A DNA stretch of 64,000 nt from Desulfurispirillum indicum S5 (GTDB taxonomy: Bacteria > Chrysiogenota > Chrysiogenetes > Chrysiogenales > Chrysiogenaceae), in contig NC_014836.1 of NCBI RefSeq assembly GCF_000177635.2, positions 1,376,001 to 1,440,000 of the forward strand. The letters are read 5' to 3'. Below, piece by piece: positions 1-64,000 of this stretch. Each line of letters starts with the position of its first letter. The stretch's first letter is position 1. A program made the translations under genes and the position numbers. The notes below the pieces were generated by a model. That model was not told the origin of the DNA, did no database searches, and worked only from the letters and a program-made list of their open reading frames with translations.

Positions 1-785
1 CACGTACGACATTGGATGCCCTGGAGGCGGGTGCCGTTGACTATGTACCAAAGCCCCACTCCAATATTTATGATGGTGCTGACGAGATCCGCGCTGAACT
101 GATCGAAAAGGTGAAGTCAGCAGCCAGAGCCAATGTGAAGGCTCAGCACGAAAAAGCCTTAACCCGACCTGTTCCGAAGCTCTCTTCCATGGCCCTTTCG
201 GAGACGACCCAGAAAGTCATTGCCATGGGCGCTTCCACGGGAGGAACCGAAGCGCTGAAGCAGGTTCTGTCTGCACTGCCCATAGATTGCCCAGGGATTG
301 TGATTGTGCAGCACATGCCCAAGGACTTTACGAAGCTCTTTGCCGAGCGTTTGAATACAGTATGCGGCATTGAGGTGCGGGAAGCCAAAAATGGCGATCA
401 GGTGGGTCGCGGGCTTGCCCTGTTGTGTCCAGGCGACTTCCATATGGTGCTGCGTCGCAGTGGGGCCTTTTATTACGTGGAAATCGGCTCCGGTCACAAG
501 GTATCCGGACATCGCCCCAGTGTGGATGTGCTGTTTAACTCGGTGGCCAAGACGGCTGGTCGCAACGCGGTGGGTGTCATCATGACCGGCATGGGTGGCG
601 ATGGTGCCAAGGGTATTCTGCATATGCGCGAAGAGGGTGCGCGTACCATTGCCCAGGATGAGAAGAGTTGTGTGGTCTTCGGCATGCCCAAGGTTGCCAT
701 CGACAAAGGGGGTATCGATGTGGTCACGCCCCTGTCCGATATTCCATCCGAAGTGCTGAAGGCTGTGGAGCATATTTCGAAATAA
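1..785 (+). CDS. cheB: CheB protein-glutamate methylesterase, 5'-truncated
   Basis: The frame is open from the window edge, so the N-terminal receiver domain is mostly missing. What remains starts at the end of the receiver (GAVDYVPKP), runs through a linker and then the complete CheB catalytic domain. Counting from the TTG at 12, the catalytic triad is Ser75 (in GASTGG), His101 (in QHMP) and Asp197 (in MGGDGAKG). CheB removes methyl groups from, and deamidates, glutamates on chemoreceptors in the cytoplasm, and is activated by CheA phosphorylation. The rest of a chemotaxis operon presumably lies upstream, outside the window. The gene ends in TAA and converges on clpB. Confidence 0.95.
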   Translation, partial: RTTLDALEAGAVDYVPKPHSNIYDGADEIRAELIEKVKSAARANVKAQHEKALTRPVPKLSSMALSETTQKVIAMGASTGGTEALKQVLSALPIDCPGIVIVQHMPKDFTKLFAERLNTVCGIEVREAKNGDQVGRGLALLCPGDFHMVLRRSGAFYYVEIGSGHKVSGHRPSVDVLFNSVAKTAGRNAVGVIMTGMGGDGAKGILHMREEGARTIAQDEKSCVVFGMPKVAIDKGGIDVVTPLSDIPSEVLKAVEHISK

Positions 786-861
786 ATAAAAGAAAACCAC
801 GAAATACGAAAAAGGCCGATGAAACCGAGAATGAACGCAAATAAACATGCGTAAAACAAAT

Positions 862-961
862 GTGAGCGCCAACACTCCTCGCAGACCACGCTCGCTTTTC
901 TTCCTGGCGAGAGGGTCTGCCACTCGCCATCCAGGCTCGCTTTCGGAGTGCTGGCGCTCAC
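862..961. repeat. Nested hairpin element between convergent cheB and clpB
   Basis: The 224-bp gap between the convergent genes holds a large dyad. Arm 862-878 pairs with 945-961 with one mismatch in 17. Inside it a second hairpin pairs 881-895 with 907-920 imperfectly (GCAGACC with GGTCTGC). Neither side has a strong T tract, so it is not a classic terminator. It could be a REP-like intergenic repeat or a structured 3' end shared by both transcripts. Confidence 0.6.
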
Positions 962-1009
962 CGCTAAAAACTTCTCCCTTGGTATCTCTGTGTCAGTCTC
1001 TCTCTTCTT

Positions 1010-3598
<2,589 letters not shown>

Positions 3599-3623
3599 GG
3601 GATCCTCCTTGGTGTTTGTTGTT

Positions 3624-3653
3624 AATGATGTCTTTTGCGGTGGAGTTTTCAAG
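3624..3653 (-). promoter_or_regulatory. Possible heat-shock-type promoter of clpB
   Basis: On the minus strand CTTGAAA (3653-3647) is followed after 16 bp by CATCATT (3630-3624), 26 bp before the clpB start codon. The first box matches the sigma-32 -35 consensus well and the second only partly. The placement suits a chaperone gene. Confidence 0.3.
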
Positions 3654-3723
3654 CTCGGGAGAAAAGCAAACTCCATGCCATGTGACAAACTGCTTTCAGA
3701 ACGGTATGTTGCTGTTCTGGGAC

Positions 3724-3751
3724 GAAAAAAAGCCACGCTGTGTGGCGTGGC
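3724..3751 (-). terminator. Intrinsic terminator of the alpha-E/ATP-grasp operon
   Basis: Read on the minus strand, GCCACGC pairs with GCGTGGC across a 6-nt loop (3751-3732) and is followed directly by seven T. It lies about 42 bp past the alpha-E stop and upstream of the clpB promoter candidate, so it separates the two transcripts. Confidence 0.85.
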
Positions 3752-3792
3752 GAAGTGGTGCATTGCGACGAAAACCTGCTGCGTTGGGTGAT

Positions 3793-4743
3793 TCAGTGCT
3801 CAAAATAGGTCTGTTCGAGTTTTGTGCCCAGAGCCTGGGTCTTGTCAAGCATCTCGAAGAGGAAATCATACAGGTGCATTTGCTGCATATCTTCAATATT
3901 GAGGTAGCGGGCATATGAGGCCAGTCTGCCGGCGTCAAACTCTACGGTTCCGCGTCGAGGCGAGTTGGTGCCTGCCAGCTGGAACAGGTGGTGTCGCAGC
4001 TGCAGGAGGTTGAAGCACAGTGAGCGGGGAAACTCCTGGTGGAGGATCATGATGTCCAGGACATTGTCCATATCCAGCATCCACTTGTAGGTGCGACGAC
4101 TCAGGTCAAGGGCGCTGTTACTCTGCAGGAGGTTGCGCAGCATAAGCCGTTCGATGACTTCACCCATTCCCGCTTCGCGGATTTTCCGGATATCTTCCAG
4201 CTTGGTCATGAACATCCGGCAGATCTGGGTGGTACGCTCCAGGTGAATGCCGATTTTGAGAAAGCTCCAGGTAATGCCGTGGGGTAATGAGTTGTCGATG
4301 AAGCCATGCAGCAAAGAGCAGTATTCGATGACATGTTTGGTGAGTTCGTGAATCCCTTTTTTCTGAAAATTTTCGGGAGAGTAGTCCTTGACGGAGTGGT
4401 AGAACTTGTTGAGGTTCTCCCACAACTCGATGGAGACGGATTCGCGGATGCCACGGGCGTTTTCACGGGCGAAGGCAACCGCGGAAAACATCGACATGGG
4501 GTTGCTCTGATCCAGGGCGGCAAAGTAGAAGAGTTTCTTTTCGGAAAGGGTGGTATAGCGCTGGAAATATTCCTCTTCACAATCATACATGGAGAGGATC
4601 GATTCCATGACCATCTGCTTGCGACCGGGAATGGGGATATCCATGGTGGTGTAGTACTGCACATCAGCATAACGGGCCATATTTTCCGTGCGCTCGATAT
4701 AGCGTCCGATCCAGAAAAGGCTTTCGGCAATTCGTGAGAGCAT
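3793..4743 (-). CDS. Alpha-E domain protein (DUF403/COG2307)
   Basis: This is a 316-residue, mostly helical cytoplasmic protein starting [24 protein letters not shown] when split as [13 protein letters not shown] plus [11 protein letters not shown], the signature of the alpha-E family. The family almost always travels with the circularly permuted ATP-grasp protein that lies 4 bp upstream here. It is thought to act with it in making or modifying a peptide-like product, but no reaction is established. The start has GGAGGA eight bases upstream, inside the 3' end of the previous gene. The transglutaminase and proteasome-like partners often seen with this pair are absent from the flanks. Confidence 0.9.
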
Positions 4744-4747
4744 GTTG

Positions 4748-6187
4748 CTATTCCTCCATCACCCAGGTGTCCTTGGAACCGCCACCCTGGGAAGAGTTGA
4801 CAATGAGGCTGTCTTTTTTCAGGGCCACCCGAGTGAGGCCACCCTTGAGGATGTACTCGCGTTCTCTGCCGATGAGGGTAAAGGTGCGCAGGTCGATATG
4901 GCGTGGTTCAAAAGACTTATCGTCAATAAATGTGGGGTGAACGGAGAGGCTCATGACCGGTTGCGCGATATAATTGCGGGGATTTGCGAGGATGTTCTCC
5001 CGGCACTGGGCCAGTTCCTTGCGGGTGGCTTTGGGGCCGATGACAATACCATAGCCTCCTGACTCCCCCACGGGCTTTGTGACCAGATCCTTGAGATTCT
5101 CCAGCACATATCGGCAATCATCGTCATGGGCGCAGATATAGGTGGGTACATTATTCAGTATGGGTTCCTCACCGAGGTAATAGCGGATGATATGGGGGAG
5201 ATAGGCGTAGATGGCTTTGTCGTCGGCAATTCCGGTGCCTGGAGCGTTGATGATGGTGACATTGCCCTGACGGTATGCCTCCATGATGCCGGGAACCCCA
5301 AGGAGTGAGTCGGGGCGGTAGACCAGAGGGTCTAGGAACTCTTCATCTATGCGCCGGTAAATGACATCCACTCTGGCTGGGCCATAGATGGTCTTCATGT
5401 AGACGAAGTTGTTGTCCACAAAGAGGTCACGACCTTCCACCAGCTCTATGCCCATCATATAGGCGAGAAAAGTGTGTTCATAATAGGCGGAATTATACAT
5501 GCCTGGTGTCAGGAGTACGCAGTTGGGTTCGTCGACGCCATCGGGTGCCACTGACTCCATGGTCGCCAGCAGTTCTTCTGTGTAGGATTCAATGGAAATG
5601 ACCGAATCCTGAAAGAGAACATTGGCAAAACTGCGTTTCACGGCAGTACGATTGGCGTAGACATAGCTGACACCGGAAGGGCAACGAACATTGTCTTCAA
5701 GGACATAATACTCGCCATCACAGTGACGTATCAGGTCAGTGCCGGAGATGTGGCAGTAGACACCGGAGCGCGGTATGAATCCCTCCATATGTCTGTTGTA
5801 GCTCTTGCATTTCAGCAGAAGATCAGCCGGGATTATTTTGTCGCGTATGATTTTCTTGTCATTGTAGATGTCCTGAAGAAAGGTATTGATGGCATGGGTG
5901 CGCTGCAGCAGACCCTGTTCAAGAGCCGACCACTCCTGACCCGTGATGATGCGGGGGAAGAGGTCAAAGGGGAAGATCTTCTCTGTTCCAGCAGACTCAG
6001 AGTATACGTTAAAGGTTATTCCCTGATTGAAGAAGGAAATTTTAGCGTATTCATTGAGATAGAGCAGCTCTTCCATGGAGAGGGCTTCAAACTGATTGAC
6101 GATATTGCGGTACGCTTCGCGGACCCGCTTGTCGTGAAAGGCCTCGTCATAGCGCTCGGCAGATACCTGGTAATGTTGAAACAACAT
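4748..6187 (-). CDS. Circularly permuted ATP-grasp protein (DUF404/DUF407, COG2308)
   Basis: The protein has 479 residues with the COG2308 features FFNQGITFNVY near the N-terminus, FPFDLFPRII, HISGTDLIR and SGGYGIVIGP. The family is predicted to be a peptide ligase-type ATP-grasp enzyme with permuted strands; the substrate is unknown. It is the first gene of a two-gene operon with the alpha-E protein. The ATG is preceded by AAAGGGG six bases upstream. The family assignment is firm, the biochemical role is not. Confidence 0.9.
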   Translation of the reverse strand: MLFQHYQVSAERYDEAFHDKRVREAYRNIVNQFEALSMEELLYLNEYAKISFFNQGITFNVYSESAGTEKIFPFDLFPRIITGQEWSALEQGLLQRTHAINTFLQDIYNDKKIIRDKIIPADLLLKCKSYNRHMEGFIPRSGVYCHISGTDLIRHCDGEYYVLEDNVRCPSGVSYVYANRTAVKRSFANVLFQDSVISIESYTEELLATMESVAPDGVDEPNCVLLTPGMYNSAYYEHTFLAYMMGIELVEGRDLFVDNNFVYMKTIYGPARVDVIYRRIDEEFLDPLVYRPDSLLGVPGIMEAYRQGNVTIINAPGTGIADDKAIYAYLPHIIRYYLGEEPILNNVPTYICAHDDDCRYVLENLKDLVTKPVGESGGYGIVIGPKATRKELAQCRENILANPRNYIAQPVMSLSVHPTFIDDKSFEPRHIDLRTFTLIGREREYILKGGLTRVALKKDSLIVNSSQGGGSKDTWVMEE

Positions 6188-6416
6188 AAAGTACCCCTTT
6201 CCGCTTGTTCACATCAGGTAGGACACAGTTTTCAGGATATCAATTTTCTGGTACATGGGAAATGAAAAAGAATCATTACTCTACAGACTGAAGTTTCGCA
6301 CCCCCGAAGCGGCAGGTTGTCGGCGCCGACCCACATGTCATGCTGAAATGGAGGAAATGGTTCTGCACAGACTGCGTCGCTTGACATTGCCCTCACCCTG
6401 TTTATGAGTTTCTTTT

Positions 6417-6442
6417 GCCACTTTTGACTCGCCAAAAGTGGC
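6417..6442. repeat. Perfect 10-bp hairpin in repeat A
   Basis: GCCACTTTTG at 6417-6426 pairs perfectly with CAAAAGTGGC at 6433-6442 across the 6-nt loop ACTCGC. The same architecture (10-bp stem closing with TTTTG/CAAAA, 6-nt loop) recurs at 6891-6916. Confidence 0.8.
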
Positions 6443-6890
6443 TGGGAAGCGACCCTCAGTGCTGTCCTTTTCAGCCGTCCGCTTGCCTGGAACTGGGGAC
6501 CGCAAACAACCGCCCTCCGTGGCTTTTCAGCAGCCTGACAGTTGGCGCACCCTGGCTGGGAAAGAACACGGGGGAGAGACAGGAGCAGGCCGTTCCCCCC
6601 CCTGAGCCCGTCCGGTGAGTGCGAAGCCTGGCTGGCAAGACCCGAAGGGACACTCACAGAAAGTGAGTGGTCCGGCAGCATTGCAGGGATGCAGGGGTCA
6701 GGCAACGCAAAGAGGCTCAGGTGCAAGGCGCGGGCGAAGCGAGAAGGGAGGCGTACTCCCTGTACGTCGCAGTGACGAGCGATGCCCGGCAACGCAGCAG
6801 ATGGGGCTCTTTGAGCAGCCTGCTGCCGGATCTCCAGAACAGGCGAGCAAACGATCCGGAAAAACGGGCGTTCGGGGGGCGCGTTTTTGC

Positions 6891-6916
6891 GTCCTTTTTG
6901 CGCGGTCAAAAAGGAC
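6891..6916. repeat. Perfect 10-bp hairpin in repeat A, conserved in copy B
   Basis: GTCCTTTTTG at 6891-6900 pairs with CAAAAAGGAC at 6907-6916 across the loop CGCGGT. Copy B has the same hairpin at 9204-9229 with one stem mismatch. Confidence 0.8.
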
Positions 6917-7036
6917 AATATCCGGAAACAAACATTCAAAATCAATGCAGTTACCGCGCGATAAATGTCATGATAATAGTGTCTTAACCCAGGACAACAA
7001 GTGTGAAATTTGAGGTGTTACCGTAAAGAGCGCGCA

Positions 7037-7480
7037 TCAAGAGGTAGTGTCACGGAGCCCGGTGCTGCCGAATCCCCCGCTGGCGCGCGCCGTATCACTC
7101 AGGTTCCCGACGTCAGTGAGTGTGACTCGTGTTACGGGCGCAAATACCATCTGGGCAATGCGATCGCCGCGCTTCACGGCGTAGGGTTCTCTGCCAAGGT
7201 TCAGAAGGATGACTTTGACTTCGCCGCGGTAATCGCAGTCGATGGTGCCTGGACTGTTGGGCAGGGTAATGGCGTGCCTGAGGGCCAATCCACTGCGCGG
7301 TCGAATCTGGGCTTCGTAGCCACTGGGTATTTCCATGGCAAATCCCGTCGCGACCACTTGGGGCTCATGGGGAATGAGCAGGGCGTCTTCAGCGGCATAC
7401 AGGTCAAGTCCACTGGCGCCTTCGCTCTGATAGGTGGGCATTTTATAGAGGTGCGCAAGGGCATGGAAGGCAACGTGCAT
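7037..7480 (-). CDS. dut: Deoxyuridine 5'-triphosphate nucleotidohydrolase
   Basis: This 147-residue trimeric dUTPase hydrolyses dUTP to dUMP and pyrophosphate, keeping uracil out of DNA and feeding dTMP synthesis. The five family motifs are in order: [16 protein letters not shown], the GTIDCDYRG motif with the catalytic Asp, GDRIAQMV and the C-terminal GGFGSTG arm. An in-frame TTG lies five codons upstream, but the ATG at 7480 has GGGAG at the right distance and gives the usual length. It is last in a tatA-tatB-tatC-dut gene string, 59 bp after tatC with a hairpin in between. Confidence 0.95.
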
Positions 7481-7501
7481 GGGGTTCTCCCACAAAGGAA
7501 T

Positions 7502-7528
7502 CAGGCCGCAGATTCAGGCTGCGGCCTG
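7502..7528 (-). terminator. Strong hairpin between tatC and dut
   Basis: CAGGCCGCAG at 7502-7511 pairs perfectly with CTGCGGCCTG at 7519-7528 around a 7-nt loop. On the minus strand it lies just after the tatC stop. The following bases lack a clear T run, so it may be a weak terminator or an mRNA-stabilising stem limiting read-through into dut. Confidence 0.45.
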
Positions 7529-7539
7529 TGAATGAACAC

Positions 7540-8334
7540 TCAGGAGGCGGGAGATTCATCTTCCAGGGTGAAGTCTTCCGGTTTTTTTCCGAAAAGTCTG
7601 ACGATAATGATACTGCCCTCGTAGAGCAGAATCATAGGTCCGGCCATCATGACCTGGGTGACAACATCCGGTGGCGTGAGTATGGCTGCGCCAGCGAAAA
7701 TGACAAGAATGGCGATCTTGCGGCCTTTGCGCATGGCAGCGGCGCTGACCAGCCCCAGGCGGCCCAGTACAAAGACGATGACCGGCAGTTCAAAGGCAAT
7801 GCCGAACGCCATGATCAGCTTTACCACAAAGGTCAGATACCATCCCAGCGAAAGGCTGGCAATAACACTGCCTTCGGCATAGTTCAGGAAAAACTGAAAG
7901 CCCAGTGGAAAGACAATATAGTAGGCAAAGCTGGCACCGACGAAGAAGAAGATGGTCGCAAAGACTACCAGGGGAATGGTGGCTTTGCGCTCACGGGGAT
8001 ACAGGCCAGGTGCGATAAACTTCCATACCTGAAAGAGGATGTAAGGCATGGCAACACAGACAGCAACCAGCAGTGACGCCTTCAGCTCGGTGAAAAAGCC
8101 TTCCGGCAGACGCAGCAGGGCGAAAGGGGTAGCTCCTGGTGGGAAGGCTGCCAGTACCGGTTGTTGCAGGAAGAGCATGATCTCTTTACTGAAAAAATAT
8201 ACGACGGCAAAGCACACGCCAATGGCTATGAATGAGCGAACAAGCCTGGTACGCAGTTCTTCCAGGTGAGCCGTCAGGGGCATCACCTGGTCATCGTTGA
8301 GCTGCTCTGCCGCGTCATCGCGGTTCGGGGCCAT
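7540..8334 (-). CDS. tatC: Sec-independent protein translocase TatC
   Basis: This 264-residue integral inner-membrane protein recognises twin-arginine signal peptides and nucleates the Tat translocon that exports folded, often cofactor-bearing, proteins. The N-terminal HLEELRTRLVRS motif is typical, and about six hydrophobic segments follow, ending near residue 240 before a short acidic tail. Its start codon directly follows the tatB stop. Tat is needed for export of cofactor-containing enzymes such as periplasmic hydrogenases, which fits the hyp operon elsewhere in the window. Confidence 0.96.
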   Translation of the reverse strand: MAPNRDDAAEQLNDDQVMPLTAHLEELRTRLVRSFIAIGVCFAVVYFFSKEIMLFLQQPVLAAFPPGATPFALLRLPEGFFTELKASLLVAVCVAMPYILFQVWKFIAPGLYPRERKATIPLVVFATIFFFVGASFAYYIVFPLGFQFFLNYAEGSVIASLSLGWYLTFVVKLIMAFGIAFELPVIVFVLGRLGLVSAAAMRKGRKIAILVIFAGAAILTPPDVVTQVMMAGPMILLYEGSIIIVRLFGKKPEDFTLEDESPAS

Positions 8335-8652
8335 TTATGAGTTCTCTTTCTTCGAATCGTTTTCCTGAGGTGCAGCAGAAGGGTTCTCTGCCGTTTGTGT
8401 GGGCGCGGCGGACTCATCGGCTTTTTTGACGTCAATCACTCGATTGTTGCCTGACTGAGCGTTTTCACGCTGGTTTGATGTCGGGCCGGTTTCGTGAATG
8501 TTGACGGTGTCGCGCAGGTCATTCATGGCTCGTTTGAATTCGCCGAAACCCTTTCCAAGACTTTTGGCGACATCGGGAAGTTTTTTGGGGCCGATGATCA
8601 GCAGAGCGACCACCATAATAACCAGCAGCTCCGGTAATCCGATGTTAAACAT
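8335..8652 (-). CDS. tatB: Sec-independent protein translocase TatB
   Basis: The 105-residue protein has one N-terminal membrane helix ([18 protein letters not shown]), a hinge, an amphipathic helix ([20 protein letters not shown]) and a polar, disordered tail. It is longer than the TatA next to it and sits between tatA and tatC, so TatB is the natural call, though TatA and TatB are hard to separate by sequence. It overlaps tatA by 8 bp and abuts tatC. Confidence 0.88.
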
Positions 8653-8845
8653 CTTTCTTCTCTTCTTCTTTACCCGGTGACTCGGTCTTGTTTTCTATGG
8701 CCTTGTCTTCTTCCTTGACGGAGTCTTTGAAATTCTTAATACCTTTTCCAAGGCCTGCACCGATCTGTGGGAGCTTACCTGCGCCAAATATCACAAGGAT
8801 GATGACCAGAATAATAGCAAGTTCCCAAACACCCAAACCAAACAT
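8645..8845 (-). CDS. tatA: Sec-independent protein translocase TatA
   Basis: This 66-residue pore-forming Tat subunit has a single membrane helix ([19 protein letters not shown]), then an amphipathic helix with [10 protein letters not shown] and a charged tail. The [10 protein letters not shown] hinge is the TatA hallmark. It is the first gene of the operon, with GGAGG before the ATG and a promoter candidate about 55 bp upstream. Confidence 0.93.
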
Positions 8846-8898
8846 ATTTCCTCCAGTTGCCCCGCTGTTTGCTGGGGCAGACTCTTTAAACTCTCCAA

Positions 8899-8927
8899 TT
8901 TGTACTGTATTCCCCTCAGCTTTTCAA
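8899..8927 (-). promoter_or_regulatory. Promoter candidate of tatABC-dut
   Basis: On the minus strand TTGAAA (8927-8922), a 17-bp spacer and TACAAA (8904-8899) form a reasonable sigma-70 site. The 5' leader that follows can form a TGCCCC/GGGGCA hairpin (8858-8879) just ahead of the tatA ribosome site. Confidence 0.5.
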
Positions 8928-9081
8928 TAGGGAAAAACCCTGGTTTGACGCAAGCTTTGCGCAGCGTATGATGGAAGTTCAGCGCCCTGCTACATAGAGT
9001 AAGATTTTTCGGCATAAGTGTTTATCGCATGGGAAAGTGTGGTTTGCATACGCAATGCATCTGATTTTACGACTATGTTTT

Positions 9082-9443
9082 CAACTTTCGCACCTTACTG
9101 TCTTGAGTTAAGGTGCTATTACTCTGACATTTATCGAGCGGAAACTGTATTGATTTTGAATGCTTGACTTATCTGGTATTCCACTTTTTCGCCTCTGGAT
9201 ATTGTCCTTTATGACCGCACAAAAAGGACTCAAAAATGCGCCCCCCCGAACGCCCGTTTTTCCGGATCGTTGGCTCACCTGTTCAGGATAGCCGACAGCA
9301 TCCGCTTTCCAAAAAAGAAGCTCATGAACCGCGTTGCGAGGTAAGTGGATGGAAGAAAAGGGTGGTGTTGAGGGCCGCCTCCTCATTTCAGCAGGGTATC
9401 AGGATGATCGTCGATAATTTGCCGTTCTGGGGGACAGAACCTG
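9082..9443. repeat. Intergenic repeat, copy B, inverted relative to copy A
   Basis: This short copy of the repeat lies between the tat promoter and the EAL-HDOD gene. Its left part (9082-9305) is homologous to the reverse complement of 6825-7012, and its right part (about 9373-9443) to the reverse complement of 6291-6375. It keeps the GTCCTTT.../AAAGGAC hairpin (9204-9229) and has an extra 8-bp stem at its left end (GCACCTTA 9090-9097 with TAAGGTGC 9109-9116). The 67-bp centre is unlike the longer centre of copy A. Confidence 0.65.
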
Positions 9444-9480
9444 AGGTACAACGGAGTGCCGCACGGACGGTGGCATTTCA

Positions 9481-9508
9481 TTGACAAACTTTGGTACTGC
9501 CGTATATT
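9481..9508 (+). promoter_or_regulatory. Sigma-70 promoter of the first EAL-HDOD gene
   Basis: TTGACA at 9481, a 16-bp spacer and TATATT at 9503-9508 form a near-consensus promoter 28 bp before the start codon. It lies just outside repeat copy B. Confidence 0.75.
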
Positions 9509-9536
9509 ACCTGGCAGATAACAAGGAGTTGCTATC

Positions 9537-10784
9537 ATGGATGATGTGTTCATCGCCCGTCAGCCCATATTGGACGATCGACAACAGGTCTGCGCGTACG
9601 AATTCCTCTTCCGGCAGGGGGGCAGCGCGAACCATGCCGAAGTCATTGACGTGAATCATGTCAGCGCGCGTATGATTACCAATATTTTCGGCAATTTTGG
9701 TGCGGAAAATCTTACTTCCGGCGGCACCGGCTTTATCAATGTGGATCGCAATCTGCTTATGGGCGAGGCGGTGGAGATCATACCGCGCGAAAACTTTGTG
9801 CTGGAGATCCTGGAATCCTGTCGGGTCGACCAGTTCCTCATCCGTCGCGTCGATGAGCTGCGGGATAAGGGCTACCGCTTTGCCCTTGATGACTTTGAGT
9901 TCACTGCTGAATATGTCGAGAAGTTTACCCCTTTGTTGAAAAAAGTCGAGTATATCAAAATAGAAGTTCCCAGCATCAATCGTGAGCGGTTTCCGAAACA
10001 GATTGAGCTTCTGAAACGCTTTTCCGTGAAACTGCTGGCCGAGAAAGTGGAAACCCGCGAAGAGTATGAATACTGCAGGGACCTGGGTATCAACTACTTT
10101 CAGGGGTACTATTTCGCGAAACCGCAGATCATGCAGCAAAAATCCATAGAACCCTCGAAACTTTCCATTATGAATCTGGTAACTCTCATCCGCAGCGATG
10201 CCGAGAACATCAAGATAGTCGAGGCGTTCCGCCAAAGTCCTCAGCTTACCTTTTTGCTGCTGCGCTTCATCAATTCAGGTGCCATGTTTCTGCGCAACCG
10301 CATCGAGTCAGTGCAACAGGCTATTGTCATGATCGGCATGCGTCAGCTGCTGAACTGGCTTATGCTTCTCGTATACGCCAACCCCAGTAAGGAGCATCTC
10401 GGGGTTTATGACGCCGTTTTTCAGACCGCGCTCTTCCGGGCCAAGCTTATGGAGAATCTCTTTGTCGCCATTGAAAAGAATGCTGTTTCCAGGCGCTCTG
10501 ACACCGCGTTCTTTGTGGGGGTTCTCTCGCTTGTGGATGTGGTGTTTCACTCCCTGAAGGAAGACATTCTGACCCGCCTGAATGTCCCACAGGATATCTA
10601 TGAGGCCGTCGTCAACTATGATGGTCTGCTGGGGAAACTGCTCTGGCTGGTCATGGTTTCCGAGCAGGACGACTACACCCTGGTGCAGGGTGCTCTGCAG
10701 GAGATGAATGTGAGCGTGGAACACTATAACCAGGCGAAGCTTTCAGCCTATCAGTGGATTACTGACTTTATTTCCGGTATCTGA
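9537..10784 (+). CDS. EAL-HDOD signalling protein (YuxH family), paralogue 1
   Basis: The 415-residue cytoplasmic protein has an N-terminal EAL-like domain (about residues 1-200, starting FIARQPILD) and a C-terminal HDOD domain (about 205-400). The usual EAL motif reads YEFLF, so cyclic-di-GMP hydrolysis is unlikely; the domain may only bind ligand. HDOD domains lack phosphohydrolase residues and act as regulatory scaffolds. The ATG has AAGGAG eight bases upstream. A paralogue of almost equal length lies at 52391. The exact pathway is unknown; links to motility or stress signalling are typical of the family. Confidence 0.88.
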   Translation: MDDVFIARQPILDDRQQVCAYEFLFRQGGSANHAEVIDVNHVSARMITNIFGNFGAENLTSGGTGFINVDRNLLMGEAVEIIPRENFVLEILESCRVDQFLIRRVDELRDKGYRFALDDFEFTAEYVEKFTPLLKKVEYIKIEVPSINRERFPKQIELLKRFSVKLLAEKVETREEYEYCRDLGINYFQGYYFAKPQIMQQKSIEPSKLSIMNLVTLIRSDAENIKIVEAFRQSPQLTFLLLRFINSGAMFLRNRIESVQQAIVMIGMRQLLNWLMLLVYANPSKEHLGVYDAVFQTALFRAKLMENLFVAIEKNAVSRRSDTAFFVGVLSLVDVVFHSLKEDILTRLNVPQDIYEAVVNYDGLLGKLLWLVMVSEQDDYTLVQGALQEMNVSVEHYNQAKLSAYQWITDFISGI

Positions 10785-10898
10785 TCCTTTGTCCGTTTGA
10801 TCTCGTTGTGATATTTCTGTGAATTCCACGGTGAGAACGTGCTCCGGAGAATCACTTATGGTATGCTCCTGTGCCATGCAGATTGATGAGGAGCGCCT

Positions 10899-12515
10899 AT
10901 GAGTATATTCCGCCCCCAATCCGTTTATATTGCTGATTCCTTTATGATCCCCGTGGGCAAATACGATGGCCGCCATCGGGAAAAGAAAACGTTCTTCGAG
11001 CTTGTCAAGATGCTCGATTCCTTTCTCGACAATGGCCCTGTACCCCGCTCTTCCATCGACGCTGTAATCGTCGGCAGCCAGAATCCCTTTGCCTTCAGCC
11101 AAGTCGATAACGTGGCGGCGAAAATAGCCGGGATTCTGCGCATCAGTGGTGCCAAATCCATTCTCATCGATACCGCTTCGTCATCGGGAGCCAGTGCTTT
11201 TGAAGAAGCCTATCTGGAGGTCGCTTCGGGACGGCACGAGAATGTTCTGGCTATTGGCATCCAGAAGATGAGCGATACCTCCACGGAAAAAGCCACCAAT
11301 ATCATCGCTGGAGTCATTGATCGTGAAGAGGCTGAGTTCGGTCTGACCATGCCAGCCTGTGGCGCCCTGGTTGCCAAGGCGCTGATGGCACGCTTCAATC
11401 TCAGCCAGGAACAGTGGAGCCAGTACTCCGCTCGCCTGACCCAGCGGGCTCACTTCTATTCTGCGCGCAATCCCAACGCCCACTTTGACTTTGAATTACC
11501 CGTCGAAAAATATTTCGAAGAAATCCGCAACGGGAAAAACAGCCTGTACTTCGATCCCATGCGTTACCACGATTTCTGTCCCATGTCCGATGGACTGGCA
11601 GCCTGCCTGCTGACCAGCACTCCCCGGGAAGTCATGGTCGCCGGCGTTGGTTCCGGAACCGATATTCCCACTATCGCCGATCGCGAAACCTTCACCACCT
11701 TCCCCGCCACCATAATCGCCCTGCGCTACGCCCTGGCCATGGCTGGCCTGACAACACTCCAGGAACTGGAAAACCGCGTTCACATCAATATGCACGATCC
11801 ATTCAACGGGTTCGGGCCAGTTAACCTGGCTGATTTTGGCATCCTTGACCGCGATGATATGCTGGAATCCTACCTTGATGACCGCATTACCGGTGAGAAT
11901 GGTCGCTTTCCCACTAACCTGACAGGTGGGCTGAAGGGGCGTGGCCACCCCCTGGGAGCCACGGGCATGGTACAGGTGGTGGAAAATCATCAGATGATCC
12001 GCGACGGTCAGTTTGAAGCGGGGCTGAGCCACTCCATCGGTGGCCCCATTAACAACAACGTGGTTATCCTGCTGGAGCGTACTTCCCATAACCATCAACG
12101 GCAGCCGATTCCCTATAAACCGGTGCGCGAGGAGTTTCCAGTGCTCTCGGCCATGAAACCAGAACAGGTAACCCTTGAAGCCCTTTTCAGTGGTAAAAAG
12201 GAAGTGATGGCACGGCTTCTGAGCAGCACCACACGCTATAACTTTCGCGGCGAAACCCCCATGAACTCACTGCTGCTTTTCCGAGCCCGGGTGGACAAGA
12301 AGGAGTACCGCTTTCTGATTGCCGTTGACCCTGCTGCCCTGGCCTCCATTGCGCCACTGGAAGTGGGCGAGAAAATTCTGCTGCAGCGGGATGCCGATCA
12401 GGTGACGATCAACGATATTCCGGTTCGCCGCTTCTATCGCAAAACCCTTGCCGGCATCATGGAACTGGCAGACACTGCCATGAAACACTGGAAAAATACC
12501 AGGAAGATGGATTGA
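10899..12515 (+). CDS. Thiolase-fold protein with Ser in place of the nucleophilic Cys
   Basis: The first ~400 of 538 residues have a thiolase (SCP2/acetyl-CoA acetyltransferase-like) fold, and an extra C-terminal domain of ~130 residues may be OB-like. His299 (NMHD) and His350 (GRGHPLGATG) are in place. The nucleophile region reads DTASSSG, putting Ser94 where related thiolases have Cys, and the later active-site block reads SHSIGG, as in SCP2-type members. Thiolases exchange acyl groups with CoA via an acyl-Cys, so normal catalysis is doubtful. It starts at an ATG after GAGGAG. A P-type ATPase follows 60 bp downstream. Function unresolved. Confidence 0.75.
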   Translation: MSIFRPQSVYIADSFMIPVGKYDGRHREKKTFFELVKMLDSFLDNGPVPRSSIDAVIVGSQNPFAFSQVDNVAAKIAGILRISGAKSILIDTASSSGASAFEEAYLEVASGRHENVLAIGIQKMSDTSTEKATNIIAGVIDREEAEFGLTMPACGALVAKALMARFNLSQEQWSQYSARLTQRAHFYSARNPNAHFDFELPVEKYFEEIRNGKNSLYFDPMRYHDFCPMSDGLAACLLTSTPREVMVAGVGSGTDIPTIADRETFTTFPATIIALRYALAMAGLTTLQELENRVHINMHDPFNGFGPVNLADFGILDRDDMLESYLDDRITGENGRFPTNLTGGLKGRGHPLGATGMVQVVENHQMIRDGQFEAGLSHSIGGPINNNVVILLERTSHNHQRQPIPYKPVREEFPVLSAMKPEQVTLEALFSGKKEVMARLLSSTTRYNFRGETPMNSLLLFRARVDKKEYRFLIAVDPAALASIAPLEVGEKILLQRDADQVTINDIPVRRFYRKTLAGIMELADTAMKHWKNTRKMD

Positions 12516-12575
12516 CATGCCAATACCCCCGACAGCAACACACAGAACACCCTGATGCATGACGAAGGAGGTCCA

Positions 12576-15305
12576 ATGTCCGGTCGCACGTCTGACACCA
12601 TGAACTGGCACGCACTTGAAGCCGATGTGGCTATGGAACAACTGAAGAGCCGTCCGGAAGGCCTGACCCCCGAGGAAGTTCAGGAGCGCCTGAAGGAATA
12701 TGGCCCCAACAGTCTGCCAGCGCCCCTGAAAAAAAGCGCGCTCATGCGTTTCCTTTCGCAGCTGCACAATGTGCTCATCTACCTGCTGCTGGTGGCCGCT
12801 GTGGTTACCGCCTTCCTGGGAGAGTGGGTGGATACCGGAGTCATCCTGGGCGTGGTGATTATCAATACCTTTATCGGATTTATTCAGGAAGGCAAAGCCG
12901 AAAAGGCCCTTGACGCCATCCGCAATATGCTCTCACCCCAGGCGCTGGTTCTGCGTGATGGCAAGCAGCTCCAGGTTGCCGCGGATACCCTGGTGCCCGG
13001 CGATGTGGTGATCCTGCAGTCCGGCGATAAGGTACCCGCTGATGTGCGTATCTTCCGTGCGCGTGATCTGCGTATCGACGAGGCAATGCTCACGGGCGAA
13101 TCCGTACCAGCGGAAAAATACACCACCGCGGTTCCGGAAGATGCGCCTATAGGTGATCGCAAAGGCATGGCCTACTCGGGAACCCTGGTCACCTATGGGC
13201 AGGCCCGTGGCGTGGTCAGCGGCACGGGTGTGGCGACGGAGATCGGTCGCATCAATGCCATGCTCACGGAAGTCGAGGCCATTACAACTCCACTGCTCAG
13301 GAAAATGGATCACTTCGGTCGCATTCTCACCATGGCCATTCTTCTTCTGGCGGCTTTTTCCTTCACCATTGGGCTGCTTTTTCAGGGGTACAATCTGGTG
13401 GAAAACCTTCTGGCCGCCGTAAGCCTTGCCGTTGCCGCCATACCTGAAGGTCTGCCGGCCATTATGACCATCACCCTTGCCCTGGGCGTGCAGCGTATGG
13501 CCAGGCGCAATTCCATTATCCGTCAGCTGCCGGCAGTGGAAACCCTCGGCTCAGTAACAGTGATCTGCTCCGATAAAACCGGCACTCTGACCCGCAATGA
13601 GATGACCGTAACCACCATAGCAACGGCTGATGGCCTGATTGAAGTGGACGGAGTCGGCTACCAGCCTGTAGGGAATTTTCACCGCAACGGTGAGCGCATA
13701 GAAGCCGATACCGACACGCTGCTGCGTCATCTGTGCCGTGTGGGCCTGCTGTGTAATGACTCGGTGCTTTCCCAGTCGGAAAATGAGTGGACCATTCAGG
13801 GTGACCCAACCGAAGGAGCCCTGATTACCCTTGCCTTGAAAGCGGGCATGGACCGCAGGCAGGAGCAGGGAAAATACCCACGCGACGACTCCATTCCCTT
13901 TGAGTCAGATCACCGCTTCATGGCGACTTTGCACCACGACCACAATGGCAAGGGCTTCGCTTTTGTCAAGGGGGCTCCCGAAAGACTGCTGGAGATGTGT
14001 GAACAGCAGCGTACTCAGGATGGCAGCAATGTCTCGCTGGAGAAAGCATACTGGCAGGAGTGTATCCAGCAGATAGCCAGCCAGGGGCAGCGTACTTTGG
14101 CACTGGCCTGCAAGCCCATGCCGGCGCAGCAGACGGAACTGTCCTTTGACGACGTGCAAAGCGGGCTGGTTCTGCTGGGTATGGTGGGCATCATTGATCC
14201 ACCGCGCACGGAGGCCATTGAGGGCATACGCCAGTGCCTGAGTGCGGGAATACGTGTCAAGATGATCACTGGAGATCACGCGCTTACCGCGCGCGCTATC
14301 GGCAAGGAACTTGGTATTGGCGATGGTACCACGGCCCTGACGGGCAGTGAGCTGGAAACCATGGATGATGAGGAGCTGATGCGTCGAATTGACGAGGTTG
14401 ATATTTTCGCCCGCTCCAGTCCTGAACACAAGCTGCGCCTGGTAAAGGCCCTGCAGAGTCAGGGGAATATCGTCGCCATGACCGGTGACGGAGTGAACGA
14501 TGCTCCCGCCCTGAAACGGGCTGATGTTGGTGTGGCCATGGGCATCAAGGGAACCGAGGTCTCCAAGGAAGCTTCCAAAATGGTGCTGGCCGATGACAAC
14601 TTTGCCTCCATCGTGGCAGCTGTCAAGGAGGGCCGTACCATTTACGATAATCTCAAGAAGGCGATTCTCTTTATCCTGCCTACCAACGGTGGTCAGGCCG
14701 GTGCCATTCTGGTTGCCATTCTGCTGGGCATGGCGGCCATGCCTATTACGCCGGTACAGATACTCTGGGTCAATATGGTCACGGCGGTGACCCTGGCTCT
14801 GGTACTGGCCTTTGACCCCTCAGAACGCAATGTCATGAATCGTCCACCCCGTGATCCTGGAGAACCCATCCTCTCCCCCTTCCTGATCTGGCGTATCGCC
14901 TTTGTATCCCTGATTCTGGTCATTGGCAGTCTGAGCATGTTTCAGTGGGGGCTCGACAATAAACACATGAGCCTGGAGAGTGCCCGCAGCGCTGCCATCA
15001 ACGGACTCGTGGTGGGGCAGATCTTCTACCTCTTCAGTGTGCGCCGTATTATTGATACCAGCTTCAGCCCCCTGGCGTTTACCGGGAATATTTACGCCTG
15101 GATAGCCATTGGTGTGGTCATTGTCCTGCAGGGGCTTTTCACGTATTTTCCACCCATGCAGCAGCTCTTCGGAACCGGTCCGCTGGACCTCACAGCCTGG
15201 CTGCGCATTATCTGGATCGGCGTCGCTATCTTTCTTGTGGTTGAAGTGGAGAAATTTGTCTGGCGACGACGCCTGTGTCGGGGTGATCAGTGCGAGCAGC
15301 CGTGA
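12576..15305 (+). CDS. Cation-transporting P-type ATPase (P2 type, Ca2+ or Na+-like)
   Basis: This 909-residue inner-membrane pump has the order N-terminal cation ATPase domain, actuator with TGES, phosphorylation site DKTGTLT (Asp333), nucleotide domain, TGDGVNDAPALK at about 635-646, and a C-terminal membrane domain. The profile is that of the PacL/PMA1 family of calcium or monovalent cation pumps; no heavy-metal binding N-terminus or CPC motif is present. The ion cannot be fixed from sequence alone. The start at 12576 is chosen for the GGAGG four bases before it; a slightly earlier ATG lacks one. Confidence 0.9.
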   Translation: MSGRTSDTMNWHALEADVAMEQLKSRPEGLTPEEVQERLKEYGPNSLPAPLKKSALMRFLSQLHNVLIYLLLVAAVVTAFLGEWVDTGVILGVVIINTFIGFIQEGKAEKALDAIRNMLSPQALVLRDGKQLQVAADTLVPGDVVILQSGDKVPADVRIFRARDLRIDEAMLTGESVPAEKYTTAVPEDAPIGDRKGMAYSGTLVTYGQARGVVSGTGVATEIGRINAMLTEVEAITTPLLRKMDHFGRILTMAILLLAAFSFTIGLLFQGYNLVENLLAAVSLAVAAIPEGLPAIMTITLALGVQRMARRNSIIRQLPAVETLGSVTVICSDKTGTLTRNEMTVTTIATADGLIEVDGVGYQPVGNFHRNGERIEADTDTLLRHLCRVGLLCNDSVLSQSENEWTIQGDPTEGALITLALKAGMDRRQEQGKYPRDDSIPFESDHRFMATLHHDHNGKGFAFVKGAPERLLEMCEQQRTQDGSNVSLEKAYWQECIQQIASQGQRTLALACKPMPAQQTELSFDDVQSGLVLLGMVGIIDPPRTEAIEGIRQCLSAGIRVKMITGDHALTARAIGKELGIGDGTTALTGSELETMDDEELMRRIDEVDIFARSSPEHKLRLVKALQSQGNIVAMTGDGVNDAPALKRADVGVAMGIKGTEVSKEASKMVLADDNFASIVAAVKEGRTIYDNLKKAILFILPTNGGQAGAILVAILLGMAAMPITPVQILWVNMVTAVTLALVLAFDPSERNVMNRPPRDPGEPILSPFLIWRIAFVSLILVIGSLSMFQWGLDNKHMSLESARSAAINGLVVGQIFYLFSVRRIIDTSFSPLAFTGNIYAWIAIGVVIVLQGLFTYFPPMQQLFGTGPLDLTAWLRIIWIGVAIFLVVEVEKFVWRRRLCRGDQCEQP

Positions 15306-15409
15306 TCCAGTGTCAGTATGGGGCGTCAGCGGGGAATTGTGGCAGTTTCAGCGTACAGCCGGAAACTGTGGTATAGTGGCAAAAAAAGTCAGAGAGAGCA
15401 GGTGAGCAG

Positions 15410-16816
15410 ATGGCATATCAATATGATCTTATTGTCATTGGCAGCGGCCCGGCAGGCCTGAACGCTGCCCTGGAGGCGGTAAAACTGGGAAAAAAAATCC
15501 TGGTGGTCGAAGAGATGGGTTTTGAAGGGGGCAACTATCTGCATAATGGCACCATCCCCAGTAAGACCCTGCGTGAAGCCGTTCTGAAGCTTACGGGCAA
15601 GGGAAGTATCCTGACATCCACCTTGTCCGTTCAGGAACAGTGTGCTCAGGAACCAAGCCTTGATCACTGCCAGCAGGTCTCCTTTGAAGATCTTGAACGT
15701 GAAGTAACCTCGGTCATCAGGTTTGGCCTGACCAATATCACGCGCCAGCTCAGCGCCCTGGGTGTGGAAGTGTTGACGGGGAGCGCGCGGTTTATCAATG
15801 CCCATACCCTTGAGGTCCGTGGCCCACAGCAGCGCAGTGCCGTAACAGGAGATACGATTCTCATCGCCACAGGCAGTCGACCACGTACGCCTCAGGATAT
15901 TCCCATAGATAACGAGGTCATCTTCGAAAGTACGGGCCTGCTGCGGGCGGGGCGTATTCCAAAAACCATGATTGTCATCGGTGGCGGCGTGATTGGCACC
16001 GAGTACGCTACCATTTTCGCGGCGCTTGGCACCAAAGTCCTGCTGCTGGATCGCAATCAGAGGCCCCTGCAGTTCCTGGATGAAGAGATCGGTGAGACTC
16101 TGACCTCTATCATGGGGGAAAACGGAGTCGGCTTCGCCCATGCCGAGCAGATTGTAAGCGTCAGACGCGATGGCGATACAGGTATTGTGCAGACGGAACA
16201 CCAGACCTATCAGGCTGATCTTGTGCTCTATGCCCTGGGGCGGGTAGCCAACACGGAGTCTCTGAAGCTGGAAAACGCCGGCATAGCCTTGAACGATCGC
16301 GGGTATATCCCAGTCAACGACCTCTATCAAACCGAGGTTCGCCATATATTTGCCACTGGTGACGTGATCGGCTGGCCCAGTCTTGCCAGCACCAGTGCCC
16401 TGCAGGGCCAGATGGCGGTTCGCTTCGCCTTCCGCACCCCCACAACACCATTTCCAACGGTCTTTCCCTATGGAGTCTATACCATTCCCGAGATCAGCAT
16501 GGTTGGCATGACCACTCAGGAGTGTGTCGCCAGGGGATTTCAATACAACTGTGGTCGTGTGCGCTTCAGCGATCTCCCACGGGGGATAATTTCCAGCGAT
16601 ATCCAGGGAATGCTGAAGATCCTCTTCCACCAGGACACTGGAGAGATCCTCGGCGTACACGTCATTGGCACCGCGGCGACGGAAATCATCCATACCGGGT
16701 ATATGGCCATACTCGCCAATAAAAAAATTGACCATTTCCCGGCGATGGTGTTCAATACGCCTACTTTCAGCGAAGCTTACCGCATCGCCGCTATCGATGG
16801 ATGCGCGAAGCGCTGA
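15410..16816 (+). CDS. sthA: Soluble pyridine nucleotide transhydrogenase-like flavoprotein
   Basis: The 468-residue FAD enzyme belongs to the dihydrolipoamide dehydrogenase/glutathione reductase superfamily, in the Si-specific NAD(P)+ transhydrogenase branch (interconverts NADPH and NADH). FAD site GSGPAGLNAA lies at the N-terminus, the NAD(P) site GGGVIGTEYA in the middle, and a C-terminal dimerisation domain follows. The block GGNYLHNGTIPSKT replaces the redox CxxxxC of disulfide reductases, as in SthA; even the single Cys often kept in SthA is Tyr here. AGGTG precedes the ATG. Confidence 0.88.
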   Translation: MAYQYDLIVIGSGPAGLNAALEAVKLGKKILVVEEMGFEGGNYLHNGTIPSKTLREAVLKLTGKGSILTSTLSVQEQCAQEPSLDHCQQVSFEDLEREVTSVIRFGLTNITRQLSALGVEVLTGSARFINAHTLEVRGPQQRSAVTGDTILIATGSRPRTPQDIPIDNEVIFESTGLLRAGRIPKTMIVIGGGVIGTEYATIFAALGTKVLLLDRNQRPLQFLDEEIGETLTSIMGENGVGFAHAEQIVSVRRDGDTGIVQTEHQTYQADLVLYALGRVANTESLKLENAGIALNDRGYIPVNDLYQTEVRHIFATGDVIGWPSLASTSALQGQMAVRFAFRTPTTPFPTVFPYGVYTIPEISMVGMTTQECVARGFQYNCGRVRFSDLPRGIISSDIQGMLKILFHQDTGEILGVHVIGTAATEIIHTGYMAILANKKIDHFPAMVFNTPTFSEAYRIAAIDGCAKR

Positions 16817-16895
16817 ACACAGCTTTGCTCAGTGGCTGCAGCCATCCCTGGGATGAGCCAGCCCCTGTATATCAATACCTGCATCGGGGAAGCCA

Positions 16896-18464
16896 TTGTT
16901 ACGCTACATACTGAACAAAATCCGCAAACTGCCCCTGCGAAAACTCAAAGGGCAGTCATCACAGAGTTCATCGGTCGCTGAGAACACGACAGACACGACA
17001 TCGCCAAAGCCCCTGTACAAGTCCCAGCGGAAAAAGAGTGCCAAAACAGCTCCAAAGCCCAAGGAAACGCCAAATACTGAACCGGAGCGCGTACCCCGCA
17101 GTGGCGGAAAAAAGCGCCGGGCATCTGCCGAAAAAACCGAGCAGACCGTACGACCGGAATCAACACCCTGGACTCCCGAAGTCTTTCAGGTTGACCCCCA
17201 GGAAGGGCGCGTCCGTTTTCACGACCTGAATCTGCCGGAAGAGTTGATGCATGCCATTTACGATCTTGGTTTTGCGTACTGTACGCCGATCCAGGAACAG
17301 GTACTGCCCCGGGCCATAGAGGGCAAGGATGCCATAGGGAAAGCCCAGACAGGAACCGGCAAGAGCGCGGCTTTTCTCATGACCATCATCTGCCGGCTGC
17401 TGTCCCGTCCCCAAGAAAAAGCCAGCATTGGACGTCCACGAGCCCTGATTCTCGCTCCGACCCGTGAGCTGGCAATGCAGATATCCAAGGATGCCCATGA
17501 CCTGTGTCGTTATACCCCCCTGAAGATCGTGACGCTCTTTGGTGGGATGGATATGAACAAACAGCGCCAACGCCTGGAAAACGAAGCGGTGGATATTGTG
17601 GTGGCTACCCCTGGCAGACTGCTGGATCTGAAGTATCAGAAGTGCGTGTTCCTGGGGAAAGTCGAGATTCTGGTTATCGATGAAGCTGACCGCATGCTGG
17701 ATATGGGATTTATTCCCGATGTGCGCCAGATCGTCAACTCCACCATGCCCAAGCACCTGCGTCAGACACTGCTTTTCTCGGCCACGCTTTCCAATGAAGT
17801 CACCCGTCTGGCATCCGCCTGGATGACCGAGCCCTTCATGGTGGAGATCGAGCCGGAACAGGTTACGGTAGAAACCGTCGATCAGCTCGTCTATATCACC
17901 ACCCGTGAGGAAAAATTCACCCTGCTGTGGAACACCATCAATCAGGCGAACCTGACCCGCGTCATTGTCTTCGCCAACCGCCGCGATGAGACCCGTCACC
18001 TTTCGGAAAAACTGACCCGCTACGGTGTCACCAATGCGATACTTTCCGGTGAAGTGCCCCAGGCAAAGCGTATTCGCACCCTGGAGAACTTCCGCGAAGG
18101 CAAGATCGCCGTCCTGGTGGCCACCGACGTGGCCGGTCGCGGCATCCACGTGGACAGCATCAGCCACGTCATCAACTACAATCTGCCCGAAAACCCCGAA
18201 GACTACGTGCACCGTATCGGCCGTACCGGCAGAGCCGGAGCCTCCGGCATCTCGGTCAGCTTTGCCTGTGAAAACGATTCCTTTTATATCCCTGCCATCG
18301 AAGACTACATCGGGAAGAAACTCACCTGTAAATATCCTGGGGATGAGCTGCTGCGACCGCTTCCCGCTCCACAGAAGAAGGAGGCGGCACCACAGGAAGC
18401 TTCCTCGGGTTCCAAGCGTTCATCGCGCTCCAGAAACCGACGTAAACCCAGAAAATCAGAGTGA
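16896..18464 (+). CDS. DEAD-box ATP-dependent RNA helicase (RhlB/RhlE-like)
   Basis: Of 522 residues, the first ~100 are basic and disordered (Lys/Arg/Ser/Pro-rich). The helicase core follows: Q motif, AQTGTGKS at about 149-155, [21 protein letters not shown] near 261, SAT near 295 and [10 protein letters not shown] near 437, with a basic tail. It unwinds structured RNA in decay or ribosome assembly. The extended N-terminus resembles pseudomonad RhlB, but the subfamily is not certain. The frame starts with TTG at 16896 behind GGGGAAG; no better ATG exists before the core. Confidence 0.92.
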
Positions 18465-18476
18465 TGCGGAGCGTGC

Positions 18477-18965
18477 ATGTACCGAATCGGCACGGGATTT
18501 GATGTCCACGCCCTGGCAGCCGGGCGCAAACTGATAGTCGGCGGGGTTGAAATACCCTTCCCCCTTGGGCTTCAGGGGCACTCCGACGCGGATGTGCTGC
18601 TGCATGCCATTTGTGACGCGCTCCTGGGTGCTGCGGCTCTGGGCGATATCGGCAGGCACTTCCCCGACAATCAGCAGGCGTTCAAGGATATAGACAGCCG
18701 GATACTGCTGCGCGAAGTCCGTCAACGCATTGCGCAGTCGGGGTATACGGTAGTGAACATCGATGCTACCATCATTGCCCAGGCACCCAAAATGGCACCC
18801 TATATCGACCAGATGCGTCGTAATATCGCCGAAGATCTCTGCATAACCGTCGACGAGGTGAATGTGAAGGCCACCACCACGGAAAAACTTGGCTTTACTG
18901 GTCGCGGTGAAGGGATTGCCTCCCAGGCAGCCGCGCTGATAGGGAAGGTACATGGAAACCATTAA
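18477..18965 (+). CDS. ispF: 2-C-methyl-D-erythritol 2,4-cyclodiphosphate synthase
   Basis: The 162-residue zinc enzyme of the non-mevalonate isoprenoid (MEP) pathway converts CDP-ME 2-phosphate to MEcPP with loss of CMP. The metal ligands are seen in GTGFDVHAL (Asp9, His11) and in [11 protein letters not shown], and the C-terminal block [15 protein letters not shown] is diagnostic. It starts 12 bp after the helicase gene and overlaps nadK by 14 bp. ispD, often adjacent or fused, is not here. Confidence 0.97.
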
Positions 18966-19818
18966 GTATGTGGGGATTATCGGGAAACCGAAACAGGAGC
19001 TCACCCGCACCGTTGTCAGTGAGTTGATCGCCTTTCTCGAATCCCAGGGTATCCGCTACGATCTCGACGAAGATACCGCCCGCACCTGCAATATGGAAAA
19101 GTGGGTGAATAAAAGTCAACTGGTCAACGAAGTCGACCTGCTGGTCGCCCTGGGAGGCGATGGCACGATCCTTGGCGTGGCACGTCTCATGGCGGCCACC
19201 TCCATTCCCATACTGGCGGTGAATCTGGGACGCCTTGGCTTCCTGACGGAAGTGACCGTCGATCAGCTCTTTCCCGTGCTGGCTGAGATACTCAAGGGAA
19301 ACTATCGCGTCGATAATCGTATGATGCTCAATGCCCATGTACATCGTCGCGGAGAGCGTTTCGGCACCCATAATGTGCTCAATGACGTTGTCATCAACAA
19401 GGGTGCCCTGGCACGCATTATCGAGCTGGAACTCTTTGTCAATGACCAGTTTGTCACCCGCTACCGCTCCGATGGCCTGATTGTCTCAACCCCCACGGGC
19501 TCGACGGCCTACAACCTGGCCGCCAACGGCCCCATCATCCATCCGTCCCTGACAAACATGATCATCACGCCGATCTGCCCCCATATGCTCACCAACCGGT
19601 CCATTGTGATTCCCGCCGATGGAGTGCACCTTTCCATCCGTGTCAAAAGTCACAGCAGCGATGTGATGCTTACCCTGGACGGACAGGTGGGAGTGGGACT
19701 GCAGACCGATGATATCATTCATATTGCGAAATCAGACGCGGTGATCAGAATGATCACCCACCCGAAGAAGAATTATTACGCGATTCTCAAAGAAAAGATG
19801 AAATGGGCGGAGCTCTGA
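18952..19818 (+). CDS. nadK: NAD kinase
   Basis: The 288-residue ATP-NAD kinase phosphorylates NAD to NADP in the cytoplasm. The GGDGT motif is at about residues 69-73. The NE/D motif appears as LNDVVINKG, and [16 protein letters not shown], the binding and catalytic block, is intact. It overlaps ispF and is followed 3 bp later by recN. The order nadK-recN is common in bacteria. Confidence 0.97.
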
Positions 19819-19821
19819 ACC

Positions 19822-21486
19822 ATGCTGCAGGAACTCACCATAAAAAACCTCGCCATCATTAAAGAGGTTACCGTCAACTTCCACCATCAACTGAATATTC
19901 TGACTGGTGAAACCGGAGCCGGGAAATCCATCATCATTGACGCCCTGGGGCTTATCTGTGGTGCCAAGGCCCCCAAGGAGCTGATTCGCAGCGGCGAGGA
20001 GAGCATGGAAGTGCAGGCGCTCTTTGAGAACCTGCACCCTGAGCTGTGCCAGCTGCTGCGGGAGCAGGATATCGACTGCGATGATGACCAGTTGATTATC
20101 CGCCGTGTGGTCAATGTCAACGGGCAGAACAAGGTGTACGTCAATGCCGCCATGCAGCCGGTGGCTTTTCTGAAGACCCTTGCCGATCACCTGGTAACCA
20201 TCCACGCCCAGAACCACCACCAGATGCTCCTGCAGCCAGCGCGCCACGTCAGTTTTCTTGACGCTTTTCTGGAAGCGCCGCAACAGCTTGAAACCTATCG
20301 AGAGCACTATCAGGACTACCGTCGCAAGCGTCGCCACTATGACGAGGCCGCTTCCCGGGTACGCGAAGCCCGTCAGCGCCTCGACTTTATTCAGGGACAG
20401 CTGGAGGAAATTGACAGCGCCCGCCTGCAGCCCGGTGAAGATGAGGAACTGGAGAACCAGCTGCGGGTGCTGACCCATGCCCAGGATATCGTCGACCTGT
20501 GTCAGCAGGTGTATGACGCCCTTGAAGAGGCCGATGATGCCATCCTGGCACGGCTTGCCCAGGTTAAACGGCAGCTCGTCAGTCTGACCAGATTTGACAA
20601 CGACTTTCACTCCTACCTGAGTGAGCTGGAAGGGGCCGTGACCACCATCACGGATATTTCAGCCGTTGCCGGCCAGAAAGCCCAGGAAATAGAAGCTGAT
20701 GAAAAACAGCTTGCCATTGTGGAAGGACGGATACGGCTGATTGACAGCCTGAAGCTCAAGTATGGCACGACAGTTCAGGCCATCCTGGAATATGGGGAAG
20801 AGCTGCGGGCAGAGCAATCGGAACTTGAGCAGAGTCTTGACCTGGAGAAACTGCAGGCGGACAGCGAAGAGGCCCTGGCCAAAGCCATGGACAGTGGACG
20901 GCAACTGAGCGCGCAGCGGCAGAAGGCAGCCGCCTACATCACCAGCAGCATCCTGCAGCACCTCAACCAGCTGCATATGAAGAACTGTCGCTTTGAGGTC
21001 AGCATGACATCCCTTGACGAGCCAGCTGAAGAAGGTCTGGAGCAGGTGGAATTCCTTCTTTCCGCCAATAAGGGTGAATCCCTGAAGCCCCTTGCCAAAG
21101 TCGCCAGTGGCGGCGAGATGAGTCGCATTATGCTGGCCATCAAGGGGGCACTGGCCGAACGGGAAACCCACGCCGCCACCATGGTCTTTGATGAGGTTGA
21201 CACCGGCGTCAGTGGTGCCGTGGCAGAAATGGTGGGCAAAAAACTCAAGGAGCTGGCCCGCCGGCACCAGGTCATGGTGATCACCCACCTGCCCCAGGTC
21301 GCTGTGCAGGGTGATCAGAACTACCGAATTACCAAAATTACCAGTGGCAATGCCACCATGACCCGTGTGGACGCCCTTGACCATGAGGAGAAGGTTGCTG
21401 AAATCGCCCGAATTCTCAGCGGCGTCGATATCACGGCCGAATCCCTCTCCCACGCCCGTCGCTATATGGATCAGCTGGAATCATGA
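19822..21486 (+). CDS. recN: DNA repair protein RecN
   Basis: This 554-residue SMC-like ATPase acts in double-strand break repair. Walker A GETGAGKS is near residue 30, a long coiled-coil region covers about 160-370, and the C-terminal half has the ABC signature region VASGGEMSRIMLAIK and Walker B TMVFDEVDTGVSG. The translation stop overlaps the truA start by 4 bp (ATGA), pointing to translational coupling. Confidence 0.97.
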   Translation: MLQELTIKNLAIIKEVTVNFHHQLNILTGETGAGKSIIIDALGLICGAKAPKELIRSGEESMEVQALFENLHPELCQLLREQDIDCDDDQLIIRRVVNVNGQNKVYVNAAMQPVAFLKTLADHLVTIHAQNHHQMLLQPARHVSFLDAFLEAPQQLETYREHYQDYRRKRRHYDEAASRVREARQRLDFIQGQLEEIDSARLQPGEDEELENQLRVLTHAQDIVDLCQQVYDALEEADDAILARLAQVKRQLVSLTRFDNDFHSYLSELEGAVTTITDISAVAGQKAQEIEADEKQLAIVEGRIRLIDSLKLKYGTTVQAILEYGEELRAEQSELEQSLDLEKLQADSEEALAKAMDSGRQLSAQRQKAAAYITSSILQHLNQLHMKNCRFEVSMTSLDEPAEEGLEQVEFLLSANKGESLKPLAKVASGGEMSRIMLAIKGALAERETHAATMVFDEVDTGVSGAVAEMVGKKLKELARRHQVMVITHLPQVAVQGDQNYRITKITSGNATMTRVDALDHEEKVAEIARILSGVDITAESLSHARRYMDQLES

Positions 21487-22274
21487 CCGAAGGAACCACC
21501 AACCGGCGCATAGCCCTGAAAGTCGCCTATGACGGCACCCATTACCACGGCTGGCAGACCCAGGAAAACGCCGCAAACACCATCCAGGCCATTCTGGAGC
21601 ACGCGGCGGGAAGCGTATGCAATCACCCGCTGTATATCCATGGTTCCGGCCGCACCGACACCGGTGTGCACGCCCGGGGGCAGATCTGCCATCTGACCAC
21701 CACCAGCACGATTCCCCTGTTCAAGATCATCATGGGCATGAACTCCATGCTGCCCCGTGATATCCGTGTGCGCAACGCCTTTGATGTGGATGAAGATTTC
21801 CACAGCCAGTATTCAACCCACAGCAAAAAATACAGTTATGCCATTCTGCACGGCTGTCAGCCCGATCCTCTGCAGCGGCTTTACAGCTGGCATGTGCGAC
21901 AGACCATCGATCCGGCTCGTCTGCAGGAGGAGTTGAACCACTTTGTGGGCGAGCACGACTTCAAAGCCTGCCGGGCCAAGAAAGCCACCACCAAAACCAC
22001 CGTCCGCACCATCTATTCCATCGGTGTCCGGGTGGAGAGCCCCCACAAGCTGCACATTCACTTCCATGGCAATGGGTTCCTCAAACACATGATCCGCATC
22101 ATGGTCGGCACCGCCGTAGATCGCGCCATCGGGTGCCTGGATCGCAGCATTCCGGAAATACTCCTGAGTCGTGACCGTACCCGGGGTGGCAGGACAGCGG
22201 CCCCCTGCGGGTTAGTGATGGAGGAAGTGCTCTACGAGCAATACGACTTCAGCGCTGACTTCCGCATCACCTGA
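21483..22274 (+). CDS. truA: tRNA pseudouridine(38-40) synthase
   Basis: This 263-residue enzyme isomerises uridines 38-40 in the tRNA anticodon arm. The N-terminal VAYDGTHYHGWQ and the catalytic block GSGRTDTGVHARGQ (catalytic Asp near residue 60) are intact, and the C-terminal HFHGNGFLKHMIRIMVG is typical. It is the last gene of the ispF-nadK-recN-truA run and converges on the RND pump gene. Confidence 0.97.
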   Translation: MTEGTTNRRIALKVAYDGTHYHGWQTQENAANTIQAILEHAAGSVCNHPLYIHGSGRTDTGVHARGQICHLTTTSTIPLFKIIMGMNSMLPRDIRVRNAFDVDEDFHSQYSTHSKKYSYAILHGCQPDPLQRLYSWHVRQTIDPARLQEELNHFVGEHDFKACRAKKATTKTTVRTIYSIGVRVESPHKLHIHFHGNGFLKHMIRIMVGTAVDRAIGCLDRSIPEILLSRDRTRGGRTAAPCGLVMEEVLYEQYDFSADFRIT

Positions 22275-22284
22275 AGGGCCTTTG

Positions 22285-22311
22285 GGGGCACTCCCTATAC
22301 GGGAATGCCCC
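22285..22311. terminator. Hairpin between convergent truA and RND gene
   Basis: GGGGCACTCCC at 22285-22295 pairs with GGGAATGCCCC at 22301-22311, with one wobble or mismatch. It spans the end of the RND gene. There is no T run, so it is only a candidate bidirectional terminator. Confidence 0.35.
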
Positions 22312-25300
22312 GGTGGCGAAAGAGCGCGTAGTAGAGCAGCGGAATGACCACCAGCGTCAGCAGGGTGGAGACGGCCAGTCCGAAGATCAGCGATATGGCC
22401 AGGCCGTTGAAGATCGGATCATCAATGATGAACAGAGCGCCGATCATGGCGGCCACAGCCGTCAGAATAATAGGCTGCGCGCGCACCGCGCTGGCGTGTA
22501 CCACGGCTTCCTCCCAGCTCTGACCACTGCGCAGACTGTGATTCATGAAGTCCACCAGCAGGATAGAGTTGCGCACGATAATGCCCGCCAGGGCGATCAT
22601 GCCGATCATACTGGTGGCAGTAAACTGCTGCCCCAGGAGAGCGTGTCCCGGCATAATGCCCACCAGGGTCAAGGGGATAGGGGCCATGATCACCAGGGGC
22701 ACCAGGTAGGAGCGGAACTGCCCCACCACCAGCATGTAGATGAGAATCAAGCCAACAGCGTAGGCAATGCCCATATCGCGAAAGGTCTCATAGGTGATCT
22801 GCCACTCGCCATCCCACTTGATGGCCGGCGTTGCCGGCCACGAAGGCTGGCGGATGAAATACTGTTCGGGCGCGTTCTCTTCTCCCGCCAGGACGGCCAC
22901 GGCGTCAAACATGCCATACAGTGGCGAGTCGAGCTTGCCGGCCATATCGGCCATTACATAGCTTACCGGGAGCAGATCCTTATGATAGATCGCGCCCTGC
23001 CAGCTGGACTCCACGATATCCGCCACTTCCCCCAGAAAGACGAGTTGGCCGCTGCGGTTGCGCACTTTTAGTGACAGCAGCTGTGAAGGCTGCGCCTTGT
23101 CCGCTTCGCTGAGATGGACCCGTATCGGTAGAGGATACTTACGATAGGGATCGTGCAGAAAGCTGACCTGCTCAGCGCCCAGTGCCATGGTCAGGGCGTC
23201 GACCACCTGGGACTGGGCCACGCCCAGGTTGGCGGCACGCTGGCGATCCACATGGATAAACCATTTTGGAGAAGGAGATTCCAGAGTGTTGTCCACGTCC
23301 ACAATCCCTTCGCGCTGGCGCAACAGTTCGGTGATGCGCTCCGCCATACGGGCGCGCGTTTCGGGAGAAGGACCATAGATTTCCGCGACTATGGGTGCCA
23401 GAACCGGTGGTCCCGGTGGTACTTCGACAATTTTCACATTGGCTCCGCTCTCGCGGGCAATTTCCTGCAGCGGAGCGCGTACCGCCAGGGCAATTTCATG
23501 GGACTTGCGCTTGCGTTCGCGCCGGTCAGAGAGATTCACCTGAATATCGCCATGGTGGGGCTCACTGCGCAGGTAGTACTGACGGACCAGTCCATTAAAG
23601 CTCATGGGTGAGGAAGTGGCCGCGTAGGCCTGCCAGTTGGTTACTTCGGGTACTGTTTCCAGGTATTGTCCAAAAGCCAGCAGCGTAGCCATGGTCTGCT
23701 CCATGGGCGTTCCCTCGGGCATGTCGACCAGAATCTGAAACTCCGACTTGTTATCGAAGGGCAGCATTTTCATGATCACCAGTTTGCCAACGGGCAGCAG
23801 CATTGCCGCCAGGGTAAGGGCGACTACACCGGCAGCCAGTAGCCAGCGCCTGCCACGTCGGCCACCGAGAAATGGATCAAATACCCGCTGGAAAAAGCGC
23901 TCTACACGGGGATTCGGACCCTCGTGGGGCGCTGGGGCTTCACCGGCAGGGTGCTGCGGATGTTGCATGAGCTTCAGGGCCAGCCAGGGAGTGACCACAA
24001 AGGCGATGATCAGGGATATCAGCATTCCGGCAGAGGCGTTAATGGGAATGGGGCTCATATAAGGGCCCATGAGGCCGCTGACAAAGGCCATGGGCAGCAG
24101 AGCCGCGATAACCGTGAATGTGGCCAGAATCGTTGGCCCGCCCACCTCGTCGACAGCCAGGGGAATGGCTTCGGCCAGGGTTTTATTGCCCATCTGCATA
24201 TGGCGGTGGATGTTCTCCACCACGACAATGGCGTCATCCACCAGGATACCGATGGAGAAGATCAGGGCGAAGAGGGAGACCCGGTTGAGGGTGAATCCCC
24301 ACGCCCAGGAGAAGAAGAGGGTAATGGCCAGGGTGATGACCACAGCTATGCCGACGATCAACGCCTGACGCCAGCCAAGGGTTGCCAGTACCAGCAGGAT
24401 TACGGAACCGGTTGCCAACATCAGTTTGGCAATCAGGGTGTTGGACTTATCGGCGGCAGTCTGGCCGTAATCACGGGTAATGAGGACCTCGACGCCGTCA
24501 GGGATAACCAGATCCCGCAGCAGCTCCAGTCGTTCTGTAATGGCAGTGGTTATGTCAATGGCATTCTGACCAGGTTGTTTGGCGATAGCCATGGTAACCG
24601 CCGGGAAAAACTGCTGTGATCCATGGCGATGTTCTCCAGGACCAAAGCCCAGTATGACACTGTGGTCAGGCACAGCGGCCTCACGGGTAATGACAGCCAC
24701 ATCCTCCAGAAAGACCGGTGCCCCGTTGTGCATGCCGATCACCAGTCCACGCACTTCATCCACATGTTCCAGAAAACTTCCGACCTGAACCGGAAGAGCG
24801 ACTCCTTCCCGTACAATGCGGCTTTCCTGGCTGGTGGTATTGGCGGCCAGCAGTGCCTGGCGGATGTCATCCAGGGCAAGGTTGTAGCCATGGAGCCTGG
24901 CTGGATCAAAAATCACCTGAACCTGCTCCGGCGCGGAGCCAATGGTATAGATATCCCTGGTGCCGGGAATGCGCTTGAGCTCGACTTCCAGAGCATGGGC
25001 CACGGCAGTGAGGTCGGCCGGGCTGCGTGTGTCTTGCGGGCTGAAGAGCGTCAGGGACATGATGGGAACATCATCAATGCCCTTGGCCTTGATAATGGGA
25101 GGCATGGTGCCCAGATGGGGAGGCAGCCAGTCCTGGTTTGCATAAACCTGATTGTACAGGCGAACCAGTGCATCCTGCCGTGGCACACCCACCTTGAACT
25201 GCAGGGTCACTACGGCCATTCCATGGCGCGAGACGGAGTAAATGTGTTCAAGGCCCTCGATTTCACTGAGTATCTGCTCGGCTGGAGTGGCGATGAGCTG

Positions 25301-25501
25301 CTCAACCTCCACCGGGCTGGCGCCTGGATATGCGATAAAGACATCGGCCATGGTCACATCAATCTGGGGTTCTTCCTCTTTGGGGGTGACCGTGATGGCA
25401 AAGAGTCCCATGAGCAGTCCCGCTATGGCCAGCAGTGGCGTGATGGGTGACGCCTGAAATGCCGCCGCTATTCTTCCCGAAAATCCCGTGTTCTTCGTCA
25501 T
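22295..25501 (-). CDS. RND-family efflux transporter permease (AcrB/CzcA superfamily)
   Basis: The protein has 1068 residues, the usual RND length. Twelve membrane helices are expected, in two repeats each with a large periplasmic loop. The proton-relay Asp pair lies in GILVDDAIVVVENIHRH (Asp422-Asp423). It would pump substrates from periplasm or membrane across the outer membrane together with the adaptor gene it overlaps (TGATG) and a TolC-type channel that is not encoded here. Substrate class cannot be told from sequence. Confidence 0.93.
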   Translation of the reverse strand: MTKNTGFSGRIAAAFQASPITPLLAIAGLLMGLFAITVTPKEEEPQIDVTMADVFIAYPGASPVEVEQLIATPAEQILSEIEGLEHIYSVSRHGMAVVTLQFKVGVPRQDALVRLYNQVYANQDWLPPHLGTMPPIIKAKGIDDVPIMSLTLFSPQDTRSPADLTAVAHALEVELKRIPGTRDIYTIGSAPEQVQVIFDPARLHGYNLALDDIRQALLAANTTSQESRIVREGVALPVQVGSFLEHVDEVRGLVIGMHNGAPVFLEDVAVITREAAVPDHSVILGFGPGEHRHGSQQFFPAVTMAIAKQPGQNAIDITTAITERLELLRDLVIPDGVEVLITRDYGQTAADKSNTLIAKLMLATGSVILLVLATLGWRQALIVGIAVVITLAITLFFSWAWGFTLNRVSLFALIFSIGILVDDAIVVVENIHRHMQMGNKTLAEAIPLAVDEVGGPTILATFTVIAALLPMAFVSGLMGPYMSPIPINASAGMLISLIIAFVVTPWLALKLMQHPQHPAGEAPAPHEGPNPRVERFFQRVFDPFLGGRRGRRWLLAAGVVALTLAAMLLPVGKLVIMKMLPFDNKSEFQILVDMPEGTPMEQTMATLLAFGQYLETVPEVTNWQAYAATSSPMSFNGLVRQYYLRSEPHHGDIQVNLSDRRERKRKSHEIALAVRAPLQEIARESGANVKIVEVPPGPPVLAPIVAEIYGPSPETRARMAERITELLRQREGIVDVDNTLESPSPKWFIHVDRQRAANLGVAQSQVVDALTMALGAEQVSFLHDPYRKYPLPIRVHLSEADKAQPSQLLSLKVRNRSGQLVFLGEVADIVESSWQGAIYHKDLLPVSYVMADMAGKLDSPLYGMFDAVAVLAGEENAPEQYFIRQPSWPATPAIKWDGEWQITYETFRDMGIAYAVGLILIYMLVVGQFRSYLVPLVIMAPIPLTLVGIMPGHALLGQQFTATSMIGMIALAGIIVRNSILLVDFMNHSLRSGQSWEEAVVHASAVRAQPIILTAVAAMIGALFIIDDPIFNGLAISLIFGLAVSTLLTLVVIPLLYYALFRHRGIPV

Positions 25502-26523
25502 CAGTGTGACCTCGTCTGGAGAAGCTGCAGCGCCTCGTGGGGATGCAGCGCGATAATTTCCCCGGCGGACAGTCCTGCGAGAATCTCCAGGAGCTCCCCA
25601 TCGTGACTGCCGACACGTACCTGGCGCAGGCGAGGCCGCATGTTTTCATCCATGACATAGACCGCCCGCAGCTCACCCTGGCGCACCAGTGAGGTGGTGG
25701 GTATCCAGAGAGCTGACCGTTGCGCCACCGGCACTTCTACTCTGACCAGCATGCCGGGAAAGAGGCTGGCGGCAGGATTTTCTATGTCTATGCGCACCCT
25801 GAAGGTATGGGTGGATGGATCAGCGTAGGGATACAAGGTGGTAACACCGGTTTCAAGGGGAGTTCCATCGTCCATGATTACGCGGAATTTTCGCTCCTGG
25901 CGGCTCAAGGCGGCAAAGCGCTGAGGCAGGGCCGTAACCACCCGCAGTTCTTCCAGGGTAAGGCCGCTGAGCAGTGGAGTTCCTGGGCTGACAGCCTCTC
26001 CGATTTCCACATGCCGGCGGGTTACCAGGCCTCCATAGGGGGCGCTGATGCTGGTGTAGGCCAGGTGTTGCTGAGACTCTTCCAGCGCGGCCTGTGAGCG
26101 CGCCAGTCGAGCTTGTGCTGCTGAGAGCTGATTGCGCGCCTGGTCAAACTGAGCCGGAGATGCAATGCCCTGTTCATGGAGTCTTTTGACACGTTCATGG
26201 TTGGATTGGGCATCATTAAGGCCGGCAGTTGCCTCGTTGAAAGCCGCTCTGGCCTGGTTGACGCGTGCGCGGTGCTCGCGATCATCCAGCTCAAGGATAA
26301 GCGCTCCCGCCGGCACAGCATCGTCCACATCAAAGTAAATTGCCTTCACTGTGCCGCTTGTCTGGGCCGAGACGGTGCTCTGTCTGACCGCCTCGACGGT
26401 TCCATCAAGCTGCAGGTATTCGGTTTTCACTCGGTGATTGACCACTGTGGTTTCCAGGGCGAAAGCCGGTATGCCCAGCAGAAGAAACAGAAAGGGGAGA
26501 AGTGCTGATTGTGATTTCGACAT
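25501..26523 (-). CDS. RND efflux periplasmic adaptor (HlyD/MFP family)
   Basis: The 340-residue exported protein has an N-terminal hydrophobic signal (LLPFLFLLLGIPAFA), a biotinyl-lipoyl-like half near SAQTSGTVKAIYFDVDDAVPAG, a helical hairpin rich in Ala, Gln and Arg (about 80-150), the second lipoyl half (ISAPYGGLVTRRHVEIGEAV) and a beta-barrel part. It bridges the RND pump and the outer-membrane channel. It is the first gene of the two-gene operon. The region upstream to 26846 holds no other gene that I can support. Confidence 0.92.
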   Translation of the reverse strand: MSKSQSALLPFLFLLLGIPAFALETTVVNHRVKTEYLQLDGTVEAVRQSTVSAQTSGTVKAIYFDVDDAVPAGALILELDDREHRARVNQARAAFNEATAGLNDAQSNHERVKRLHEQGIASPAQFDQARNQLSAAQARLARSQAALEESQQHLAYTSISAPYGGLVTRRHVEIGEAVSPGTPLLSGLTLEELRVVTALPQRFAALSRQERKFRVIMDDGTPLETGVTTLYPYADPSTHTFRVRIDIENPAASLFPGMLVRVEVPVAQRSALWIPTTSLVRQGELRAVYVMDENMRPRLRQVRVGSHDGELLEILAGLSAGEIIALHPHEALQLLQTRSH

Positions 26524-26846
26524 AAAGGACTCCCTTGTGCATGAAGTGAAGAAATGCCGGTGTCTCTATCCGCAGTCTTGCCTGTGCGTGAAGAGTCATG
26601 TTCGAAAGATATTTGCATATATGGCCATTCAAGAATAGGTTTTTTGCCACCAGAACTCAAGGGAATGTTACGTTCCCACGGGGGGATATTCACGTTTGAC
26701 GAATGGAAGGACGTGTGTTAATTGTCATAGAAGTGATATTCTTAAAGGGCAAAAGTTGCATGCGGAAAACGTTGCCAGTGGCTAATAACATATACGTTTC
26801 ACTGCTGGCCCGTATCAGCTGCCCTATCTCTGGGAGGAGTTGGATT

Positions 26847-27206
26847 ATGAACAATGCGGAAGATCTCAAATCAGCAAAAACCCTGACAACCGTTATCTAT
26901 GCGCTGTACGCGGCATCCTTTTTTGTGGGCCTGACGGCGATCGTTGGGATTATCCTGAACTATCTGAAAAAAAATGAGGTCGCCGGAACCTATCTGGAGA
27001 GCCACTTTCGCTGGCAAATACGGACTTTCTGGTTCGGTCTCCTCTGGTCGGTGATTGGTGCGGTCGCCCTGACCATCCTTATCGGCTGGGTGATTCTGCT
27101 GGCAAACTTCGTGTGGATCATTTACCGAATCGTCAAGGGCTGGCTGAGACTCAACGAAAACAAGCCCATGTACGAGGAGAAAGTGATTCCGGTTCAGGCC
27201 GTTTAA
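26847..27206 (+). CDS. Small membrane protein (COG3671/DUF4870-like)
   Basis: The 119-residue protein has about three hydrophobic segments (roughly residues 15-40, 60-85 and 85-105), with the conserved YLKKNEVAGTYLESHFRWQ between the first and second. This pattern matches a widespread family of unknown function. The frame is open further upstream, but the ATG at 26847 has GGGAGGAG in front of it and begins the conserved part. It stands alone between the RND operon and the glpM-like gene. Confidence 0.75.
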   Translation: MNNAEDLKSAKTLTTVIYALYAASFFVGLTAIVGIILNYLKKNEVAGTYLESHFRWQIRTFWFGLLWSVIGAVALTILIGWVILLANFVWIIYRIVKGWLRLNENKPMYEEKVIPVQAV

Positions 27207-27271
27207 CCGCAGGTGAAAATTCGCTGCGGTGTTACTCTTGCGGTGTCTGAGCTGCGCAAAGAATTCTTGAA

Positions 27272-27291
27272 GCCCTGGCTCCTGCCGGGGC
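27272..27291. terminator. Bidirectional hairpin between convergent genes
   Basis: GCCCTGG at 27272-27278 pairs with CCGGGGC at 27285-27291 with one wobble, flanked by AAG on the left and CTTTG on the right. It lies between the COG3671-like gene and the convergent glpM-like gene. Confidence 0.45.
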
Positions 27292-27306
27292 TTTGCTGTA
27301 TCTTAA

Positions 27307-27645
27307 TCAGCTGCTGTAGCGGGTCCACAGGATGATCAGAACCCAGGCGGATACTGCCCAGCAGGCCACTGCCGAACCGAGGGCCATGCCAAGACGCATC
27401 CGGTCGGCAAAGAGGTACAGGCTGAGCAGGTAGATGGAATAGGGCACCATGGACCAGGCGCCGAAAATGATAGTCGTTTTCAGATCCGCAACGGAGCGCT
27501 CGGTTCCAATAATGAAGTGGGCGATGAGCGCAAAGGTGGGAAAGAGGGGTACCAGTCCGGCAATGGCGTAATTGCGCGTTTTGGAGAGCAGGGCGATGAG
27601 CAGGACGGCCACTGCCCCCAGCGCAACCTTAATGGCCAGTGACAT
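27307..27645 (-). CDS. GlpM/YdgC family inner-membrane protein
   Basis: The 112-residue protein has four hydrophobic helices and closely follows the E. coli YdgC/GlpM pattern: an N-terminal KVALGAVAVLLIALLSKT, then YAIAGLVPLFPTFALIAHF and a C-terminal SAVACWAVSAWVLIILW. GlpM was linked to alginate production in Pseudomonas, but its activity is not known. It follows the sirtuin gene by 11 bp and is probably cotranscribed. Confidence 0.85.
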   Translation of the reverse strand: MSLAIKVALGAVAVLLIALLSKTRNYAIAGLVPLFPTFALIAHFIIGTERSVADLKTTIIFGAWSMVPYSIYLLSLYLFADRMRLGMALGSAVACWAVSAWVLIILWTRYSS

Positions 27646-27656
27646 AAGTGTGCATC

Positions 27657-28487
27657 TCAGCGGGCAAGGTGCTCACCAATCCCCTGCAGTGCTTCCAGGG
27701 CACCTTTGTCAATGGAGATATGGGCGCCGCGCACTCCATATTCGCGGGGGTTGATGCGAATCAGGGTGACATCCTCTGTGGTGCTCAGGCGATCTCCCAG
27801 GTTCCTGATGGTGGGAACCGAAGTGCCGGCACCCATCTCAATGATGACTTTACGGTGGCCGCGGTGACGGTTGAGAAAGGCGGAAAAACGTTCCTCCTGT
27901 TCAGCAGTACGGCTGCTGATCCAGGCGTAATCACCGAACATCAGGATGTTGGGTCGCGCCACAGCGTTGCAGCGGATACAGGACGGAATATATCCGGCTC
28001 GCATGGTATCGAGATCCACTGGTATATCTTCCTCGTTGGCCCATATTTCCGAAGAGCATGGGGTCGTGCACTGCAGGTGGTGAATGGAGCCGTGAACCTC
28101 CAGGATACGGGAGTCGGCATAGCCTGCCTGCTGGAACTGTCCATCGACATTAGAGGTGACCACAAAGTGATCTATGCCGAACTTCTTTGACCACTCCTTC
28201 AGCCAGTTAAAGCCGTCGTGGGGTGTGGTGGAACGGTACAGGTTGGTACGGTGGCCATAGAAACCCCAGCCGAAGGCAGGATCTTCGTCGAAATGGCGCG
28301 GATTGGCTGCTCCGGCAAAGCTCAGACCAAGCCGTTCATACATGGGGTAGGCGTTCCAGAAACCCTTTTCACCGCGGAAGTCGGGCAGGCCTGAATCCAC
28401 ACCCATGCCGGCTCCCGAGGTAATGATCATGGCTTCGGCGTTCCGTATAACATCAGCTGCCTTGCGGTACTTCTCCGTATACTCCAT
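27657..28487 (-). CDS. Sir2-family NAD-dependent protein deacylase
   Basis: The 276-residue cytoplasmic sirtuin removes acyl groups from lysines using NAD, giving O-acyl-ADP-ribose. The NAD site reads GAGMGVDSGLPDFRG at 25-39, then TSNVDGQ at 111-117, catalytic His122 in VHGS, and a zinc knot with Cys130, Cys134, Cys160 and Cys163. Its TSNVDGQFQQ block differs from the common TQNIDGLH. The ATG at 28487 is chosen because GGAGGTG lies seven bases before it. It follows a 100-bp gap after the MtfA gene and two genes after a macrodomain protein that could process its product. Confidence 0.9.
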   Translation of the reverse strand: MEYTEKYRKAADVIRNAEAMIITSGAGMGVDSGLPDFRGEKGFWNAYPMYERLGLSFAGAANPRHFDEDPAFGWGFYGHRTNLYRSTTPHDGFNWLKEWSKKFGIDHFVVTSNVDGQFQQAGYADSRILEVHGSIHHLQCTTPCSSEIWANEEDIPVDLDTMRAGYIPSCIRCNAVARPNILMFGDYAWISSRTAEQEERFSAFLNRHRGHRKVIIEMGAGTSVPTIRNLGDRLSTTEDVTLIRINPREYGVRGAHISIDKGALEALQGIGEHLAR

Positions 28488-28587
28488 AGTCTTCACCTCC
28501 AGCACATGTGGTTTTTCGGTTCACTGATCCGTGTGTATTGACATAAGTCTAGTGATCACAGGAAGATGTTGCAAGAAAAACCCGCGA

Positions 28588-29352
28588 TTATTTGTGGGCA
28601 GTATCCCAAGCGAAAAGCCGTGCCAGCTGTTCATACCACTGTGGATTCCATTGCCTGAGTTGTCTGGGCTGCTTGAAAAAACACTCACAGCTTACGGCAA
28701 AAAATTCAGCGGGGTCTTCGGCGCCATAAGGATCGAGCACCGTGTCCTCGTCCGCCTTCACCAGGCGTCCATGTTCGCGAAAGGCCGCCTGCAGTATGGT
28801 GCGCCAGGTATCGCGGCTCATGTCAGGATGGAGCAGCGGCACTCCGTCGGCGTCACCGCTGAGCATGTCGATCTGGTGCGCCATCTCGTGGATGACCACA
28901 TTGGTGTTGCCTTCGCTGAAGGCATCGTGGCTGACGTCATTCCAGGAGAGAATCACGGGGCCATAATACCAGGATTCACCGATCAGCGGTTCTTCGTCCA
29001 GATGGACGATGCCATTTTCGTCCTCCAGTGCATGGCGCGGAATGAACTCGTCGGCGTAAACAATTATGGAATCGAATGAACGATAGACGTTCAGGTTCAG
29101 ATTCACCAGGGGTACGCAGGCCTGCAGGGCGATGAGGTGCTTCATCCTCGCGTCGATGGCAAAACCAGCGGCCGGGAGAAGTGTTTTCCTGGACAGGAAT
29201 TCATCGGTTATCCGCTGGAGCTTTCGCTGCTGCTCCCGCGACAGATTCTTCAGCAAGGGCATGGACTGGCGCAGATTCTGCCACAGGGCCAGATCAAGGC
29301 CTTCGCTGTCAGAGAAGAGGCGAAACCATCTGCGCAGCCACCTTGCACGCAA
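28588..29352 (-). CDS. MtfA/M90-family zinc peptidase
   Basis: The 254-residue protein has the MtfA hallmark VVIHEMAHQID with zinc ligands His155 and His159 and catalytic Glu156. The following conserved block around residues 200-225 (DPYGAEDPAEFFAVSCECFF) supplies the third ligand region. In E. coli MtfA binds Mlc and so affects glucose PTS expression; whether that holds here is unknown. The start codon is TTG at 29352 with AAGGAG seven bases upstream. It is 2 bp from the macrodomain gene and clearly in the same operon. Confidence 0.9.
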   Translation of the reverse strand: MRARWLRRWFRLFSDSEGLDLALWQNLRQSMPLLKNLSREQQRKLQRITDEFLSRKTLLPAAGFAIDARMKHLIALQACVPLVNLNLNVYRSFDSIIVYADEFIPRHALEDENGIVHLDEEPLIGESWYYGPVILSWNDVSHDAFSEGNTNVVIHEMAHQIDMLSGDADGVPLLHPDMSRDTWRTILQAAFREHGRLVKADEDTVLDPYGAEDPAEFFAVSCECFFKQPRQLRQWNPQWYEQLARLFAWDTAHK

Positions 29353-29354
29353 TC

Positions 29355-29918
29355 TCAGGCTCCTTTCAGGGCGGCCCGGATGAGGAAGAAATCATCGCGA
29401 CTGTAGCCATAGACGACAATGTCCATATCAAGCTCCCGCGCCATGGGGATGAGATGCCTGGCGTAGCTTTCCAGTACGCTGCGCTTGTCCAGACCACCCA
29501 CGCCGGTACCCATCAGGGGCAGGACCAGTTTGATTCGCGTCAGATCGGATGGCAGGGAAGGCCGCATGCGGCTGATACATTCCCCTATGCCTTCGAGAAT
29601 CTTTTCGACGGTGTGTATGGTGGGCATGCTGCTCTTGCCGCTGGAGTAGTCCATCACCGCGCCGTGGAGCACATTGCGGATATTGCGGGCTGTGCCCGCC
29701 CCGGTGCATACGACATCACCCTGCTGGATGGGCCCATGTTCGCGTTCATAGGCCGTTTTGCAGGTGTGCAGGTACTGCTGATACTCGTCGTCGCCGCAGT
29801 GGGCGCGAAAGGCAGCGGAAACGCCGCTGCCCAGCACAAGCTCCGTGTTGGAGGCGTTGACGATAAAGGTGGCATCGGGTTCTTCAACCAGATTGCCCTG
29901 CCGGGCTATGACAGACAT
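29355..29918 (-). CDS. Macrodomain protein
   Basis: The 187-residue single-domain protein has VNASNTELVLGSGVSAAFRA near residues 25-45 and LPLMGTGVGGLDKRSVLES near 140-160, the two ADP-ribose binding loops of the macrodomain fold. Members bind ADP-ribose and often hydrolyse O-acetyl-ADP-ribose or ADP-ribosyl groups. A sirtuin that makes such products lies two genes downstream. GGAGGT precedes the ATG. The catalytic activity is inferred, not shown. Confidence 0.85.
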   Translation of the reverse strand: MSVIARQGNLVEEPDATFIVNASNTELVLGSGVSAAFRAHCGDDEYQQYLHTCKTAYEREHGPIQQGDVVCTGAGTARNIRNVLHGAVMDYSSGKSSMPTIHTVEKILEGIGECISRMRPSLPSDLTRIKLVLPLMGTGVGGLDKRSVLESYARHLIPMARELDMDIVVYGYSRDDFFLIRAALKGA

Positions 29919-29936
29919 AGGGAAAGACCTCCGTGG

Positions 29937-31205
29937 TTAGTAGGAGTAGGATGATCCGAGAAAAGCCGTCAGCGAGAACATTTCCATATCACTGGAGTCC
30001 CCATCACTGGAGTCCCCGCCCTGGACGATGGCACCTTTGCCTGAACCAAAGCTGCTGTTTATGCCCATGGTCAGGGAAGAGTTGCGGGTGAAGCGGGTCA
30101 GGCTGAAGGTGACGCCGTACAGATCGACCTCATTTTCCGGCCCGTAGCCATTGTGATAGTTCGTAAAGGCGCCACCACGAACTGCCCAGCGGGGACTCAG
30201 GTAGTATTCGGCCCCCACAGCCAGGTTGGTAACCGCATGGGTGTCATCGGTACTCAGATAGTGAAAGACATCTGCCGACAGCAGCAGACGATCATCGGCA
30301 AACCAGGCGGCACCGAAGGAGAGCTCGGTGGGATAGGAACGACGCAGGTTGGACTCGTAGTAGGCGAAGTCTATGCCGTTGTAATCCGGGTACTCTGGCG
30401 GTTTGATACTGTCATTCTCAATGCCATGGAATACCATGAAGCTTTCGGTGTCTGAGGTAATGATCGTGGTGCTGCGCAGAGTCGCACCAAAAGCAAGCCT
30501 CTCCAGGGGACTCCACATGACGCCCAGCACGGGGTTCAGGCCGAACTCGGTGGTACGGGTCACCAGCTCCTGGTACTCCACGTCGGGGATATCGCCATTG
30601 GCATGGCTCTTGGTGCCAACACGGCCTATCTGAGTGAAGATGACCTTGGACTGGAGCAGGTGAAAGTAAAGGGTAAAGCCGATGGCCAGATTGTCATTGA
30701 CGGCCATGGCGATGGAGGGCCCGATCTTGTTCACCACATGGGTGTTATCGAGATGCACGCTGAACTCTTCGAACACATTGACGTTCTGGTAGCGTTGGAT
30801 CATGTCCTCGCGCATGTTATCGGTGACCGCAAAGGAAAAGCCCACGGTGAAATCGCCCAGGGGCTGGGTGACGCCGAAGAAGTTGGGGATCAGGTCAGCG
30901 GATTGCCGGTTCCAGTCAGTGTGTCCACCAAGGACATCCTTATAGGTGGTCTGGGAGGTGTGAAAGGAGTTGACGCTGGCTGAGAGGTTTGGCGCATAAC
31001 CATAAACGATTCCCGCCGGATTGTAGTAGAGACCGGAAGGATCATCGGAAATCGCCGTATAGGCACCACCCATGCCCATGGCCCGTTCGCCGATGAGAAT
31101 GTTGTTGTAATGATACTCGTCAGCACTCGCTGTGGAAAAGAATGCACTTGCGCAAATGAGCAGAGCACCCGCCAGGGCGAGTTTAGTTGCGTATGATTTT
31201 GACAT
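29937..31205 (-). CDS. Outer-membrane protein, OmpP1/FadL/TodX family-like
   Basis: The 422-residue protein has an N-terminal signal peptide ending around ASADEYH and the family motif RAMGMGGAYTAISDDPSGLYYNPAG. A long series of alternating beta-strands follows, ending in an aromatic residue (SYSY), as expected for a barrel. FadL-type channels take up hydrophobic compounds. A Gly/Ser/Asp-rich segment near residue 400 contains two similar SSDGDSSD units. It overlaps the M48 gene by 23 bp. The substrate is unknown. Confidence 0.8.
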   Translation of the reverse strand: MSKSYATKLALAGALLICASAFFSTASADEYHYNNILIGERAMGMGGAYTAISDDPSGLYYNPAGIVYGYAPNLSASVNSFHTSQTTYKDVLGGHTDWNRQSADLIPNFFGVTQPLGDFTVGFSFAVTDNMREDMIQRYQNVNVFEEFSVHLDNTHVVNKIGPSIAMAVNDNLAIGFTLYFHLLQSKVIFTQIGRVGTKSHANGDIPDVEYQELVTRTTEFGLNPVLGVMWSPLERLAFGATLRSTTIITSDTESFMVFHGIENDSIKPPEYPDYNGIDFAYYESNLRRSYPTELSFGAAWFADDRLLLSADVFHYLSTDDTHAVTNLAVGAEYYLSPRWAVRGGAFTNYHNGYGPENEVDLYGVTFSLTRFTRNSSLTMGINSSFGSGKGAIVQGGDSSDGDSSDMEMFSLTAFLGSSYSY

Positions 31206-32064
31206 GGCTTTCGAAGCGCTCCTTCATGATGGGGTTATCCAGCTCGGCCAGATCGTAGAGGTCAATGATTTCTCTGAGTGCGCTGAAGCGCGCATCCATG
31301 GCGGGGTGTGTGCGGTCGATGACCTCCAGGGCTTCGCCTTTGATTTCAGCAATGGATTCCAGGTAGCGCAGCATGGCAGTGGCTTCGTAACCGGTCTGGG
31401 CCAGCAGCAGGGTACCGATGTAGTCGGCTTCGAATTCATCTTCCTGCTTCAGGCCATAGGTGAAGAGAATATCCACGGCCTGATCCACCGCCTGGGCGAA
31501 AGCGACGCGGATAGGGTCGGAGCCGGCACCCAGCAGGCGTGAGAGTCCGGTGACCGGGCTGTCATCAACGCCCCTGATGCCCAGTTCATTGACAATGTGT
31601 TTCTCGGTGACGTGGGCTATCTCGTGGGCCAGGACGGCAGCCAGTTGGGCTTCATCACTCATCATTTGCAAGGCGCCGGTGGTGATGAAGATATATCCGC
31701 CGGGAGCGGCAAAGGCGTTGATGGTGTCGGAGTCCAGCACCTGAAAGCGGAATTCCAGCTCGGGCCTGCTGGCGTGCAGGGCGACAGAGCGTCCCACCAG
31801 ATTGACGTAGCGGTTCAGCTCCGGGTCGTTCAGGGGGCGGTAGGTGCCGAGGATGCGCGCGCCCACCTCCTTGCCGAACTCCACTTCGGCGGTCACATCG
31901 CTCTCCAGGTCGGCAATGGTGACATGCACATGGGAGAGGCGGCTGCGGTATTCCTTAGGACTGGTGTCGGGCAGTGCCGAATACTCGGCACTGCCACAAC
32001 CGACTATCAGAATGGAGGCAATTGCTACGGTAAGAAGAGAAAAATGCAGTGCTCTTACGTTCAT
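31183..32064 (-). CDS. M48-family metalloprotease, lipoprotein
   Basis: This 293-residue protein has a lipobox (ILIVGC, Cys23) and the M48 zinc site HEIAH at 147-151, with a third ligand likely in EDEFEADYIG further on. It resembles periplasmic M48 proteases such as BepA/YfgC or LoiP that degrade misassembled outer-membrane proteins, but lacks an obvious TPR tail. It overlaps the SH3 gene by 4 bp and the outer-membrane protein gene by 23 bp, so translation is coupled. A role in quality control of the neighbouring barrel protein is plausible. Confidence 0.9.
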   Translation of the reverse strand: MNVRALHFSLLTVAIASILIVGCGSAEYSALPDTSPKEYRSRLSHVHVTIADLESDVTAEVEFGKEVGARILGTYRPLNDPELNRYVNLVGRSVALHASRPELEFRFQVLDSDTINAFAAPGGYIFITTGALQMMSDEAQLAAVLAHEIAHVTEKHIVNELGIRGVDDSPVTGLSRLLGAGSDPIRVAFAQAVDQAVDILFTYGLKQEDEFEADYIGTLLLAQTGYEATAMLRYLESIAEIKGEALEVIDRTHPAMDARFSALREIIDLYDLAELDNPIMKERFESHVKIIRN

Positions 32065-32540
32065 GGGGCCACTACCTCCCGGTGAAAGCGAATGATTTCC
32101 TCTTCTTCAAGGTGCAGGCGTTCCATCTGCGCCAGGGCATGGTAGTTGGAGAGTCCCATTTCGCTGGCCCGGGCGCGGTCTTCCGGAGTGAGTCCCCGGG
32201 CGGCACCAGCGGTAACCACGGCTGAGGTACGACGTCGGACACTGTCTTCCAGGCGCTCTTCTCCGGCTCCGATCACACCAACCCGCCCAAGGGGGGGATT
32301 GGAGGTCAGGGCCAGTCTGGACATCCAGCCCTGCTGTTCTTCTGCCTGTACTCTGTGCCAGGTGCCCTGGGTCTCCAGAACACGCACTTCTCTCCCCTGG
32401 GTGAAGGTGCCCAGCACGGCCGCGCCAAAGGACGGTTCCTGCATCAGTGGAGCCTCACGGCTCTGTACGTACATGGTCGATGCCATGGCTGCCATGCCCA
32501 TGGCAAGCACGGCCATCAGTGATAATACCCCTTTTTTCAT
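32061..32540 (-). CDS. Exported SH3-domain protein
   Basis: The 159-residue protein has a signal peptide (cleavage probably near AAMAS, residue 21). A bacterial SH3 domain covers about 22-80 (MYVQSREAPLMQEPS, with GTWHRVQAEEQQGWM) and a charged helical C-terminus ends EEEEIIRFHREVVAP. Such domains bind peptidoglycan or act as periplasmic adaptors. It overlaps the M48 protease gene by 4 bp and follows the cyclase gene by 20 bp, suggesting a cell-envelope sensing unit. Confidence 0.8.
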   Translation of the reverse strand: MKKGVLSLMAVLAMGMAAMASTMYVQSREAPLMQEPSFGAAVLGTFTQGREVRVLETQGTWHRVQAEEQQGWMSRLALTSNPPLGRVGVIGAGEERLEDSVRRRTSAVVTAGAARGLTPEDRARASEMGLSNYHALAQMERLHLEEEEIIRFHREVVAP

Positions 32541-32560
32541 AAATCCCCCCTCTTCTGCTC

Positions 32561-34747
32561 TTATTTCGTTTCCATGGTATGGACACCATCCCAGGAGTCT
32601 GGTGGCTCCTGGTGCGCGTAGGAACGACAGCGTTCAAGCATCATGGTAATAGACAAATGTTCCGGAATTTGTTCAAAAAGATCAATGGCCTCCTGCCATC
32701 GGCGATGCAGGTAGGCATCAAAAGCAGCGGCGGCGAGTGCCGCAGTTTCATGGGCCTGCTGCAGAATTTCCGCTGGGTCATCAGGGGCCGCCAGCGGACG
32801 ATACATGGCGATGGGCTTTACCTTGCCCTTGACGCGTACGAGGTCGACCTGGGCGCAGGGCACAGGGAGGCTCAGGGCGTGGTAGGTGTTCTCGGTAAAG
32901 AGTACGGGACAGCCATATTGCTTGGTAAGACCTTCCGTGCGGGAGGCCAGGTTGACGTTGTCGCCGATGACGGTGTAATCCAGTTTTTTTTCGGAGCCGA
33001 TGTTGCCGAGTATGACATTGCCGGTGTGCAGGCCTATGCCGATGGCGATGGGAGGGTATCCCTTCTCCTGGAGCCGCTGGTTGACTTCGGCCAGCCTGCG
33101 GTACATGGCAATGGCGGCGCAGACGCCGCGATCGGCATGGTTTTCAATGCGGATAGGTGCTCCCCAGAAGGCCATGATGGCGTCTCCAATGAATTTATCC
33201 AGGGTGCCCTGGTATTCAAATATGACATCGCACATGTCTTTCAGGTAGATGTTCAGCAGATCCACCACCTGGTCTGCCTGCAGTTTTTCGGAGATACTGG
33301 TGAAGCTGCGGATATCGGAAAAGAGAATGGTGAGGTTTTCATCAGTACCCACATCGGCGGTGGCAATGGAATCATACTTGTCGACTACTTCCGATAGAAT
33401 CGCCGGCGAAACATACTGGGAAAGCATGCGACGAACCTTGCGCTTATCCCTGCCTTCGGTGAAGGTGAGGTAGGCAAAGCCACCAAGCCACGCCAGTATA
33501 CCGGAAGTGACCGGTGAAACCATGTCCAGGACGAGCTGATTGCCGAACTGCCAAACTGCGGTTATGCCATAGAGAATGATGATTCCCGCCGGGAGCATGA
33601 ACTGGAGGGAAAAGCGTGGAAGGTAGAGGATAGACGCTATGGATACACCCGCCATGGCAAATATCAGCACAAAGGTTACCGCCATGGGGGGAGTTGTCAG
33701 GTAGTCATTGTCAAGTACGTTGGAGGCGACGCTGGCATGAATGAAAACCCCTGGAGTGTTGTGGGAGAGGGGGGTCGCCTTCACATCCTGCAGGCCTATG
33801 GCACTGGAACCGATAAAGACGTACTTGTCGTGAAATTCGGCCGGGTCAATGAGAACACTGGCAAAATCGCCGTGGAGAATGGCCTGGTAAGAGGCGAAAA
33901 TGCCCCCCATGGAGAATGCGTTAAATGAACCGTAGTAGTTGGGGAGGAAGAAGCGGTCGCGCTGCTGGGAGAGAGTTTCGCTGGCAACGGTTACACCATC
34001 GGCGCCTATGCCCAGCTCAAGTGTGGAGTCGTGGGAAAGCGCTGCCAGCGATAGGGGAAGGTAGAACTGATCATCATAGGCAAAATACAGTGGGGTGCGG
34101 CGGTAGATGCCATCGGGGTCAGCGTCTATATTGACGACACCGGCGCCCCTGGCTCCCCGGTAAAGCTCCGCAAAGGGCAGTATAAAGTGATTGCCCGATG
34201 GTTCCATATCGCGGTGATCGCCTGTCGTCTGGAATGCAAAGCGCTGGGAAAATTCACTGGGAACCGGACGATAAAGCTGATGCTGGCCAGCTTCATCCTC
34301 TGCCTCATGGAGAATCTGAAAGGCGTGATAGATATTGCCGAAGTGCCGGGTGGCGAGGGCGAAACTTTCGTCATTGAAGCCGGGTTGACCTGGGGGAACG
34401 TCAGCCTCGCGCTGGTATTCACTGAAGAGAATATCAAAAATGATGGCGCGGGGCTCGCCCATGGCAAGGAATTCCATGAGCTCGGCATATACGGCTCGTG
34501 GCCAGGGCCAGCGCCCCACCAGCGGATTCATGGCCTGCAGAGTGGCTTCGTCAATAAGGATCACGGCAATGTCCGGATGGGCGGCCACATCTTCCCGGAA
34601 AAGTTTCATGCGGCTGTCGTAGGTAATCCACTCCATACGCTGTAAGCCCCCCTGGTGATACAGGAGGGAGACCAGCAGGCTGATCACCAGAACCATTCCC
34701 CATCCCCACAGGAATTTTACACGATGATGGGAGTGTGGGGATGACAT
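32561..34747 (-). CDS. CHASE2-domain adenylate cyclase (class III)
   Basis: The 728-residue membrane enzyme has an N-terminal membrane helix, a periplasmic CHASE2 sensor domain (about 40-330, with WITYDSRMKLFR), three hydrophobic helices (about 340-430) and a C-terminal class III cyclase domain. Metal Asp residues lie in FSDIRSFT (near 475) and GDAIMAFWG. The Lys in LDKFIGD and Asp in KLDYTVIGD indicate ATP as substrate, and NLASR carries the transition-state Asn and Arg. It should make cAMP in response to an extracytoplasmic cue. GGAGGAGCT precedes the ATG. It follows arsR by 12 bp. Confidence 0.93.
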   Translation of the reverse strand: MSSPHSHHRVKFLWGWGMVLVISLLVSLLYHQGGLQRMEWITYDSRMKLFREDVAAHPDIAVILIDEATLQAMNPLVGRWPWPRAVYAELMEFLAMGEPRAIIFDILFSEYQREADVPPGQPGFNDESFALATRHFGNIYHAFQILHEAEDEAGQHQLYRPVPSEFSQRFAFQTTGDHRDMEPSGNHFILPFAELYRGARGAGVVNIDADPDGIYRRTPLYFAYDDQFYLPLSLAALSHDSTLELGIGADGVTVASETLSQQRDRFFLPNYYGSFNAFSMGGIFASYQAILHGDFASVLIDPAEFHDKYVFIGSSAIGLQDVKATPLSHNTPGVFIHASVASNVLDNDYLTTPPMAVTFVLIFAMAGVSIASILYLPRFSLQFMLPAGIIILYGITAVWQFGNQLVLDMVSPVTSGILAWLGGFAYLTFTEGRDKRKVRRMLSQYVSPAILSEVVDKYDSIATADVGTDENLTILFSDIRSFTSISEKLQADQVVDLLNIYLKDMCDVIFEYQGTLDKFIGDAIMAFWGAPIRIENHADRGVCAAIAMYRRLAEVNQRLQEKGYPPIAIGIGLHTGNVILGNIGSEKKLDYTVIGDNVNLASRTEGLTKQYGCPVLFTENTYHALSLPVPCAQVDLVRVKGKVKPIAMYRPLAAPDDPAEILQQAHETAALAAAAFDAYLHRRWQEAIDLFEQIPEHLSITMMLERCRSYAHQEPPDSWDGVHTMETK

Positions 34748-34759
34748 AGCTCCTCCGGC

Positions 34760-35029
34760 TCAGTCAGAGCACATGAGTTGGCAGAGTTGCTGGACTTTGT
34801 TTCCCTGGAGGGAGTAAATGACCTTCATGCCCTGTTTGTTGGAAACCACCAGCCCGGCGTTTTTCAGCAGCGAAAGATGCTTGGAGATGTTGGCCTGTGT
34901 GGTTCCTATTTTTAACGCTATATCGCCAACACAGTGTTCTCCTTCCATCAACAGATGAAGGATCTGCAGGCGGGTGGGGTCAGACAGACACTTGAACTTG
35001 GTGGCGATATCATCAAAGCGAATGTTCAT
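34760..35029 (-). CDS. ArsR-family transcriptional regulator
   Basis: The 89-residue winged-helix protein contains LSDPTRLQILHLLMEGEHCVGDI and the recognition helix TTQANISKHLSLLKNAGLV. The classic ELCVCDL metal site is changed to EHCVGDI, keeping one Cys; two more Cys lie at the C-terminus (LCQLMC). It may sense a metal, redox state or sulfur species through these residues. It is the first gene of the leftward cyclase operon, which is unusual for this family, and probably autoregulates it. Confidence 0.88.
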   Translation of the reverse strand: MNIRFDDIATKFKCLSDPTRLQILHLLMEGEHCVGDIALKIGTTQANISKHLSLLKNAGLVVSNKQGMKVIYSLQGNKVQQLCQLMCSD

Positions 35030-35041
35030 GTAGACCTCGGA

Positions 35042-35055
35042 AGAATATAAATTCT
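35042..35055. promoter_or_regulatory. Candidate operator of the arsR-led operon
   Basis: AGAAT and ATTCT form an inverted repeat around ATAA, 12 bp upstream of the arsR start, and the dyad overlaps a TATATT-like -10 on the minus strand. This is the usual place for ArsR autoregulation, but the arms are short. Confidence 0.3.
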
Positions 35056-35151
35056 GCGTTTTCGATAATCAGCAGCGCATTGTGGCAGAAGCGGAATTGC
35101 GCGAAAAAACTTATTTGAGTATAGGAAGAGTTACGGGGTTTTGCCAAGAAT

Positions 35152-35199
35152 TACTTTTGGTTTTTTTTGCAAAAAATACCTTTGGTTTTGTAAAAAATA
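35152..35199. repeat. Two imperfect AT-rich tandem units in the divergent region
   Basis: Units of about 24 bp (TACTTTTGG... at 35152 and TACCTTTGG... at 35177), each with a T-run then an A-run, lie side by side. The first contains the perfect 14-bp palindrome TTTTTTGCAAAAAA (35163-35176). The A/T runs imply bent DNA between arsR and the rightward promoter. The rest of the 405-bp gap holds a promoter and a short leader frame. Confidence 0.55.
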
Positions 35200-35230
35200 T
35201 GTCGATAGAGTAGCAAAGCAAGAAAAAACC

Positions 35231-35259
35231 TTGTCAAGTTATGGGTGGTTTCCTATATT
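35231..35259 (+). promoter_or_regulatory. Sigma-70 promoter of the low-complexity protein genes
   Basis: TTGTCA at 35231, a 17-bp spacer and TATATT at 35254-35259 form a good promoter. It would leave a leader of about 170 nt before the lipoprotein start at 35435. Confidence 0.65.
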
Positions 35260-35362
35260 GACTTTGTCATGCAAACACCAGAGCGCCCTTCAGGATGAAA
35301 GGGAACTGCTCTATGGAGACAGTGTAATAACAGGGATGTGATTGGGATACAAGGAGGTGACC

Positions 35363-35386
35363 ATGAAGCGATTATTGCTGCACTGA
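35363..35386 (+). CDS. Possible 7-residue leader peptide MKRLLLH
   Basis: ATG at 35363 has a full-length Shine-Dalgarno (AAGGAGGTGA) two bases upstream, yet the frame stops after seven codons (TGA at 35384). A short imperfect stem (AAAGG with CCTTT) and four T follow. It may be a leader peptide controlling the lipoprotein gene 49 bp downstream, or a remnant of a broken signal-peptide gene. Confidence 0.3.
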   Translation: MKRLLLH

Positions 35387-35434
35387 AAGGCTCTATGGGC
35401 TCCTTTTCGTTGAACAAATCCCAGGAGGGTTGTC

Positions 35435-36115
35435 GTGTTACGTTATATTTTCACTCTTTTTCTTATCATAACCGTGCCGCTGCTGATACTGACAGGCTGC
35501 AGCAAGCCAGTCGAGATTTTTGCGCCCAGCAATTCCAATGTGCATGTTATGACCAAGAAGCTCGCCATTGAGCGTCCAGATCAGGACACGCAGCATTATT
35601 TTGTTATCAAGGAAGGGGCCACTCCCGAAACAACGGTCGTTGAGATCGGACGTCAGGTGGTTCCCCCCCAGATCCCCGCATATCCCGCAGAGCACTCCGC
35701 AAAGGCCGCTGCTCCCAGGGCAGCAGAAACCGAGCGGGTAAATCGAACGGATTTACTGCCACCTCCGCTGTATTCGTACCAGTCATCCAGAAATACTTCC
35801 AATACCATGGGACAGCAGGGCGTTAACGGGAACCAGCAGCCAGCATTCGGTGCCCCTGTGATCAACAACTCATATCAGTACTACCATCAGCCACAGTTCA
35901 TGCCACAAGCATATGGCATGCCCCAACAGGGCTTTGCACCCCAACAGGGAATGGGAATGCCCGGCCCCTACGGTTCACCGGCCATGGGAATGGGTGCTCC
36001 ATTTGCGGCTTCCAACCCCTATGCGCCACCCATGATGCCATACCAGGCACTGCCGTACGCGGGACAACCCGTTCCCATCATGCCAGTGCAGCCAGTTCCG
36101 TTCAGCGTTCAATAA
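35435..36115 (+). CDS. Low-complexity lipoprotein of unknown function
   Basis: The 226-residue protein has a lipoprotein signal (IITVPLLILTGCSK, Cys22), a short ordered part (about 25-80) and a long C-terminal region rich in Pro, Gln, Met, Gly, Ala and Tyr with no predicted fold. It starts with GTG at 35435 behind AGGAGG. I recognise no family. The downstream gene codes for a similarly composed secreted protein 15 bp away, so the two likely form one operon. Such sequences can be disordered linkers, adhesive surface proteins or scaffolds. Confidence 0.7.
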   Translation: MLRYIFTLFLIITVPLLILTGCSKPVEIFAPSNSNVHVMTKKLAIERPDQDTQHYFVIKEGATPETTVVEIGRQVVPPQIPAYPAEHSAKAAAPRAAETERVNRTDLLPPPLYSYQSSRNTSNTMGQQGVNGNQQPAFGAPVINNSYQYYHQPQFMPQAYGMPQQGFAPQQGMGMPGPYGSPAMGMGAPFAASNPYAPPMMPYQALPYAGQPVPIMPVQPVPFSVQ

Positions 36116-36130
36116 GCCAGGAGGATACCC

Positions 36131-36538
36131 ATGAAAAAAAGAATGATGCTTACGATGATAGCCTTTCTGATCTTTCCGCTGAGCGCGGCTGCGCAGGGGT
36201 TCTATCAACAGCCCGCCCAGCAGTACGGCGCAGGATACTGGCAAGGAGCCTCGCCCTATGCCGCCTATCAGCAGTACAACCCATACCAGCAGTACGGGTA
36301 TGGCATGATGCCGCAACAGCAGCAGGCCCAGCCCATCACCACCTACCACTACCAGCCGCAGGGAGCCTATCAGGAGACTGAGGTCTGGGTACCGGTGGTC
36401 CGTTATGAGAAACGCAAAGCCTATCAACCAGTCGGTGTGGTCATGCCAGGTCAGATGCCCGTGATACAGCAGTACAATGCCTTCCCCACCGGCACTCCTC
36501 AACCTGCTCCCGGGCAGCAGTTCCATATGCCTCAGTAA
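36131..36538 (+). CDS. Secreted Gln/Tyr/Pro-rich protein of unknown function
   Basis: The 135-residue protein has a clear signal peptide (cleavage after SAAAQ, near residue 22). The mature part is made mostly of Gln, Tyr, Pro, Ala and Gly with QQYN/QQYGY-like units. One more ordered stretch (ETEVWVPVVRYEKRKAY) is rich in charges. The composition is prion-like. AGGAGG precedes the ATG, and a strong terminator follows 20 bp after the stop. No family recognised. Confidence 0.7.
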   Translation: MKKRMMLTMIAFLIFPLSAAAQGFYQQPAQQYGAGYWQGASPYAAYQQYNPYQQYGYGMMPQQQQAQPITTYHYQPQGAYQETEVWVPVVRYEKRKAYQPVGVVMPGQMPVIQQYNAFPTGTPQPAPGQQFHMPQ

Positions 36539-36558
36539 GGCACATACGACACAACTCG

Positions 36559-36591
36559 AAGCGGAGGGGAGATATCCCTTCCGCTTTTTTT
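36559..36591 (+). terminator. Intrinsic terminator after the low-complexity genes
   Basis: AAGCGGAGGGGA pairs with TCCCTTCCGCTT (12 bp, one wobble) around GATA and runs into a T tract (36585-36591). It lies just ahead of the pseC start and closes the two-gene operon. Confidence 0.9.
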
Positions 36592-36605
36592 CGCGGAGCC
36601 TCCCC

Positions 36606-37766
36606 ATGATACCTTATGGTCGACAGGATATTTCCCCCGATGATATCAGGAGCGTCCTGGCAGTCCTGGAGTCGGACTGGCTTACCCAGGGTCCATCCAT
36701 TACTGAATTTGAACACATGGTCAGCAGTGCGTGCTCCAGCCGTTTTAGTGTTGCCTGCAGCAATGCCACCGCAGCACTGCACATTGCCTGCAAAGCCCTG
36801 GGACTTGGCCCCGGTGATACCCTGTGGACATCCCCGAACACCTTTGTTGCTACTGCTAACGCCGCTCTCTACTGCGGTGCCGATGTTGATTTTGTCGACA
36901 TAGACCTGGAAACAGGGAACATGGATGTTGTCTGTCTGGAGAGAAAACTGCAAATCGCCGCTCAGCAGGGAAAGCTTCCGCGAATTGTCGCTCCTGTACA
37001 CTTTGCTGGTCTCTCGTGTCCCATGGAACCAATACAGCGCCTGGCACAGCAGTATGGGTTCGCCATCCTGGAAGATGCCTCCCACGCCATCGGGGCGACC
37101 TACCGCCAGCAACCTGTCGGCAGCTGCGCCTACAGCCACATAACCGTATTCAGCTTTCATCCCGTCAAAATAATCACCACCGGCGAGGGGGGAATGGCGC
37201 TGACCAATGACGAAACCCTTTACAGGAAAATGACCCTGCTGCGCAGCCATGGTGTGACCCGTGATCATGAAATGCTTGAGAACCGCAATGAGGGTGGGTG
37301 GTACTACGAACAGCAGGATCTGGGCTTTAACTATCGCATGACCGACCTGCAGGCGGCTCTCGGCGTAAGCCAGATGAAGCGCATTGATGACTTTCTGCAG
37401 AAAAGGCGTTTGCTGGTCAGGCGCTATCGCGAGCAGCTGCGCTTCCTGCCTCTGGATCTGCCGGGAGAGTTCGCAGACAGTGAGTCCGCCTGGCACCTCT
37501 TCGTCGTTCGGCTTCGGCCTGAAGAGACCGGAAAGGATCGTCGCGGGGTATTTGAAGCTCTGCGTGCAAAGGATATTGGCGTAAACGTGCACTATATTCC
37601 GGTTCCCATGCAACCCTACTACCGCGCCCTGGGTTTCCGTGCCGAAGACTACCCAGCGGCGTTAACGCATTACGAGAGAGCACTTTCCCTGCCGCTACAT
37701 CCAGGAATTACCCAGGAACAGCAGGATTATATTATTACCACCCTGGGGGGAATCCTCAGAGGGTAG
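36606..37766 (+). CDS. pseC: UDP-4-amino-4,6-dideoxy-N-acetyl-altrosamine transaminase-like (PseC)
   Basis: The 386-residue PLP aminotransferase is of the DegT/DnrJ/EryC1 sugar family. The N-terminal IPYGRQDIS and SDWLTQGP, the PLP Lys in FHPVKIITTGEGG (about Lys188) and the C-terminal YEGRALSLPLHP-like block match PseC, which makes the 4-amino intermediate of pseudaminic acid, used on flagellin or surface glycans. The frame is open upstream through the terminator, so the ATG at 36606 after GGAG is used. No other pse genes are nearby, so another nucleotide-sugar pathway is possible. Confidence 0.85.
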   Translation: MIPYGRQDISPDDIRSVLAVLESDWLTQGPSITEFEHMVSSACSSRFSVACSNATAALHIACKALGLGPGDTLWTSPNTFVATANAALYCGADVDFVDIDLETGNMDVVCLERKLQIAAQQGKLPRIVAPVHFAGLSCPMEPIQRLAQQYGFAILEDASHAIGATYRQQPVGSCAYSHITVFSFHPVKIITTGEGGMALTNDETLYRKMTLLRSHGVTRDHEMLENRNEGGWYYEQQDLGFNYRMTDLQAALGVSQMKRIDDFLQKRRLLVRRYREQLRFLPLDLPGEFADSESAWHLFVVRLRPEETGKDRRGVFEALRAKDIGVNVHYIPVPMQPYYRALGFRAEDYPAALTHYERALSLPLHPGITQEQQDYIITTLGGILRG

Positions 37767-37769
37767 CCT

Positions 37770-38396
37770 TTACCCTGTCAGCCATGCCAGCGCATCGGCT
37801 CCATAGAACAGTAACACTGCGATAATCGTCGCGTAGAGCATCACGGCGAGAATACCCAGTGCCAGCGCCGCCAGCGTAAATAGTCCATCACGTTCGCTCA
37901 TGCCCACGCCGCAACAGAAAATCACGATAGCGGGCAGGGTGTTGGTAAGGGGGATGGGGAAAAGCATCAGGAAAGCCATGGTACAGACGATCCCTCCGGA
38001 GAGGGGCCGCAGCCATGAGCAGGTGGTCCACAGATAGCGGGGCTTGACGATGCGTTCTAGCATGGCAAAGAATCGTGCACTCCGGTGAAGCGTGTTGCGC
38101 GCTTTGGCGGTGGGTATGCTCCAGTTCAGCATGAACATAGGAAACCAGGGAGTTCGGCGCTGCAGCAGCAGTTGGAATCCAAGCAGCAGCAGCAGGGCCC
38201 CGAAGGGGATACTGTAGCCGGGCGCAGGGACAGGCAGAGCACTGGGGAAGGAAAAGAGCAGCAGCAACAGCCCGAACCCACGGCTTCCAAGCTGTTCTAT
38301 GACATCCTGCAGTTTCAGGGTTCCTCTGTCTGGGTCATCTACAAGCGTGCTCAGGTCATGGGAGAGGCTGTGTATGGGTGTGTTGTTTTCCTGCAT
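37770..38396 (-). CDS. ExoD-family exopolysaccharide synthesis protein
   Basis: The 208-residue membrane protein has the ExoD signature GSRGFGLLLLLFSFPSALPVPAPG and several hydrophobic helices. ExoD was found in Sinorhizobium as affecting exopolysaccharide and alkali tolerance; its activity is unknown. It follows gspF by 8 bp on the same strand and may ride on the T2SS operon. It converges with pseC. Confidence 0.88.
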   Translation of the reverse strand: MQENNTPIHSLSHDLSTLVDDPDRGTLKLQDVIEQLGSRGFGLLLLLFSFPSALPVPAPGYSIPFGALLLLLGFQLLLQRRTPWFPMFMLNWSIPTAKARNTLHRSARFFAMLERIVKPRYLWTTCSWLRPLSGGIVCTMAFLMLFPIPLTNTLPAIVIFCCGVGMSERDGLFTLAALALGILAVMLYATIIAVLLFYGADALAWLTG

Positions 38397-38404
38397 TGGA
38401 TTCC

Positions 38405-39625
38405 TTACATTACCAACTGATTGATACTCAGGATGGGCATGAGAATTGCCAGTACGATCAGCAGGACTACGGTGCCCATGACGACGAGCATAAAAGGCTC
38501 AAAGAGACCCACAAAGGTTGCCACCAGGCTCTCCATGTCCCGCTCCTGATTGGCCGCCACCCGACTGAGCATGGTGTCCAGTTCACCGCTTGATTCGCCG
38601 CTGGCCACCATGTGTATCATCATGGGCGGAAAGCATTTTGCCTTGTCAAGGGCGAGATGCAGACTCTCCCCTTCGCTGACCATCCGGCCGATATCCATTG
38701 AGCGTTCCTTTATGAAATCATTCCCCAGTACCTGACCGGCAATGCGAATGGCTTCCACCAGAGGCACACCACTCTGGGCCAGGATACTGAGTGTGCTGGC
38801 AAAGCGAGCGGTGTTTATCCCCCGCGACAGTCGTCCGATCATGGGAAGCTTTAACAGGGTTTCATGGACGCGCATGCGCAGGGCTGGTCGCTTGAGAAGC
38901 TTTTTCCAGAGAAAAGCGAAGGTTGCGATCAACAGCAGGCTGAGCAGGCCGTAGTTTTTTACGAAATCACTGAGGCTGATCAGGGCGATGGTCAGTCCCG
39001 GCAGTTCCTGGCCGGTGTCCACAAAGACTTTTATGACGTCGGGAACCACATAGCCGAGCAGGAAGGTGACAATCAGAATCGAGGTGACGGTGAGGATGGC
39101 AGGGTAGAGCAGTGCCAGTTGAACTTTCTGGCGGCTGCGCTGCTGGCCTTCGGTGTAATCTGCCAGGCGCTCAAGCACCAGGTCAAGGTGGCCGGCGTGC
39201 TCACCAGCGGCTACAGTGGAGCGATAGAGATCCGGGAAGGCACGGGGATACTGAGCCAGGCTCTTGGCCAGGGAGTAGCCTTCCATGACCTTGGCGCGGA
39301 CGCCCAGCAGTATGCTGCGGACGCGATTCTTTTCTGTCTGGGCGGCGACAGCCTTGAGAGCTTCCTCTACGGGGAGTCCGGCCTGAATGAGGGTCGCCAT
39401 CTGGCGGGTACACAGGGAGAGGTCGTTAACACTCATGGATGGCCGAAAGAGGGAGAAAGAGGTTTTGCGGGCATTGTTTTCGCGGCTGTGGGTTGCCTCA
39501 ATCTGCAGTGGCGTCCAGCCTTTTTCGCGCAGCTGTTGTCGTACCTGGCGTGGACTGTCAGCTTCCAGAATGCCTTTGCGGGTTCTGCCACGGCCATCGA
39601 GGGCCTGGTACTCAAAAGCCGCCAC
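38405..39625 (-). CDS. gspF: Type II secretion inner-membrane platform protein GspF
   Basis: The 406-residue polytopic platform protein of the secretin-type machine has two repeated GspF domains (about 70-190 and 270-395) and three membrane helices. MAAFEYQALDGRGRTRKGILEAD (read as MAAFEYQALDGRG then RTRKGILEAD) is typical. The start is GTG at 39625, 2 bp after the gspE stop. It interacts with GspE and GspL. The GspC/GspN neighbours favour a T2SS rather than a pilus. Confidence 0.92.
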   Translation of the reverse strand: MAAFEYQALDGRGRTRKGILEADSPRQVRQQLREKGWTPLQIEATHSRENNARKTSFSLFRPSMSVNDLSLCTRQMATLIQAGLPVEEALKAVAAQTEKNRVRSILLGVRAKVMEGYSLAKSLAQYPRAFPDLYRSTVAAGEHAGHLDLVLERLADYTEGQQRSRQKVQLALLYPAILTVTSILIVTFLLGYVVPDVIKVFVDTGQELPGLTIALISLSDFVKNYGLLSLLLIATFAFLWKKLLKRPALRMRVHETLLKLPMIGRLSRGINTARFASTLSILAQSGVPLVEAIRIAGQVLGNDFIKERSMDIGRMVSEGESLHLALDKAKCFPPMMIHMVASGESSGELDTMLSRVAANQERDMESLVATFVGLFEPFMLVVMGTVVLLIVLAILMPILSINQLVM

Positions 39626-39627
39626 GC

Positions 39628-41109
39628 TCAGCCGTCCTCAAGGGTGACGCGCAGAACTTCTTCCAGCGTGGTCTCACCCTCCAGTACTTTTCTGGCCCCA
39701 TCAGCGCGTATACTGGCACTGTGTTTGCGGGCATAGGCTTCCAGCTCCTGTTCCGACGAGCGGCGGTGCACCATGGTGCGCAGCTCGTCGTTAAAGGTAA
39801 TCAGCTCGTAAATACCTGTTCTGCCGCGATATCCAAGGTGGTTACACTCCTTGCAGCCAGTGGCGCGATAAATGACCGGAGCCTGCAGACTGCCATTCAC
39901 CTGCAGAAGTGCGCACTCCTCCTCGCTGGCCTCGTAGGCTTCGCGGCAGTGTTTACACAGGACGCGCACCAGTCGTTGGGCCAGTACTCCGAGCATGCTG
40001 GAGGAGAGCAGAAAGGGCTCGATTCCCATATCCTGCAGGCGGGTGATGGCTCCGGCAGCGCTGTTGGTGTGCAGGGTCGAGAGGACAAGGTGGCCAGTCA
40101 GACTGGCCTGGATGGATATCTCCGCTGTTTCCAGGTCGCGGATTTCACCGACCATGACCACATCGGGATCCTGGCGCAGTATGGCGCGCAGCCCGCGGGC
40201 GAAGGTCATATCAATTTTGGTGTTCACCTGGGTCTGGCCGATGCCTTCGAGGTTGTATTCAATGGGGTCTTCTACGGTGAGGATATTGCGACTCTTGTCG
40301 TTGAGTCGGGTCAGCATGGCGTAGAGTGTCGTGGTTTTCCCGGAGCCGGTGGGTCCGGTGATCAGGATAATGCCATGGGGCTTGTGGATGATGTCGTTGA
40401 GGAGTCGCGCGTTCTGCGTGGACATTCCCAGCTGTGCCAGATCCAGGCGTCCTGCCTGTTTGTCCAGCAGGCGCAGGACGATGCGTTCACCGTTAATGGA
40501 AGGCATGGTGGATACCCGCACATCCACTTCCTTGCCGCCGACTTTCAGGGAGATGCGACCATCCTGGGGGATGCGCTTTTCGGCGATATCGAGACGGGCC
40601 ATGACCTTGATGCGCGAAGTCAGCAGCGGCGCAAGGGCCCGCTTGGGCCGCACCATCTCGCGCAGGACGCCATCAATGCGAAAGCGCACGATCAGGTTGC
40701 GCTCAAAGGTCTCGATATGGATATCCGAAGCGTTTTCCCGTATGGCTTCCGTGAGCAGGGCATTGATCAGACGGATGATGGGGGCGTTATCTTCCTGTTC
40801 CAGAAGGTCTTCGGTCTCAGGCACAGAGTCGGCCAGGCTGGCGAGATCCATATCGTCACCCAGCTCCTCCACCATCTCCATGGCAGCGGAAGAGTCGTTC
40901 TGGTACGCCGTGGAAAGGGCCGCAGAAAACTCCTGCTCATCCACCTGCAGAAAAGGGGTCAGCTGTCCGACGAATCGCTGGACTTCTGCGATAGCAGCCG
41001 GTGCAGGTGGTTGACGGTAGAGGACGTGAACGCCGCCGTTTTCATCTTCCTGTAAGAGGAGCTGATGGCGTTTCGCAAATCCAAAGGGTAATCTCTGGGG
41101 TAAGGGCAT
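39628..41109 (-). CDS. gspE: Type II secretion ATPase GspE
   Basis: The 493-residue hexameric secretion ATPase powers pseudopilus assembly from the cytoplasmic face. Walker [11 protein letters not shown] is near residue 252, followed by the Asp box ([16 protein letters not shown]), Walker B ([13 protein letters not shown]) and His box. The tetracysteine zinc site CKHCREAYE...CKECNH is present, as in GspE/PilB. The N-terminal N1E domain is short. The ribosome site is weak, so the start is somewhat uncertain. Confidence 0.94.
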
Positions 41110-41126
41110 AGGAGTACTGGCTCGCT

Positions 41127-43043
41127 CTAACGGTATATGTCTTCAATGTTTTCCGGTAAGGATGGTTTGACACCCATGGGTATCCCCCTCAGTTTTGGTG
41201 GATTCAGCTGCAGCTCATAAATGCCGGTATACTTTTCACGGCTCAGGGAAGCGGAGTCTTCCTGGGTCAGTAGAATGGTCGGTCGCAGAAAAACCAGGAG
41301 ATTGCGCTTTTCAACCCGCTGACGTCGTGCCTGGAAGAGTCTTCCCAGCAGAGGGATGTCACCGAGCAGCGGAACCTTGCTGACGACCTCCTGGACATCA
41401 TCTTTAATCAGGCCGCCAAGAACAATGGTTTCATTGTTATCGGCCAGTATAGTGGTGATGATCTCCCGCTTATTCGTGATGATGCCATCGGTGCCTTCCG
41501 TGAGCACAGAGGATGCCTCCAGTTCTACCTGCATGCGCACGGAGTTCCCTTCATAGATACTGGGTGTGGTTTTCAGGACAATGCCCACATCCTGACGCTG
41601 AATGGTGGTGAAAGGGTTGGTGCCGGAATCGTGGGAGTAGGTACCGGTACGCACAGGAATATTCTGGCCGACCAGAATGCTGGCCTCCTGGTTATCCAGG
41701 GTGAGAATACTGGGAGTGGAAAGCAGGTTGGCGTTGGTTACGGAGGCAAGAGCCGTCAGCAGGGCACCCATCTCCACGCTGCCACTGGTGGTTGCTACTC
41801 CCAGGCTCATTCCATCGCTGATAGTGGGGGGGGTCTGTGTCGCTATGCTGGTGAGAATATTACTGAGGCTTGTGCCTGCATTGGAAAACGAAGTTCCACC
41901 GATGGGGCCAAGTGTGTCACCAGCGCTGCGGGCCGCCAGTTGTACACCTAATTGATTCAGGGAGTCGCCGACAACTTCGACAATAACGGCTTCAATGAGC
42001 ACTTGGGCTCTTCGCACATCAAGCTGCGCGATAATGGATTGTATTTCAGCCATGGTGGCTGGTTCGGCGCGGATCACCAGGGCGTTCAGTGATTCGTCGG
42101 CCTGAATGCTGAATTTTTCCGCTGGCGCCGGAGCTGAATCACGACCGGAGCCACTGGCTGACGCTGTTCTTCCCTCCACCAGGCCCTTCAGCAGTTCCGC
42201 CATTTTGGTGGCATCGGCATGGCTCAGGCGCAGGACCATGGTTGAGCCTGTGGTCTTAACGGGAATATCCAGGGAATCGATCAGCTGCCGGTATTCCTCC
42301 AGCGCTTTCTGTGTTCCCTTCAGTATAAGGCGGTTACTGCGCTCATCGGCGATAATGCGGATGCCCGCCGCAGGGGAGCGTTGCTGCTGTCCTCCCTGGG
42401 GAGTAGCTATTTTCTCCAGCAGGCCGGCTAACTGTCCAACCCAGGCGTGCTGAAGGTCGACAATGGCAATGGCTTCACTCTCTTCCTGGTCGAGGCGATC
42501 GACGATATCGGCTATGCGCGAGACATTCTCCGCGTGATCACTGATAATGATGGCGTTGGCGGAAGGCACACCGGCCAGGTGGCCGTACTGGGGCACCAGG
42601 GGGCGCAGGATGGGAATCAGCTCGGCTGCAGGCGTATTACGCAGTGGCAGCACGCGGGTTATGAGAGTTTCTCCCAACATGGTGCCCTCTGCGTCATAGG
42701 GGATGGCTCCTTGACGCGCTATGGCGTTGGGCAGAATCTTAATGGCTTCTTCACCCTCGACAGTGATAAATCCATGCACATTCAGAACCGCCATGAAAAG
42801 CTCATAGATGCTGTCACGGTTCATGGGCGTCTGCGAGATGACGGTGACTTTGCCTCGCACCCGGGGGTCAACCACGAAATTCTTTTTGGTGATGGATGAG
42901 ACCTGGTCTATGAGGGTGCTGATCTCGGCTTCTTTGAGGTTGACCGTCCAGGTCTGCCGCTCCTGAGCGACTGCCGAATTCAGGGTGTAAAACAAGAGAA
43001 GTGTCACTACTGCTGTAATGGTGGTGATGGTGCGCAATCTCAT
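41127..43043 (-). CDS. gspD: Type II secretion outer-membrane secretin GspD
   Basis: A 638-residue secretin with a signal peptide (hydrophobic [13 protein letters not shown], cleavage near SAVAQ), N0-N3 domains (N0 begins [18 protein letters not shown]) and the C-terminal secretin core with [14 protein letters not shown]. It forms the outer-membrane channel of T2SS. The frame is open 27 codons further to a TTG at 43124, but the ATG at 43043 gives a normal signal peptide; both have only modest ribosome sites. Between it and gspC lie about 150 bp with no gene. Confidence 0.92.
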
Positions 43044-43190
43044 ATACCTGCTCTGTATAAGTGGAGTGTCATTCAGTAAAGATGATCGGAAAGGCATCAT
43101 TTCACGTTCTGGAGCCTGGTTCAAGTGAAATTCCCTTCAGTTGCCTGCCAAAAGACCACCAAAGGTGTGGATTAAGCCGGTGTGCGGCGG

Positions 43191-44165
43191 TCAGCGCAGC
43201 GGATAGGTAACCACAAAGGTTCGCTGACCTCGTTGTATTTCTATGCGGGCGACGCCAGACTCCACAATCTGATTGATGAGCTGGCGGTCACGTTGTACAT
43301 CTCCAACGGGGTGACTGTTGACCGAGACAATTACATCGCCCTGCTGCAGTCCCAGCTGGCTCATGAGGGCAGCCGGGGCCTGAGCTCCCACCGTATAACC
43401 CCTGCTTTCACCAGAAGAACCTCGTGGTTCCAGACCTGCCCCATCAAGAATGGCCTGTGGATTCGTCTGCATGATGGGCATATAGGTTTCCATAAAGGAG
43501 CCTGCGTCCATCTGCTGGATATTCTCTGTCAGCTGCTGGGAAGCTGTCAGATCTGCTGGTATATCCGCGGCAGCACGACGTGCCGAGGGACGCGATGATC
43601 GCGAAGCGTTTGCCGGTGTTTCCGCCCGTATCCCACTGTCGGAGTCCCCGCTGTCGGGGAAACGCAAGGTTTCATAGGCTTCTCCCCGCTGCAGCAGAAC
43701 GCGATCAGCGAAAACGGCGGCGAGGGTTACCCCCTGGCTGACGCGGTCGCCTATAGTGTACCTTTCACCTGGTCGGGACTGTTCAGCAATAAAGGCGCTG
43801 GAATACTCTGGTACTTCTGAAAGGAACACTCCCTCAAGGCGAAGTCGCATACGGGTTTCCGGTGCCTGCACCTCATCGAGGGAGACACTCTGAGGCTCTT
43901 CCGGCGGTGCTGGTTTGCCGAACAGGTGTAATTGCTCTATGTTCTGTGCCAGGGAAGCTTCCGGTACGGCCTGCTGACGCGGAGCTGGTGTCTTTGGTGA
44001 CGCAAATATCACCGGCACAGGCTCCAGGAGCGTCCAGGTGAGACGCGCAAGGGTGTGGGAGGTGCTTGCCAGTACGCCGAGAATCAGCAGCATGCTGCTG
44101 ATCTGCAGGAGCCGGGTTCCGTTAATGGCGGCAAGAGCGGAAAATACTGGCAGCTTATCGGTCAT
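43191..44165 (-). CDS. gspC: Type II secretion protein GspC
   Basis: The 324-residue inner-membrane protein has one N-terminal helix (about 20-40), a homology region around 75-150 (FGKPAPPEEPQ, RLRLEGVFLSE, YTIGDRVSQGVTLAAVFADRVLL) and a C-terminal PDZ-like domain (PAALMSQLGLQQGDVIVSVN). GspC links the inner-membrane platform to GspD. It lies between gspN and gspD, as in several T2SS loci. A TATAAT sits only a few bases ahead of the ATG, and no strong Shine-Dalgarno is seen. Confidence 0.9.
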   Translation of the reverse strand: MTDKLPVFSALAAINGTRLLQISSMLLILGVLASTSHTLARLTWTLLEPVPVIFASPKTPAPRQQAVPEASLAQNIEQLHLFGKPAPPEEPQSVSLDEVQAPETRMRLRLEGVFLSEVPEYSSAFIAEQSRPGERYTIGDRVSQGVTLAAVFADRVLLQRGEAYETLRFPDSGDSDSGIRAETPANASRSSRPSARRAAADIPADLTASQQLTENIQQMDAGSFMETYMPIMQTNPQAILDGAGLEPRGSSGESRGYTVGAQAPAALMSQLGLQQGDVIVSVNSHPVGDVQRDRQLINQIVESGVARIEIQRGQRTFVVTYPLR

Positions 44166-44230
44166 GGTGAATTATACTCAGGGGAGTTACATCTCGAGAA
44201 GCAGCGAGTATACGCATAGGGTTCCGCATG

Positions 44231-44974
44231 TCAGAATACCTTTTCTTCATAAGTAAAGAGAATACTACCAGCTCGCCCCGGAATATTCCAGGGTAAAGGA
44301 ATGGCGCGGGTAAGATGGGACATGATCTGCAGGCGGGCCCAACCATCGGGTCCAAGGCTGATCTCACCTACCGGTTGATCGTCACCTTCACGGCCAATAC
44401 GCAGGATGGCGCGTTGTTCCTCATGGCTGAGATTGCCGACCAGAACCGGCATGTTAATGGTAAACGCGTTGCCGCTTTGGGTGGATTCAACCAGTCCGCC
44501 ACTCCAGTGCAGCGTACCGTCAGCCTGTCGAATTTCATCGCCATGGATGTTCACGTGAACCCGCCGAATCTCAAGATGCCCTGGAACACGCAGATTCAGC
44601 GTCTGCAGCAAGGGCTGCACTGTCGTGGCGTCAAGTCTTCCCGATGCCATAAGCTGTACTGCACCCCAGGGAGCAGCGGCAATGCCGAGATCTATGTCAG
44701 TCCGGCCTTCCTGAACACGGAAAGCCAGCAGCACCTTTCCCTGCCACAGCAGGCGGGGAGATATTTTCCAGCTTACGGGCAGTGGCGGAAGAGGGCCGTA
44801 ATGCAAGGAGGCATTCCCATTCCACAGGGTTCCGGATATCCTGGTAAGGGTGATGGTGTCCTGGGCGGGAATCTTCGCCCAGATGTACGCTGCCGGAATC
44901 GTGGTGACGAGGAAAAAGCCATAGAGCAGGAAAAAGGCGAGAACTATTCCAAAAATGCGTTTTTTTGTCAGCAT
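44231..44974 (-). CDS. gspN: Type II secretion protein GspN
   Basis: The 247-residue protein has one N-terminal membrane helix (GIVLAFFLLYGFFLVTTIPA) followed by a beta-rich periplasmic part starting TRISGTLWNGNASLHYG, the GspN hallmark. GspN is an optional T2SS component of unclear role. It is first in the gspN-C-D-E-F order. AAAGG precedes the ATG. The pseudopilins (GspG-K) and GspL/M are not in the window, so they must be elsewhere. Confidence 0.88.
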   Translation of the reverse strand: MLTKKRIFGIVLAFFLLYGFFLVTTIPAAYIWAKIPAQDTITLTRISGTLWNGNASLHYGPLPPLPVSWKISPRLLWQGKVLLAFRVQEGRTDIDLGIAAAPWGAVQLMASGRLDATTVQPLLQTLNLRVPGHLEIRRVHVNIHGDEIRQADGTLHWSGGLVESTQSGNAFTINMPVLVGNLSHEEQRAILRIGREGDDQPVGEISLGPDGWARLQIMSHLTRAIPLPWNIPGRAGSILFTYEEKVF

Positions 44975-44999
44975 TCCGTGAACCTTTCAGGAGTCTCAA

Positions 45000-45019
45000 C
45001 AGTGGTGTGCAAACCACTG
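45000..45019 (-). terminator. Hairpin between rtcB and gspN
   Basis: CAGTGGT at 45000-45006 pairs with ACCACTG at 45013-45019 around 6 nt. It lies about 50 bp after the rtcB stop and 26 bp before the gspN start. No T run follows, so termination is uncertain; an operator function is possible. Confidence 0.3.
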
Positions 45020-45071
45020 AGGTTTAATGTAGGCAATTGACTGGCGGTTGTAAATGAGGAACTCACGCCTG

Positions 45072-46184
45072 TCAGCCTTTGATATTAATCAGGGGTTGAA
45101 CATGATGGCGGATAACCACGAGCTCTGATTGCGCTTCCAGCACGGCGTGAATGTTCTTGTAGGCCATGGGTGCCTCATCAAGGGTACTTTCCTGTACGCA
45201 GGCAACGACGGATTCCATGGACTGTCGGAACTCGTGCAGACTGAGTTCACGTTTCGCCTCCGCTCGACCCAGTAGACGTCCGGCACCATGGGAACTCGAC
45301 CACAGCGCTTTGGGGTTGCCCAGTCCTTCCACCACAAAACTCCCGTCACGCATATTGCCGGGAATAATACCAGCCATGCCACTTTCCGCGTGCGTTGCCC
45401 CTTTGCGATGGATCCACCAGCCGTTATACAGGGCCGCGTGGTTGTGGTTGCGATTGATCAGGGACACCCACTGTGGGGAACCATTGATGCGCCGAGAGAG
45501 CACTTCTGCTGCTCTGCGCGCAATTTCGAGACGATTTTCCAGGGCAAACGACAGGCAGAAGTGCATATCATCAATATAAGCTTTGCCAGCTGCCGAGCGG
45601 ACATCCAGTGCGTAGTGGCCTTCGCGGGCCCTTGAGCTCTTACTGGCGACCTTCATGTAGTGTGTGGCCATGGTATGCCCCAGATGACGGGAACCGGAGT
45701 GTACGAGAATCCAGATCCGCTCCAGTTCATCGTAACCGATCTCGAGAAAGTGATTGCCTGAGCCCAGGGTACCAAGCTGATAAAGCCCTTTGCGTCGGAA
45801 GTACTCTTCCAGAACCGCTGAGCGTGGAAGATGGGAACAGTTCCAGGGCACAGGCTTTTGGTTGTGGGCAGAACCCACAGGGATGTGTTCGTAGAGAGAG
45901 CGGAAAATGGCTGCGGCATTCTGGCGGACTTCAGACAAGGGAAATGTGGTGGGCACACCCAGGACACCGCAGCCGATGTCGTACCCCACCCATGCGGGCA
46001 CAACAACACCATCGGTAGCGACGACGGCTCCTATAGGCAGCGCGTAGCCCTTATGGGCATCGGGCATCAGTGCTCCGCGAACCACATAGGGCTGATCCAT
46101 GGCGCTGAGAAACTGTTCCATGGCTGCCGGCTCAATGTCGTTGCCAAAAATGTGATAGGGGGCCGGGCGGTTCGTCTTCTTCAT
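45072..46184 (-). CDS. rtcB: RNA-splicing ligase RtcB
   Basis: The 370-residue Mn/GTP-dependent ligase joins 2',3'-cyclic phosphate or 3'-phosphate ends to 5'-OH RNA. Cys72 in GYDIGCGVLG is a metal ligand, and the guanylylated His lies in SHGAGRLLGR. It is shorter than E. coli RtcB (about 408) but all core motifs are visible. The start overlaps the tenI-like stop by 4 bp and has a poor ribosome site, so it may be translationally coupled. RtcA and RtcR are absent. Confidence 0.93.
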   Translation of the reverse strand: MKKTNRPAPYHIFGNDIEPAAMEQFLSAMDQPYVVRGALMPDAHKGYALPIGAVVATDGVVVPAWVGYDIGCGVLGVPTTFPLSEVRQNAAAIFRSLYEHIPVGSAHNQKPVPWNCSHLPRSAVLEEYFRRKGLYQLGTLGSGNHFLEIGYDELERIWILVHSGSRHLGHTMATHYMKVASKSSRAREGHYALDVRSAAGKAYIDDMHFCLSFALENRLEIARRAAEVLSRRINGSPQWVSLINRNHNHAALYNGWWIHRKGATHAESGMAGIIPGNMRDGSFVVEGLGNPKALWSSSHGAGRLLGRAEAKRELSLHEFRQSMESVVACVQESTLDEAPMAYKNIHAVLEAQSELVVIRHHVQPLINIKG

Positions 46185-46795
46185 GGGTTATCGCAGAACG
46201 GCGTTGCCAGGATGTTGTGGGAATCGCGCAGAAAACAGCCGATTGCGGCCCAGCCACCGAGCCCCTCCACCCGCTGCAGCAAAGACAACGTCTGCTGGTT
46301 GATACCACCCAGGGCAACGACCCGTGAGCGGAGCGAGACATCCACATCCATCAGGGCTGAGATTCCGAGCGGTGTGACACTATAGGGCTTTGGTGTGGGA
46401 AAGATCGGACTGAGGGTCACAAAGCGCAGATGTTCATAGGCGCGCAGCAGTGCCTGGGCCTGTTCCGGGTGGTGGCATGATACTGAGCAGGGAAGTTTCA
46501 TGGCGCCCAGGAAGTCCATATCGCGCTCGGCGCAGTGGATGGCGGTGCACAGGTGCTGTTCATACAGCTCGTGGGCGTGCTGAGGTGTGGTGATGTTGCG
46601 CGAGTGGACGATCAGCTTGCCACAGTCGGCAAGACGGTGTACGAGTCGCAGATACGCATCGCTGGCCATGTCCGGTTCCCGCAGAAGAACCCCCGTGACA
46701 CGATGGTCGCAGGCGATAGCACGGTAGTGGTCGACAAAGGCGTCGGAGGTCTCGAAACTCCGGCTGTCGGTGATGACATAGATAGCCAGGCTCAT
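46181..46795 (-). CDS. Thiamine phosphate synthase/TenI-like TIM-barrel protein
   Basis: The 204-residue protein belongs to the ThiE/TenI family: YVITDSR at the start, CSVSCHHPEQ, LSPIFPTPKPYSVTPLG and VVALGGIN near the end. The substrate-binding LRxK block reads LREPD, so the Lys is lost, and the IND block reads HSRN; true thiamine phosphate synthase activity is doubtful and a TenI-like role is more likely. The ATG at 46795 overlaps the preceding stop (ATGA). It is coupled to rtcB, an odd pairing. Confidence 0.75.
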   Translation of the reverse strand: MSLAIYVITDSRSFETSDAFVDHYRAIACDHRVTGVLLREPDMASDAYLRLVHRLADCGKLIVHSRNITTPQHAHELYEQHLCTAIHCAERDMDFLGAMKLPCSVSCHHPEQAQALLRAYEHLRFVTLSPIFPTPKPYSVTPLGISALMDVDVSLRSRVVALGGINQQTLSLLQRVEGLGGWAAIGCFLRDSHNILATPFCDNP

Positions 46796-47649
46796 CAATG
46801 GGGGATTTCCGGGATATCCCGTTCATCTTCGTGTTCCAGGCGTTTCGCGAAGTTCCGGGGATAGCGGGGTGTATTGGTGTAGAGACAGTGGTTGCAGAAA
46901 CGAATGATATCCGCACGGGTATCCTCGTCGGAGATAATACGGCAGAAGTAACGCAGGGAAAGGGCCGCGCCCGCTTCATAGGTGCCGCTCTGACGGGGAG
47001 AGAAGGGGGCCTTCTGCCAGTGAATGCTGGGAATGAACTTGCTGCGGGTTATGCGGTACGCCTCATCGTCCAGCACACTGGGCGCGTGCTGGTCATCGTG
47101 CTGCACCAGGGTCAGATTGCACAGATCCTGATAGTGGGCAGGACTGTTGATTATGCCGATGGTGCTTGCCGGAAAGGCGATGCGCAGGAGGCTCAGCAGG
47201 TGAATGTGACGGTTTTCGGACTCCTGGGGATGGTGACGAATAAGAAATATCTGCTGGGCCTCCTCCTGGGGCAAGGTGAGGTGCTCTACCTGGTGAAGTT
47301 CCAGAACGCGCAGCGAAGGGATAGCCTCTGTTCCGGGGTCAGGAAGGGCACTTCGGGTAGAGAGAAAGTACTGGCGTTCGTCTATCAGTGGGAAATCCGA
47401 ATCTTCAGGACAAAGGGGGCCGGGAGTCAGAAAGAGACGGTATCCCCTGCGCAGATCGTCGCGCAGCTGATGCGTTTCGGGGAGTTCTTCATAGTAGCGG
47501 CCGATCAACTGAACGTTACTCAGATAGCGTCGCCGCAGCACTTCAGCACAATTGCGCAACAGCGTCGTGTCGGTGGTGAACAGCTGGCGCCACTGTTGTG
47601 TTGAGGGGCGTGCATCATCAAGTATATGCTTTAAAAGGGATTTTGGCAT
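46795..47649 (-). CDS. Conserved-looking protein of unknown function
   Basis: A 284-residue cytoplasmic protein that I cannot assign. It has no signal peptide or membrane helix, is rich in His, Arg, Asp and Glu, and contains segments such as LFLTPGPLCPEDSDFPLIDERQ split by charged stretches, and a C-terminal His/Cys patch (RFCNHC). AAGGAG nine bases before the ATG supports expression. It overlaps the TenI-like gene and follows the SDR gene by 27 bp, so it belongs to the asd-SDR-tenI-rtcB gene string. Confidence 0.7.
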   Translation of the reverse strand: MPKSLLKHILDDARPSTQQWRQLFTTDTTLLRNCAEVLRRRYLSNVQLIGRYYEELPETHQLRDDLRRGYRLFLTPGPLCPEDSDFPLIDERQYFLSTRSALPDPGTEAIPSLRVLELHQVEHLTLPQEEAQQIFLIRHHPQESENRHIHLLSLLRIAFPASTIGIINSPAHYQDLCNLTLVQHDDQHAPSVLDDEAYRITRSKFIPSIHWQKAPFSPRQSGTYEAGAALSLRYFCRIISDEDTRADIIRFCNHCLYTNTPRYPRNFAKRLEHEDERDIPEIPH

Positions 47650-47676
47650 GACAAAAGGCTCCTTGGGATGGCAGGG

Positions 47677-48417
47677 TCAGAGATGTTCTCCCCCGTCAAC
47701 GGGGATATCGATTCCGGTTACATAGTCACACTGCAACAGAAAGTCCAGTGCCTGCAGTATATGCTCAACACTCCCCTGGCGTTTCAGGGGAACGTTCTTT
47801 TCGATCAGGGTGCGAAATTCCGCGTCGGTTTCTGTCGTGGCCTGCAGGATAGGACCGGGAGAAATGGAGTTGCAGCGCAACGTGGGGGCAAAGGTCTTGG
47901 CTGCCATTCTGGTGAACTCTGCCAGGGATTTCTTGCTGAGTTCATAGGCAGCGCGGGTAGTGGTGCGTTGATAGACCCTTTGGTCGCAGAAAACTACGAA
48001 GTTGCCGTTTTGCACGTCCGCATGTGTCATATGAAGATGGAGCGCTTTGGCCATGAGTATGGGAGAAAAGAGGTGCACCCAGAAATTCTGGAGCATATGG
48101 TCAGTATCAATGGCTTTCAGAGTAGACTTTTCAAAAAAGCTGGCAGCGTAAATCACACAATGCACAGGTGCGCCCGTAGCCGCGTGGGCCTGCTCCAGGA
48201 TATCACCGGGGTTATTCAGGGTCGCCAGATCGTGGCAAAGGACAGTGCATGGAGTGTATTGCTCCAGCAGCTTTTGCGTGGCCAGAGCACCCTCACGGTT
48301 GGTGTGATAGGTGATGGCCACGCGATACCCTCGCTTCGCCAGGTGCAGAGCTACGGCACGTCCGATACGATCGGACGCCCCGGTGACTATGGCGGTGGCA
48401 GGGGGTGCGGACAGCAT
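47677..48417 (-). CDS. Short-chain dehydrogenase, pteridine reductase (FolM/PTR1)-like
   Basis: The 246-residue Rossmann-fold oxidoreductase has the cofactor site TGASDRIGRAVA, an AASFFE in place of the usual NNAS, the catalytic YELSKKS (Tyr and Lys) and the C-terminal SPGPI and VTGIDIPVDGG. The latter, and RxG/N-type cofactor site, resemble FolM/PTR1 proteins that reduce dihydro-pterins with NADPH, but another small carbonyl substrate is possible. It starts 7 bp after the asd stop. Confidence 0.8.
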   Translation of the reverse strand: MLSAPPATAIVTGASDRIGRAVALHLAKRGYRVAITYHTNREGALATQKLLEQYTPCTVLCHDLATLNNPGDILEQAHAATGAPVHCVIYAASFFEKSTLKAIDTDHMLQNFWVHLFSPILMAKALHLHMTHADVQNGNFVVFCDQRVYQRTTTRAAYELSKKSLAEFTRMAAKTFAPTLRCNSISPGPILQATTETDAEFRTLIEKNVPLKRQGSVEHILQALDFLLQCDYVTGIDIPVDGGEHL

Positions 48418-48424
48418 AGGAGAA

Positions 48425-49447
48425 TTACTTCTGAATCAGCAGTTCGGCAATCTGAATGGCATTCAACGCGGCTCCTTTGCGTAGCTGGTCACCGACAACC
48501 CAGAAGGTGAGGCCATTCTCAAAGGCCAGATCCTTGCGGATGCGGCCAACTTCGCAGTCATCACGTCCTGCCACAAAAAGTGGCATGGGATAAACCTTGT
48601 TGGGCAGGTCATCAACTACCTTGATGCCAGGTGCCGCGCTGAGCAGTTCGCGGGCCTTTTCCACGCTGATGGGCTGCTCCGTTTCTATGGTCACCGCTTC
48701 GGAATGGGCGGAGATAACCGGCACGCGTACACAGGTGGCACTGACGCGGATATTCTGGTCACCCATGATCTTACGGGTTTCATGGAACATTTTCATCTCT
48801 TCGCGGGTGTAGCCGTTGTCCTGTGGGGTATCTATATGCGGTATGACGTTTTGCAGGAGCTGGTGGGCGAAGGCCTGAATTTCAAGGGGCTGGCCAGCGC
48901 AAAACTGCTTTGTCTGATTCTGCAGTTCGTACATACCCTTGGCACCAGCGCCGGAGGCAGACTGGTAGGATGACACCACCACACGCTTGATGGGGCTGTA
49001 GTCGTGCAGGGGTTTCAGGGCAACCACCATGATAATGGTGGTGCAGTTCGGGTTGGCAATGATTCCCTTATGCCTGAAGGCATCGGCCGGATTGACCTCA
49101 GGGACGACCAGGGGAACATCTTCATCCATGCGGAACGCAGAGCTGTTATCGATGACGACGGCACCCGCCTGGGCGGCAATGGGGGCAAACTCTTTACTGG
49201 TTCCTCCTCCCGCTGAGAACAGGGCGATATCCACGTCGGCAAATGAATCCTGGGTCAGTGCTTCTACCGTATATTCCTTGCCGGCATAGGTGATCTTCTT
49301 GCCCGCGCTGCGTGGTGATGCCAGCAGCTTCAGCTGGTGGATGGGGAACTGGCGCTCTTCAAGAATCTGCAGGAAAACTTCCCCCACAGCACCGGTTACC
49401 CCGGCGATGGCGACATTGTAGCGGTCTTTTTTCTGTAACTGAGTCAT
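48425..49447 (-). CDS. asd: Aspartate-semialdehyde dehydrogenase
   Basis: The 340-residue enzyme reduces aspartyl-phosphate to aspartate semialdehyde with NADPH, feeding lysine/diaminopimelate, threonine and methionine synthesis. The NADP site GVTGAVGEVFL is at the N-terminus, catalytic Cys135 is in ANPNCTT, and the substrate-binding His region CVRVPVISAHSE is present. The frame is open 27 codons upstream, but the ATG at 49447 with GGAGG before it fits the family. First gene of a leftward operon; divergent from prs. Confidence 0.96.
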   Translation of the reverse strand: MTQLQKKDRYNVAIAGVTGAVGEVFLQILEERQFPIHQLKLLASPRSAGKKITYAGKEYTVEALTQDSFADVDIALFSAGGGTSKEFAPIAAQAGAVVIDNSSAFRMDEDVPLVVPEVNPADAFRHKGIIANPNCTTIIMVVALKPLHDYSPIKRVVVSSYQSASGAGAKGMYELQNQTKQFCAGQPLEIQAFAHQLLQNVIPHIDTPQDNGYTREEMKMFHETRKIMGDQNIRVSATCVRVPVISAHSEAVTIETEQPISVEKARELLSAAPGIKVVDDLPNKVYPMPLFVAGRDDCEVGRIRKDLAFENGLTFWVVGDQLRKGAALNAIQIAELLIQK

Positions 49448-49490
49448 GGTGCCTCCACATTTGGTTGCAGGTAACATAAAAGAAGTGCGT

Positions 49491-49519
49491 AAAATAGCAT
49501 AATAACCCGACAGGTGCAA
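49491..49519 (-). promoter_or_regulatory. Promoter of the asd operon
   Basis: On the minus strand TTGCAC (49519-49514), 17 bp, TATTTT (49496-49491), about 43 bp before the asd start codon. Confidence 0.55.
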
Positions 49520-49561
49520 AGTGCTCACGTGTATTGAGGAAAAATCACGTTCGGTTTATGC

Positions 49562-49590
49562 TTGCAAAAGATGGCGTAATTGGGCATAAC
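49562..49590 (+). promoter_or_regulatory. Promoter of prs
   Basis: TTGCAA at 49562, 17-bp spacer, CATAAC at 49585-49590, 40 bp ahead of the prs start; divergent from the asd promoter. Confidence 0.5.
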
Positions 49591-49630
49591 CTCCGCCGAC
49601 AGCATATTCAGATCACTCAGGAGCCGCCAC

Positions 49631-50572
49631 ATGCAGAATGACTTGGTTATTTTTTCCGGCAATGCCAGCAAAGATCTGGCGTTCAGTATTTCCAACGAGC
49701 TGGGGCTGCCCCTGGGCGACGCCCATGTGGGACGTTTCAGTGACGGCGAAATTCGTGTGAAAATCAATGAGAATGTCCGTGGACGCGATGTGTATATCGT
49801 GCAGTCCACCCACGCTCCGGTAAATGACCACCTCATGGAACTGCTGATCATGTGTGACGCCCTGAAAAGAGCTTCCGTCAAGAGCATTACTGCGGTTGTG
49901 CCCTATTTCGGGTATGCCCGTCAGGATCGCAAGGCCGAACCGCGCGTGCCCATAACCGCCAAAATGGTCGCCGACCTGATGCAGACGGTTGGAGTCAGCC
50001 GTGTGCTGACCATGGATCTGCACGCTGGTCAGATTCAGGGATACTTCGACATTCCCGTGGATAACCTTTACGCTATGCCCATTCTCGTGGAAAATCTCCG
50101 AAAAAAACAGATCCAGGATCTTATCGTTGTCAGTCCCGATGCCGGTGGCATGGAACGCGCGCGTGGATTTGCCAAGATGCTCAATGCCGGGCTGGCTATG
50201 ATAGATAAGCGTCGTACCGGGCCGAACGTCAGTGAAGTCATGAATGTCATCGGCGACGTCAGGGGAAAGAATCTCGTTATCGTTGATGATATCATCGATA
50301 CGGCTGGAACTATCTGTAAAGCCGTCGAGGCCCTGAAGTCCAATGGTGCCTGCGATGTCTACGGCCTCTGCACCCACGCGGTACTCAGCGGGCCTGCCAT
50401 CAGCCGAATTACCGAAACCCCGTTCAAGGAAGTGATCGTCACCGACACCATTGCGCTGCCCCAAGGCAATGCGGGTTGTGAGAAAATTCAGACGGTAAGC
50501 GTATCAAAGCTCTTTGCTGAAGCTATTTCACGGGTATATCACGGTCAAAGTATCAGCTCCCTCTTCGGTTAA
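49631..50572 (+). CDS. prs: Ribose-phosphate pyrophosphokinase
   Basis: The 313-residue enzyme makes PRPP from ribose 5-phosphate and ATP for nucleotide, His and Trp synthesis. The N-terminal FSGNASKDLA, DGEIRVKI, the ATP-binding PYFGYARQDRK, the metal site DLHAGQIQGYF and the PRPP loop VDDIIDTAGT are all present. The ATG at 49631 behind AGGAG gives the standard start; the frame extends upstream without reason to use it. pth follows 6 bp later, a common pairing though without the usual ribosomal protein L25 gene between. Confidence 0.97.
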   Translation: MQNDLVIFSGNASKDLAFSISNELGLPLGDAHVGRFSDGEIRVKINENVRGRDVYIVQSTHAPVNDHLMELLIMCDALKRASVKSITAVVPYFGYARQDRKAEPRVPITAKMVADLMQTVGVSRVLTMDLHAGQIQGYFDIPVDNLYAMPILVENLRKKQIQDLIVVSPDAGGMERARGFAKMLNAGLAMIDKRRTGPNVSEVMNVIGDVRGKNLVIVDDIIDTAGTICKAVEALKSNGACDVYGLCTHAVLSGPAISRITETPFKEVIVTDTIALPQGNAGCEKIQTVSVSKLFAEAISRVYHGQSISSLFG

Positions 50573-50578
50573 GGTCTG

Positions 50579-51154
50579 ATGAAACTGATCGTTGGACTTG
50601 GAAATCCCGGTGCGCAGTATCGCAACCATCGGCATAACATCGGCTTTATGGTCGTAGAACGAATCGCTCAGAAACTCGGCGTTCCGAGTTTTCGCCAGAA
50701 GTTCAGCGGGCTTCTGGGTGAGGGAACTTTTGCGCAGCAGAAAATCCTGCTGCTCATGCCCCAGACCTATATGAATCTCAGTGGAGATTCGGTCAGTCAG
50801 GTACTCGGGTGGCACAAGCTCTCTCCTGTTGATATGATCGTGATTCAGGACGATCTTGATATGGCCTATGGGCGGTTTAAGCTGAAAATGGGAGGGTCGC
50901 CGGGAGGGCACAACGGTATTGCCGACATTACCCGCAAGTGCGGAACTCCTCAGTATATACGCGCCAAATGCGGTATTGGGAAACCGGAGCCTCCCATGAG
51001 CGTCAACCAGCATGTGCTCTCCAGCTTCAGCTCCGAACAGATTCAGAGCCTCGACTCCTTTCTCAACCATGCCGCCGAGGCAGTGCTCCACAGTGCCGCC
51101 CACGGCCTGGAGTCCGCCATGAATATCTATAACGGTGATGCGCTGTCGATATAG
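50579..51154 (+). CDS. pth: Peptidyl-tRNA hydrolase
   Basis: The 191-residue enzyme releases tRNA from stalled peptidyl-tRNA. VGLGNPGAQY at the start, catalytic His19 in RHNIGF, PQTYMNLSG and the Asp in IQDDLD are present, as is GGHNGI. It is probably cotranscribed with prs. Confidence 0.97.
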   Translation: MKLIVGLGNPGAQYRNHRHNIGFMVVERIAQKLGVPSFRQKFSGLLGEGTFAQQKILLLMPQTYMNLSGDSVSQVLGWHKLSPVDMIVIQDDLDMAYGRFKLKMGGSPGGHNGIADITRKCGTPQYIRAKCGIGKPEPPMSVNQHVLSSFSSEQIQSLDSFLNHAAEAVLHSAAHGLESAMNIYNGDALSI

Positions 51155-51281
51155 GTGGCGTGAGCACCAGCTGCGTCGATCCTCCTGAACTCATGCTCAG
51201 GGAAACACAGACTTGTGACCTGGTTGTAAAATATGGTAGCTTTGAAACCCTGTTTGATTATATCTGTACGGAGGTGCATAG

Positions 51282-52271
51282 ATGCGCGCAGTGTTAATGG
51301 AGGGTTTTGGAGGGCTTGAGGTACTGAAGGTTGGGGATGCGCCCAAGCCGGCACCTGCCGAAGGCCAGGTTTTAATCAAGGTTATGGCGACGTCCATTAA
51401 TCGTCCGGACCTGGTGCAGCGGGAGGGTAATTATCCGCCCCCGCCTGGTGATTCGGAAATTCTCGGCCTGGAAGTGGCCGGCACCATTGAAGAGATTGGT
51501 CCGGGTGTCACCGGGTACCAGGTTGGTGATCGTGTCATGTCTCTGGTCGGTGGTGGAGGATATGCCCAGTATGCCGTGGCCTATGCCAGCCATTTGATGC
51601 CGATTCCCGATTCCATGAGTTTTGAACAGGCCGCCTGTGTCTGTGAATCCTATATAACCGCATTTCTGAACGTCTTTATGATTGGCGAATTACGCGATGG
51701 CCAGACGGCTATCCTCCACGGTGGAGGTGGTGGCGTCAATACCGCAGCCATCCAGCTGTGCAAGGCGCTCACTCCCAATACCAAACTGATCGTGACGGCC
51801 TCCACAAAAAAGCAGGATCGCGTCAAGGATCTTGGGGTGGATCTGGTAGTCAACTATGAAGAGACGCCCAATTTTGCCGATGCCGTCAAGGAATTTACCG
51901 CCAAGAAGGGCGTAGACGTTATTCTCGACCATGTGGGCGCCAAATATCTTGATCCCAATATGAAGTCCCTGGCCTACAAGGGCAGGCTGGTGATCATAGG
52001 TGTTACCAGTGGCATAAAGGCTGAACTCAACCTGGCTCTGATGATGGTGAAAAGACAGCAGATCATCGGTTCTGTTCTGCGCAGTCGTCCAGTCAAGGAA
52101 AAGGCGGAAATTGTGGCGGAATTCACCCGCACCGCCCTGCCAAAATTTGCCGATGGCACCATCGTTCCCATGATTCACCGTACCTTCAGTCTGGATGAGG
52201 TTGTCGAAGCTCACCGCACCATGGAAGAGGATCATCACTTCGGCAAAATTGTGCTGACCATACCGCATTAA
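51282..52271 (+). CDS. NAD(P)H quinone oxidoreductase, MDR family (zinc-free)
   Basis: A 329-residue medium-chain reductase of the quinone oxidoreductase (TP53I3-like) type. The GroES-like N-domain (MRAVLMEGFGGLEVLKVGDA, with SINRPDLVQREGNYPPPPG) leads to a nucleotide domain (AILHGGGGGVNTAAIQLCKA). No zinc-binding Cys cluster is seen. It likely reduces quinones or enones with NADPH. A GGAGGTG lies before the ATG at 51282. A perfect terminator follows. Confidence 0.9.
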   Translation: MRAVLMEGFGGLEVLKVGDAPKPAPAEGQVLIKVMATSINRPDLVQREGNYPPPPGDSEILGLEVAGTIEEIGPGVTGYQVGDRVMSLVGGGGYAQYAVAYASHLMPIPDSMSFEQAACVCESYITAFLNVFMIGELRDGQTAILHGGGGGVNTAAIQLCKALTPNTKLIVTASTKKQDRVKDLGVDLVVNYEETPNFADAVKEFTAKKGVDVILDHVGAKYLDPNMKSLAYKGRLVIIGVTSGIKAELNLALMMVKRQQIIGSVLRSRPVKEKAEIVAEFTRTALPKFADGTIVPMIHRTFSLDEVVEAHRTMEEDHHFGKIVLTIPH

Positions 52272-52282
52272 CCCTTCATTGA

Positions 52283-52307
52283 GGGCGGATTTCATCCGCC
52301 CTTTTTT
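52283..52307 (+). terminator. Intrinsic terminator after the quinone oxidoreductase gene
   Basis: GGGCGGAT, loop TTC, ATCCGCCC, then a run of T. The stem is perfect over 8 bp. Confidence 0.93.
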
Positions 52308-52309
52308 CT

Positions 52310-52337
52310 TTGACATACCCTTCAGGTGCACTATAAT
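52310..52337 (+). promoter_or_regulatory. Consensus sigma-70 promoter of EAL-HDOD paralogue 2
   Basis: TTGACA at 52310-52315 and TATAAT at 52332-52337 are both perfect, with a 16-bp spacer. The -35 directly follows the terminator of the previous gene. Confidence 0.88.
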
Positions 52338-52390
52338 CGCTTCTGTTTATCAAGAAAGATCCAAGCTTACACCATGAAACAGAGGTTACC

Positions 52391-53644
52391 GTGTCTGAAG
52401 TCTTTATCGGACGTCAACCAATCATAGATGCTGATCAGCAGGTTTTTGCCTACGAACTTTTCTTCCGTCAGGGCATGATGAATCGGGCGATTATCTCCGA
52501 TGACAAGATTGTCAACGCCAAGATGATGGCCAATATTCTGGGGAACTTCGGCACGAAAAAGGTACTCGGCGATCGCCCGGGCTTTATCAATGTCGATACG
52601 GCCTTTTTCTCCCAGGATTTTGTTGATATTATTCCAAAGGATCAGCTGGTGCTGGAGATTCTGGCCAAAACCGATGTGGATGAGAAGTTCCTGGCGAAGA
52701 TGGATGCCTACAAGCAGAATGGTTTTCGCTTTGCCCTTGGGGACTTTGAGTTTGAAAACTGGTATATTGAGCGTTTCGGCCCCCTCATTAAAAAGGCCAA
52801 CTATATCAAGATTGACCTGCAGAAAGTCACTATTCCCAGACTGGCTCAGAAGATCCCCATACTGAAGAAACTTCCAGCCAAGCTGGTGGCCGAGAAGGTG
52901 GAGAGCTGGGATATCTTCCATGAGTGCAAAAAGATCGGATTTCACTACTTTCAGGGATACTTCTACGCTCAGCCGGAGGTTCTGCGCTCAGAAGAGTATA
53001 ATCCCAGCAAAGCCCCCATCCTGCGCATCCTGCGACTGATAAACCAGAACAGTGAACCATCGGTTATTGAACACGAGTTCAAGGGGCATCCTGAGCTCAG
53101 CTATACGTTGTTGCGCTACATGAACTCCGGTGCCATGAACTTCACCACTCCCATACGGTCTATCGGGCATGCCATAAAACTCCTGGGGCTCAAGAAGCTC
53201 AAAAGCTGGCTGATGCTGCTGAATTTCGCATATCCCGACAGTGGCACTGCTTCCCAGAAAAAGAAAAAGGACGTTATCTTTGAAACGGCCCTGATGCGGG
53301 CAAAGCTGATGGAAGAACTTCTTATCCGCTACAGCGGCGGCAAGTACGCACCATTGGGTGATTCGGCGTTCTTCCTGGGAATCCTCTCTCTGGTGGATAC
53401 GGTTATCGGTATTTCCAAACAGGAGCTCGTGAAAAACATTCTGTTGCCGGCAGAAATGGCTCAAGCGCTTCTGACACAGAAGGGCCTGCTGGGGCGGCTG
53501 CTCTTTATTGTCATCGCCGAAGAGCAGCGCCATCACAGCGAGATGTATGATGCCCTGGAGTCCCTGGGAATCTCCCCGGTCACCTTTGATGAAGCCGTAA
53601 ACGCGAGTCATGAGTGGCTCAATGATTTCATCAACAACGTTTAA
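52391..53644 (+). CDS. EAL-HDOD signalling protein (YuxH family), paralogue 2
   Basis: The 417-residue protein matches the protein at 9537 along its length: FIGRQPIID start, LGDFEFENWYIERFGPLI region, FHYFQGYFYAQPE, then an HDOD domain (about 205-400). The EAL motif reads YELFF, so it is probably not a phosphodiesterase. It starts with GTG at 52391 after AGAGG. The strong promoter points to steady expression. Converges on hypE. Confidence 0.87.
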   Translation: MSEVFIGRQPIIDADQQVFAYELFFRQGMMNRAIISDDKIVNAKMMANILGNFGTKKVLGDRPGFINVDTAFFSQDFVDIIPKDQLVLEILAKTDVDEKFLAKMDAYKQNGFRFALGDFEFENWYIERFGPLIKKANYIKIDLQKVTIPRLAQKIPILKKLPAKLVAEKVESWDIFHECKKIGFHYFQGYFYAQPEVLRSEEYNPSKAPILRILRLINQNSEPSVIEHEFKGHPELSYTLLRYMNSGAMNFTTPIRSIGHAIKLLGLKKLKSWLMLLNFAYPDSGTASQKKKKDVIFETALMRAKLMEELLIRYSGGKYAPLGDSAFFLGILSLVDTVIGISKQELVKNILLPAEMAQALLTQKGLLGRLLFIVIAEEQRHHSEMYDALESLGISPVTFDEAVNASHEWLNDFINNV

Positions 53645-53659
53645 CGCCATGGCGTGAAC

Positions 53660-54664
53660 TCAGCAGATCCTCGGCAACAGCTCTCCTGATCCCATCTCCA
53701 TGAATCTGCGGGTTCCCCAGGCCGTTTCCAGAATGACTTTTCCCTGATGCCCTTCGCACACTTCACCAATGATGCTGGCCTGATGGCAAGCGGTTTTCGT
53801 GCGCAGAACTTCCACGAGTTCTGCGGCATGACGAGCCTCCACAGCCAGTACAAAGGTGCCTTCATTGGCCAGGTGGTAGGGCTCAAATCCCAGCAGTTCA
53901 CAGATGCCGAGCACTTCAGGCCGCACGGGAATGGCATCCTGTTGCACCGTGAGGGAAACTGAAGACTGCTGCGCCCACTCATGGAGCACGGCGCTGAGTC
54001 CCCCTCGGGTAGCATCGCGCATGGCGACTAGTGGGATGCCGTTTTGGATAATTTCCTGCACGGCAGGCCACAGTGATGCACAGTCGCTGACCAGGTCAGT
54101 CTGCAGGTCCATTCCTTCACGCTGGGCAAAAATCACGGTACCATGATCCCCTACCGGGCCGGATACGACGATTCTGTGCCCCGGCTGCAGAGCTGCGGCA
54201 CTCAGCGAGGGTATTTCCACGGAACCTACAGCGCTGGTGGTGATATAGAGGCCATCGGCACTGCCACGTGGAACAACTTTCGTGTCACCGGTAACGATCT
54301 GGCAGCCATTGTGAGCCAGTTCTTCAGCCATGGAGCGCACAAGTGCCTCCAGCTCACTGAGGGCGAACCCTTCTTCGAGAATGAATCCAGCACTCATATA
54401 CCGTGGTCTGGCACCCATCATGGCCAGATCATTACAGGTTCCGCAAACCGCCAGCTTGCCGATATCGCCACCGGGAAATTGGCGTGGAGAAACGGTAAAT
54501 CCGTCAGTAGTAAAGGCCAGTTTTCCTCCCGACATGGGAAGGACGGCGGCGTCTTCGGCCTGTAAAAGTATTTCATTGGAAAAGTAGCGAAAAAACAGTT
54601 CGCGGATAAGCTCAGCTGACTGCGCTGCTCCGCCTCCATGGGCTAATTGAATGGATTCCTTCAT
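53660..54664 (-). CDS. hypE: Hydrogenase maturation factor HypE
   Basis: The 334-residue PurM-like enzyme dehydrates its C-terminal S-carbamoyl to a thiocyanate, the source of the cyanide ligands of the [NiFe] active site. It ends in the required PRIC with Cys at the very end. DAAVLPMSGGKLAFTTDGF near the N-terminus and GDTKVVPRG are typical. Its ATG overlaps the hypD stop by 4 bp. Last gene of the hyp operon. Confidence 0.96.
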   Translation of the reverse strand: MKESIQLAHGGGAAQSAELIRELFFRYFSNEILLQAEDAAVLPMSGGKLAFTTDGFTVSPRQFPGGDIGKLAVCGTCNDLAMMGARPRYMSAGFILEEGFALSELEALVRSMAEELAHNGCQIVTGDTKVVPRGSADGLYITTSAVGSVEIPSLSAAALQPGHRIVVSGPVGDHGTVIFAQREGMDLQTDLVSDCASLWPAVQEIIQNGIPLVAMRDATRGGLSAVLHEWAQQSSVSLTVQQDAIPVRPEVLGICELLGFEPYHLANEGTFVLAVEARHAAELVEVLRTKTACHQASIIGEVCEGHQGKVILETAWGTRRFMEMGSGELLPRIC

Positions 54665-55785
54665 AGGGCTTCTCCGCGATACTTGTAATAAGCGGCACAG
54701 GCACCTTCACTGCTTACCATGCAACTTCCCTGAGGATTGGACGGAGTACACTGCCTGCCAAAGAGCTGGCACTGTCCGGGCAGGGCTACGCCACGGAGAA
54801 TAGCTCCACACAGGCAGTTGCGATGATCATCACTGGAATTTTCCGGTAAAACGGACTGAAAGAGGATTTCCGCGTCAAGATGACGGAAGCGTTCCCTCAG
54901 TTGCAGGGCACTGGCAGGGATATCGCCGAGTCCGCGCCAGGGAAAGGTGCTGCGCGGTTCAAAATATAAGTCCACCAGCTCACGGGCGCGTGAATTGCCT
55001 TCATAGGAGACGACCCGCCTGTAGTCGTTGTGTGCCGCAGGTTTTTTTTCCAGCGACTGCGTGACTATCGTTCGTACGGCTGCCAGAATGTCCACCGGCT
55101 CAAAGCCGGAGACCACAAAGGGGACCTGATGTTCTTCCGCAAGCTTTTCATAGGGCTTCCAGCCACTGATGGCGCTGACATGGCCCGGGACGATAAAGGC
55201 GTTAACAGATGAAGATCCCGATTGCAGAAGTGCTGTTACGGCAGGAGGCACCATGACGTGATTGATATGGAAGACGATATTGCTCAGGTTATTTGCCTGG
55301 ACCGTATGCAGCAGTGATGCTGTGGTCGGTGTCGTAGTCTCAAAGCCGATGGCAAAGAACACCACGGTCTTGCCGGGGTTTTCTGCCGCAATGGGGAGCA
55401 CATCCAGCGGTGAGTACACAAAGCGCACATCGGCGCCGTCTGCCCGGACATGCTGCAGGCTTTGGCCGCCACTGCCTGGAACGCGCATCATATCGCCCAG
55501 GCAGACGAGAATAGTGTCAGGCTGGGTTGCCATGCAGATGGCATGGTCGACTCGTACCTTGGGTAGCACGCAAACGGGGCACCCGGGGCCATGGACAAAG
55601 CGGATGTTTTCCGGCATCAGAGTATCGATGCCATATTTCATGATGGAGTGGGTGTGCCCGCCACAGATTTCCATGATGTGCAGGGGTGTCTCAAGCATTG
55701 TGGCAGCGGTTCCGATGGCTGACGCCATGGCTTGAATCGCCTGTGGATGGCGCAGGGCCGCGGTCAGTTCCAGCGTATTCTTCAC
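54661..55785 (-). CDS. hypD: Hydrogenase maturation factor HypD
   Basis: The 374-residue iron-sulfur scaffold works with HypC to build the Fe(CN)2CO unit. The conserved MEICGGHTHSI, GPGCPVCV and the C-terminal cluster Cys block NCLCGAIL...GQCQLFGRQCTP are all seen. It starts with GTG at 55785, overlapping the hypC stop (GTGA). Confidence 0.97.
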   Translation of the reverse strand: MKNTLELTAALRHPQAIQAMASAIGTAATMLETPLHIMEICGGHTHSIMKYGIDTLMPENIRFVHGPGCPVCVLPKVRVDHAICMATQPDTILVCLGDMMRVPGSGGQSLQHVRADGADVRFVYSPLDVLPIAAENPGKTVVFFAIGFETTTPTTASLLHTVQANNLSNIVFHINHVMVPPAVTALLQSGSSSVNAFIVPGHVSAISGWKPYEKLAEEHQVPFVVSGFEPVDILAAVRTIVTQSLEKKPAAHNDYRRVVSYEGNSRARELVDLYFEPRSTFPWRGLGDIPASALQLRERFRHLDAEILFQSVLPENSSDDHRNCLCGAILRGVALPGQCQLFGRQCTPSNPQGSCMVSSEGACAAYYKYRGEAL

Positions 55786-56027
55786 AGGGTGCCGTCCCGG
55801 TTTTCCATTTGCTCCAGGAGCTCGCGATAGGTTTCAAGACTGGCCAGAGCCTCTTCACGGGAAATCTTGCCAATGGCGAATCCCACATGCAGCAGTATAA
55901 AGTCTCCCACTTCAACGGGCTCCGGCATCAGGTCAAGGCTGATATGGCGACGTACCCCCATGGTGTCAATCAGGGCCATGTTATTTTCGTCAATGGAGAG
56001 TATTTCTGAAGGAATGGAGAGGCACAT
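55782..56027 (-). CDS. hypC: Hydrogenase maturation chaperone HypC
   Basis: This 81-residue protein begins MCLSIPSEIL with the essential Cys2, which carries the iron precursor from HypD to the hydrogenase large subunit. The frame extends upstream, but the ATG at 56027 behind GGAAGG is fixed by Cys2. It starts 1 bp after the hypB stop. Confidence 0.96.
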   Translation of the reverse strand: MCLSIPSEILSIDENNMALIDTMGVRRHISLDLMPEPVEVGDFILLHVGFAIGKISREEALASLETYRELLEQMENRDGTL

Positions 56028-56028
56028 G

Positions 56029-56826
56029 TCAACCTTCCTTCTGACGAAGATTCTGCAGGGTGGCAAGCCAGTTCTGCACCGACTGTGGGTCTTTGGTGGA
56101 GAGCGTTAACAGGGTCGCGCCTGGGTTGATATGGGAGAGATCGTGGCGTACCCGATCCAGGGAAAAATCAAAATGGGGCAGCAGGTCCACCTTCGTGATG
56201 ATGATAATATCAGCATAGCGGTAGATGACCGGATACTTGGTTATCTTGTCATGACCTTCGGGAACCGAGAGCAGTACCACATTGGCGTGTGTGCCCAGTT
56301 CGAAGTTGGCAGGGCAGACCAGGTTGCCGACGTTTTCCACCACGACGTAATCGAGCTCATGCAGGGGGATATGGTCCATGCCATGGCCAACCATATGGGC
56401 GTCGAGATGGCACGCTGTGCCTGTGGTGATCTGGTAAGCCGGTATGCCAATAGCCTGCAGTCGCTGCGCGTCCTGGGAGGTTTCAAGGTCGCCCTCTATG
56501 ACCCCCAGACGAATCTGGGGAAAGGTTCCCGTGGCCTCAAGCAGACTTGTCTTACCACTTCCGGGGCTGCCCATGAGGTTGATAGCGGTAATGCCATGCT
56601 GGTCAAACCGCTTGCGATTGACCATGGCATACCGGTTGTTCTGATCCAGCAGGCTCGACATCACCTCAAGGGTTTTTGCTGAAGACAGGTGAGGGTTTTC
56701 CTCTAGGGTGCCATGGTGATGATGGTCACGCCCGTGGCTGTGGCCATGTTCGTGAGAATGAGAGTGAGAATGACTGTGGTCATGGTGCTGTTGGCCTGAT
56801 GCCGGGCAGCCGCAATTCGTACACAT
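56029..56826 (-). CDS. hypB: Hydrogenase nickel-incorporation GTPase HypB
   Basis: The 265-residue GTPase inserts nickel into the [NiFe]-hydrogenase with HypA. The N-terminal CTNCGC high-affinity nickel motif is followed by a His-rich stretch (about residues 14-45) that probably stores nickel. GTP site GSPGSGKTSLLE and the switch-region ENVGNLVCPANF follow. The start at 56826 is fixed by CTNCGC and a GGGAG. The gene overlaps nothing but begins inside the hypF 3' end region. Confidence 0.96.
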   Translation of the reverse strand: MCTNCGCPASGQQHHDHSHSHSHSHEHGHSHGRDHHHHGTLEENPHLSSAKTLEVMSSLLDQNNRYAMVNRKRFDQHGITAINLMGSPGSGKTSLLEATGTFPQIRLGVIEGDLETSQDAQRLQAIGIPAYQITTGTACHLDAHMVGHGMDHIPLHELDYVVVENVGNLVCPANFELGTHANVVLLSVPEGHDKITKYPVIYRYADIIIITKVDLLPHFDFSLDRVRHDLSHINPGATLLTLSTKDPQSVQNWLATLQNLRQKEG

Positions 56827-56843
56827 GGAAAACTCCCGAATGA

Positions 56844-59114
56844 TTAGGATGATAGAAGAGCCGCGTATGCCTGCCCCGCCGCAATGGATGCATCGTTGGG
56901 AGGCAGAACGACCGGCATGTACAAGCGTTGGCCGGAACATTGAAAATACTCGTCCAGCAACTTGACCAGAACTCTGTTCTGAAACACTCCACCGGTGCAG
57001 ATGACAGGCAACTGAGGATGCTGCTGGCTGATCTGCTCGATGGTGTGCACCAGTGCGCGGAAAAAGACGCTGACCGACTGCCGCACATCGCTTCCCAGGA
57101 GTATATAGTTGAAGAGCTCACGGTAGTCAATTCTGTGGCCTGCCGCTGGCAGAGAAACCAGAGGCGGGTACGGTACTGAGGGGTCAAAAAGGGCTTCCAG
57201 AAGCAGTCCGGTCTGGCCTTCATAGTCGGCTTTCTGGCAGATGCCACACAGGCTGGCAACGGCGTCGAAGAGGCGCCCTACGGAGGTACTCAGCGGTGCG
57301 TTTACACCTTTTTGCCATGCACTGAGGAGAATCTGCAGTTCTGCGTCGCTGTAACTGCGCAGTGCGGGATGGTGGCGACAGGTTCGAAGCGCGTCTGGAC
57401 CATACATCTGCAGCAGGCAGGCCAGGGCGATGCGGCGGGGCTCGCGTACGGCGGCTTCACCACCAAGTAAGCGCAGTGGATGTATCGTATACAGGCGCTC
57501 ACAGGACGCACCATGCAGCAACAGAGTCTCGGCTCCCCAAAGGGTGTTATCAGTGCCATAGCCTGTGCCGTCCCACACAAAGGCCAGTGCGGGTTCATGC
57601 AGGCCGTGTTCCATCATGACCGCGAGGGCATGGGCGTGGTGGTGCTGTACGCCGTGGCAGTGTACGCCTTGCTGGAGCGCCCACTGCGTCGTCATATAAC
57701 GCGGATGTAGGTCGTGCTGCAGGCGCTCTGGCTCTGACTGATACAGCCGGCACAGAGTCTTCCTGGTTTCCGAGAAAAACTGCAGGGACTCCGGCGATTC
57801 AAGGTCACCGATGTGCGGGCTGACCACAAGCTGATCTTCGATGCCAAGGGCAATGGTGACTTTTTGTTGGGGCCCCGTTGCCAGCACGTGCTGGCGAAAT
57901 GAATGTTCAAGGGGAAAGCTGACAGGTGCATAGCCCCGGCCGCTTCTCAACATAAGCGGACGAGTGCCTGCAAAGGTCATGACGCTGTCATCACAGCCAT
58001 TGAGTATCGGGCGATCGTGATCAAGGGCAAATGCAAAACCACCACTGAGTCTGGCGTAGAGGTCATGAACATTCGTGATGATCGGTTCATCACTGATGTT
58101 GGCACTGGTGGCGACCACTGGGCGGTTGACCAGATGCAGCAGGAGGCGGTGCAGCGGTGTATAGGCAAGAAAGACTCCCAGCGTTGGAACACCCGGCGCG
58201 ACCAGTTCACTGAGGGGACGGTGGCGGGAGTGCGGCAGACGTTCCAGCAGGACAATGGGCGCACGATGACTTTCGAGGAGCTGCAATGCCGTTTCATCGC
58301 AGGGTGAATAGGATAACAGATGCTCACGGTCACGGAACATGACTGCCAGCGGCTTTCCGTAGCGGTGTTTGCGCTCGCGCAGCGACTCCACTGCCCGGTG
58401 ATTCGTTGCATCGCACAGCAGGTGAAAGCCGCCCAATCCCTTGACGGCGATTACGTTTCCCTGAAGTATTTCACGGGCTGCCAGGCGCACAGCATCGGTT
58501 TGCGTGGCAAGACACTGGCTTTGCTGGTTCAGGACACGCAGAGTTGGCCCGCAGTGAAAGCAGCTCACTGGTTGCGCATGGTAACGGCGGTCGACGGGAT
58601 CAGTATATTCCTGTCGGCAGTCATCACACATGGCAAAGGCTGCCATGGAGGTGTTGGGGCGATCATAGGGGATGTTGGCCATGATGGTATATCGCGGTCC
58701 GCAGTGGGTGCAGGTGATGAATGGGTACAGGTAGCGTCGATTCCGGGGGTCGAACATCTCCTGCAGGCACTCATGGCAAATGGCGAGATCCGGGCTGATG
58801 GATGTCAGGGGCGGCGCTGTTCCGTGACTTGCGTCAATGGTGAATGACTCTGGAAGATTACAGGGTGCTGTTATGGTTGCGGTGAGTGTCTCAATCCTGG
58901 AGACTCGCGGAGCTTCAGTGCGGATACGTTCACAGAAGACATTGATGTCATCGTTACTCCCACACACCTGTATTTCCACTCCGGCACTGTTGTTTCTGAC
59001 AGTGCCGGGCAAATTCATCTGGCGGGCGATTCGATAGACAAAGGGACGAAATCCAACACCCTGGACTATCCCGTTTATTTCGATGTGCCAGTAGAGCTTT
59101 TGCTTCGCGCTCAC
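56844..59114 (-). CDS. hypF: Carbamoyltransferase HypF
   Basis: The 756-residue protein activates carbamoyl phosphate and passes the carbamoyl to HypE. Domains in order: acylphosphatase (GIVQGVGFRPFVYR), two Cx2C-type zinc fingers (ICHECLQ...CTHCGP and CDDCRQ...CFHCGP at about 105-190), a YrdC-like domain (IAVKGLGGFHLLCDA) and the Kae1/HypF-type C-domain (HHHAHALAVMMEH). It starts with GTG at 59114, overlapping the xre stop (GTGA), and precedes hypB by 17 bp. Confidence 0.97.
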   Translation of the reverse strand: MSAKQKLYWHIEINGIVQGVGFRPFVYRIARQMNLPGTVRNNSAGVEIQVCGSNDDINVFCERIRTEAPRVSRIETLTATITAPCNLPESFTIDASHGTAPPLTSISPDLAICHECLQEMFDPRNRRYLYPFITCTHCGPRYTIMANIPYDRPNTSMAAFAMCDDCRQEYTDPVDRRYHAQPVSCFHCGPTLRVLNQQSQCLATQTDAVRLAAREILQGNVIAVKGLGGFHLLCDATNHRAVESLRERKHRYGKPLAVMFRDREHLLSYSPCDETALQLLESHRAPIVLLERLPHSRHRPLSELVAPGVPTLGVFLAYTPLHRLLLHLVNRPVVATSANISDEPIITNVHDLYARLSGGFAFALDHDRPILNGCDDSVMTFAGTRPLMLRSGRGYAPVSFPLEHSFRQHVLATGPQQKVTIALGIEDQLVVSPHIGDLESPESLQFFSETRKTLCRLYQSEPERLQHDLHPRYMTTQWALQQGVHCHGVQHHHAHALAVMMEHGLHEPALAFVWDGTGYGTDNTLWGAETLLLHGASCERLYTIHPLRLLGGEAAVREPRRIALACLLQMYGPDALRTCRHHPALRSYSDAELQILLSAWQKGVNAPLSTSVGRLFDAVASLCGICQKADYEGQTGLLLEALFDPSVPYPPLVSLPAAGHRIDYRELFNYILLGSDVRQSVSVFFRALVHTIEQISQQHPQLPVICTGGVFQNRVLVKLLDEYFQCSGQRLYMPVVLPPNDASIAAGQAYAALLSS

Positions 59115-59359
59115 TTGGGTTTGGAGTTCTCTTCAGAGTAATGGTCGTGGAACAGCAAAATATCTTCTGCCTTTACCACGCCAATGGTTGCCTGCTCAAT
59201 TGCCTGAGCCAGTTTTTTTGACGGGACGTGGGTGCCTCGCTCTATGCCACTGATATGGGCCCTGGAAACACCTATGCTTTTGGCGATATGTTCCTGGGTG
59301 AGGTCACGGAAAACCCGGTATTGATAAAGAGGGTGAATAGGTGATTTTTTTGAAGACAT
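59111..59359 (-). CDS. XRE-family HTH regulator leading the hyp operon
   Basis: This 82-residue protein is almost entirely a Cro/CI helix-turn-helix (LTQEHIAKSIGVSRAHISGIERG), with a short acidic/His tail (LLFHDHYSEENSK). It overlaps hypF by 4 bp as first gene of the operon, so it is likely an autoregulator of the hyp genes, perhaps binding the palindrome at 59425. No metal site is clear; the target remains inferred. Confidence 0.85.
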   Translation of the reverse strand: MSSKKSPIHPLYQYRVFRDLTQEHIAKSIGVSRAHISGIERGTHVPSKKLAQAIEQATIGVVKAEDILLFHDHYSEENSKPK

Positions 59360-59424
59360 GCTCTACACCTGACTGAATGAGGTTAAATGAAACTTATAAA
59401 CTTGGCGGGGCGGGTGCACAATGT

Positions 59425-59436
59425 TCAGTATACTGA
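59425..59436. promoter_or_regulatory. Palindromic operator candidate upstream of xre-hypF
   Basis: TCAGTATACTGA is a perfect 12-bp palindrome 66 bp upstream of the xre start. A second half-site CAGTATA lies on the minus strand at about 59472-59464. A weak minus-strand promoter (TTGACA at 59487-59482, TATAAC at 59466-59461, 15-bp spacer) overlaps the second half-site. The 186-bp gap holds no gene. Confidence 0.4.
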
Positions 59437-59545
59437 TCGGTATAATATCGTGGCTGTAATGTTATATACTGCCCTGTGGAGTGTCAATGAATTTTCTTAA
59501 CACTGACTTTTTATGTCCGTGTCACATGGTTTCATTTGTTTGATA

Positions 59546-60118
59546 TTACAGATGCTCCAGAAGGATTTTCACACCGATAGCGATGAGGATCGCCCCGCCC
59601 AGACGCTCGATATACTCTTCGCGCACACGACCGAAGCGATTGCCGATGTACACTCCTGCGAAGGAAAACGCAAAGGTGACAAGACCTATGATGAATACAG
59701 GAAACCAGATGGAAAGATTCAGCAAGGAGAAACTGACGCCAACAGCAAGGGCATCTATGCTGGTGGCGAAGGAGAGCAACAGGATGCGTCGCAGAGAGTG
59801 GGCGCGCTCTTCGCGGGCAATGGGGCAGTGCTGCGCCTCGCTGCCCAGCGAAAAGGACTCATATACCATTTTTGCGCCAACAAAGAGGAGAATGAAAAAG
59901 GCAATCCAATGGCCGTAACTGTTGACATAGTCGCGGAAGCCGACACCGGCAACATAGCCTGCCAGCGGCATCAGGGCCTGAAATACCGCGAAACAGAAGG
60001 CAACTTTCATGACATGATGTACGCGCAGGTTGCGGATGGTGCACCCGTTGACGATGGATACCGCAAAGGAATCCATGGCCAGCGCTATGGCAATGAGCAG
60101 GATCGCATACAAAGCCAT
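59546..60118 (-). CDS. mntP: Manganese efflux pump MntP
   Basis: The 190-residue inner-membrane protein has six helices and the two MntP Asp motifs ALAMDSFAVSI and ATSIDALAVGVSF, with the paired GAK and GVK loops. It exports Mn2+. It is the last of three genes; its ATG overlaps the glutathione synthetase stop by 1 bp and has GGAGG upstream. No yybP-ykoY riboswitch was seen, so control probably comes from the recombinase-led transcript. Confidence 0.93.
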   Translation of the reverse strand: MALYAILLIAIALAMDSFAVSIVNGCTIRNLRVHHVMKVAFCFAVFQALMPLAGYVAGVGFRDYVNSYGHWIAFFILLFVGAKMVYESFSLGSEAQHCPIAREERAHSLRRILLLSFATSIDALAVGVSFSLLNLSIWFPVFIIGLVTFAFSFAGVYIGNRFGRVREEYIERLGGAILIAIGVKILLEHL

Positions 60119-61467
60119 CAGGGATGCGCCTCCAGGGTTAAGGTATTCAGACAGGCGTAGCCTGAGCAGACGCCACCTTCGTTGTTGCTGGCCGCTTTGG
60201 TGCGCACCAGGTAGCCGATATCCCGGTTGATCAGCGTTGCGGTGCCATCATGGACCATCATGCCATAGCGCCCTGTTTCACTGATGCAAAGTTGATCTTC
60301 CGCGTTTCCATCGACAATCAGTCGAGCGGTGTGGGTGTGGGCGTGAATCTTCTCCATAAGCACATGGGCTTGTCTGCGCTTGTCGCTGAGAGCGTCCAGG
60401 GCAGGGGGAATATCATCTGCGTAGGTGTTATTCCCACCACCTTCGCGCTGTGGCTTCAGGACATAGTTCTGGGGAAAGCGCCTGACGTGATCTGTGATCG
60501 GCACACCCGACGGGTGGATTTCATCAAGGTGGTACATGGCTTTGGTGACCTGAAGCAGAGGTGCGATGGAGGTGGCATCCAGGTAGTTCCGAAGAAATTC
60601 GGGCTTTCCCAGTGCGCGCTGCGCAAGTTTTGTTCCCGCCAGGTGGGTAAAGATATCCGGTGTCCTGATGCAGTCGGCAGCTTCCAGCAGTTTGCGGCCA
60701 TCAATGGCCATCTGGCTGGGATAGTCCTCCGGAGTGTAACCGGAGCGGAAATAGGCCACGGCGACAGGTTTGCCCTGCACAAAAAGGTGGCCATTACGCA
60801 GGACGCCCTCGCGGGCTATTTCTGTCAGACTCAGGCGAACTACGGGTACGCTGAGGTGGCTCTCTATGGCGAACTGAATCAGGCGCTGATCAAAGATGTT
60901 TCGCTCATGGGGCTGCACGACGAAGAGTATGCAGGGGTCGGGGAGCCCCATTATGGCTAACGCGGCCTGAAAACCACTGCACAGCTCTGCCAGGGGTTCC
61001 TGGGGAAGGATAGCCGGCAGGTGTCCGAGTTTCGCCAGGTGAGAGTGCACCTGAGTCGCGCGCTGCATGAGGCCATGAAAGCTTGCCGAAATGGTATTGC
61101 ACTCCACCAGCTTTGGCCACAGAACACCTTCGTGTTCTTCCACCATAAAGTCATTGCGGAACATATGCAGGCTTGCCGGCTGGGTGGAAGACGCACTGCG
61201 GGCTATATCCAGGAGAATTGCCATAAACTCGTCGCCATCAGCAAGGGGAGTATGCATGTCCAGCAGACACTCATGATCCCGTGACAGATTATGGAGCAGC
61301 TGGTTGCAGACAGGTGTCAATGTCGTCATGGTGTGCTGCAGGTGCTGACTGATGGTGTAGGGGGAGACACTGAGGGGAGCGTGCCGCAGTGTTGCTTCAG
61401 GGGAGAGCTGCAGCAGCCCGTGGATGCATGCATACTCTATGGCCAGGGTATCTTTCTCGTTTATCAA
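60118..61467 (-). CDS. Glutathione synthetase of the eukaryotic type
   Basis: The 449-residue protein matches the eukaryotic glutathione synthetase family, not the bacterial GshB. VECNTISASFHGL at about 121-133, AVAYFRSGYTPEDYP near 236-250, LAGTKLAQRAL near 277-287, the ATP-grasp block VLKPQREGGGNN at 346-357 and RTKAASNNEGGVCSG near 412-426 follow the human enzyme in the same order. It would ligate gamma-glutamylcysteine and glycine with ATP. It starts with TTG (TTGA overlap with the recombinase stop). No gamma-glutamylcysteine ligase is nearby. A related ligase substrate cannot be excluded. Confidence 0.88.
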   Translation of the reverse strand: MINEKDTLAIEYACIHGLLQLSPEATLRHAPLSVSPYTISQHLQHTMTTLTPVCNQLLHNLSRDHECLLDMHTPLADGDEFMAILLDIARSASSTQPASLHMFRNDFMVEEHEGVLWPKLVECNTISASFHGLMQRATQVHSHLAKLGHLPAILPQEPLAELCSGFQAALAIMGLPDPCILFVVQPHERNIFDQRLIQFAIESHLSVPVVRLSLTEIAREGVLRNGHLFVQGKPVAVAYFRSGYTPEDYPSQMAIDGRKLLEAADCIRTPDIFTHLAGTKLAQRALGKPEFLRNYLDATSIAPLLQVTKAMYHLDEIHPSGVPITDHVRRFPQNYVLKPQREGGGNNTYADDIPPALDALSDKRRQAHVLMEKIHAHTHTARLIVDGNAEDQLCISETGRYGMMVHDGTATLINRDIGYLVRTKAASNNEGGVCSGYACLNTLTLEAHP

Positions 61468-62375
61468 TGGTTATCCCTTTCCTGGAGGTTAAGGAGGTTG
61501 ACCGTACTGCGCAGGGATTCTGGGGATACATGGGTGTATATCTGTGTCATGCGCACATCGGCGTGGCCCAGAAGATTCTGTATTTCAATGAGGTTCGCCT
61601 TGCGTCGCACAAGATTCGTGGCAAAGGTGTGACGCAGGACGTGGGCACCTTGCTTCGTACAGCTGAGGGTATCTACTCTCTGCAGCTGGCGCGACACCAG
61701 GTGCCATATTGTGCGCGGCGTCATGGGCTGTCCCTGTTTTGTGCAGAAGTAGTATTCCGAAGGAATGGCATCATACCAAGGTGTCCAGTAGGTATCCAGA
61801 ATTTTTACAAGTTCTGTGGCCATGGGCAGAACCTGCTGCTTACCACCCTTGCGCGTGATGATAAAGGTCTGGGTTCCAGCGGAAACATTACTGCGCTTGA
61901 GAGAGCACAGCTCCGATGTTCGCATGCCCGTCATGAGAAACGTGAAAATAATGGAGCGGTTCCGGTCATTGGTGAAATTGCGCTTCAGTGACAGAAGCTG
62001 TTGCAGGAACTCCGACTGAGCTTCTGAGTTCACATACTGCGGGAGTTTATCCTGTGGAGACCTGCGGGGAAAAGAGAGTTTCGTGGTTGGATTGGCGTGG
62101 GTTATCTCTTCGCGTACCGTAAAGCGGAAGAAGGACTTCAGGGTCGCAAGCACTGTGGAGAACGTGTGTTTTGAGAGATTGCCGGCTCGCTGATAGAGAT
62201 ATGCCCGCAGTTCCAGGTGCGTAACCTCCTGCCAGTCATGGATACCCTGCTCGTACAGATGTTCCGCAAGCCTTCCCAGCTCCTGGGAATATTTTGAAAT
62301 GGTTCCCGGGGAACAACCCTTCTCCATGCGCATATAGCTGCAAAAATTTTTTATGATCCTCTGCATGGAATTCAT
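61464..62375 (-). CDS. Tyrosine recombinase (XerC/XerD-like integrase)
   Basis: The 303-residue protein has an N-terminal SAM-like core-binding domain (about 1-95) and a catalytic domain with Arg152 (TGMRTSEL), Lys176, His245-x-x-Arg248 (HVLRH), His271 and nucleophile Tyr280. All catalytic residues are intact, so it should cut and rejoin DNA. It is Xer-sized but not clearly the chromosomal XerC or XerD. It heads a three-gene overlapping string with the glutathione synthetase and mntP, and a 39-bp palindrome lies 125 bp upstream. Confidence 0.9.
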   Translation of the reverse strand: MNSMQRIIKNFCSYMRMEKGCSPGTISKYSQELGRLAEHLYEQGIHDWQEVTHLELRAYLYQRAGNLSKHTFSTVLATLKSFFRFTVREEITHANPTTKLSFPRRSPQDKLPQYVNSEAQSEFLQQLLSLKRNFTNDRNRSIIFTFLMTGMRTSELCSLKRSNVSAGTQTFIITRKGGKQQVLPMATELVKILDTYWTPWYDAIPSEYYFCTKQGQPMTPRTIWHLVSRQLQRVDTLSCTKQGAHVLRHTFATNLVRRKANLIEIQNLLGHADVRMTQIYTHVSPESLRSTVNLLNLQERDNH

Positions 62376-62499
62376 GGTTTCATTACCCCTGTGTTTTCAC
62401 ACTATGAGACCAGGTGGCCCATTTTTAGTTTACTCATGCGCTGCATTTTGTAAGACATTTATGCGGAACACGTTACCATTGCAATGGAGTATTTGCAAT

Positions 62500-62538
62500 C
62501 ATATTTGTAATGAAATAATATATTTCATTACAAATATG
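62500..62538. repeat. Perfect 39-bp AT-rich palindrome
   Basis: Two identical 18-bp arms (62500-62517 and 62521-62538, beginning CATATTTGTAATG) flank a 3-bp centre ATA. It lies next to a second, shorter inverted repeat and in front of the recombinase gene. Possible roles are recombination target, regulator operator or cruciform-forming site. Confidence 0.85.
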
Positions 62539-62603
62539 CGAAAGATCAAACCCTATTAAATCTATCGGGAATTTTGCATATCACTGTCTATGGTGTAATT
62601 GCC

Positions 62604-62690
62604 ATGAATAGGAGGGAAATTCGCATTCGAAAAATGAAAATCAGGACACGAAATCCTCGCCGGGCATACCATGCCCCTCGCAGAAGGTGA
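62604..62690 (+). CDS. Possible 28-residue Arg-rich microprotein
   Basis: ATG at 62604 opens a 28-codon frame with 13 Arg/Lys residues (begins MNRREIRIRKMK). The ribosome site is weak, and a GGAGGG lies inside the frame instead. It may be chance. The strand matches ftsE. Confidence 0.15.
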   Translation: MNRREIRIRKMKIRTRNPRRAYHAPRRR

Positions 62691-62827
62691 AAGAAGGGAA
62701 AAACGTTTAATTTGGCCCAGGAAGACATAAATGGGAATAAGGCGCATTCATCTTGCGGTTAATGGGAGGAATTGAGTACAACTAGGAGGTGCAAAGCATC
62801 AGAAAGTGTCGCGAAGGACCAATCGCC

Positions 62828-63493
62828 ATGATTCAATTTTACAATGTTACGAAAAGTTATGGGGATCACTTTGAACTTTCCGGTGTGAACATACGCATCG
62901 CCAAGGGACAGTTCTGCTTTCTCTGTGGTCCCAGTGGCGCGGGGAAAACGACGATTATCAACCTGATCCTGGGCGAAGAGCACCCGAACCAGGGAAGCGT
63001 GCTGGTGAACCGCCGTAATGTGCCGGATCTGCGTGGCAATGAGCTGGCCAGGCATCGTCGCGACGTTGGTGTGGTCTTTCAGGACTATCGCCTTATTGAG
63101 CGTCTCAATGTTTACGATAACATCGCACTTGCGCTGCATATCTGTGGATTCACCGCTCGCAGGGAAATCGACCGCAGGGTGGAGGCAGTCTGTAAAATGC
63201 TGGGCCTGGTGAAGTACATTCACGCGCCTGTGATGCAGCTCTCTGGCGGTGAAAAGCAGCGCGTGGCAATAGCCCGCGCACTTATACACAATCCTCCCGT
63301 CATCATTGCCGATGAGCCGACCGGTAACCTTGACATGAAGCAATCCATCGATATCTTTCGTATTTTCAGGAAGATATGCGATATGGGCACCACGGTTTTT
63401 TTTGCAACCCACGACAATCACCTGGTGGAAGGCTCCGGCATTCCTGTCTATCGGGTGGATAACGGAATGATCAGCTATGATGTTTCACCTTAA
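62828..63493 (+). CDS. ftsE: Cell-division ATP-binding protein FtsE
   Basis: A 221-residue ABC ATPase. Walker A GPSGAGKTTII near 36-46, signature LSGGEKQRVAIARAL and Walker B VIIADEPTGNLD are intact. With FtsX it controls cell-wall hydrolases at the septum. The GTG 13 codons upstream is rejected because AGGAGG overlaps it; the ATG at 62828 has GAAGGA nine bases before it. ftsX overlaps its 3' end. Confidence 0.95.
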   Translation: MIQFYNVTKSYGDHFELSGVNIRIAKGQFCFLCGPSGAGKTTIINLILGEEHPNQGSVLVNRRNVPDLRGNELARHRRDVGVVFQDYRLIERLNVYDNIALALHICGFTARREIDRRVEAVCKMLGLVKYIHAPVMQLSGGEKQRVAIARALIHNPPVIIADEPTGNLDMKQSIDIFRIFRKICDMGTTVFFATHDNHLVEGSGIPVYRVDNGMISYDVSP

Positions 63494-64000
63494 ACGAGCC
63501 TGGTTTAACATGCTGTCTACCCCACTGGTGACGCTGGTGGCCATTCTGACTATCTCCATAGCGTTGACCTGCCTGATTCTCTACCAGACTTTTCTTCATA
63601 ACCTTCGCAATTATATTGACTACCGCATAGACGGCAGTCGGATAGTCGTCTATATGCACGGAGATCGTGATGGGGATCTAGAGGCATTCCTGAAGCGCTA
63701 TAATCTCAACTTTCGGTTTATTGACCACAAGGAAGCACTGGTAATATTTTCGCAACGGTATCCAGATGAGTCCGATCTGTTGAGCGCCATGGAGGTCAAC
63801 CCTCTACCCCAGAGCTACCTGGTCAGCATGGATTCCCACAACATTCAGTACTTCCGTTCCATCATCAACGGCATCAAATCCTCTGGTGATTCGGTCCTGT
63901 CTGTCGAATACAGTTTCCATGAGATATCCGTTCTGCTTGAAGCCCTGGATCTGACGGAGAGGTTTCGTCTTATCATCGGTGCTTTTGTAGTCTTTGTCTG
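63477..64000 (+). CDS. ftsX: Cell-division protein FtsX, 3'-truncated by the window edge
   Basis: The frame opens at ATG 63477 (or the adjacent ATG at 63480), overlapping ftsE by 17 bp, and stays open to the end. It begins MMFHLKRAWFNML, has a first membrane helix (about residues 18-38), then an extracytoplasmic domain of ~130 residues and the start of a second helix at the edge. This fits FtsX, the membrane partner of FtsE. At least two further helices are outside the window. Confidence 0.9.
   Translation, partial: MMFHLKRAWFNMLSTPLVTLVAILTISIALTCLILYQTFLHNLRNYIDYRIDGSRIVVYMHGDRDGDLEAFLKRYNLNFRFIDHKEALVIFSQRYPDESDLLSAMEVNPLPQSYLVSMDSHNIQYFRSIINGIKSSGDSVLSVEYSFHEISVLLEALDLTERFRLIIGAFVVFV

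Follow-up and report, generated by a model that had tools for sequence, protein, structure and literature searches.

The bacterial glutathione synthetase GshB and the eukaryote-type glutathione synthetase (GS) are both ATP-grasp enzymes. A review assigns the genes gshA and gshB to prokaryotes and gsh1 and gsh2 to eukaryotes, with the synthetase step recruited from the ATP-grasp superfamily (PMC10295655). A literature search found no paper describing bacterial members of PF03917, the Pfam family of the eukaryote-type enzyme. The stretch of 64,000 nucleotides from Desulfurispirillum indicum S5 analysed here (the window), which is part of a genome of one contig (2,928,377 bases), carries such a gene. 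The GS gene and its neighbours are listed in Table 1.

Table 1. Features of the GS locus; positions are those of the window.
Feature	Position	Strand	Evidence
Eukaryote-type glutathione synthetase (GS), 449 aa	60118..61467	(-)	PF03917 + PF03199, TIGR01986, PDB matches, AlphaFold model, catalytic residues
Xer-type tyrosine recombinase, 303 aa	61464..62375	(-)	PF00589 + PF02899
mntP-like manganese efflux pump, 190 aa	59546..60118	(-)	PF02659, 173 bits
Small HTH protein after mntP	59111..59359	(-)	PF01381

The GS open reading frame consisted of 449 codons with a TTG start and AGGAAAGG upstream of the start. Membership was judged on two Pfam domains, and both scored above their gathering cut-offs across the full protein: PF03917 covered residues 9–445 (239 bits, 8.4e-71; cut-off 25) and PF03199 covered residues 179–277 (99 bits, 3.9e-28; cut-off 20.9). 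The model TIGR01986 (glut_syn_euk) matched over the full length with 321.2 bits (9.7e-96), 8.6 bits short of its equivalog cut-off of 329.8, and it was also matched by all 26 bacterial members tested. The best solved relatives by sequence were potato GS (5oes, 1.8e-62) and human GS (2hgs, 5.6e-61), followed by the soybean and yeast enzymes. The AlphaFold model had a pLDDT of 93.6 and a TM-score of 0.93 to human GS (2hgs).

Alignment with human GS showed identical residues at R125, D127, E144, N146, S149, S151, E214, N216, Q220, R267, Y270, K305, E425, R450 and K452, and the loop K364–N373 (KPQREGGGNN, including E368) was also kept identical. We take these residues to be those that bind Mg, ATP and gamma-Glu-Cys, as known from solved GS structures. 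The domains, the fold and the retained catalytic residues bear out the proposal of an earlier note, made from the sequence alone, that the gene encodes a full-length eukaryote-type GS. Two other assignments were rejected. The next-best fold families were glutathionylspermidine synthetase-like, with TM-scores of at most 0.58 (normalised by query length), and the protein had no Pfam match to these or to the YgiC/YjfC proteins; as for GshB (GSH-S_ATP, PF02955), Pfam and NCBIfam scans returned the eukaryotic family only. A search for a phage origin gave no match among 50,697 phage records.

The earlier note had seen no GshA nearby and raised the possibility of another gamma-glutamyl substrate. Search of the genome did not support this, since a canonical gshA was found at C1:1804230–1805339 (PF04262, 484 bits; TIGR01434, 451 bits, cut-off 393), 0.37 Mb from the GS gene. 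It lies in a glutaredoxin-gshA operon, in which the gene for a CPYC glutaredoxin directly precedes gshA with a gap of 1 bp. The pair was also present in both other genomes of the family (3/3), and glutaredoxin was not found in three comparison genomes. The search for gshA and gshB that the note had recommended gave nothing convincing for the GshB ATP domain in the three family genomes (best matches 14 bits, with one of 24 bits counting frame neighbours).

Within the phylum, PF03917 was found in 3 of the 51 genomes searched, all from one family, and PF04262 in exactly these three, with no match in the other 48; the three genomes represent three genera of one family, and the co-occurrence of GS and gshA counts as one evolutionary event. 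The Chrysiogenaceae comprise three genera at NCBI (Chrysiogenes, Desulfurispirillum and Desulfurispira). All three family genomes had the glyoxalase II domain HAGH_C, which was missing from the five comparison genomes searched in the phylum; among 14 controls it matched E. coli, Caulobacter and Synechococcus only. GS and gshA occur together and no convincing GshB was found, a pattern that would be expected of a complete glutathione system with a substitute for GshB.

A GCS2 gene at C1:1813037 of the same genome (G000) was rejected as a GshA partner, as it had weak YbdK-type matches only and stood in an operon with a RimK-like ligase. This operon (L016:12810–16940, about 1810809–1814939 on C1) lies 5–10 kb from gshA and encodes a C39-like protein, the RimK-like ligase, the GCS2-family ligase and a possible N-formylglutamate amidohydrolase; the first and last names are tentative, and neither of these two proteins had a model match. 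A related GCS2 gene was also seen near gshA in G002.

The gene very probably (about 0.85) encodes the working glutathione synthetase of the host, used in place of GshB and gained from a SAR324-like bacterial pool. This reading draws on the family assignment, the conservation of residues and fold, the presence of GshA, glutaredoxin and glyoxalase II (GloB) with no convincing GshB, and the tree placement given below; from these we infer catalytic activity, glycine as the acceptor, and the direction and time of transfer. GshA, from the glutaredoxin-gshA operon elsewhere in the genome, would couple glutamate and cysteine. GS, as an ATP-grasp enzyme, would activate gamma-Glu-Cys with ATP-Mg and then attach glycine, filling the step held by GshB in most bacteria, and the glutathione would be consumed by glutaredoxin and the glutathione-type glyoxalase II. 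The source of GS would have been the SAR324-like, bacterial part of the GS family and the recipient an ancestor of the host's small family; the gene would since have been kept at a single locus beside a chromosomal Xer gene.

In the acceptor loop, the window protein has a Cys-Ser pair where three of the four eukaryotic enzymes (human, potato and yeast) have Ala-Ala, which leaves some doubt about its specificity for glycine. The fourth, soybean homoglutathione synthetase, has Leu-Pro; this signature was missing from the window protein, which was not assigned to that enzyme. Glycine would be the likeliest acceptor, because Cys and Ser are both small. It is unlikely that this GS-family ligase instead makes a glutathione variant, in which gamma-Glu-Cys is extended by another amino acid (e.g., alanine, serine or beta-alanine). 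The departure from Ala-Ala, at a site that is Leu-Pro in the soybean enzyme, argues for such a product, as does the frequent Cys, Ser or Val, followed by Ala, at this position in bacterial enzymes with the KPQREGGG motif; however, the pocket would be of similar size, the residues R450 and K452 are kept, and a glutaredoxin and a glyoxalase II of glutathione-dependent type co-occur with the gene.

A phylogeny with eukaryotic and bacterial members, as the earlier note had suggested, was constructed from 68 rows (LG+C20, midpoint root), including four eukaryotic sequences and several long rows. The window protein formed a pair with L002, its homologue in G002 (100/100). The pair belonged to a clade of 31 rows (96/86) that included SAR324 and other bacteria, so that the window protein nested among bacterial, mainly SAR324, homologues. 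The four eukaryotes clustered with four gammaproteobacterial sequences, apart from this clade. The nearest rows stayed the same when five rows that were long or divergent (L003, those of UBP9 and L064) were left out. The AU test rejected joining the family with the four eukaryotes (p = 2.9e-44 with L003, the third family member, and 7.7e-5 without it), weakly rejected all KPQREGGG bacteria as a single clade (p = 0.037) and did not reject the eukaryotes as a single clade (p = 0.12).

GS identity across the three genera was 37–43%, with long branches, including that of L003, and forcing the three family sequences into a single clade was mildly disfavoured (p = 0.011). The placement of L003 was treated as fast evolution, because its branch is long and it shares the Xer neighbour; a separate replacement of GS in L003 is possible. 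Given the patchy distribution in the phylum, GS was gained once by the family or lost elsewhere. The earlier suggestion of acquisition holds in part: patchiness fits gain, or loss elsewhere, and direct acquisition from a eukaryote was not supported, as joining with the four eukaryotes sampled was rejected. A tentative view, at somewhat less than even odds, is that the 'eukaryotic' GS family is bacterial, old and diverse, that eukaryotes obtained their enzyme from it and that the window gene represents one of its bacterial lineages. This view draws on the clustering of the eukaryotes with the four gammaproteobacterial sequences and on the weak rejection of a single KPQREGGG clade, in a midpoint-rooted tree with four eukaryotes; transfer could have run either way.

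The recombinase gene lies upstream of GS in the same direction, and the overlaps that the earlier note had described were both confirmed: the TGA stop of the recombinase overlaps the TTG start of GS by 4 bp, and the mntP start at 60118 overlaps the GS stop by 1 bp. The recombinase scored 204 bits with XerC and 186 bits with XerD, both under the equivalog cut-offs. An Xer orthologue stands directly before GS in L002 and L003 (55–67% identity), so that the pair is kept in three genera. A second Xer-type gene was found 12 kb off in the genome of the window, and G001 has one 9 kb off. No tRNA was found in the 16–18 kb around the GS locus in any of the three family genomes, and the GC content across GS (0.54–0.57) was similar to that of the flank with mntP and hypF, with no anomaly of GS. 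The recombinase gene appears to be a chromosomal Xer gene whose neighbour has stayed in place, and not the integrase of an island, because the pair is kept, tRNA is lacking and GC is ordinary; the same observations speak against the transfer that the note had read from it.

The mntP gene is probably co-transcribed with GS. It follows GS in G000 and G002 only, and a convergent FtsZ-like ORF takes its place in L003; a dedicated metal function, which the note had drawn from mntP, was not upheld by a neighbour present in two of three genomes. In G002, too, mntP is followed by a copy of the small HTH protein (84% identity). Further along the same strand, after GS, mntP and the HTH gene, lie hypF and a gene for a GTPase that resembles HypB and has a His-rich N-terminus (56029–59114 in the window), the latter assigned by reading the protein sequence.

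Recent direct acquisition from a eukaryote, or arrival on a mobile element signalled by the recombinase, is very improbable. The eukaryotic name of the family and the overlapping tyrosine recombinase favour it, but the AU test rejects the eukaryotic grouping, the window protein sits within a supported bacterial clade, the recombinase-GS pair has persisted over three genera of diverged GS, and neither tRNA nor GC marks an insertion. Least credible of all is a vestigial or moonlighting GS in a cell that relies on gamma-Glu-Cys or another thiol: the fast evolution of GS in the family, as the long branches show, speaks for it, but the frame is open and the catalytic set near-complete in three genera (sole change S149A in L002), with strict co-occurrence of gshA and glutathione users.

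A scan of GTDB genomes showed that at least 212 bacterial stretches encode GS relatives, and the best 80 of the 212 were divided into groups by motif. Group I (KPQREGGG) comprised SAR324/Lambdaproteobacteria, MAGs of Deltaproteobacteria, some cyanobacteria, UBP9 and a few gammaproteobacteria. A strong gene of the gamma-glutamylcysteine ligase families PF04107 or PF04262 was present in 14 of 17 group I genomes outside the family. In L047, a GCS2 ligase (PF04107) ends about 4 bp before the GS start, and in L048 and L057 this position is taken by an ORF of equal length; the arrangement of L047 is a direct genomic link of two glutathione steps. G064 had a strong full GshB domain, G053 a match of partial strength (132 bits) and G058 a fragment of 55 residues; all remaining matches were weaker, some of them within far longer frames, and several group I genomes are MAGs, in which absences are soft.

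Among cyanobacteria, eukaryote-type GS was seen in Pleurocapsales, Symploca and Trichodesmium (L046, L051, L053, L054 and L055). GS may have replaced GshB in the genomes of L051 and L054, because the GshB-domain matches there were weak (46–60 bits). Three group I rows, probably the UBP9 homologues (L058, L060 and L063), had active-site changes including N216G. No match to PF04262, PF04107 or PF02955 was found in the UBP9 genomes of L058 and L060. The UBP9 homologues therefore probably differ in function.

Group II (KNQGEGGG) comprised Vibrionales, Shewanella and other Alteromonadales, Endozoicomonas, Erythrobacter, Aeromonas and enterobacterial plasmids, and the plasmid proteins are already named glutathione synthase at NCBI (e.g., WP_000105383.1). 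True GshB was present in all seven group II chromosomal hosts tested; since these hosts already own GshB, group II GS may make another product. The changes S149A, S151G and R367G likewise suggest a different substrate. The branch includes L067–L101 and the plasmids L013, L015, L109 and L110. At least 350 plasmid records, the majority from Escherichia and Salmonella and some with IS26 or IS4321, carry group II GS, and there it adjoins an arsR-family regulator and a permease, or ArsC. In some Vibrionaceae (L073, L077, L081, L095 and L097) the gene order was gshA-ABC-ABC-gss, with two SmdAB-like ABC half-transporters and a second gshA; the annotation of gshA and the ABC genes in these clusters was verified on L073. 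This order suggests that a thiol peptide is made and exported.

The existence of a bacterial clade with GshA, eukaryote-type GS, glutaredoxin and GloB but no convincing GshB suggests that bacteria can rely on an enzyme of the eukaryotic kind as their sole GS. Pipelines that seek GshB only would score such bacteria as unable to make glutathione. The case in the window is real but not exceptional, as many other bacteria also have eukaryote-type GS. Of greater interest is the bacterial family as a whole, with its divergent second branch on multidrug-resistance plasmids; it offers material for testing the origin of eukaryotic GS.

Compared with bacterial GshB (PF02951/PF02955), the window protein would carry out the same reaction, without a match to the GshB family. 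With eukaryotic GS (GSS/GSH2; human 2hgs, potato 5oes and yeast 1m0w) it shares a two-domain, full-length match at about 27–34% identity, TM-scores of 0.88–0.93 to the closed forms and the KPQREGGGNN loop; it is somewhat shorter, has Cys-Ser for Ala-Ala and scores just under the TIGR01986 cut-off. The KNQGEGGGHC type of plasmids and Vibrionales belongs to the same Pfam family at 25–28% identity to the window protein, but forms a separate clade (100/100) and differs from human and window GS by S149A, S151G, P365N, R367G and N373C. The bacterial KPQREGGG type lies on the same side of the tree as the window protein (32–42% identity), and most of its genomes lack a clear GshB and encode a gamma-glutamylcysteine ligase; the neighbours of GS in SAR324 differ from those in the window and often include an MreB-sized ORF (confirmed as MreB in L027).
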